From a virus: 29,875 bases of DNA. Numbering within the stretch: position 1 is the stretch's first letter; each line of letters begins with the position of its first letter. Below, one piece after another: positions 1 through 29,875 of this stretch. The stretch spans positions 1 to 29,875 of IMG/VR virus record IMGVR_UViG_3300042894_003548; one strand, 5' to 3'. A program made the position numbers and the translations under genes. The notes under the pieces are model-generated. The model did no database searches and was not told the origin of the DNA. It was given only the letters and a program-made list of their open reading frames with translations.

Positions 1-69
1 TACACCCCCAATGGTAAGGCTGATTTCTTTTCTATTTCGACCAACCCATATAAAAAATTTATCTAACAT
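1..69 (-). CDS. Small conserved phage protein, 3' end outside window
   Basis: Only the first 23 residues are inside the window, beginning MLDKFFIWVGRNRKE. The start is clear: ATG at 69-67 overlaps the TGA of the upstream gene in a TGATG arrangement, and AAAGGAAG precedes it as a ribosome binding site. The N-terminus, with an aromatic/hydrophobic stretch followed by GRNRK, resembles short proteins seen in marine T4-like phages, but that similarity is from memory. No function can be assigned. It is the last visible gene of the operon led by the GTP cyclohydrolase gene. Confidence 0.6.
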   Translation of the reverse strand, partial: MLDKFFIWVGRNRKEISLTIGGV

Positions 70-299
70 CATTCTTCCTTTACAAAATCGTAAGTGCGTT
101 CAAAGATCGGACCATCGCAAATATACAACTCGCCATCAATGCCACGCATTAGGTAATCGCCAGGCTTGCCCTGTTTATAGTTGCCTTCAAGAGTGTTTAC
201 TCGAAATTCAAATTCAAATTTCTTTGCATGAACAACAACGGGGCGTTTAACACACGGTCGCATGCCTGGTACTTCTTCAAATGTATCAAATGTTTTCAT
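69..299 (-). CDS. Small conserved phage protein with PGDYL motif (76 aa)
   Basis: A 76-residue protein with no signal peptide or membrane segment. Its second half reads PGDYLMRGIDGELYICDGPI followed by FERTYDFV. This combination (PGD-hydrophobic, a G-E-hydrophobic-Y turn and a final F-x-x-TY) recurs in small phage proteins of unknown function, so it is likely a compact beta-rich domain. The start ATG at 299 overlaps the stop of the upstream gene (ATGA), indicating translational coupling. It lies in the same operon as folE. The role is unknown; the gene itself is well supported by coding context on both sides. Confidence 0.75.
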   Translation of the reverse strand: MKTFDTFEEVPGMRPCVKRPVVVHAKKFEFEFRVNTLEGNYKQGKPGDYLMRGIDGELYICDGPIFERTYDFVKEE

Positions 300-808
300 T
301 CTTCATCCTCTTCAAAGTCAACTACATTGCCATCTTCATCAGCAATAATAATACGAACATTACCTGCTTCATCTTCAATTTCAAGTGGTCCCCAGACCCA
401 ACACTCTGTGTCACTGAGATACCAATCGCCGTCACCGTCTTCTTCTAGCGCATACGCACCTTCTTCGCTGATGAGTGCTTCCAAGCGTTCGGCCTCTTCT
501 TCATCGTCAATGCCTTCGATTTCGACACCGCCCCAGCAACCACCATCAAACATTTCCACAAGATCTGTGGAGTCAATGTTGTCACCAATCAAGCTGAATA
601 AGTCCAGGCTGTCCTTCTTACCATCACCGCCTGGTACTTCATCAAACTCAATAGCCGGAAACTCATCATCTGAAGTAAAAATGTTAAATTCTGCACGACG
701 ATAACCGTCACGCACGATAATCTTAGCGCCTGGTATCTTGCGATTGTAGAAGTACTCAATCTGTTCGCAAGATTTTTTATAGTGTGTTCTGATAGTCCAA
801 ATTGCCAT
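296..808 (-). CDS. Acidic phage protein, conserved in T4-like phages (170 aa)
   Basis: A 170-residue protein that is very rich in Asp and Glu in its C-terminal two thirds, ending in a run of acidic residues. The N-terminus (MAIWTIRTHYKKSCEQIEYF) is basic/aromatic, and WTIRTHYKKS resembles a start seen in hypothetical proteins of marine T4-like phages (recollection). No enzyme motif, signal peptide or transmembrane segment is visible. The strong charge polarity could suit a DNA-mimic or binding protein, but that is speculation. It lies 2 bases after the 70-residue gene and overlaps the next gene by 4 bases, so it is co-transcribed with folE. Confidence 0.75.
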   Translation of the reverse strand: MAIWTIRTHYKKSCEQIEYFYNRKIPGAKIIVRDGYRRAEFNIFTSDDEFPAIEFDEVPGGDGKKDSLDLFSLIGDNIDSTDLVEMFDGGCWGGVEIEGIDDEEEAERLEALISEEGAYALEEDGDGDWYLSDTECWVWGPLEIEDEAGNVRIIIADEDGNVVDFEEDEE

Positions 809-810
809 GA

Positions 811-1023
811 TTATTCATCCCGATCCATTTCGGTCGTTTCCTTGATCAAGGACTGCAACTGATCTAATGTAGGAACCATGAGCTTGACTGTTTTATAGTC
901 GTTTTCACTATCGCGCCCTGATACTTCAATCATGTACGCATTGTCATACATGTACACAGTGAATGATTCGTTGACTTTGGTCAACTTGTCACTGATTTTG
1001 GTTACTGCTTTGGATTTTGCCAT
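811..1023 (-). CDS. Small phage protein of unknown function (70 aa)
   Basis: A 70-residue protein starting MAKSKAVTKISDKLTKVNES. The open frame runs further upstream, but the ATG at 1023 is chosen because AAGGAG stands 6 bases before it, an almost ideal ribosome binding site, and because upstream extension would run into folE. The sequence alternates basic N-terminus, a short beta-prone middle (FTVYMYDNAYMIEVSG) and an acidic C-terminus, suggesting a small alpha/beta fold. No motif allows a function. It follows folE by 10 bases and is part of that operon. Confidence 0.75.
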   Translation of the reverse strand: MAKSKAVTKISDKLTKVNESFTVYMYDNAYMIEVSGRDSENDYKTVKLMVPTLDQLQSLIKETTEMDRDE

Positions 1024-1033
1024 CGTGATCTCC

Positions 1034-1777
1034 TTATCGTGGCGCAAACTCTTGTTGGAGTTTGATGTTGTCAAAGAACTCTTTCTTTGTATTGCCATCT
1101 GTGTTAAACGATCCTTTAAGCACTGTAGTCTGCGTAAGGCTAGAGTGTGCCATAATGCCTCGATTCTCACAGCATCCGTGAACAGCTTGAATATAGACTG
1201 CTACATTTTCACTGTCTGTTGCCTTGCTAATTTCTCGGGCAATGTCGTTACAAAGTTCTTCTTGTAGTGTACCACGACGAGCACACCACTGAGCAATGCG
1301 AGTGTACTTGCTAAGGCCAATGAGCTTTTGAGCGGCAATAATCCCGATATAAGCAACGCCACTGACAGGTTGGTGGTGATGACTACACATACTGCGAAGC
1401 TCACTACGGACCACCAGCATTCCTTCATATCTATCTGCTGAGTCATTTGGAAATGCTGTTGCGTCTGGTGCTGGGTCATATCTACCTGCCATTATTTCGT
1501 TAAAGTACATTTTGGCCAGCCGGCGAGCAGTACCCTTGCTGTTGGGATCGGTTTCACGATCAATCAGCAACTTATCTAGCACTTGTTCAAATGCCGGTGT
1601 TGCTTCATCAATAAGTTTTTCTATATCACCTTCCCACAGGTAATCACTGATGTTGTCACCAGCCCAAAACCTTTTACCATCACGCTTCATCTTAAAGCGA
1701 AGATGATCTCCTAGGTAGGCTTCTTGATACCCGCCATCGCCTGTCATTGCGTCTAGTCCTGTTTCTTTGTTTGTCAA
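1034..1777 (-). CDS. folE: GTP cyclohydrolase I
   Basis: Converts GTP to 7,8-dihydroneopterin triphosphate, the first step of both folate and 7-deazaguanine (queuosine-type) synthesis. The zinc site is visible: C131-S-H133-H134 matches the family C-x-H-H motif, and VHGCCENRG (C202) matches the HxCMxxRG block that supplies the third ligand. Length (up to 247 aa) is normal for the family. The upstream start is TTG at 1777, with GGAG 7 bases before it; the first ATG is at 1747 (residue 11) with a weaker site, so the start is uncertain by 10 residues. It leads an operon with four small genes and has its own sigma70-like promoter. With the QueD-like and DpdA-like genes, it is likelier to serve DNA base modification than folate, but both are possible. 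Confidence 0.93.
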   Translation of the reverse strand: MTNKETGLDAMTGDGGYQEAYLGDHLRFKMKRDGKRFWAGDNISDYLWEGDIEKLIDEATPAFEQVLDKLLIDRETDPNSKGTARRLAKMYFNEIMAGRYDPAPDATAFPNDSADRYEGMLVVRSELRSMCSHHHQPVSGVAYIGIIAAQKLIGLSKYTRIAQWCARRGTLQEELCNDIAREISKATDSENVAVYIQAVHGCCENRGIMAHSSLTQTTVLKGSFNTDGNTKKEFFDNIKLQQEFAPR

Positions 1778-1793
1778 ATTTTTTCTCCGAGTT

Positions 1794-1811
1794 AAGGTCG
1801 TGGATGACCTT
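1794..1811 (-). promoter_or_regulatory. Stem-loop at predicted 5' end of folE mRNA
   Basis: On the minus strand AAGGTC-ATCCAC-GACCTT forms a perfect 6-bp stem with a 6-base loop. The -10 box at 1818-1823 predicts transcription starting near 1811, so this hairpin would sit at or within a base or two of the 5' end of the mRNA. A 5'-terminal hairpin can protect a transcript from decay. It lies about 16 bases upstream of the TTG start and does not hide the GGAG site. Confidence 0.6.
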
Positions 1812-1817
1812 TAATAT

Positions 1818-1846
1818 ATTGTAATGTATTTAGATCTAGAAGTCAA
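1818..1846 (-). promoter_or_regulatory. Sigma70-like promoter for folE operon
   Basis: Read on the minus strand: -35 box TTGACT (1846-1841), exactly 17 bases, then -10 box TACAAT (1823-1818). Each box has one mismatch to the bacterial consensus. The spacer contains an 8-bp palindrome TAGATCTA (1831-1838). It points into folE with a leader of about 35 bases. This is a host-type promoter, so early or middle expression is likely. Confidence 0.75.
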
Positions 1847-1875
1847 CACTTTTTAATATTTAAGTTGCCAAACTT

Positions 1876-1891
1876 GCCAATAAGTATTGGC
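1876..1891. promoter_or_regulatory. Perfect inverted repeat abutting the ligase start
   Basis: GCCAATA-AG-TATTGGC is a perfect 7-bp inverted repeat with a 2-base centre, ending at the base before the ATG at 1892. The 2-base loop is too tight for an RNA hairpin, so a DNA operator for a dimeric protein is the more natural reading. If translation began at the upstream TTG (1865) it would be coding instead. Confidence 0.45.
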
Positions 1892-2971
1892 ATGAAAAGA
1901 GCAGTGTTACTTGTGCCCAATCCCTGGGACTTTATTCCTCAGTTGACCGATTACAGTATCATGATTATCAATCCTGATACACCACCTGCAAGATTAAAAT
2001 ACCTATTGGACAATGCAGACTGGAGTTTGCTGATCACTGAACATGGTGAGCAACATAGAGATGGTATTTTTATGGCCGAAGAAAAAATGTTTGTTTATAC
2101 TTCGGGCACCACAGGTGACAGTAAATTTTACTCATTTGGGCAAGCGCAGGTTGATCATTGTGTAGATCAAATTTGCCAAAGCTACCGTCTAACAGCCAAT
2201 GATCGTTATGTGGGTGTCATGCCACTTTGGCATGCACACGGACAGGCGTTTTATTGGGCAACACAACGAGTCAAATGCCAAGCCACCTTTGTTCCTGTGT
2301 CCAAACTATCACAAGTACACACGCACGAGCCTACTTTTATCACAGCAATCCCGGACATTGTCAAAGCATTGTCTCGACAAAAATTCAATCACTTGAGATT
2401 TGTGCGCACAGCATCAACTGCATTGCCACCATCTTTTTATCATTCATTCCGAGAGAAATTCAATGTACCCATAATTGAAGCATTTGGCATGACCGAAGCA
2501 TACAGTCATTGTTTTACCAATCCACTTGAAGGTGAGCAACGAATAGGCACCATTGGCTTGCCCAGCGGTGTAGAAGCCAAGATTGAACAGGGCCGATTGC
2601 ATATCAAAGGTCCTGCTGTGGTTGCATACGACTGGCTTGATACAGGTGATCTAGCTGATCAAGATTCGGCTGGATATTATAGAATATTAGGGCGAGCAAC
2701 AGATCGTATCAATGTTCGTGGCTACAAAATGGATCCAACAAATATAGAAACTCAACTGGCAGAATTGTTACCCGAGCTAGACAAGTGCGCAGTATTTGGA
2801 ACAAACTCTGTAAAATGTATCTATACTGGACCTTGCTCGGTGGATCAAGTACGAACAGCACTGTTAAAAATCAGTCCGTTTTGCCGACCCAATGTGTTAC
2901 AGTCAGTTGACAGTATTCCAGTCAATACATCAGGTAAAGTGTCTAGAGCCTACCTTGACCAATTGTATTAA
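1892..2971 (+). CDS. Compact AMP-forming (ANL-superfamily) ligase
   Basis: Member of the acyl-CoA synthetase/NRPS adenylation/luciferase superfamily, which activates a carboxylate as an acyl-adenylate. Visible motifs: YTSGTTGDSK (69-78, phosphate-binding loop), FGMTE (198-202), TGD (251-253), GRATDRINVRGYK (267-279, hinge) and NTSGKVSR with the likely catalytic K349 near the C-terminus. At 359 residues it is about 150 shorter than a usual member; the missing part is the N-terminal region before the P-loop. All core motifs remain, so it may be active as a minimal adenylation enzyme. ATG 1892 is preferred over TTG 1865, although neither has a clear ribosome site. It stands alone on the plus strand, and its stop overlaps tail to tail with the stop of the acyltransferase. 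Substrate unknown; an activated acyl group for the neighbouring sugar cassette is an inference. Confidence 0.85.
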   Translation: MKRAVLLVPNPWDFIPQLTDYSIMIINPDTPPARLKYLLDNADWSLLITEHGEQHRDGIFMAEEKMFVYTSGTTGDSKFYSFGQAQVDHCVDQICQSYRLTANDRYVGVMPLWHAHGQAFYWATQRVKCQATFVPVSKLSQVHTHEPTFITAIPDIVKALSRQKFNHLRFVRTASTALPPSFYHSFREKFNVPIIEAFGMTEAYSHCFTNPLEGEQRIGTIGLPSGVEAKIEQGRLHIKGPAVVAYDWLDTGDLADQDSAGYYRILGRATDRINVRGYKMDPTNIETQLAELLPELDKCAVFGTNSVKCIYTGPCSVDQVRTALLKISPFCRPNVLQSVDSIPVNTSGKVSRAYLDQLY

Positions 2972-3618
2972 AGCATGTTGTAACTGATGCTGGACTCTGT
3001 GGAAACTCGACGATTTCCATGATATGTGCCAGTTTCAATTACGGGTTTGGTCACTATACCTGAAGTCATAAAGTTACAATATGGTGCAGTGGTCAGCATC
3101 AGGTCCTGACTGCCAAAGAAGTTGGTGGACACAGCAACACATGACCCTTGCCCTAGATGTGTAAAGGCCATAAAGCAATAGCTACTGACATGGCAAAAGT
3201 CTTGCAACTGAGTATAGTGCCCCAGTGTCACATGCGATGCAATGCTACAGTGATTGCCAATCACAATATCATTACACACAGCCGTATTAAAAAATTGCAC
3301 GAAACAACCTTGGCCCATTTGCACATTGGCAAAATGATTGTTGTCACCCACAACAGAAAAATAATGCGGATTCTTATCTGCCAGACGACCAACAATGTAC
3401 TGTTTGGTTTTGGCGTTGCTTGATGAGGCCATAAACTGACGGTGATCAAACCATTGTTGATTGTTGTTTTCTATATCTTCTACTCGGGCCAGCATTGTGT
3501 CTGGTCGTACACGAACAAAATAATCATACATCATTCTGTTGTAGTAAGTGTCACCTACAAAGCACAACGGCTTAAAACGATCATACAAAACATTGTACCT
3601 GATGTTGTCTAAAATCAT
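2968..3618 (-). CDS. Left-handed beta-helix (hexapeptide) acyltransferase
   Basis: A 216-residue protein with a Rossmann-like N-terminus (KPLCFVGD) followed by imperfect hexapeptide repeats from about residue 110, including IVIGNHCSIASHVTLGHYTQ. This is the layout of PglD/NeuD-type sugar O- or N-acyltransferases, which use acetyl-CoA. The open frame begins at a TTG at 3639, but the ATG at 3618 is chosen because it overlaps the stop of the upstream aminotransferase gene in an ATGA junction. Paired with that gene, it would acylate the amino sugar made there. The repeats are more degenerate than in housekeeping members. Which acyl group is used cannot be read, but the adjacent AMP-forming ligase could supply an unusual one. 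Confidence 0.78.
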   Translation of the reverse strand: MILDNIRYNVLYDRFKPLCFVGDTYYNRMMYDYFVRVRPDTMLARVEDIENNNQQWFDHRQFMASSSNAKTKQYIVGRLADKNPHYFSVVGDNNHFANVQMGQGCFVQFFNTAVCNDIVIGNHCSIASHVTLGHYTQLQDFCHVSSYCFMAFTHLGQGSCVAVSTNFFGSQDLMLTTAPYCNFMTSGIVTKPVIETGTYHGNRRVSTESSISYNML

Positions 3619-4232
3619 ATGATCTCTAGCTGACTGCAATCTGGATAGTCAAAGTATTTGTCAATTTGCTCAACAAACTGGCCTTGTGCTAGTTTGTTTA
3701 ATCCTTCTACACATTCTTCTGGTTTCATGGTATAGTGGTAGCCCACACGAAAAGTCTGTTGATTTTCCCAAGGGCTGTATTGAAACAGGTCCCGACCATC
3801 TGACCGCATCATTGATGCTGATCTATACAATTCAACACTATCGGTCAACAAACATCCACCACGACTCAGCTGTAATGGCTTGGTACGCCCAAAGCTGATG
3901 CATTGTACGGTACCAGCACGATACATGCCCGGTGTAAATTCTCTAGCACAGTCCCAGATGTTGCTGCCTTCAAACTGATAACTGATACGCCAAGGCTGGT
4001 CAGTCATGACATACTCAACGCCTACCTTGTGCAAGGTCATTGGCACACTTAGATATGTTCGTGCAGGGAATGTCACAGCAGAGCCATCATGTGCCAGTCT
4101 AAATGCAATTTCTATAGCATGACTGCAACAATCTGTTGTGACACAATACGGCGCTCCAGTGAACTTGGCCACAGCAGATTCAAATGCTAAAATAGCATCG
4201 AACGGATTTTTATAGTCGGTGATATTGATCAT
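3615..4232 (-). CDS. Minimal DegT/DnrJ/EryC1-type aminotransferase-like protein
   Basis: Resembles the N-terminal, PLP-binding half of sugar aminotransferases. Family-like blocks are AVAKFTGAPYCVTTDCCSHA (substrate/cofactor entry), TFPARTYLSVP, NIWDCAREF with D94 at the place of the pyridine-binding Asp, and SFGRTKPLQLSRGG carrying K118 as the likely PLP lysine. At 205 residues it lacks most of the C-terminal domain (usual length about 370), yet the frame is intact and coupled by ATGA overlaps to genes on both sides, so it is not an obvious decay product. It may be a reduced enzyme, a binding-only protein, or need a partner. The setting, between an oxygenase and an acyltransferase, fits amino-sugar synthesis. 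Confidence 0.75.
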   Translation of the reverse strand: MINITDYKNPFDAILAFESAVAKFTGAPYCVTTDCCSHAIEIAFRLAHDGSAVTFPARTYLSVPMTLHKVGVEYVMTDQPWRISYQFEGSNIWDCAREFTPGMYRAGTVQCISFGRTKPLQLSRGGCLLTDSVELYRSASMMRSDGRDLFQYSPWENQQTFRVGYHYTMKPEECVEGLNKLAQGQFVEQIDKYFDYPDCSQLEII

Positions 4233-4738
4233 TTTTTACATCCAGTTATTTGCATGGTATATCTTGGTTCTGTGCCGATGTTGCCGGCAAAATGCGGAAC
4301 ATCATAGTTCCAAGCAACCCAATCTCCTCTGCGCCAATTCAGACAAGGTTCTCCGTCCACTTCCATATAGTGGCCGCTTTTCCAATCTTCCAGGAACACA
4401 ATGCATCTCCAAATCACACTGGGATCTGTGATGTTGAATTTGGTTTTGTAAGAACTATAGTGATCAGCATGCACAGGAAACATGTCTAGAGTATTCATGC
4501 GAAAGAATCCTATACCCATGTGTTCCCAATCAAACAATTTTAAAAAAGGGTCGGCATAGTCGGGCATGGGATTGGGCATGCCATACAGCGCACCATTTAA
4601 GGTGATGTTGACATAACCTTCGTCGCGCCAACGCTGTTCATCCCAGGTATTTTTGATAGGCAAATAAGTGTAGTCCAATGACTTGAAACTGTCATCCCAC
4701 CAAGGATCCACATGTCCGTATCGATATCTCTTATTCAC
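4229..4738 (-). CDS. 2-oxoglutarate/Fe(II) oxygenase-like protein
   Basis: A 169-residue protein with the facial triad expected of a 2-oxoglutarate/Fe(II) oxygenase of the aspartyl/asparaginyl hydroxylase kind: FPVHADHYSSY gives H90-x-D92, VPHFAGN gives the distal H149, and R159 in EPRYTMQI is positioned to bind 2-oxoglutarate. The WRRGDWVAWNYDVPHFAGN block is typical of the double-stranded beta-helix fold. The start is GTG at 4738, overlapping the upstream stop by 8 bases, with no strong ribosome site. The C-terminus overlaps the aminotransferase start (ATGA). Substrate unknown; hydroxylation of a sugar intermediate, protein or nucleobase is possible. The fold is inferred from motif order only. 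Confidence 0.68.
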   Translation of the reverse strand: MNKRYRYGHVDPWWDDSFKSLDYTYLPIKNTWDEQRWRDEGYVNITLNGALYGMPNPMPDYADPFLKLFDWEHMGIGFFRMNTLDMFPVHADHYSSYKTKFNITDPSVIWRCIVFLEDWKSGHYMEVDGEPCLNWRRGDWVAWNYDVPHFAGNIGTEPRYTMQITGCKK

Positions 4739-5090
4739 TTAGATGATCTTGTTTTATTTCTCTTATTCGACAGCCTAGCTTTTCTGCAATAAGGTTCTTG
4801 AGTGCAATGCGAGAATTGTTGTGATTTCTTATTTGTATGGCACGACTGCCTATGTCTGCCAGTGACAGTTCTGATTCTCTTCCAGATTTTAATTCAGCTT
4901 CCAAACTCCAAATTTTTCTGTGTATGTTGCATAGCTGTGCGAACTCGTCCATGACTTGATTAGTATCAAAATTTGACAACTGGCCAGCATAAAAATCCAA
5001 CTCTTCTTGATTGGCTTGAGTTTTTTCAAATTTAAGCAGGGCAATTGCATACCTATCTATCAATTCAATCACAGGAAAAAACACAGTCAT
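4731..5090 (-). CDS. Small polysaccharide-cluster protein, DUF6165-like
   Basis: A 119-residue, mostly helical protein. Features such as ELIDRYAIALLKFEK near the start, NIHRKIWSLEAELKSG in the middle, and IQIRNHNNSRIALKNLIAEK followed by REIKQDH at the end match the pattern I recall for a small family of unknown function that accompanies lipopolysaccharide, capsule and glycosylation genes (DUF6165 or a relative). The IW-x-LE and N-x-x-R-x-x-K-N elements are the most telling. It has no catalytic motif and may be a scaffold or regulatory partner. It overlaps both neighbours (ATGA with the radical SAM gene). The family assignment is from memory. Confidence 0.55.
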   Translation of the reverse strand: MTVFFPVIELIDRYAIALLKFEKTQANQEELDFYAGQLSNFDTNQVMDEFAQLCNIHRKIWSLEAELKSGRESELSLADIGSRAIQIRNHNNSRIALKNLIAEKLGCRIREIKQDHLSE

Positions 5091-6115
5091 AGGTACAAGC
5101 TCTCAATTTTCTTTGGTTCGTTTATTATATTTTGTATTTGTATATTACTAATATTTGGCCTACAAGGTTGGCAAAGCGCAACATTGGTACGATTATATAT
5201 CTCTGTGTGCCGATCGCCCATCCATAAATCACGGAAGTCGCCTGTGTCCCAGTCGGCCAATTCAAACTGTGGATTGCCTTTGCCTTCACAACAGATGTAG
5301 ATCTTGCCGTTGGCACAGAACACAGGAAAGTGATACATTTGATGACATTTTTTATAATTGCGCGGAAGGGTTTTGTTGGTATTGATCCAATGCGGCAATT
5401 GATGTTTTTCACTCAATTGTGTTAACATTGCCAGGTGTTGCTCGGTGATAGGGTGTGCTTGTGAGTTCACAATCACTGGACGGAAGTACAGCATGCGCCC
5501 ACCCACTCGTTTGACCAACGCAAACAGATCATCAAGAGCTTGATAGTTATCATTGAGTGGGTTGAGCAGACATTTGAAATCTACATTGACACCTGCTTCA
5601 ATCAATGCCTGAGCATTGGTTACCACACGGTCAAACAAACTCTTTGCTGTAAGACTTCGGCGTATTTGTTCATACAGGTCTTGTGTGCCTGCATCAATGT
5701 CTATACCGATCCAGGCAATTTTGCGTAATTTCTCAACTGCTATACTATCTAATAGTCGATCTAAGTTTGATCCATTGGTAGTGATGCTGGTCAAAAATCC
5801 CAAGTCAATTGTGTGTTCAATCACATGTTCATATCCTGTCAGCACCGTGGGTTCACCGCCTCCGGGATATGTTATTGTATGTGTGGTGCCATAACTGCGA
5901 GGAGTATGAGCTCGCCATCCAGCCAGCTTGTCCAACAAAGAGATGTATTCGCTGTACTTTTTTTGTACTGGTTGTTCTTTGCGGAAAGTAGCACTGTTGC
6001 AGTAGTAACAATCTTGGTTGCAAACATTGGTCAAATCAATGTCTACCTGTGCAGGCAGCAACTTCATTGTGTCTTTGTTCTGCATCCAGTGGACTAGTTC
6101 AGCATATTGATACAT
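5087..6115 (-). CDS. Radical SAM enzyme with SPASM-like C-terminus
   Basis: The motif CNQDCYYC (C32, C36, C39) binds the radical SAM 4Fe-4S cluster, and GGGEPT follows as the SAM-binding GGE element. The C-terminal part has FCANGKIYICCEGKGNP and a later CQPC, a cysteine pattern like the SPASM/twitch domain that holds auxiliary clusters. Length 342 is usual. Such enzymes modify peptides, sugars or cofactors by radical chemistry; the substrate cannot be read here. It is not a QueE: it is longer and has the extra cysteine domain. The ATG at 6115 lies inside the end of the upstream glycosyltransferase gene (17-base overlap) and has no clear ribosome site. Its position in the sugar cassette suggests sugar modification. 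Confidence 0.88.
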   Translation of the reverse strand: MYQYAELVHWMQNKDTMKLLPAQVDIDLTNVCNQDCYYCNSATFRKEQPVQKKYSEYISLLDKLAGWRAHTPRSYGTTHTITYPGGGEPTVLTGYEHVIEHTIDLGFLTSITTNGSNLDRLLDSIAVEKLRKIAWIGIDIDAGTQDLYEQIRRSLTAKSLFDRVVTNAQALIEAGVNVDFKCLLNPLNDNYQALDDLFALVKRVGGRMLYFRPVIVNSQAHPITEQHLAMLTQLSEKHQLPHWINTNKTLPRNYKKCHQMYHFPVFCANGKIYICCEGKGNPQFELADWDTGDFRDLWMGDRHTEIYNRTNVALCQPCRPNISNIQIQNIINEPKKIESLYL

Positions 6116-7100
6116 TGGTTTCTATAATTGAGTTTACAATGTTGTAGTTTTTGTCAAACTCGCCGTTGAAAAACTTCTGCTGATTGGCAAGTCTACGGGC
6201 ACGAGTTTGACGATACAGCGCAGACAGATCCTGAGTTACCAACAAATCAAGTAATTCGTGTACACGATCAATTCGCAAGCGCCAATCAGGCTCATTGTCG
6301 TAGTACTTATGGTCAATTAAATCATCAAAAGTATCTACACCTTGATCACGCAGATATGCCACAGTACCTGGACTGCCTATAATCAAAAAGAGTTGTCCTG
6401 CCGCTATAGCTTTCCAGGTTTTTTCTGTGACAAAGAATTCAGAAATCACATGAGTTTCTGCAATCAAGTTTATATAAGCATCAGTAAAAGCAGGTATGTT
6501 GATAGTAGGACCAGTATAGGTTGCTTCAAACACATGGGCAGACAACGAACCTTTGATCATTTCCCATTGTACCAGGGTTTGTGCATCAAGTGTAACATCG
6601 TTGTTACGAACTATTTCTCTGTTGGAAAAACTCATACAACAGTCTTTGAAGTAGGATTTGTTGCGCAACTTGATGTAGTTGTATATTCTGTGCGGTCTTG
6701 CTTTGGCATTTAAACACCCAATTTGATATTGTCGGACATCTGAGCCGATACCTTGATCAGACAACATCTTTATGGATGCATGATACCAATTTGGATGGAA
6801 TAACATGCGAGGTTTAGTCAAATGATCTTTAGGATCGTGACTTAGTAATATAAAGTTTATCTGTCCTTGCTCTAGAATGTCGTAAACCAGCTCAACTATG
6901 CCCGACCACATTTCAGTACTCAAGTTAGCCACGACCAGTTGATACTGTTTTAACTTGGCCACCTGATCATGGTGTACAACTATTTGACCATCCACAAAGT
7001 CAAATATCCCAGCCTCGCCGGCATTTGTAAAGTAAAATACATCAGGCCGATCAAGATGTTTCCAGTGCCTTGATTCCAGTTGATGGAAAACAGAGTTCAT
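6099..7100 (-). CDS. Glycosyltransferase-like protein (FT10-like C-terminus)
   Basis: A 333-residue protein whose C-terminal third reads FFVTEKTWKAIAAGQLFLII followed by GSPGTVAYLRDQGVDTFDD. This resembles the nucleotide-sugar-binding end of family GT10 fucosyltransferases and related phage proteins (TEKT/SEKTF, A-G-x-F, G-x-PG, then TFD). The N-terminal half is divergent and not recognisable. It probably transfers a sugar from a nucleotide donor in the cytoplasm. It is coupled to galE by an ATGA overlap and overlaps the radical SAM gene, so it belongs to the sugar cassette. The donor and acceptor are unknown. The C-terminus resembles that of the 17487-18536 protein. Confidence 0.72.
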   Translation of the reverse strand: MNSVFHQLESRHWKHLDRPDVFYFTNAGEAGIFDFVDGQIVVHHDQVAKLKQYQLVVANLSTEMWSGIVELVYDILEQGQINFILLSHDPKDHLTKPRMLFHPNWYHASIKMLSDQGIGSDVRQYQIGCLNAKARPHRIYNYIKLRNKSYFKDCCMSFSNREIVRNNDVTLDAQTLVQWEMIKGSLSAHVFEATYTGPTINIPAFTDAYINLIAETHVISEFFVTEKTWKAIAAGQLFLIIGSPGTVAYLRDQGVDTFDDLIDHKYYDNEPDWRLRIDRVHELLDLLVTQDLSALYRQTRARRLANQQKFFNGEFDKNYNIVNSIIETNVSIC

Positions 7101-8047
7101 TGATTATACCAGTTCCAAGCATGTGTAATCATGTCGTCAAGGTCGTATTTGCGCCAGTCTGGGCATATTCGAGTAAACTTATCTGCACTTGCAGTAAGTT
7201 CAGGAGGATCGCCTGGCCTGCGTTGGCCTTCAAATACTTTTAATTTGAGACCAGTGATTCTTTCTGCGGCAGCAATGATATCTCGTTTGCTTTGACCTGT
7301 GCCTGTACTTAAATTATACACACCAGCCGTGACATCGCTATTCAATGCCAATACATGAGCATTGGCAATATCATCCACATGAACATAATCACGAATGCAA
7401 GTGCCATCTGGGGTTGGATAGTCTGAACCATAGATATTAAAATCCTTGTTGTCCCGCAAGCATTCTAGTACTCGTGCAATAATATGCGTAGCATCTGGTT
7501 CTTGGCCGTGACGACCTTGTGGATCAGCACCGCATGCGTTAAAATAACGGAATGCAACATAGTCAAGACCGTATGCTTTGAGATAACTCTCCAGCATCAT
7601 TTCGATCATGAGTTTGCTTTCGCCATATGGACTAATTGGTTCTTTGGGATCAACTTCATGACATGGAGTCATGATAGGTTCGCCGTATACAGCCGCACTG
7701 GAACTAAAAATAAATTTAGTTTTTGGTCTTATGTCACGAATTTGATCCAGCAATGCCAGAGTCTTTACCACATTATTGCTATAGTATAAATCAGGTTTGG
7801 CTATGCTGGTTCCAACTAGGCTGGTCCCAGCACAATGAACAATTGCCCGGGGTGCAGTATCAAAAATTTTATCAAATGACAGTGTACTTGAAAAATCCTC
7901 TTGCAAAAATTCATCATATGAGCTGATCAAATGATCTGGGCAAGGACGATGATCTATACCAACTAGATAATGACCTTGTTCTTTTAGCTTTAGTGCAGTA
8001 TGGCCGCCAATGTAGCCACTTGCACCTGTAATAATTATTCTACTCAT
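7097..8047 (-). CDS. galE: UDP-glucose 4-epimerase type NAD-dependent sugar epimerase
   Basis: Interconverts UDP-glucose and UDP-galactose, or the N-acetyl forms, using bound NAD. Diagnostic motifs are GASGYIG (8-14, NAD-binding), SSSAAVYG (115-122, catalytic Ser region), Y141-GES-K145 (the YxxxK catalytic pair), FRYFNACGADP and GTCIRDYVHVDDIA. Length 316 is slightly under the usual 330-340 for GalE but includes all core regions. ATG at 8047 overlaps the stop of the upstream glycosyltransferase (ATGA), and its stop overlaps the next gene the same way. It should feed UDP-galactose or a related donor to the two flanking glycosyltransferases. Substrate preference cannot be settled by eye. Confidence 0.93.
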   Translation of the reverse strand: MSRIIITGASGYIGGHTALKLKEQGHYLVGIDHRPCPDHLISSYDEFLQEDFSSTLSFDKIFDTAPRAIVHCAGTSLVGTSIAKPDLYYSNNVVKTLALLDQIRDIRPKTKFIFSSSAAVYGEPIMTPCHEVDPKEPISPYGESKLMIEMMLESYLKAYGLDYVAFRYFNACGADPQGRHGQEPDATHIIARVLECLRDNKDFNIYGSDYPTPDGTCIRDYVHVDDIANAHVLALNSDVTAGVYNLSTGTGQSKRDIIAAAERITGLKLKVFEGQRRPGDPPELTASADKFTRICPDWRKYDLDDMITHAWNWYNQ

Positions 8048-9258
8048 TCTTCAATCTTTACAACATGATATTTGTCACGAGCCACATGATCACGATAGCG
8101 ATTGCCGGCTCTGTTCCATTGTTCGCCTTGACCAGAGATGATGTCAATCACGCGATCAATGGTGCCGTTGTTCCAGTCACTGATAAGACCCATGTTGTGA
8201 TGCGGATCACGCAACAAGTTTTGCATCTTGTGATAGGCATCATCTATGCTCCAGGGTACATATAAACGGTTGGAATCGTTGGCAAAGGTTTCTGGAAAAC
8301 TGCGATAAGCAGGATATAACACATTACAACCAAGAGTGTCCGCTTCTGAAACTGTGTTCGAGACCCAGTCCTGCAAAGCGCAATTAAACAGCACACGAGT
8401 ATTGTTAAGATGATCATAGTATTCATTCTTTGTGATGTTGTCAAAGATTTGGAGTTTGCCATCTTCTTCCATGCGACGAGCACGATCAACAAATTCAGGA
8501 TTGTTGGATCTCAATGGACCGCCACTGTAGATTGCAAACTCACATGGTTCCGTAGTGAGCTCACTATACATTTCAATGAGATCCATAAAGAAGCCAGGCT
8601 GTTTTTCTTGATCAAAGCGAGCGGCGAACCCAACTCGTCTTGGGCGATCAACAAACGGGCGGATGTTGGCACCGCCGCCGATGCGCTCTAACACTTCCGT
8701 TTTGCCAAATGCCAGGCCAGAGATGTTGTAGATTGGAGCAGACCATCCAGCAATCCGCATGTGTGCAACCATCTCTTCATTGGTAGCAAGCACAGCACCA
8801 TTTGACTTTTGAACCAACTCATTGACCATTTTTTCATAGGTGCTCATCCAACCTGCCATACCCCAAACATGTACAAAATCATCTGGGTCAATGGCCTGTG
8901 CCAAACAACGCACAAAAATTCTTGGACGCAACTGCGCAGGAATTTGGTCCATGATATACGGTAAGGATTCAATACCTGGCTGGAACATGTCTTCAAAGTA
9001 GATGACATCCTCACTGGTGACTTCACCTTCACGCATCATGCGAACCAGATTCATCATCTGGCTCATAGAGAAGTAACTGCGCCCATGTGCATCCAGCACC
9101 TGTCCGACCACAATGCTCTTGCTGTTGTCTAGTGTTTCGCCAGGCACATAAACAACATCAAGTTCTCGACGATCAAACACACGCCGGTTCCACTCTGTTA
9201 GTTGTAGTGTGTAACGGGCTTCGTAGCTCTCAAGCCCCATGTAGTATAGTTTTCTCAT
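8044..9258 (-). CDS. Glycosyltransferase, GT-B/GT4-like
   Basis: A 404-residue protein with the two-domain look of GT-B enzymes. The first domain ends in FVHVWGMAGWMSTYEKMVNE and GAVLATNEEMVAHM; the second begins RRVGFAARFDQEKQPGFFMD, the typical RVGFAARFDxxK entry to a nucleotide-sugar domain, and continues with NITKNEYYDHLNNTRVLFNC and SNTVSEADTLGCNVLYPAYR, matching the E-x7-E/A-G-x-P-type donor site. The start ATG at 9258 has only a weak upstream AAGG. It leads the sugar cassette downstream of the replication-type genes. The acceptor could be DNA, virion protein or a carbohydrate; T4 itself glucosylates DNA, but no close match to the T4 enzymes is visible. Confidence 0.8.
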   Translation of the reverse strand: MRKLYYMGLESYEARYTLQLTEWNRRVFDRRELDVVYVPGETLDNSKSIVVGQVLDAHGRSYFSMSQMMNLVRMMREGEVTSEDVIYFEDMFQPGIESLPYIMDQIPAQLRPRIFVRCLAQAIDPDDFVHVWGMAGWMSTYEKMVNELVQKSNGAVLATNEEMVAHMRIAGWSAPIYNISGLAFGKTEVLERIGGGANIRPFVDRPRRVGFAARFDQEKQPGFFMDLIEMYSELTTEPCEFAIYSGGPLRSNNPEFVDRARRMEEDGKLQIFDNITKNEYYDHLNNTRVLFNCALQDWVSNTVSEADTLGCNVLYPAYRSFPETFANDSNRLYVPWSIDDAYHKMQNLLRDPHHNMGLISDWNNGTIDRVIDIISGQGEQWNRAGNRYRDHVARDKYHVVKIEE

Positions 9259-9277
9259 GCTAGTACACTACCTTTAA

Positions 9278-9502
9278 TCAATTGCGGTAGCCTGCAAATC
9301 GACGAGTGTCCTCATCCCACATGTTCTTGGCATTCTTGCCAGAACTCCATTTGTTATACTGTTGCCATGCATAACTCTTGAAGTTATACAAGTCCGCTTC
9401 GTTGTAGCGATACCCAAAGTCCTGGCAGAACTCATAGAGTTTTTCCAGATCATCAAAGATCTCATACACACGAGGGTTGGGTTTAAATGTTGGCTTGGCC
9501 AT
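9278..9502 (-). CDS. Small conserved phage protein (74 aa)
   Basis: A 74-residue soluble protein starting MAKPTFKPNPRVYEIFDDLE. It is rich in aromatic residues (YEFCQDFGYRYNEADLYNFK, then AWQQYNKW), suggesting a small helical domain. Similar NPRVYEIFDDLE-type sequences occur, as I recall, in T4-like phages of marine bacteria, with no known role. The ATG at 9502 has AAAGGA 5 bases upstream, and that site begins directly after the stop of the QueD-like gene. The longer overlapping frame at 9274-9549 is a shadow. Confidence 0.75.
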   Translation of the reverse strand: MAKPTFKPNPRVYEIFDDLEKLYEFCQDFGYRYNEADLYNFKSYAWQQYNKWSSGKNAKNMWDEDTRRFAGYRN

Positions 9503-9511
9503 ACTTTTCCT

Positions 9512-9955
9512 TTAGATTTTAATTGACATACTAGGGCGAGAAATTTCATATTTGATCAAAGCACCGTTCTCACCATCTTCGGCCACTTCAATCCAGACCG
9601 CACGGTCAGGATACCTTTGAGCAATTTGCAAGTACAGATCGTCTGATATCATTTCGCAACTTTTAAAGTTGAGTTCCAGGGTTCCACCGGCATACAGTTT
9701 CTCTAGCCAGCGTTTGAATTGGATAAATTCAATATCGCGATCGTTGTGAAATACATCAATCCACACACGGAAGTGAAAGATGTGTCTATGAGGTACGCCA
9801 AGAAAGCTCACATCGTATTCATCACCTGTTGCTAGTGCAGGATCAGTTGCGGCAGCAGGATACTTGTGGATGCCTTCTTTGCGGAATGTGACCCAGATTT
9901 TTCTATCTGCGTATTGTTTAATTCTGTCAATTTTTTCTCGTTGCTCTTGATTCAT
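9512..9955 (-). CDS. Divergent QueD/6-pyruvoyl-tetrahydropterin synthase-like protein
   Basis: A 147-residue protein that seems to follow the tunnelling-fold (T-fold) pattern of PTPS/QueD: GVPHRHIFHFRVWIDVFHND has the alternating H-x-H-x-x-H strand corresponding to HGHxYxVxV, IEFIQFKRWLEKL matches the helix after the (D-F-x-x-L-K) step, and SCEMISDDLYLQIAQ matches the PTxENLA helix. The N-terminus is helical and basic. QueD makes 6-carboxy-tetrahydropterin from the FolE product. The usual catalytic Cys before the H-x-H strand is not evident, so activity is doubtful. The start at 9955 gives an ATGA overlap with GGAAGA upstream; the ATG at 9967 is possible. The call rests on pattern, not clear identity. 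Confidence 0.5.
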   Translation of the reverse strand: MNQEQREKIDRIKQYADRKIWVTFRKEGIHKYPAAATDPALATGDEYDVSFLGVPHRHIFHFRVWIDVFHNDRDIEFIQFKRWLEKLYAGGTLELNFKSCEMISDDLYLQIAQRYPDRAVWIEVAEDGENGALIKYEISRPSMSIKI

Positions 9956-10665
9956 ATTTTCTTCCATAATCCCATCCAGCTATTATTTTTGCTTTTTGTT
10001 TTAAACTTTTGTCCTAATTTTTCAAATTTGACCATTTGATATCCCATTGCCTCGAGTGCAGTTTTATACGGTTCAGTAGGAAATACAACGCTAAACGGTA
10101 TATTTTTTTTCTGGGTCACTTGTCGCATTCCCGGATTGTTCATAGGTTCGAGGTCTATTGTGACAGCATATATAGTGCTGTTCCGGTGTACAGTGGTATA
10201 TTCATGATTTGTATCTGTAAACAAATTAATCTTGTTTGTAAGCCAGCCAGATGCCGCATCAGTATCTACACTGTCAAGTACCAGGTACTCGGGATCAGAC
10301 TGATTTACAATCAGCTCTAACAGCTGAAAAGGATTATGCAAGTGATAGAATACTCCGCAACATACTACAACATCCATTTTATGCGGCTCTTTGTAATATT
10401 CAAATATATCTTGATTAATTATATTAGCTGTGGTAAACTGCTCGGTTAACTCTTGACAAGCATTTGTATCTGCCTCGACTAATGTCAACACTGATGGGCT
10501 ATTGTTTACAATACACGGTGTTTGGGTTCCTTTACTAGGACCAATCTCTAATGTTGACTTTCCAGCACACACATGAAAATACGATTTTTCAATGTATTGG
10601 TGATACTTTGAATTCTGATTGTTAATGTCGTGCCGTGACCAATCTTTGCCATTAAATGCTTTCAT
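9952..10665 (-). CDS. Class I SAM-dependent methyltransferase
   Basis: STLEIGPSKGTQT is the glycine-rich motif I of Rossmann-fold methyltransferases, LVEADTNAC gives the acidic end of strand 2 that binds the SAM ribose, and MDVVVCCGVFYHLHNPFQLL is the motif IV/post-IV region in the style of small-molecule methyltransferases (xxGVxxHL). No DNA-methylase DPPY or PC motif is present, so a small molecule, tRNA wobble base or sugar substrate is more likely than unmodified DNA. ATG 10665 is chosen because it overlaps the upstream stop (ATGA) and has AAGGA about 9 bases ahead; ATG 10671 is the alternative. It lies within the DpdA operon, so a role in finishing a modified base is possible. Confidence 0.78.
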   Translation of the reverse strand: MKAFNGKDWSRHDINNQNSKYHQYIEKSYFHVCAGKSTLEIGPSKGTQTPCIVNNSPSVLTLVEADTNACQELTEQFTTANIINQDIFEYYKEPHKMDVVVCCGVFYHLHNPFQLLELIVNQSDPEYLVLDSVDTDAASGWLTNKINLFTDTNHEYTTVHRNSTIYAVTIDLEPMNNPGMRQVTQKKNIPFSVVFPTEPYKTALEAMGYQMVKFEKLGQKFKTKSKNNSWMGLWKKI

Positions 10666-11171
10666 CTGCATTCATCCTTGGTATATTTAGACCAATCGGT
10701 AAACACTGATCGTTTTTGTAATGTGTGCAGACTATGACACCATACACCCGGATTGGTTGCCGCAAAGTCCTTGTCATCTATTTTAATAGTGGCATTGTAC
10801 CCCAGTTGTCGTATGTAAGGTATCTTGACAGAGATCATGGGAATAAAATTATTGTGCTCACACAGGCCAGATTCTAACAGACCTTCCACTTGCGAAACAT
10901 CAATGTCCAATGTACATTGATATCCTTGATCCAACCATTGTTGAATCATGTTTTCCCAAGGTGTCCAAAACACACTATCGTTGGTGCGTATGCTAGACGG
11001 AAAGCTCATGTTAGCACCGAAGTAAATGTGCTCACAGTCAGCCAGTTGATCTTGTATATCTGTTGCGGATTGTAATCCTACTACAAACAATGTTTTCTTG
11101 CCAAATGCAGGAGTGTGTTCTACTTCTGTTCCAGTAAAGAACTTGACGTTGTTGTGGCCTTCTCTATTCAT
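10662..11171 (-). CDS. Phage protein of unknown function next to dpdA (169 aa)
   Basis: A 169-residue protein with no recognisable family. It alternates hydrophobic strands and helices (KKTLFVVGLQSATDIQDQLA, CEHIYFGANMSF, TLDIDVSQVEGLLES) and ends in a compact Cys/His/Trp-rich tail, GVWCHSLHTLQKRSVFTDWS. The final block feels conserved among T4-like marine phages, but the function is unknown to me. No signal peptide or membrane helix. It sits between the DpdA-like gene and the methyltransferase with ATGA overlaps at both ends, so it is made at matched levels and may take part in the same DNA modification. Confidence 0.75.
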   Translation of the reverse strand: MNREGHNNVKFFTGTEVEHTPAFGKKTLFVVGLQSATDIQDQLADCEHIYFGANMSFPSSIRTNDSVFWTPWENMIQQWLDQGYQCTLDIDVSQVEGLLESGLCEHNNFIPMISVKIPYIRQLGYNATIKIDDKDFAATNPGVWCHSLHTLQKRSVFTDWSKYTKDECR

Positions 11172-12790
11172 TGCTGTTCCTGTTCCAATTGATCTAGTGC
11201 TGTGGTATCTAATTGTACACTATCATCCTGATCTGTGTCAACTTCAGTTTTATCGAAACTGAACAATGCAGTGAACTGTGTTCTGGCATTTACCGTTTTC
11301 TTACCTTTGAAACCACGAGTGCCCACAATGTCCATCCAATATCTATTGTAGTGTTCTATAATGGCCTCTGCACTGTCTCTGTCAGGGGCGGAAAAAATAG
11401 CATCCACAATGTCTTTGAACCGGGCATGATCGCCATTTTCATTCCACATCATTTTGGGCCAGGTGCCAGTATCGTAATCACGATTGGCTCGTTGTACTGA
11501 TTCCAAATGCATCCACACATTGTGACCCATGAGCAAAGCATAACTGAAGCTATCCCATGAAGTTTTGCCCCACTTGCCGTTCTTGTTTTGATCGGGCAAT
11601 ACATCATACATTGTGGGATCTTGAAAGTTTTCTGGTGTAAGTGTAACACCAGGTTTGGCAACACCTGGCTTGTAAATGCAAATGTCTTTCATTTGCAAGT
11701 GTCGGCTAATTGGTGATTCGTCAAAGTGATCAACAAATCCTTCTGCCGCCACAGTTGGACCATAGGGCCGTGTGTCAGTGGAGTACTTTTTGTCATCCAC
11801 AATGGGGCTCATTCGGTAGGACCATTTTTCGTTGTGCGGCAACGAGATTTCGTGATACACCTGACCATTTGCAGTGGCCAAAAACGGACTGGCACAATCA
11901 AACGAGATAGTAAAATCAGGATTGACATATTTTCTCACAGCTCGCTGAATATCAGTGAGCAATACCGCCCACTCCAGTTTGCTTGTGCCCAAGAAGTGCA
12001 TCCAATCATGTTTGCCCTGTTGCAACAAGTTATCATAGCGCAATGCTACCAGGCGTTTGAGCACCAGATGCACATCACACATGTTCTGTCCGCCCATTGA
12101 CCAACCGTTAAAGTGAGTGTCTGGATACTTGACAGGGTCACAGTACTCTTTCATGGTTTGATACCAAGTCTCTGCACTGGTGTGATTGTCACCTTGTAAC
12201 ACATTCAAGAACTTGGCGCCACCATTGGCAACTCCTCGACGATGCTTCATGAAGTATTCATTGTTGAACTTGGTAGCATCCACTGCTTCTTGTAATGTAG
12301 TAATCTGACACGCTTTGCTGGCTTTCTTGTCATGAATAACCCAAGTGGGAATATCTAAGATCATTCCGTAGTCGGCAACATTGTCCAACCAATTAAGAAT
12401 CAGTTCACGCTTCTTTTGAGCTTTGGGACAACCAGAGTTAGCCTTCCAGTCGCCTTCCCACAGGCCTTTGGCAATCTGGAATCCACCTGAGTCGCCAAGA
12501 ATAAAACTGCCCGGCTCACGATTACGAATCATGTCCTCTGACCAGTCCTGCTTGGCCAAATCTAAATTGGCATGCCCACCCGAGTACAATGACCAACGAT
12601 ACGGGAACAGACCTTTTTGACTGTTAAGCCAATTGAGCTGTTCCATATCAGTAATGCCTTGCGGCAATCGTGCAGGATCAACATAATTCTCGTTTCTTTG
12701 TTTGCCCACAAAGGTAGCATAGAAGCCACTGATTGCAGGCAAAAACACAGCATAGTCGTTTTGTTTAGCAGTTAAATTGTCTTGAGTCAT
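11168..12790 (-). CDS. dpdA: DpdA/TGT-like 7-deazaguanine transglycosylase
   Basis: Related to tRNA-guanine transglycosylase; DpdA members exchange guanine in DNA for a 7-deazaguanine. D100-SGGFQ (100-105) matches the TGT substrate pocket, VLQGDN (198-203) the VQGG-type loop, NGWSMGGQ (228-235) the GYAIGG-type loop, and SFDCASPFLATANG the second active-site block, with D298 as candidate nucleophile. The C-terminal zinc cluster of tRNA enzymes (CxCxxC...H) is not seen, which argues for a DNA rather than tRNA enzyme. Length 540 exceeds bacterial TGT (about 375). Residues 506-513 read FTALFSFD, nearly the same as the last eight residues of the DNA polymerase here, followed by an acidic Q/D/E tail. 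It lies in an overlapping operon behind the clamp gene. The DNA role is inferred from family and context. Confidence 0.82.
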   Translation of the reverse strand: MTQDNLTAKQNDYAVFLPAISGFYATFVGKQRNENYVDPARLPQGITDMEQLNWLNSQKGLFPYRWSLYSGGHANLDLAKQDWSEDMIRNREPGSFILGDSGGFQIAKGLWEGDWKANSGCPKAQKKRELILNWLDNVADYGMILDIPTWVIHDKKASKACQITTLQEAVDATKFNNEYFMKHRRGVANGGAKFLNVLQGDNHTSAETWYQTMKEYCDPVKYPDTHFNGWSMGGQNMCDVHLVLKRLVALRYDNLLQQGKHDWMHFLGTSKLEWAVLLTDIQRAVRKYVNPDFTISFDCASPFLATANGQVYHEISLPHNEKWSYRMSPIVDDKKYSTDTRPYGPTVAAEGFVDHFDESPISRHLQMKDICIYKPGVAKPGVTLTPENFQDPTMYDVLPDQNKNGKWGKTSWDSFSYALLMGHNVWMHLESVQRANRDYDTGTWPKMMWNENGDHARFKDIVDAIFSAPDRDSAEAIIEHYNRYWMDIVGTRGFKGKKTVNARTQFTALFSFDKTEVDTDQDDSVQLDTTALDQLEQEQQ

Positions 12791-13119
12791 TGTTGTTCTT
12801 GTTTGACCAGTGCTACCATGATTTCAAGTTTTTCTTGAAGGTCCTTGACGCCTGGGTGTTGCTTGGCCAGTGCGTCAAGCTCTTGTTCTCGTTTGAGTTG
12901 TTGTTGAGCCCACTGCAACGCCTGTTCAGCTTCCTGAGTCAAGCCGATTGATGAAGTTTGTCCCAGCTGTAACCAAACAGCCCCGTCGTTGACTTCTAGT
13001 TGTTGAATGTTTGAGTTGTACCTCACCATGCCACTACCAACAGCGCCTGGACTGATATAAGGTAAACTAGTGGGGGTCACCATGATTGACCCTGAACTTG
13101 AGACAAGATTTTTGATCAT
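12787..13119 (-). CDS. Small virion-type protein with C-terminal coiled coil (110 aa)
   Basis: A 110-residue protein in two parts. The N-terminal half (VGSGMVRYNSNIQQLEVNDG, then AVWLQLG) has the GMVRYNxxxQxLEVxDGxxW pattern common in phage tail fibre and other virion proteins, where it forms a small beta unit. From about residue 58 to the end it is strongly helical with Q/E/L/A heptad-like spacing (EAEQALQWAQQQLKREQELD and onward), suggesting a coiled coil. It starts in a TAATG overlap with the clamp stop and ends in an ATGA overlap with dpdA. A structural role is likely by pattern, although its setting in a replication/modification operon is unusual. Confidence 0.7.
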   Translation of the reverse strand: MIKNLVSSSGSIMVTPTSLPYISPGAVGSGMVRYNSNIQQLEVNDGAVWLQLGQTSSIGLTQEAEQALQWAQQQLKREQELDALAKQHPGVKDLQEKLEIMVALVKQEQQ

Positions 13120-13844
13120 TATTTGCTTTGTGCAGGCAAAATGTAGTTGTATGTGGCAATACCTGAATCCACAGTGATCTTGGCAGCACCGTCGTCACTG
13201 ATACGAATTGTTTTGTCACCGGTCAAACTCAAGATACCAATAAACTGCGAAGCAGGCCAACTCCAGGCTCTTTTGAGTGCACCACCTACCCCTGCATGGA
13301 ACACAAAGTTACCGGCGTGAGTCGAATGATCACCAAAGAAAAACTTCAAGTCGCCGTTTTCAGTTTTGGCCTGAAAGTTTGGCTCTTCTGCATTGGCCTG
13401 TGCCTGCATTTTAAGACGCAGGATTGCGGCCACTTGTGGTTCAAATTCAATGTGCCAGTTGACACCTTTAAACTTGGGAGTTTTCAACTTGTCACTGACC
13501 ACTTCTGAAGTCATGAAGCGATAGTTGTTGCGAAAGTCACCGGCTGCATTTTCAAAAGCAATGCCATCGGGCGATTTATCCGACGCACGATGTGTCATGC
13601 CAAGTTTGGAGTTTTCTTTATACTCCTGCAAGTTCAACAAAATCTTGAGCTTGTTCAAGTTTGGCATGCCAAATGTACCAACAAATTCTGGCACAGGATT
13701 TTTAAATTCACCCTCGACCACGACACTCAGGTCTTCGGCAATACCTACGATACTGGTCACGCTGTCGTCACCAGTGATTTTGATCAAGTCAATAAAGCCG
13801 AGATCATGTGTGTGTTCTACTAAGTCTAAAAGATAATCTTTCAT
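13119..13844 (-). CDS. 45: Sliding clamp (T4 gp45-like)
   Basis: A 241-residue, beta-rich protein close to T4 gp45 length (228). It has the expected repeat of two similar halves: hydrophobic strand pairs ITGDDSVTSIVGIAEDLSVV and FVGTFGMPNLNKLKILLNL in the first, and FIGILSLTGDKTIRISDDGA with a final TYNYILPA in the second. NLNKLKILLNL and WPASQFIGILSLTG occupy the places of the clamp's inner helices/outer strands. Sequence identity to T4 is low, so the call rests on layout and on the location close to the polymerase gene. It has its own sigma70-like promoter and a strong AGGAGT ribosome site 6 bases before the ATG, as expected for a clamp needed early. It is followed by an overlapping gene (TAATG). 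Confidence 0.65.
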   Translation of the reverse strand: MKDYLLDLVEHTHDLGFIDLIKITGDDSVTSIVGIAEDLSVVVEGEFKNPVPEFVGTFGMPNLNKLKILLNLQEYKENSKLGMTHRASDKSPDGIAFENAAGDFRNNYRFMTSEVVSDKLKTPKFKGVNWHIEFEPQVAAILRLKMQAQANAEEPNFQAKTENGDLKFFFGDHSTHAGNFVFHAGVGGALKRAWSWPASQFIGILSLTGDKTIRISDDGAAKITVDSGIATYNYILPAQSK

Positions 13845-13865
13845 TGTTTACTCCTATAAGTGTTT

Positions 13866-13894
13866 ATTGTATACGGTCTATTTAGATTTTACAA
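13866..13894 (-). promoter_or_regulatory. Sigma70-like promoter for the clamp operon
   Basis: On the minus strand: TTGTAA (13894-13889), a 17-base spacer, then TACAAT (13871-13866). The -10 box is the same as at the folE promoter; the -35 box has two mismatches. The spacer also holds TCTAAATA, one base off a T4 late box. The leader to the clamp ATG would be about 20 bases. The -35 box overlaps the stop codon of the upstream gene. Confidence 0.65.
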
Positions 13895-14833
13895 CTGTTT
13901 TGGCATTATTTTTGCCATGTTTTGTCCACCTCGGAGACTCACAATGTCTCCAGGGCGTTTAAACTCGAACCAGGCCGCATTGGCTTCCAGTGTGTTTTGA
14001 TATTCAAATTCAAACCCAATTGATTCAGCATATGATCTTATTCGACCTCCTGGTGTGTAACACATAAAACTCTTTTCGGCCAATATCACACCCGAAGCAT
14101 GTTCACACTCGTTGTAGGTAAAAATAATTCTGCCGCCAGGTCGCAGTTTTTCATATAATTCATCAAGGTATCTGCAGATAACACCAAGTGGTTTGTAATT
14201 GAAATAATTGTAGGCAAACACAAACCCAAATTGTCGGTTGGGCAATAGAGTCATCAGTTCGCCATCGGCCCTGTCATCGATGGTATAAGGGCGTAGTCTT
14301 TGTTGATACTCTGCAGAAAATTTGGTCATGGCAGGCGCCAACAAATCCTCATGTTGATCCACAAGGTATAACGGATCCATTGGAACCAGGTCCTCAATAA
14401 ATGATTCTTGTCCTGGACGGAACAACAATCCGGGCAGTCTCCAATCAGTGTATCGCTTGATTCTAAACTCTAGCTCTATACGATTCTGATCGCTGACACT
14501 GAGTTTGCGGTTTAAAATGTACTCATTGGTTTCATAGCACATTTCATCCTCATACAGGCGACGACTTTGTGCATAGTACTCAGGTTCCTGCTGTTCAATC
14601 ATTTTTAGCAGTTCAGCTTTGAGCACACTCAATGTTGTGTCAAATTGTGCAACCGCCCGATTGATATTGTCTAGATCAGTGTGTAAATCATTGGCAAGAC
14701 TGCCTACCTGAAGCGAATGTTCAGCAACAGAATGTAATATAGATTCAAATCTGTGCTTGGCATCAACAAAGTTAGGCTGTTGTGCGTCTTTGTTTAGATG
14801 ATTTAGATAATCGACAATGTTACTGAGTTTCAT
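13889..14833 (-). CDS. Methyltransferase-like phage protein with helical N-terminus
   Basis: A 314-residue protein. Residues 1 to about 130 are helical with a likely coiled coil (SLQVGSLANDLHTDLDNINR and onward). The rest resembles a class I methyltransferase core in its later strands: GFVFAYNYFNYKPLGVICRY followed by LDELYEKLRPGGRIIFTYNE, where LRPGGR-hydrophobic-F is the classic motif after strand 5. A clear glycine-rich SAM loop is not obvious; YLVDQHEDLLAPAM may be the acidic strand-2 position. It may therefore be inactive or unusual. It overlaps the polymerase stop (ATGA) and so is produced together with gp43. The substrate is unknown. Confidence 0.65.
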   Translation of the reverse strand: MKLSNIVDYLNHLNKDAQQPNFVDAKHRFESILHSVAEHSLQVGSLANDLHTDLDNINRAVAQFDTTLSVLKAELLKMIEQQEPEYYAQSRRLYEDEMCYETNEYILNRKLSVSDQNRIELEFRIKRYTDWRLPGLLFRPGQESFIEDLVPMDPLYLVDQHEDLLAPAMTKFSAEYQQRLRPYTIDDRADGELMTLLPNRQFGFVFAYNYFNYKPLGVICRYLDELYEKLRPGGRIIFTYNECEHASGVILAEKSFMCYTPGGRIRSYAESIGFEFEYQNTLEANAAWFEFKRPGDIVSLRGGQNMAKIMPKQL

Positions 14834-17490
14834 TCAAATGAGAACAATGAAGTAAAAGTATTTTCTGTGTTGGTAGCACTTGCAAGATCCCAATCCAACA
14901 CACCCAACAAGTTGTCGATCTTTTGATCCACCACAGTTGCTTCCATCAGCCCATCGTCAAACGGCAGTTCAACAAACCACTGTGGCAATCGCTGTTCATC
15001 TGTGGGATAACCAATTGATGTCCACCCGAGTGCGTTAGACTTGAGCTTGCACACAATGGTTTTCATGCCGTCTACAATCTGCATTGAGTAATTGTCCGAG
15101 TTCATCCGGCGCATGTTATTCCAGTTTAGTGCGGCTCGCACATGCCCGGGCATGTTGGCTTTGCCTTGTGCGGATTCTGCGGCTGAATACTTGGTCAAGT
15201 TGTTCACACGCTTGGGACTACCTTTCTCCCAACCAGGTCGCTCTTTGAACTCATACTTGAATTCTCTAATGCGTTCAATGATTTCATCTCGTTGAATACC
15301 AGCTAGCACTTTATTTAGAATTTCCAACAAGAACTCTTGAATAACCTTGGGCGTATCTGAACGCTTGAGATCCAGGCCCATGGCTTTGGTTTTGCCAATT
15401 TTGCCATCCACATCCAGTCGCTTGCCTTCCAGATCAATGATGTTCACAGCATAGCGTTTCTTTGTAATAAACAAACTACGGTCTGCTACCAGTTCGCGAC
15501 CGGCTGCAATCAATCCGCCCATTTCTCGCGGACAATGAAATGCCTGTTCCATAAAGCCTGGAAAGCTCTCATTGGCCTGATCAGCAATTGAATCATACAA
15601 GGCAATGCAGGTTTCTTTCGACCAGGCCATACGCCCTTCTTCAACTTCTTTCTTTAGCACAGGCCATGCAGTAAAATAACAACTGTCAGTGTCACCGTAA
15701 ATGATGGCTTTGCCAGTGTGATCATATTCTCCTGTGATGCATTCGTTGATAAATGCATCCATGTGCTTGGCAATGCTACGACCAGTGAGAGTGGTTGACT
15801 GTCCAATACGCTTGTCAAAGAATCTACAACCTGGATTCAAAATAGCACCATACAGGCTATTCAAGTTAATTTTTTTGACCAACTGTCGCTTGTCCCAAAA
15901 AGCAATTTCCTTAACATCCTTGGCATCTTTTTTCTTGGCCTGCAATTCCTTGCGTTCAGCATACCAGCGTTCTAGCAAGCCTGGAATTACACCCTTTTTC
16001 TCGTAAGTAAAGATAGTGCCATTGGCCGACAGTATCCAAGGTTGATTGCTGTCAAACATCTTGGTCCAAATTTCAGCTGCCGAGTGTGTGCTTTCGCCAC
16101 CGTCTTGCCAGTCAATGGTGATCTCTGTGCCACGCTGTTGTTCCATCACAGCAGTATACTCCAAGGAAGCAAACAAGCCCTCCCATGCTGCCGCAAAGCT
16201 CATGCCCTTGCTAATGTTTTGTTTGATCAAATGATCAGTCATGATTGGGCGCAGTTGCCCTACAATGGTTTCCGGACCCATGTTCAACGCACGAATTGCT
16301 GATGGATACAGACTGTTGATGTCAACTGATCCAATCCATTCGTGTATACCTTTCTTGGGATAGGCAACATACGCACCGGCTGCCTGATTCTCCTCACTGT
16401 CGTTGCGTTGTTTACGATTGGGCACAACCATGCCACGCTCATGAGCTTCATTGATAATGGCCTGCTCAGTCACTGCTACGGCACCCATTGTGGTCTGCAA
16501 TAGTACTGTGTTGGCATGCGCCAATTCACTGGCCAAGCTCAAGAACTGTAACTTGCGATCTAATTTGTGTACCAACAAAGTATCTTGACGATTGTACTCA
16601 ATGAACTTTTTAAAGTGTTGATTGTACAACTGATCTAGTGTGCCTTCAAACTGTGTCTTGCGCTCATTAAGTTCGTATTCGCCAATGGCATCCAAACTGT
16701 ACGAATGACGCTCTTCATATGTGTACTTGCGATACAATTGCATATAGTCCATATGCACACGACCAATCAAATCATATGTTTGGCTCTCACTGCCAAAGCG
16801 TTCAAACATACGCATCTTGGGCAGTTGTCCCCACAAGCAGAATTTTCGTGTGTCGTCTTTGCTGAGCACACGAGTACATCTGTTGATGGTATAGGGAATA
16901 TCGTAGCCTTCTGAGTTCCAACCAGTCAACACATCTGCATCATCTATGATGTCTAAAAACATCTTGATCATGTCTTCTTCTTGTTCAAACAAGAAAGTAT
17001 TGTCAAACTCAGCTACCAACTCTTGCGCAGTTTCCCAACTTAGGCCTTTGGGCGGTACTGCCAGTGTGATCAACTGACCCAACCAATCTAGATAAACTGA
17101 AATAGCAGTGATAGGGTTGAATGGATCTTCAACTGGAGAGAATCCACGGTCCTTGTCAAAGTCCACTTCAATGTCGAAAAATGCTGTGTGCAGTTCAGGG
17201 GCGTCTTGGTCTTTGTAGTTTTCTTCCAAGCAACGAAAAATAGGATTGATATCACTCTCATACAATTGCTTGCTGGAGTGCATGCGAACTTCTTTGCGGA
17301 ATTCCTTGTTGTTGCGTGTGCTGAATCTACTTACAGAATTGCCATAGATGCTTTTGAACTTACCTCTAGGGTCGTCATAGTAAAAGATATAGTTGGCTGG
17401 ATATTCTTGATATCGGCGAATACCATCTCGACGCTCAACAACATGAATACGATCGTGCTCACGATCAAATAGTGCGTCAATATAACTCAA
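14830..17490 (-). CDS. 43: DNA polymerase, family B (T4 gp43-like)
   Basis: Replicative polymerase with proofreading. Exonuclease motifs: FFDIEVDFD (D106, E108), GWNSEGYD (191-198) and EYNRQD (Y299, D303). Polymerase motifs: A VDINSLYPS (D390), B KKINLNSLYG (K540 to G548), C YGDTDS (D600, D602), and a later KKRY block. All catalytic residues are present; 886 residues is close to T4 gp43 (898). The start is TTG at 17490: the frame is closed by TAA 15 bases upstream, AAGGTGAT precedes it, and the next ATG lies at codon 70 within conserved sequence. TTG overlaps the upstream TGA (TTGA). The last eight residues, FTSLFSFE, resemble the clamp-binding tails of T4-type polymerases. Confidence 0.97.
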   Translation of the reverse strand: MSYIDALFDREHDRIHVVERRDGIRRYQEYPANYIFYYDDPRGKFKSIYGNSVSRFSTRNNKEFRKEVRMHSSKQLYESDINPIFRCLEENYKDQDAPELHTAFFDIEVDFDKDRGFSPVEDPFNPITAISVYLDWLGQLITLAVPPKGLSWETAQELVAEFDNTFLFEQEEDMIKMFLDIIDDADVLTGWNSEGYDIPYTINRCTRVLSKDDTRKFCLWGQLPKMRMFERFGSESQTYDLIGRVHMDYMQLYRKYTYEERHSYSLDAIGEYELNERKTQFEGTLDQLYNQHFKKFIEYNRQDTLLVHKLDRKLQFLSLASELAHANTVLLQTTMGAVAVTEQAIINEAHERGMVVPNRKQRNDSEENQAAGAYVAYPKKGIHEWIGSVDINSLYPSAIRALNMGPETIVGQLRPIMTDHLIKQNISKGMSFAAAWEGLFASLEYTAVMEQQRGTEITIDWQDGGESTHSAAEIWTKMFDSNQPWILSANGTIFTYEKKGVIPGLLERWYAERKELQAKKKDAKDVKEIAFWDKRQLVKKINLNSLYGAILNPGCRFFDKRIGQSTTLTGRSIAKHMDAFINECITGEYDHTGKAIIYGDTDSCYFTAWPVLKKEVEEGRMAWSKETCIALYDSIADQANESFPGFMEQAFHCPREMGGLIAAGRELVADRSLFITKKRYAVNIIDLEGKRLDVDGKIGKTKAMGLDLKRSDTPKVIQEFLLEILNKVLAGIQRDEIIERIREFKYEFKERPGWEKGSPKRVNNLTKYSAAESAQGKANMPGHVRAALNWNNMRRMNSDNYSMQIVDGMKTIVCKLKSNALGWTSIGYPTDEQRLPQWFVELPFDDGLMEATVVDQKIDNLLGVLDWDLASATNTENTFTSLFSFE

Positions 17491-18536
17491 AGTTCTATCA
17501 CCTTATTAAAAATACTGTCAAAAAAATCCGGCTGTTGATATCTAACCTTCCAGGATTTTAATAATTGTTGGTTATGTAAACTTGTATTATACAGCATATC
17601 AGCATCATAATCAATCGGATCATTGATTAAAAAATTCAATAACTGTTGTTGGCGTTCGTGCCAACTCAGTTGATCTAGGTGATACAGATCTAAATTAAAC
17701 TGAAATCCCAAAGATTTTAATACAGCAATACCGCCTTTTTGACAAAATGGCAATACAAAATTTGTAGATTGCAATGCTCTAAGTAACTTTTCGGTAAAGC
17801 ACCATTGATTTCGATCATCGTCAACTGCAAATGTTTCAAGTACCAATGAATATTTAGAATCCTGAATCAACGGTAGTAAATTATATTCTTCGACAAAGTT
17901 ACGATATGGCACTTGATTTTTTAAACTTTGATACGCTTGTTCAAAATGTGGTAATTGGTACAAAGCATGCTGTTGATGTATGTAATCAAATAACTCTTTC
18001 CCGGTCAACGAACTATAGATAGTTAATTGTTTTAACAATAAACTAACATATCCTTGGTCCAATAGATTATGATGATATAAAAAATAAAACCAGCTTTGTC
18101 TAACTGAATCTACTCGTTGAATAAAACAATTATATAATTTAGTTGGATGAATATTGTTGGCAGGAACATCATATGATGCAGTTACTCCTAACAATTCTGG
18201 ACAACTAAAAAAATTTACAAATTCTAAATCATCAAACTTTAATATATTATCAGTAATTACAAACAGTACCTTACCTGATTCTGCACAGATTTGATTAATT
18301 TTTTTCCAATAGTTGTAATCAGAAATCAAATCAAACAGCCACATGTGAACAATTTTATCTCTGTTGCTATATTTTATAGAATTTATAAACTCAATTTCAA
18401 ATGGCGCAATAGAGATAAAATCAATATTATTGGCTTGGCAGAGATTTTTTACACGATCTATTAGACCCAGCCGCTCGGCTCTCCATTGGTGCTGATCAAT
18501 ACTGTCTATTTCGGGTTGATTATTCAAATATGCCAT
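17487..18536 (-). CDS. Glycosyltransferase-like protein, upstream of gp43
   Basis: A 349-residue protein, more AT-rich than the polymerase gene beside it and rich in Asn, Tyr and Leu. Near residues 240-285 it reads YSLVLETFAVDDDRNQWCFT, then EKLLRALQSTNFVLPFCQKG and VLKSLGFQF. The E-T-x-x-x...F-T-EK-x-x-x-A-L-x-x-x-x-F...LG-F pattern resembles the FT10-type end of phage glycosyltransferases, as also found in the 6099-7100 protein. The N-terminal two thirds is unrecognised. It has no evident ribosome site, and its stop overlaps the TTG start of the polymerase. The odd composition suggests a recent arrival between replication genes. A glycosyltransferase role is likely but not certain. Confidence 0.58.
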   Translation of the reverse strand: MAYLNNQPEIDSIDQHQWRAERLGLIDRVKNLCQANNIDFISIAPFEIEFINSIKYSNRDKIVHMWLFDLISDYNYWKKINQICAESGKVLFVITDNILKFDDLEFVNFFSCPELLGVTASYDVPANNIHPTKLYNCFIQRVDSVRQSWFYFLYHHNLLDQGYVSLLLKQLTIYSSLTGKELFDYIHQQHALYQLPHFEQAYQSLKNQVPYRNFVEEYNLLPLIQDSKYSLVLETFAVDDDRNQWCFTEKLLRALQSTNFVLPFCQKGGIAVLKSLGFQFNLDLYHLDQLSWHERQQQLLNFLINDPIDYDADMLYNTSLHNQQLLKSWKVRYQQPDFFDSIFNKVIEL

Positions 18537-18572
18537 GATACATTCTTGTAGTGTAAGAGCAAATTATTGTTG

Positions 18573-19184
18573 TTATTTTAATTTTCGTGTTCGTTTGTTA
18601 AAAACTGTGGCCCAGGTACCTGATTGTAATATATTCTTTTTAACAATAGAGCAAGCACCAATCAACACATGATCCGCAATGGTAATTTTATCATACACAG
18701 TGGCATCCAACCCAAGTTGGCAATACGCACCGATGGTGGTACCACCAGCGACCACAACCTTGCCACTGATGTAAGTTCCTTGGCCTATCAAGACTTGATG
18801 TGCAATAAGAGTTTGGCTGTGAATCAAAACATCATTGCCTACAATGCCGCCGGGATATATCACGCTGTTTGGATACATAAACACTCCTTGCCCTACTGTG
18901 GCTCCTGTCACAGTGGAACTTGGGTGTACATAGCTAAATCTATCAGCTTGATGAGTATCTAGATGACGACATATTTTCTCTCTCAATTCAAAATCCTGCG
19001 AGATCAAATTAATGTACTGATACCCCCTGGTGCTTGGGTCATGAAAGAAACTGACAGGAAGTCGAAAAAACTCCTCAGGAGTAAATTTCATTAAATCAAT
19101 ATTGCGATCGTGTTTCAGGTAAGTTTTTAAATCGTGATAAGTTGCCGAATCATACGATATTGCCACGCATGGTTTGAGTCTCAT
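18573..19184 (-). CDS. Hexapeptide-repeat acyltransferase (PglD/NeuD-like)
   Basis: A 203-residue protein with a Rossmann-like N-terminal part and a clear left-handed beta-helix from about residue 90: SSTVTGATVGQGVFMYPNSV, IVGNDVLIHSQTLIAHQVLI, GTYISGKVVVAGGTTIGAYC, then ITIADHVLIGACSIVKKNI. These are regular hexapeptide turns with H at the expected acetyl-CoA/active-site place (IAHQVLIG). Such enzymes acetylate amino sugars. The ATG at 19184 is preferred to the TTG at 19187. It is the second acyltransferase in the window and better preserved than the one at 2968-3618. It lies between dsbA and a glycosyltransferase-like gene, so it may be part of a smaller decoration module. Confidence 0.85.
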   Translation of the reverse strand: MRLKPCVAISYDSATYHDLKTYLKHDRNIDLMKFTPEEFFRLPVSFFHDPSTRGYQYINLISQDFELREKICRHLDTHQADRFSYVHPSSTVTGATVGQGVFMYPNSVIYPGGIVGNDVLIHSQTLIAHQVLIGQGTYISGKVVVAGGTTIGAYCQLGLDATVYDKITIADHVLIGACSIVKKNILQSGTWATVFNKRTRKLK

Positions 19185-19198
19185 CAACTGGTCCAGTC

Positions 19199-19459
19199 TT
19201 AAAGGGTTTTACCAACAGTTTCCAAAATTGTTTCCAACAATTCATGGTCGTGTTTTTCTTTACCAAATTCTGCTTTGTGGGCTAACTTGATAGCTTTTTT
19301 AAGCACAGCAGGTTTGATTTCCAATTCTTCAGCTATGGCTTTTACTGTGTCATTCAAGCCGCCTTGAAGTGTGTCAATTTCATGCATGACTTGCATGCCT
19401 TCGTTGATAATCTGTATTAATTTGATCTTTTGATCGCCATTGAAAGTTTTCTGTTCCAT
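19199..19459 (-). CDS. dsbA: DsbA-like double-stranded DNA-binding protein
   Basis: An 86-residue, all-helical, highly charged protein close in length to T4 DsbA (89), which binds late promoter regions and supports late transcription. LQGGLNDTVKAIAEELEIKP followed by AVLKKAIKLAHK is the region I recall as conserved in DsbA homologues of marine T4-like phages, and LETILETVGKTL closes the protein. The ATG at 19459 has AAAGGA 8 bases upstream. It carries its own near-consensus sigma70-type promoter, so it should be made early and strongly. Nothing relates it to the bacterial disulfide isomerase of the same name. Confidence 0.72.
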   Translation of the reverse strand: MEQKTFNGDQKIKLIQIINEGMQVMHEIDTLQGGLNDTVKAIAEELEIKPAVLKKAIKLAHKAEFGKEKHDHELLETILETVGKTL

Positions 19460-19480
19460 GAGATAGTCCTTTAAAATTGT

Positions 19481-19509
19481 ATTTTACAGGTATGCTGCAC
19501 TAATGTCAA
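19481..19509 (-). promoter_or_regulatory. Near-consensus sigma70-type promoter for dsbA
   Basis: On the minus strand TTGACA (19509-19504), the exact -35 consensus, is followed by 17 bases and TAAAAT (19486-19481), one mismatch from the -10 consensus. Transcription should begin near 19474, giving a leader of about 15 bases that holds AAAGGA. This is the strongest promoter by eye in the window. Confidence 0.8.
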
Positions 19510-19517
19510 ATTTTAAT

Positions 19518-20141
19518 TTACCAAACAATCATTGCATTGTTGGTGTAATCTTTTATTAAGTCTTGATGTTGATCTATTAGATGCTGGTACGGCTCGATTG
19601 TACTTACCTCTCCGGGAATTATCAGTTCGGGATGATGGTACGATACTACAGCCAAACACCAGGGATTCCAAAGCCGGCTATCTAAATAAGTTCTTGGATC
19701 CGGACAAGACTGACGATATATTTCAATGCTGTCAAATATAATGTTTTGATTCGGATGGTATTTGATATTGTAACTATCCAACAAGGCAAACAATTGGTCA
19801 CAAAATGCTTTGGGATTTTCAAATACCAAATTGTAATTTAAATCAGCTGACTTATAGTCCCACTCTATTTTGCCAAACGCATTTAAATACAAATCTTTTT
19901 CAGTGAGCTCTCTGTATTGATCAATTTTAAAAAAACTGTTGCATAGAATATTCCATGTGCATTGTCCTGAAAAATTGACATTGCCTTGCCAGTGAGATAA
20001 TGTTATATTGGGGCTTTGTTTGGTCTGATGAAAATTGGAATGAGAATTAAAGTGCGTACAATTGGTATTGTCCTCGAGCGATCTTACTACTGTACCTAAC
20101 CAATTGCCGCCTGCACCTGGTGGATATTTTAAATAAATCAT
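19518..20141 (-). CDS. Sulfotransferase-like P-loop protein (207 aa)
   Basis: A 207-residue protein beginning MIYLKYPPGAGGNWLGTVVR. YPPGAGGNWL resembles the 5'-phosphosulfate-binding loop found near the N-terminus of sulfotransferases (xYPKSGTTWL), here with Gly-Ala-Gly-Gly in place of the Lys-Ser/Thr part. Downstream sequence is Asn-, Tyr- and Asp-rich and does not show the second (3'-phosphate) motif clearly. It may transfer sulfate or be an unrelated P-loop protein. The absence of the usual lysine makes catalysis uncertain. The gene is AT-rich, has no obvious ribosome site and follows the GC-rich non-coding segment at 20142-20251. Confidence 0.5.
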   Translation of the reverse strand: MIYLKYPPGAGGNWLGTVVRSLEDNTNCTHFNSHSNFHQTKQSPNITLSHWQGNVNFSGQCTWNILCNSFFKIDQYRELTEKDLYLNAFGKIEWDYKSADLNYNLVFENPKAFCDQLFALLDSYNIKYHPNQNIIFDSIEIYRQSCPDPRTYLDSRLWNPWCLAVVSYHHPELIIPGEVSTIEPYQHLIDQHQDLIKDYTNNAMIVW

Positions 20142-20251
20142 AAAAATAATTGCTCACTTTGTGGGTTCCGGTAGCGAATCGGATTACCAAGCCCAGCAGC
20201 CGGGCGCCCTCGCAACTAAGTGCGGTCCTAAGGGTGTTCTGTGTTGTTGTA
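20142..20251. other. GC-rich intergenic segment, possible structured RNA or terminator
   Basis: This 110-base gap is much richer in G and C than the genes beside it. It contains several potential stems: CGCA-ACTAAG-TGCG; GCCC-AGCAGCC-GGGC; and GGT-TCCG...CGGA-(TT)-ACC spanning about 20164-20188. On the minus strand, the direction of the flanking genes, the hairpins are followed by ATTATTTTT just before the next ATG, so it could end the transcript of the 20252-20968 gene or be a small RNA. I could not fold it into a tRNA: no proper T-loop or anticodon loop with U33. The strand is not settled. Confidence 0.45.
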
Positions 20252-20968
20252 TTATCGTTCTTCGATGTAATCTGCAGATTGATCTTTTTGGGCTCTGCGA
20301 GCTTTGAATAGTTCGCATGCCATGGCAGCATCGTCAACGCTTTTAAATCTGCTGGGCAGACTGCGACCTTTGCGACGGATTTCAAAACCTGCTCCTTCGT
20401 CGCCGTGAATTTCAAACATGATACCCGGTCCACATTCCATGGTTTTTACAGGAGCCTGTGGTTGTGCCAATGCACTGTCAACATGATCTTCAATGTCATG
20501 CACAGTTTCAGGATCAGTTAGTTCATAATCATTTTCTTCAAGTTCATCATCAGCTGAGTCAGACTTGGTCTGAGTTCCAGGCTTGCTGGGGTTTTTATCA
20601 GTTACACCATCAACTGCTTTGTCTTTGAGATCACTGTCAGCTTTGACTTTTTGTTCCAGCTGGTCAAGATAATGTGTCAGGTCTTTCTTGACCTTGCTCA
20701 ACATATCTTCTTCAATTTCTGCCATGGCTTCTGACAGGGCATTACCGTGAGGCTCGACACTTTCATCTGCACCCACAGCATATCCTGCCATTGGATGCTT
20801 GGGATCTTTTTTAGAGCCAAGTACTTTTATACCATGTGGTTTAAACAGCGCAGGCAGTTGTGGTACTGATTTTTGTTGTGCGTTTAGTCCACTCTTGACA
20901 GTGGTTGGAGTAATTTTATTCTCCAACATTGTTAATCGTTCTAGTATTGATCTAATATCGTTGCTCAT
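20252..20968 (-). CDS. Acidic virion-type phage protein (238 aa)
   Basis: A 238-residue protein with an N-terminal short coiled coil (ILERLTMLENKI), a Lys/Pro region (LFKPHGIKVLGSKKDPKHPM), an acidic low-complexity middle (about 125-160) and a C-terminal compact domain (GPGIMFEIHGDEGAGFEIRR with SLPSRFKSVDDAAMACELFK). NALSEAMAEIEED contains L-S-E-A, which fits the T4 prohead protease pattern, so it may be processed. The overall look, and a start resembling hypothetical proteins of T4-like marine phages, suggest a head-associated protein, but there is no direct proof. It is coupled to dps by an ATGA overlap. Confidence 0.68.
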   Translation of the reverse strand: MSNDIRSILERLTMLENKITPTTVKSGLNAQQKSVPQLPALFKPHGIKVLGSKKDPKHPMAGYAVGADESVEPHGNALSEAMAEIEEDMLSKVKKDLTHYLDQLEQKVKADSDLKDKAVDGVTDKNPSKPGTQTKSDSADDELEENDYELTDPETVHDIEDHVDSALAQPQAPVKTMECGPGIMFEIHGDEGAGFEIRRKGRSLPSRFKSVDDAAMACELFKARRAQKDQSADYIEER

Positions 20969-21408
20969 GCTCGCTCGTCTTTCAAGAAACTTCTCAGCAT
21001 CCAGCCATGCTTTTGTTGAGCATCAATGCGTTCAGCTATAAAATTAGCAATGCCTTGTTGATTTTCTTGTTCAGCAGTGGCAAATGTTTCGTTGAGTAGA
21101 TTCAGCAGTTGGTTGTTATTGGCCAACAGTTCTTCGATCATGAGGCGAGCACGAGGGATCTTGGTTTGTCCTTCGATAATTGAAAGTTCACTAAAGCGTT
21201 CGTAACTGCCAGGTGCGTAATCACCTAGTGCTCTAATGTATTCCGCTGTTCGGTCTATACTATTATCATAGACTTCTTCGTATAGGTTGCCAAAAAACTC
21301 GTGCAGTTGTGCGAAGTCTGGGCCTTCCACATTCCAATGGAACAACTGGGCCTTGAGACTGAACGCATATTCAGTTGCTAATAGAATTTTTAAACTGTCC
21401 GCGAGCAT
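20965..21408 (-). CDS. dps: Dps-like ferritin-family protein
   Basis: A 147-residue four-helix protein of the Dps family (DNA protection during starvation; oxidises and stores iron). The ferroxidase pattern is present: FHWNVEGPDFAQLHEFF gives H24 and H36, and D52-RTA-E56 in NSIDRTAEYIRALG supplies the acidic ligands. Length is typical. There is no long Lys-rich N-terminal tail, so DNA binding may be weak. The ATG at 21408 has AAGGA 6 bases upstream, and the gene begins inside the end of the upstream gene (38-base overlap). In a phage it could guard DNA from oxidative damage in the infected cell or within the virion; the neighbouring virion-type genes leave both open. Confidence 0.88.
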   Translation of the reverse strand: MLADSLKILLATEYAFSLKAQLFHWNVEGPDFAQLHEFFGNLYEEVYDNSIDRTAEYIRALGDYAPGSYERFSELSIIEGQTKIPRARLMIEELLANNNQLLNLLNETFATAEQENQQGIANFIAERIDAQQKHGWMLRSFLKDERA

Positions 21409-21592
21409 TTTTGTTCCTTTTGTATTCTTTTGGGGTATTTGGAGTTGGGTCCGAATCCGTTACATATTTACCTAACAGCATGGATCCGCCATTTCTTGTC
21501 TGCGCACCACCTAGAGCACTTTCTACTGGAGCAATTGAACCTGCACCGGTACCGCCCACACTGGCTGTTTCCATAATTTCTTTAAATCTCAT
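21371..21592 (-). CDS. Small Gly/Ser-rich phage protein (73 aa)
   Basis: A 73-residue protein starting MRFKEIMETASVGGTGAGSI. After a short charged N-terminus it becomes Gly-, Ser- and Ala-rich, then basic (PKEYKRNKNARGQFKNSISN), with no hydrophobic core, so it is probably unstructured. The MRFKEIMETAS start is of a type I recall in T4-like marine phages. I-M-E-T resembles a prohead protease site apart from Thr after the cut. The start codon overlaps the previous stop (TAATG). The long overlap with dps (38 bases) is unusual here, but both frames have good support. Confidence 0.68.
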   Translation of the reverse strand: MRFKEIMETASVGGTGAGSIAPVESALGGAQTRNGGSMLLGKYVTDSDPTPNTPKEYKRNKNARGQFKNSISN

Positions 21593-21873
21593 TAGCGTAT
21601 CTCCAACACATTATTATCCAGAATATCAGCATCACCGCTTTTGACTCGAACATTGCTGACCAACAGTTTTCCAACAGGATCTACCAATTCAAATCTCAAC
21701 TGATATTGTCCTATAGGCGCCTGTATTTGTAACAGTTCTTCAATGTATGTATCGCGCCAAATCCATGTGCGTTCAGTAAACAATTCGTCGTTGACAAACA
21801 CTCTGTATTTTGGAGAAACACTTTTCCATTTACAGTCAATATCACATAGTATCTGAACAAATTTAGTCTGCAT
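21592..21873 (-). CDS. Small beta-rich phage protein (93 aa)
   Basis: A 93-residue protein from ATG 21873 (MQTKFVQILCDIDCKWKSVS). The open frame extends upstream to 21987, but that part overlaps the divergent plus-strand gene and reads unlike protein, so the internal start is preferred. The core, YRVFVNDELFTERTWIWRDT followed by YIEELLQIQAPIGQYQLRFE, looks like a carbohydrate-binding-like or immunoglobulin-like beta sandwich and recalls small proteins near T4-like virion genes. It has no Shine-Dalgarno site; a late-promoter box stands 5 bases before the ATG. Confidence 0.68.
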   Translation of the reverse strand: MQTKFVQILCDIDCKWKSVSPKYRVFVNDELFTERTWIWRDTYIEELLQIQAPIGQYQLRFELVDPVGKLLVSNVRVKSGDADILDNNVLEIR

Positions 21874-21877
21874 AAGA

Positions 21878-21885
21878 TATTTATC
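21878..21885 (-). promoter_or_regulatory. T4-like late promoter box (GATAAATA)
   Basis: GATAAATA on the minus strand matches the NATAAATA late box of T4-like phages, one base off TATAAATA. Using T4 spacing, transcription would begin at about 21872, practically on the ATG at 21873, giving a leaderless mRNA for the 93-residue protein. Back to back with the plus-strand box at 21898. Confidence 0.5.
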
Positions 21886-21897
21886 AAAATATACAGC

Positions 21898-21905
21898 TAT
21901 AAATA
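21898..21905 (+). promoter_or_regulatory. T4 consensus late promoter (TATAAATA)
   Basis: An exact TATAAATA, the T4 late promoter consensus, on the plus strand. T4 spacing puts the transcript start at about 21911, which is the A of the ATG of the radical SAM gene. No ribosome binding site is present, so leaderless translation or a different real start must be considered. Confidence 0.6.
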
Positions 21906-21910
21906 TCTGT

Positions 21911-22963
21911 ATGTTAAAACTACCAGATATACGCCGTGTGCATGTTGAGTTGACCACACGATGCAATGCAAGATGCCCTATGTGCATGAGAAACTACCGA
22001 GGATACGAACACAACAGTGGGTATCCTGTAACAGAATTAAGTTTGACTGACTTTCAAAAAATTCTAACGCCCGAACTACTGACGCAACTGACACAACCAG
22101 ACCCAATGACAGGCAATTTGGTGCCTGTGGTGTATGGATTTAGAGGTGTAAGTTTTAATGGTAATCTTGGTGACTTTGCCAATGCTCGAGACGCTGTGGA
22201 GATTATTGAATATCTAGTGGAACATAGAGTTCCAGTGATGATCAATACCAATGGCAGTTTACGAGGAGCTGACTGGTGGACACGACTTGCGCTACCCGGA
22301 GTGACCATTGGCTTTGCCATAGATGGCCTAGCTGACACACATCATTTGTACCGCCAAGACACAGATTGGCACAGGATCATTGAGCATGCAAAAGCATTCA
22401 TTGGTGCTGGTGGCAGAGCTTTTTGGAGATTTGTGCCATTTGAGCACAATCGGCACCAAGAAGAACAATGCCGTAAACTCAGTGAAGAGTTGGGCTTTGT
22501 TAAATTTGAAAACATCTATGATGGTAGAGATCGTGGTCCTGTATACTCACGCTCGGGAGAATTCAGTCATTGGGTTGGACCAACCAGTCCATTACAACCA
22601 CCTCCTCCACTCAAAGACATGCTGGCCAGTCATGTCACCTGGTACAACAAAAACTCAAAGTTTCCCAAAGATACTCCAGAGTTAAACATACAATGTATAC
22701 ACAAACGCAATCAAGAAATTTACATTGCTGCCGATGGTTCTGTATATCCCTGTTGCTTCTTGGGATTTTATCCTGGACAAATGACGCATCCGGGCAACGA
22801 TGAACTGTCAAAGCTGGTCAAAGAAAACAATGCTTTAGAATATGATCTAGAGCATTGCCTTGAATGGTTTGAGTCAGTTGAAGAAAGTTGGAAAAAAACC
22901 AGCATTGCCGAAGGCCGGCTTTATCAGTGCGTAGACACTTGCAACAAAGTTAATCGAACTTGA
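21911..22963 (+). CDS. Radical SAM enzyme with SPASM-like C-terminus (plus strand)
   Basis: A 350-residue enzyme. CNARCPMC (C18, C22, C25) binds the radical SAM cluster; a long GFRGVSFNGNLGDFAN region takes the place of the usual GGEP step; and VPVMINTNGS is the conserved strand. The C-terminal IAADGSVYPCCFLGF with further cysteines (CIHK, CLEWF, CVDTC) is a SPASM/twitch-like cluster domain. Substrate unknown. It is one of only two plus-strand genes, starts on a consensus late promoter and ends tail to tail with the SGNH-like gene (14-base overlap). It differs from the radical SAM enzyme at 5087-6115 in sequence and orientation. Being driven by a late promoter, it may modify a virion protein or surface component rather than DNA. 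Confidence 0.87.
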   Translation: MLKLPDIRRVHVELTTRCNARCPMCMRNYRGYEHNSGYPVTELSLTDFQKILTPELLTQLTQPDPMTGNLVPVVYGFRGVSFNGNLGDFANARDAVEIIEYLVEHRVPVMINTNGSLRGADWWTRLALPGVTIGFAIDGLADTHHLYRQDTDWHRIIEHAKAFIGAGGRAFWRFVPFEHNRHQEEQCRKLSEELGFVKFENIYDGRDRGPVYSRSGEFSHWVGPTSPLQPPPPLKDMLASHVTWYNKNSKFPKDTPELNIQCIHKRNQEIYIAADGSVYPCCFLGFYPGQMTHPGNDELSKLVKENNALEYDLEHCLEWFESVEESWKKTSIAEGRLYQCVDTCNKVNRT

Positions 22964-23759
22964 AGTTGGAACAGATGTGCTCGTAGAAGTTGTTGCCAAT
23001 TATCTCTTGACCTGCAGGACTAGAATGATAGCCAGGATCTTCTCCTGTAAAAGGATTCTGTCCACAAATTGCTTGCGGAGTTTTGTTTGGATGCAGTTGG
23101 ATATAATGATCGGGCACAATAGATGGAAATGCTTGACGCCACAGATCAAGATTGCCCTGGTCAAAGGGCCACAGCAAGTTTGGCAACACTAAGAATTTGA
23201 TACCGTCCAAGTACAAAGACAGCACACCTTCTCGAATGATCCACTCGTCCATTTGCTTCTTCCAGTGATTGTCATAGATTGCATCAATCCAGTGACGAAC
23301 TGCTGTTTGCGTTTCTTTGCTGATTTTGCCTGATCTATATGGGTGCTTGTAGTTTTCTGCCAGCGTAAAAATTGTTTCGCAAATCATGTTGTAGTTATTG
23401 TTGCCGTAGTTGACATTGTTGATGCCATCTTCACGGTTGTAACCATTCTTACGCTCACGGTCTTGCAAGTGTCGCTCCAATGGAGGATTCCAACCGCCTG
23501 CTGGGATTGACCAGTCGTAGGGCGCTGCCTTGGCAGGTACTTCCATACGATCCCAGAATGTAGAACTGATCACAGCAAAGTCTGGTCGTTGTCTACGAAT
23601 TTCATCAATTTGCACACGAATGCCTCCGTTGCTACATCCTTGTCTGGCAAGGTTTACCAGCTCAAATCCCAACTTGTCTGCCAGGACTTCTGACCAGGCT
23701 GTGCCTGGTAATGTTTGACTTACTGCTGCAAAGCTACAGCCTGCTACCATTAATTTCAT
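22950..23759 (-). CDS. SGNH/GDSL hydrolase-like protein
   Basis: A 269-residue protein beginning MKLMVAGCSFAAVSQ. GCSF provides the candidate nucleophile S9 (block I), ARQGCSNGGIRVQI fits block II with its Gly, VISSTFWDRMEVP fits the block III position, and EDPGYHSSPAGQEIIG contains D241 and H245 near the C-terminus as block V, with one residue more than the usual DxxH spacing. SGNH members are esterases or O-acetyl transfer/removal enzymes and in phages often act on glycans. Signal peptide absent. It sits beside a PIG-L deacetylase, suggesting paired trimming of acetylated sugars. The upstream gap is only 8 bases. Confidence 0.7.
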   Translation of the reverse strand: MKLMVAGCSFAAVSQTLPGTAWSEVLADKLGFELVNLARQGCSNGGIRVQIDEIRRQRPDFAVISSTFWDRMEVPAKAAPYDWSIPAGGWNPPLERHLQDRERKNGYNREDGINNVNYGNNNYNMICETIFTLAENYKHPYRSGKISKETQTAVRHWIDAIYDNHWKKQMDEWIIREGVLSLYLDGIKFLVLPNLLWPFDQGNLDLWRQAFPSIVPDHYIQLHPNKTPQAICGQNPFTGEDPGYHSSPAGQEIIGNNFYEHICSNFKFD

Positions 23760-23767
23760 AATACTAT

Positions 23768-24316
23768 TTAATTGTTTAGATTTTGCAAAAATAATTTTGC
23801 ACCTGGTCCAATGTTGTAACTATTAACATGCTCTTGACTGTGGAAACCACTGACAATACTGCCGTGTTGTGGCAACTCATCAATGGTATAAACTCCTGAC
23901 GGAATAGTATAAGTGTCTGTGCCTGTGCCGGGTGGAGCAAAAGTTATTAGACCAGGGTGATGTTTGACTGCATGGTGCACCACCTGGTGATGTATATGCC
24001 CGTAATCACCGTGCTCGTCATGTGTGAGTACTAGATCAAAGTCCTTGGCTAGGTCCCAACACTTTGCATCAGCATCCTTGCTAGACCAGCGTGTGAGTTG
24101 CTTTTGTTCGTTGTCGTACCAATGATCTTCTAGTCCTAAAAACACAGTTGCAATACCACGCCGATTCCAAAACTCAGCTAGTTCACGGCCCCTGGGCGAA
24201 GTGTTGGTATAGGTCAAATATCCCACTGTCCAGTCAAGTGCAGGATACGCATACATAAAACTATACGCAAAAATCACACAGTCGTCGGGATGCGCAACAA
24301 GAGCCAGAGCTTTCAT
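23768..24316 (-). CDS. PIG-L/LmbE-family N-acetyl-sugar deacetylase
   Basis: Zinc hydrolases of this family remove the acetyl group from N-acetylglucosamine-type sugars. LVAHPDDCVIF has the AHPDD motif: H9 and D12 as zinc ligands and D11 as general base; the residue after it is Cys instead of the usual Glu, which is not a zinc ligand. The third ligand lies in THDEHGDYGHIHHQVVHHAV (H107-H110). Length 182 is somewhat short (usual 220-260), with a reduced C-terminus. ATG 24316 overlaps the upstream stop (ATGA). With the SGNH-like gene after it and a glycosyltransferase-like gene before it, it forms a small glycan-editing unit. Confidence 0.87.
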   Translation of the reverse strand: MKALALVAHPDDCVIFAYSFMYAYPALDWTVGYLTYTNTSPRGRELAEFWNRRGIATVFLGLEDHWYDNEQKQLTRWSSKDADAKCWDLAKDFDLVLTHDEHGDYGHIHHQVVHHAVKHHPGLITFAPPGTGTDTYTIPSGVYTIDELPQHGSIVSGFHSQEHVNSYNIGPGAKLFLQNLNN

Positions 24317-25152
24317 ACATACTCCTGCGCTGAACTAATTCCTTTGGAAATTAACATATCTCTATAGGTTTGTTTTTGTTCAGCACTGAATTGATCCCAT
24401 GCTCGTCTATGCACACTGACAGTCAGTACTTGGGACTGGTGCATGTTGGCCAATTTGATATCGGCCATTGCCACTTCGCTATGACAAAGATTAATGATTG
24501 AAAACTTGTTTCGTTTACTGTAGTATGAATCAAGACCACAGCAGTATTGTAGCCAACCTGAATACAACATGAACTCAGTCAACATACCTTGTGCCTGAAA
24601 CCATTCGGCGAATTTTTCCCCTACTCTGAGTTCAATATCTTTTATCATTTCACGCACTGGTTGCACATGGAAAAAGAATGGCACACCGCCAGGGCCTGCT
24701 TGCAGTTGCAGATCAATGTTGAACAATTGATTTATTATCTTTCTCGATGGCTCAAACACCGAATAAATTTGCAAGGTTCCCACATTCAATCGATTTTTTT
24801 GATCAAACAATTCGGACAACAACAAAGGCCTGGCAAATATAGTTTTGGCATCTAGGATCATGCTCCAAGGGTTTTCACACATGGCTGCGCCCAGTAGCTT
24901 CAACGCCTGTTGACTGACCCACCCATTTTCTACAAATGTGCAATCAAAGTAGTCTCGGTGAGTCAATTTGACCAGATGACTCATTGAGCCCCACCAGTTG
25001 AAATCAATTTGAGACATCACGCTGGGATCATCATTCACAATCACATGGATGTTTTGAACACCTATGTCTTGGCAATACAAGTCTATGCTTTGAGCTTGGA
25101 GTTTGAGAACAGAGAGTTCATCTTGAAATACAACAGTGACAATATCTATCAT
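24313..25152 (-). CDS. Glycosyltransferase-like protein, DUF6492-like (279 aa)
   Basis: The N-terminus MIDIVTVVFQDELSVLKLQA is typical of GT-A-like transferases (D-I-V-T-V-V then a long helix), IHVIVNDDPSV follows as the second strand, and WSMILDAKTIFARPL holds the D-x-K/D position where such enzymes bind the metal-nucleotide. FVENGWVSQQALKLLGA and FTEFMLY-like elements (LTEFMLYSGWLQYC) also fit the DUF6492 group as I recall it. The open frame begins at a GTG at 25167, but ATG 25152 gives the expected start. There is no clear ribosome site. It leads the unit with the PIG-L and SGNH-like genes. Confidence 0.65.
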   Translation of the reverse strand: MIDIVTVVFQDELSVLKLQAQSIDLYCQDIGVQNIHVIVNDDPSVMSQIDFNWWGSMSHLVKLTHRDYFDCTFVENGWVSQQALKLLGAAMCENPWSMILDAKTIFARPLLLSELFDQKNRLNVGTLQIYSVFEPSRKIINQLFNIDLQLQAGPGGVPFFFHVQPVREMIKDIELRVGEKFAEWFQAQGMLTEFMLYSGWLQYCCGLDSYYSKRNKFSIINLCHSEVAMADIKLANMHQSQVLTVSVHRRAWDQFSAEQKQTYRDMLISKGISSAQEYV

Positions 25153-25193
25153 GTAGATATGTATCACCGTGTTTGGTTGGTATTAAAATTTAC

Positions 25194-28100
25194 TCATTTG
25201 CTGGATAATTTGAATGGGTGTCTAAATGGGTGATTGGCAGCAGTACGACCGCACATTTCGCAAACTAAATTTCTATGATTTTCTTTTGCTGATTCCATTA
25301 CCAGCAATGAACTAAACAAAGAACGGTTGGCCTCTGATTCGAATGTGCCTGTTTTAATTGCATTCAATGCTTGATCTTTAGTGGCTTGACGCAATTGATC
25401 TCTAGTACGACGGGCCTTTTCTAAGTCACTTACATTGGCAGGCAACTCATCAGGCTCATCAGCATCGGTTGCGGCCATAGAAGATGGAACTTCGGCAGCT
25501 GGCTCATTGACTGTGTTGATAGATTTAGATGCAACTGCTTCGGGTTCAGGACCAAACATGCTGAGTTGCTCGCCGCCATCTCCAGCAGGAACAGCAGGCG
25601 CCGCACCCATTTTAGCGGGCAAGGTCATAGCGGGTTTGTCAATCACATCAATAGTAGGTGCCGGTGGGTTTGCAAGTTGTTGTGCTACCTGTCCCATTGC
25701 AGGACTTGTTGTAACAGCAGGTGCTGATGGTGCCAATTTCTGCACATCTCTTTGTTTGACATCGGCTTGTCGTTGTTGAGATTTCTCACTGCGATCGCCT
25801 ACATTCAGATTGATAACGCTGGGCTTGTCAGAATCTTTGGGTGTGTCTTTGGGTGTGTCTTTAGGTGTGATACCAGCCTGCTGAGCCATGTCGTTTATTT
25901 CTTGATTCAGCTGATCCAATTCTGCAGACAACTCATCGTTTTCTTGATCTAGGTCAGAAATTTTAGAACTCTGTTTGCGAGCCAAATCTTTCAGTTGATT
26001 ATCAACGCTGTCTTGACGCTGATTTGTTTTGGCCTGTGTTGATAGGTCTTGGCTGGTATTCTGTTGATAGTTGAGATCATGCAAGGCCAATGCTTCGATG
26101 TCACTGTTGGCCTGTGGATACTTGGCATAGGCTGTTTTAAGAGCAGTGTTTAAAGTTGCGCTTTTGACATCTTTTCGATCTAGCGGAGAATTAGATTTTT
26201 TTTTTGAATCTTGTTCCAGTAGATCACCACGACGGCCCAGCTGGCGCAACAAGGCAGTAAACTTGTCTCCACGACTCATTATATCGTAAACAAAATTGTA
26301 ACGATCTTGGTCAGACGGCAGTGTGTCATAATACCCAGCAATTGCTTCAATGTCGTCATCATCTAGGTCAACAGCTTGATTGGGACCAAACTCCAAGCGG
26401 AGATTTCTACTGAGTCTTGGGCGTTTGTTCACATAGGCTCTGTGCAACAGTGCAAAGTTGGCTGTGCCCAGCGCACGGCTTCCTGGAGCACCATACTCGA
26501 GTAGATTATCTTTAACTGGCACACCAGCTAGTTCTGCAATTCGAGACAGTGATTCAGACATTTGATCTTCATCAATGGCTGCTTTTGTGTAAGTACCATT
26601 TGGGTTTAATTCCACTTTGGTTGGACCCATGCTTCTAGAACCAACAGCCATTGATGGAGCATTAACAACTTCTCCTTGACCTGTGGCTTGACCTGGCGCC
26701 CACTTGTACTGCTTGCCGTTATATGTTAATATTTGAGTGCTGTTATCGTACTGTGCCTGAGATTTTTCAAGACTCCCATAGTCTACTGCCGGCTTATTAT
26801 CAGGTGCTGTAACTGTAGCCGTTGGTTTCATTCCACCAGTGAAGCCACCTTGTCCATCAGGTGTAACTCTACGAGTAGTATCCGCACTTGCTCCGCCTGC
26901 TCCTAATGCCATTGATCCTGCTAGTGCGGCTGCACCTAACTTTTCTTTCCAACCTTCGGACATGCCACCCCGTGTGACCAGCCCAATTTCCAAATCAGGA
27001 CGATTCTTTAATATGGCATTTCTTGTTTTCAATGCGGCTTCTTTGCTGGTAAATGTAACATCTTTGCCGTCTTTGCTCCACACCTTGCCGTTGATTTTTA
27101 ATCCCCATACTGGTCGACCAACTTGTGGATCTTGTCCTTCTGGGTCTCTTGTGCCACGAGCAAAGCCTGTGCGATTGGCGTGATAGTTCTGGCCTGCTTC
27201 ATTGATTGATTTTTGTATGCTATGGTAAGCACTGATTAGATCACCGAGAAAGTCTTCATCATAATTGAAGTTATATTTTGCGGCTTTCTGGCCTAGGTCG
27301 TTGACTGCCATGGGCCAGGCAGCGTTTAAGATATCATCTTCAGATTGCAAGCCTGGCGGCAATTGTTGTGCCAGTTGTTCGTGATAGCGAGAGCCTGTGG
27401 ATTCTGGCAATGGCTTGTCTAATTTCTTTATTGGAGGCTTGGCAGGTGGATGGTAAGCTGATTTAGCTCTATTCTGTGTGCCTAATATTTTGGGATTGTT
27501 TACTCTGGGGTATCCAGTTTTGAATGGTTCAGCTGGTGGTTGTTCATCGGCTTCGGCCATGCCACGACCTAATTGTTGTAAGTCACTAGTAAGTACATCT
27601 TGTGTGACTCCGCCCATGCCCTTAGAAATGGTAATACGAGAATGTTTACGATCCTTACTCATAGCAACTACTTTTGCTGGTTGTTCAAGATACCTTACAG
27701 TGTCGCCTACTTGTATGGTTTTCATTGAGACACCGCCAACATTGACTGGAGTATCACCTGCAAAGTTACCCTGGTCGCCCCAAGGATTGTCGCCTTCCGC
27801 CACACCTTTTTTCACTATGTTCCAGTTATCATCATAACCGTATGTTTTTTTCTGCCATTCGTTGGGTGGTTGTCTAGGTTCTAGAATTGCCTTTATTTGG
27901 TCTGCCCTGTTATTGAGTTGTTTAATTCTTGCTTTGGCCTGCATTTTTTGTTCAGGAGAAGAGTCACTACTATATGGTATATCAACTAGACTTTTAATTT
28001 CATGATGTATGTCCATGTATTGTTGTTTAAGTTTGTCTCGTTGTGGATCACCACTTGGCTTCATTGGCGGCATTTCAACATCTGGTGCTCCCGGAAAACC

Positions 28101-28838
28101 AGCTTCCGCCACACCTTGCTGTGGGTCCCATCTAGCATCAGGGTTGTTCACCCAACCATCAAAGTATGCTATAGCACTACCTCGCATATTAGGAGGTGAT
28201 CTAAACATTGCGGCAAAGTCAGCGTTTGGCATTTTCTTCATCCACATTTGCTTCCATTGACCTAATGTCATTTTAGCACCACCAGTGGTAGAACCCATAT
28301 CATTGTCTGCTGGCATACCTTCCGCCACACCTTGGCTGCTCATTCCTTTGAATTCACCAGTGGCCTTATTGAACAGGCTAAGCCATTGGTTAGATAAGTC
28401 AATAAGTTCTTGATCTTCTTTAGGATCTTGTTGTCCCCGGTAGTCTGACCTCATTCTAATGCTATCAAGTAATTGGAGAAATTTTGAAGCATATTCCATT
28501 TCGCGGCGAATTTCCGCGACCTCAAGTTTTCTGCCAGCGAGCCTTGAAAACAAGTCAGTCCATCCTCTTTTATCAAAAAGTTTATATTGATTAACCAATT
28601 CTTCAACTTTATCATACACGCTAAATTTATCATCGGCACCTTCCGCCACACCTTGATCTTTTTTGGGAGCATTTACAGGCACAGTCTTGTACACACGCTT
28701 GACCGGATCCCACACAGTTTTGCGTGGCCCTTGTGCAGCCATCTGCCCCAGGCGTCGGACTTTTTCGTCCCATTCAGGGCCGTAATTTTGTTCACCTTCT
28801 GTGAGGTTGGGTTTTCGGTATAGGTCGTTTAGGTTCAT
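25194..28838 (-). CDS. Modular 1214-aa protein, likely prohead-protease polyprotein
   Basis: A long modular protein with repeated sites of the form hydrophobic-x-E followed by G, A or S, the cut pattern of the T4 prohead protease gp21: LTE-G (12-15), VAE-G (64-67, 171-174, 346-349), VAE-A (243-246), MAE-A (427-430), LPE-S (477-480), INE-A (545-548), MSE-G (626-629), MSE-S (760-763). The sites divide residues 1-763 into modules of about 50-135 residues and leave a 451-residue end. One module (349-430) has an SH3/KOW-like core (VGDTVRYLEQPAKVVAMSK). Residues 633-652 are Ala/Gly-rich and hydrophobic, like a signal peptide. The tail has a coiled coil (about 945-990), three KDTP repeats, a Pro/Ala linker and a CEMC...H-x5-H end like a small zinc site. 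Probably packaged in the head and perhaps injected. A late box stands 7 bases before the ATG. Confidence 0.85.
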   Translation of the reverse strand: MNLNDLYRKPNLTEGEQNYGPEWDEKVRRLGQMAAQGPRKTVWDPVKRVYKTVPVNAPKKDQGVAEGADDKFSVYDKVEELVNQYKLFDKRGWTDLFSRLAGRKLEVAEIRREMEYASKFLQLLDSIRMRSDYRGQQDPKEDQELIDLSNQWLSLFNKATGEFKGMSSQGVAEGMPADNDMGSTTGGAKMTLGQWKQMWMKKMPNADFAAMFRSPPNMRGSAIAYFDGWVNNPDARWDPQQGVAEAGFPGAPDVEMPPMKPSGDPQRDKLKQQYMDIHHEIKSLVDIPYSSDSSPEQKMQAKARIKQLNNRADQIKAILEPRQPPNEWQKKTYGYDDNWNIVKKGVAEGDNPWGDQGNFAGDTPVNVGGVSMKTIQVGDTVRYLEQPAKVVAMSKDRKHSRITISKGMGGVTQDVLTSDLQQLGRGMAEADEQPPAEPFKTGYPRVNNPKILGTQNRAKSAYHPPAKPPIKKLDKPLPESTGSRYHEQLAQQLPPGLQSEDDILNAAWPMAVNDLGQKAAKYNFNYDEDFLGDLISAYHSIQKSINEAGQNYHANRTGFARGTRDPEGQDPQVGRPVWGLKINGKVWSKDGKDVTFTSKEAALKTRNAILKNRPDLEIGLVTRGGMSEGWKEKLGAAALAGSMALGAGGASADTTRRVTPDGQGGFTGGMKPTATVTAPDNKPAVDYGSLEKSQAQYDNSTQILTYNGKQYKWAPGQATGQGEVVNAPSMAVGSRSMGPTKVELNPNGTYTKAAIDEDQMSESLSRIAELAGVPVKDNLLEYGAPGSRALGTANFALLHRAYVNKRPRLSRNLRLEFGPNQAVDLDDDDIEAIAGYYDTLPSDQDRYNFVYDIMSRGDKFTALLRQLGRRGDLLEQDSKKKSNSPLDRKDVKSATLNTALKTAYAKYPQANSDIEALALHDLNYQQNTSQDLSTQAKTNQRQDSVDNQLKDLARKQSSKISDLDQENDELSAELDQLNQEINDMAQQAGITPKDTPKDTPKDSDKPSVINLNVGDRSEKSQQRQADVKQRDVQKLAPSAPAVTTSPAMGQVAQQLANPPAPTIDVIDKPAMTLPAKMGAAPAVPAGDGGEQLSMFGPEPEAVASKSINTVNEPAAEVPSSMAATDADEPDELPANVSDLEKARRTRDQLRQATKDQALNAIKTGTFESEANRSLFSSLLVMESAKENHRNLVCEMCGRTAANHPFRHPFKLSSK
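25834..25869 (-). repeat. Three tandem 12-bp repeats (KDTP x3)
   Basis: Three head-to-tail copies of TCTTTGGGTGTG (plus strand; the third with one change) encode KDTPKDTPKDTP near residue 992 of the modular protein. In-frame 12-base units like this expand and contract by slippage, so copy number may vary between relatives. Confidence 0.85.
27793..28654 (-). repeat. Four identical 15-bp linker repeats encoding GVAE
   Basis: CTTCCGCCACACCTT (plus strand) occurs without change at 27794-27808, 28103-28117, 28319-28333 and 28640-28654. Three copies carry an additional C on the left, giving a 16-base match. Each encodes G-V-A-E at a predicted protease site, using the same codons GGT GTG GCG GAA although Gly, Val and Ala could use others. 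Spacing is about 215 to 320 bases. Confidence 0.9.
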
Positions 28839-28845
28839 GATATGT

Positions 28846-28853
28846 TATTTATT
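28846..28853 (-). promoter_or_regulatory. T4-like late promoter box (AATAAATA)
   Basis: AATAAATA on the minus strand, in the 18-base gap before the modular protein gene, fits the NATAAATA late box. T4 spacing puts the transcript start near 28840, only about 2 bases before the ATG at 28838. No ribosome site is visible. Confidence 0.5.
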
Positions 28854-28856
28854 ATT

Positions 28857-29615
28857 TTACTTGCCTAGTGCGGCCAACTCTGCACCATTGTTAAAGCTCT
28901 GACTCCAGCTGGCAGCACTTACACCACCACGATCTTTGCTCCATTTATACCCTGCTCTGTGCCCAGAACAATCCTTGGTACAAGGGCTTCCCAGAAATGA
29001 AAGTTCTCGCAGTTGCTCAGCGCCTTTGATGCCTATGACCATGTGGCGATTGTAGTCAGTTTCTGGATCCTGCAAATGCCGAGAACCTTTGTACAATACT
29101 TTTTCCAACGGATACAATTCAAGCAATTCGTCAAGGGTTTGATAGATGTGTTCTGAGCCGGGAGTGACTTGGTCCCTGCCCTGTAGTGCCACAATAGTGC
29201 CCGAAGGAATATGATCAAACCAGCCGTGATCCGACATGTCATTGGTGCTGGTGTTGATCACCACGCCTGGATCTTGTAATTTTCTATAGTCTATGCGATT
29301 TGCGTCTGCAGCCATGGGCTGTACTCCCTGAATACCCATGAGTTTTTGAATGTGGCGGCCTTGCTTGAGCCACTGGCGATTCTTTTCAACATCAATGATC
29401 AAGTCAATGGGCAGTTCCATTTTTCTCAACACGGTGCTTTGATTGCCATACCATGAACCCAGTACATAGGCCACTGGCACAGAGTCAATGCCCTGGTCAG
29501 CCATGATCTGTTCTAGTTCGTGCGCTAGCCATAGTTTGCTGATCACAAGGTCGTTGGTGTAGCTGCCAGTTACACTGTAGCCCGAGCTTTCTGAGATCAG
29601 CTCTTGAACTTTCAT
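28857..29615 (-). CDS. Two-domain virion-type protein with Cys-rich tail (252 aa)
   Basis: The first 12 residues include ELISESSG: I-S-E-S after a short charged start, a fitting prohead protease site that would release an 8-9 residue propeptide. Residues about 20-160 resemble an incomplete Rossmann/methyltransferase fold: PVAYVLGSWYGNQSTVLRKM, LIIDVEKNRQW, then ADANRIDYRK and VVINTSTNDMSDHGWFDHIP. The last 45 residues contain PCTKDCSGHRAGYKWSK, a Cys-x3-Cys-SGH-x-AGY unit that recurs in phage virion proteins, as I recall. So an enzyme-like domain is fused to a structural or packaging tag. It is coupled by ATGA overlap to the upstream gene and followed by the modular protein gene. Confidence 0.7.
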   Translation of the reverse strand: MKVQELISESSGYSVTGSYTNDLVISKLWLAHELEQIMADQGIDSVPVAYVLGSWYGNQSTVLRKMELPIDLIIDVEKNRQWLKQGRHIQKLMGIQGVQPMAADANRIDYRKLQDPGVVINTSTNDMSDHGWFDHIPSGTIVALQGRDQVTPGSEHIYQTLDELLELYPLEKVLYKGSRHLQDPETDYNRHMVIGIKGAEQLRELSFLGSPCTKDCSGHRAGYKWSKDRGGVSAASWSQSFNNGAELAALGK

Positions 29616-29875
29616 TGCGCATCTCCAAACAACGGCCCTGCAACCCAGGCACCTGATTGATTCAGCATGCCATCTCTTAGTTCGTTGATCATTGCATCAG
29701 TGATGTGTCTACGGCGCATGCCACCTCCTGGCAACAGATGAACCTCCACAGGTTCATCACCTTCTGTTTGCATTACGGCATGCATTCTGTGTCGTCCGTC
29801 GTGATCCTTGACACGAGCTGGCGGCTTGAACATGCCCTCTTCCCAGACAGCAGGAATATTGATGGTTAAAAATGG
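29612..29875 (-). CDS. Phage protein with ParB/Srx-like motif, 5' end outside window
   Basis: An ATG lies at 29833, but the frame remains open from there to the window edge (14 more codons, PFLTINIPAVWEEG), so the gene probably starts beyond the window. The visible part, VKDHDGRHRMHAV, matches the (x-D/E-GRHR-x-x-A) loop of the ParB/sulfiredoxin-like superfamily, followed by PVEVHLLPGGGMRRRHI. Such modules occur at the C-terminus of virion-associated proteins in T4-like marine phages, as I recall. The end (GAWVAGPLFGDAQ) overlaps the next start by ATGA. Activity is unknown; members of this superfamily can bind or hydrolyse nucleotides. Confidence 0.72.
   Translation of the reverse strand, partial: PFLTINIPAVWEEGMFKPPARVKDHDGRHRMHAVMQTEGDEPVEVHLLPGGGMRRRHITDAMINELRDGMLNQSGAWVAGPLFGDAQ

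Follow-up and report, generated by a model that had tools for sequence, protein, structure and literature searches.

The window, that is, the whole stretch of 29,875 nucleotides analysed here (viral record IMGVR_UViG_3300042894_003548), carries on its minus strand the genes for a DpdA-like base-exchange enzyme of 540 amino acids (positions 11168-12790), a sliding clamp of the PCNA/gp45 type of 241 amino acids (13119-13844) and a T4 gp43-related family B DNA polymerase of 886 amino acids (14830-17490). The clamp gene lies two genes upstream of the DpdA-like gene, with an ORF of 110 amino acids in between, and an ORF of 314 amino acids separates it from the polymerase gene. An earlier, sequence-only reading of this DNA had placed both enzymes next to a clamp gene, which holds as to proximity but not as to direct adjacency, since one ORF intervenes on either side.

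The polymerase was assigned by its domains (PF00136 and PF03104; phrog_262, E 2.7e-195) and shows homology to RB69 gp43. The clamp ORF belongs to PHROG 12062, a family of unknown function, and Pfam and PHROGs were uninformative for it. Its AlphaFold model (pLDDT 95.7) matched PCNA in Foldseek (E 1.7e-11) and in VIA (Z 18.1, rmsd 3.5 over 224 residues). Among the fold matches listed, all of them PCNAs, neither RB69 nor T4 gp45 occurred, and a closer tie to gp45 is possible.

For the DpdA-like protein, Pfam and PHROGs gave no family at E<=0.001 and nothing informative at E<=10, and a PDB sequence search gave no family either; its identity is therefore taken from the fold, and the subfamily seems to be undescribed in the Pfam and PHROGs libraries. 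The AlphaFold model (pLDDT 91.5) comprises a domain with the tRNA-guanine transglycosylase (TGT) fold at residues 11 to about 450, followed by a C-terminal extension and a disordered tail. Foldseek matched the model to TGT (E 4.5e-7, probability 1.00), and VIA aligned its residues 11-449 with the Thermotoga maritima TGT (Z 18.9, rmsd 4.3 over 306 residues), in agreement with the DpdA-like assignment made before. G99, D100, S101, G102, G103 and Q105, which form a DSGGFQ-type motif, together with D298 and S301 are invariant in 79 DpdA sequences; by analogy, the DSGGFQ-type residues and the second aspartate are putative catalytic residues.

The window also encodes GTP cyclohydrolase I (FolE; 1034-1777, minus strand; PF01227, E 6.6e-39) and a radical SAM enzyme (5087-6115, minus strand; PF04055, E 7.5e-13) that is weakly QueE-like (phrog_2076, E 0.004). 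FolE catalyses the first step of 7-deazaguanine synthesis. Each of the nine related genomes tested (G001-G006, W01, W02 and W03) has genes for both FolE and QueD. A gene for QueC, by contrast, was detected in Vibrio phage 2.275.O (W03) alone, and the jumbo phages G001-G006, W01 and W02 may therefore insert a base other than preQ0 or rely on the host for it. A further gene of the window (20965-21408, minus strand) encodes a Ferritin/Dps-like protein (PF00210, E 7.4e-24; phrog_3636, DNA binding protein).

A peptide shared by the DpdA-like protein and the polymerase

Residues 506-513 of the DpdA-like protein, FTALFSFD (11252-11275, minus strand), resemble the C-terminal clamp-binding-type motif of the polymerase, FTSLFSFE (14833-14856, minus strand), which directly precedes the stop codon. 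The two octapeptides are identical at six of eight positions and both mismatches are conservative, which bears out the likeness seen in the sequence-only reading, where the strand was left unstated. When the polymerase tail was searched against the window proteome (32 proteins, 8138 amino acids), this was the top 8-mer match, and an equally good one arose in 6 of 1000 composition-preserving shuffles. The coding DNA of the two peptides is identical at 17 of 24 nucleotides, with different codons and unrelated flanks, and recent copying at the DNA level between the two genes was therefore rejected.

The AlphaFold model has pLDDT <50 at residues 494-507 and 509-525, which span the motif, and a low-confidence helix at residues 502-509. 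Burial of the peptide in the fold would have spoken against a role in binding; instead, it lies in a predicted disordered segment. The acidic flexible tail that was expected after the motif is present at residues 514-540 (11171-11251, minus strand) and is mostly of low confidence in the model, the exception being residues 529-539, for which a short helix is predicted. Across 79 DpdA sequences, F506 is conserved in 86%, L509 in 77% and F510 in 92%, whereas neighbouring positions mostly reach 20-50%; F510 hardly varies across an alignment that extends to members of about 30% identity. The position of the motif varies among relatives: in some it is internal, with an acidic tail after it, and in others it forms the very C-terminus. 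By conservation and predicted disorder, FTALFSFD is thus assigned as a linear motif.

Match to the polymerase tail of the same phage

We read the tails of DpdA and polymerase in about 80 close relatives, 80 divergent ones and three cultured phages; used as single queries, the Vibrio and the PA5oct DpdA retrieved nothing from the viral contigs, and an alignment query succeeded. In both the close and the divergent relatives the DpdA tail resembles the tail of the phage's own polymerase, so that the matching copies anticipated for other phage DpdAs do occur. For example, Vibrio phage 2.275.O has a DpdA ending in NNDLFGW and a polymerase ending in NTDLFDW, and PA5oct has FNSLFDV in DpdA and a polymerase ending in FDSLFGW. 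Among the viral contigs, the pairs of DpdA and polymerase, in this order, are MNEFFEF and MQQFFEF (locus L158), LNEFFEF and LQAFFEF (L164), and FKKFFSP and FNKFFKF (L197).

Scored with a matrix derived from the polymerase tails of the same loci, on which the clamp motif of T4 gp55 scores poorly, the C-terminal 75 amino acids of DpdA hold the highest-scoring peptide of the whole protein in 114 of 120 distinct loci; in the other six, the C-terminal score is not above that of the protein's own body. The median DpdA score is attained by 0.1% of 891 control C-termini, and a few loci carry weak variants of the motif (FGVHF, VHDIF, FTKTF and FVSSLW). In whole-proteome rankings, polymerase and DpdA take places 1 and 2 in PA5oct, 1 and 3 in G001, and 1 and 4 in G002, and the weaker places 4 and 7 in Vibrio phage 2.275.O. 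Ends of the form LFx[FWY], with at most two residues after it, occur in just one to three proteins per genome. The genes for clamp and DpdA lie on the same strand within 1.4 kb of each other, with a median gap of 4 bp, in all 161 loci where both were found.

On the polymerase tree, 70 of 72 phages have the same state of the core (LF or FF) in both proteins. The switch from LF to FF in the polymerase has three independent origins, two of which are matched by DpdA, and with only three independent changes a sign test cannot be significant. A partial Mantel test with overall relatedness removed gave r 0.20, a value reached in none of 500 permutations. Taken together, the matched switches and the Mantel correlation support co-variation of the DpdA and polymerase tails but fall short of proving repeated coevolution.

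Some loci of the collection depart from the common arrangement. In Sinorhizobium phage Phosso, dpdA (L083:5989-7638) is about 175 kb away from the polymerase and clamp genes, yet its product ends in VEGLF; the DpdAs of Phosso kin (L153 and L154) end in IIGGIFS, and the Phosso type represents a weaker version of the motif. The polymerase gene of PA5oct (L082:1605-6831) is split by a Hef-like endonuclease, and those of L079, L188 and L189, also interrupted by intein- or homing-endonuclease-like sequence, end in a VTEDHS-type, Hint-like sequence.

An independent case in the 9g-type DpdAs

The DpdA of phage 9g puts preQ0 into DNA (PMC6884629). Phage 9g encodes a different, DnaN-like clamp beside dpdA, and this gene order is shared by most of the cultured relatives examined. 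The 9g-type DpdAs end in beta-clamp motifs such as RVQELF, EQMELF, DQPGLF, RQRRLF and DQIGLF, to be compared with the bacterial beta-clamp binding consensus QL(S/D)LF (PMC9690074). All 12 sequences from cultured phages share the terminal LF, and an LF-like end is found in 72 of 73 distinct relatives from viral contigs (strict QxxLF in 35, QxLF in 24). In every one of the 70 loci of this type where a clamp gene was found, it adjoins dpdA. Of 1811 other ORFs from these loci, 29 fit a looser pattern, many of them belonging to one conserved family that ends in LQxHKILG.

Each of the two DpdA subfamilies thus bears the type of motif that belongs to the clamp class encoded in its phages. The DpdA of Edwardsiella phage ZHS (L260:1477-2277) ends in RKQSLW, perhaps a variant of the beta-clamp motif, and a beta-subunit gene is located about 1.4 kb downstream.

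DpdAs without the motif

The DpdA2 of Vibrio phage nt-1, which is not encoded beside a clamp or a polymerase, showed no clamp-type tail on inspection; the DNA of this phage bears the modification at low levels (PMC6884629). A clamp-type tail is likewise absent from four actinophage DpdAs, which are encoded beside ParB genes and not beside a clamp. One of these actinophages, Hedgerow, is a close relative of Rosebush, in which about 28% of G is modified (PMC6884629). Loss of the motif with retention of modification, named beforehand as an observation that would weigh against the tether, is thus seen in part, in nt-1 and, by way of Hedgerow and its relative Rosebush, among the actinophages. Modification of DNA therefore does not in general depend on a tether.

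Proposed mechanism and alternative explanations

The tails and gene order support the sequence-only reading of a base-exchange enzyme tethered to the clamp. It is highly probable that the DpdA of the window is held on the clamp through FTALFSFD, with base exchange probably taking place along with replication. Somewhat less firmly, though still as the likelier course, each lineage would use the motif of its own clamp class (FxxLFxF for the PCNA/gp45 type, QxxLF for the DnaN-like type), so that the exchange would occur at the replication fork or close behind it. We infer the binding to the clamp, the co-replicative timing that would link modification to newly made DNA, a DNA rather than tRNA substrate in this phage and a benefit to the phage.

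The F-x-x-L-F core of FTALFSFD would occupy the hydrophobic pocket of the PCNA/gp45-type clamp in the manner of the C-terminal peptide of the polymerase, and the flexible linker would give the TGT domain access to DNA that has just left the clamp. Several equivalent pockets are available on a clamp ring, so that DpdA could accompany the polymerase or alternate with it. Guanine would then be exchanged for 7-deazaguanine during synthesis or soon after it.

Clamp binding alone does not mean coupling to replication, as the clamp motifs of T4 gp55 and gp33 serve transcription (PMC2988020). Binding of the DpdA motif to the clamp could thus serve chiefly for competition with the polymerase, or for action at nicks or at sites of repair or late transcription, an explanation that we regard as unlikely but as the most serious competitor. 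It gains from the alpha-glucosyltransferase (alpha-GT) of T4, which binds gp45 by an interaction judged not to decide the amount of glucosylation, levels being set mostly by expression (PMC13216743); this is a warning for the functional step proposed for DpdA. However, DpdA is a base-modifying enzyme by its fold and is encoded in the company of the clamp and polymerase genes, which favours action at replication.

A phage tRNA-modifying TGT, with a clamp motif that serves something else, is improbable. Its fold matches are indeed tRNA-guanine transglycosylases, and the DNA substrate of this subfamily is deduced; however, a DNA substrate would account for the motif and for the order of the clamp and polymerase genes, FolE and QueD are encoded alongside in every genome tested, and the DpdAs of 9g, CAjan and nt-1 are tied to DNA modification (PMC6884629).

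It is still less probable that the peptide serves the structure or dimerisation of DpdA and converged with the polymerase tail through its hydrophobic residues. TGTs are dimers, a hydrophobic FxxLF could cap the fold or mediate oligomers, and the low-confidence helix at residues 502-509 would fit such a role. Against this, the segment has pLDDT <50, the peptide shifts from an internal position to the extreme C-terminus, it tracks the polymerase tail, and the 9g-type proteins end in their own clamp-class motif instead. Finally, chance or compositional likeness of two hydrophobic C-terminal stretches is strongly disfavoured, for although about 0.6% of shuffled window proteomes yield an equally good 8-mer, the motif recurs with matching variants in 114 of 120 loci, and control C-termini hardly ever attain the median DpdA score.

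Other candidate clamp clients and implications

Directly after DpdA, Vibrio phage 2.275.O encodes gp469 (L084:9723-10835), an amidoligase-like protein (PF12224, E 0.00018, just under the cut-off) that starts with MFNELFDF, the top polymerase-tail-like peptide of the proteome of this phage; it is possibly another clamp client that acts after DpdA. A 74-amino-acid cysteine-containing protein of the same phage (MG592671.1, 118713-118937, in L091) ends in LSSLFEW. Ends of this type occur in three of its proteins only, the other two being the polymerase and DpdA, and the small protein is a possible clamp client by its end. The N-terminal FQALFDF or FDALFKF of neighbouring genes in L018, L020, L049 and L057 was not taken to mark a clamp client, the protein being a DegT aminotransferase-like fragment; its first residues do, however, fall outside the profile match.

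If the clamp-tethered reading is correct, the tether would deliver DpdA to newly made DNA, and it would account for the location of dpdA beside clamp and polymerase genes in two phage groups. It bears on how phages modify whole genomes fast enough against restriction and whether host DNA is spared. The tether would be addressable by two or three point mutations in coliphage CAjan, which grows in laboratory E. coli and for which a deletion of dpdA has been published (PMC6884629), and the motif offers a sequence signature for finding further clamp-riding DNA-modifying enzymes.

Comparison with known systems

Clamp-binding motifs, DpdA itself and one phage DNA-modifying enzyme that binds its clamp have been described before. 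In the openly accessible journal papers searched, no report was found of a DpdA with a clamp motif that fits, in each of two lineages, the clamp class of the phage. In T4, the tails of gp43, gp55 and gp33 bind the gp45 clamp (PMC2988020). The tails of gp43 (SLDFLFG) and gp55 (SLDFLYEAND) have the same spacing as the DpdA motif, and the polymerase motif of the window takes the same position as the gp43 end, in line with the T4-type form ascribed to it earlier. Like these proteins of T4 and RB69, the DpdA of the window carries, at the end of a flexible linker, a short peptide of hydrophobic and acidic residues, and gp55 sets a precedent for an unrelated protein that shares the polymerase motif and in which the motif is functional when internal (PMC2988020). 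However, the proteins that share the motif there are transcription factors, whereas here it is a DNA base-exchange enzyme with the core FxxLFx[F/W].

T4 alpha-GT sets a precedent as a phage DNA-modifying enzyme linked to the sliding clamp, its binding to gp45 having been reported by Sommer (2004) and confirmed by pull-down (PMC13216743); for DpdA, the binding is predicted. Unlike DpdA, alpha-GT glucosylates hydroxymethylcytosine and has another fold and chemistry, and no polymerase-like tail was found when it was checked for one.

The 9g-type DpdA resembles the protein of the window as a TGT-family enzyme encoded next to clamp and polymerase genes and having a tail with a clamp motif; it differs in its length of about 317 amino acids, its separate subfamily, its DnaN-like clamp and its QxxLF-type motif. 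BLAST with the DpdA-like protein of the window did not find the 9g-type DpdA, and the paper on the latter makes no mention of a clamp (PMC6884629). Bacterial beta-clamp binding proteins (QL[S/D]LF) follow the same motif logic, with the motif at the C-terminus as in the 9g-type tails (PMC9690074), whereas the DpdA motif of the window is of the PCNA/gp45 type rather than QxxLF.
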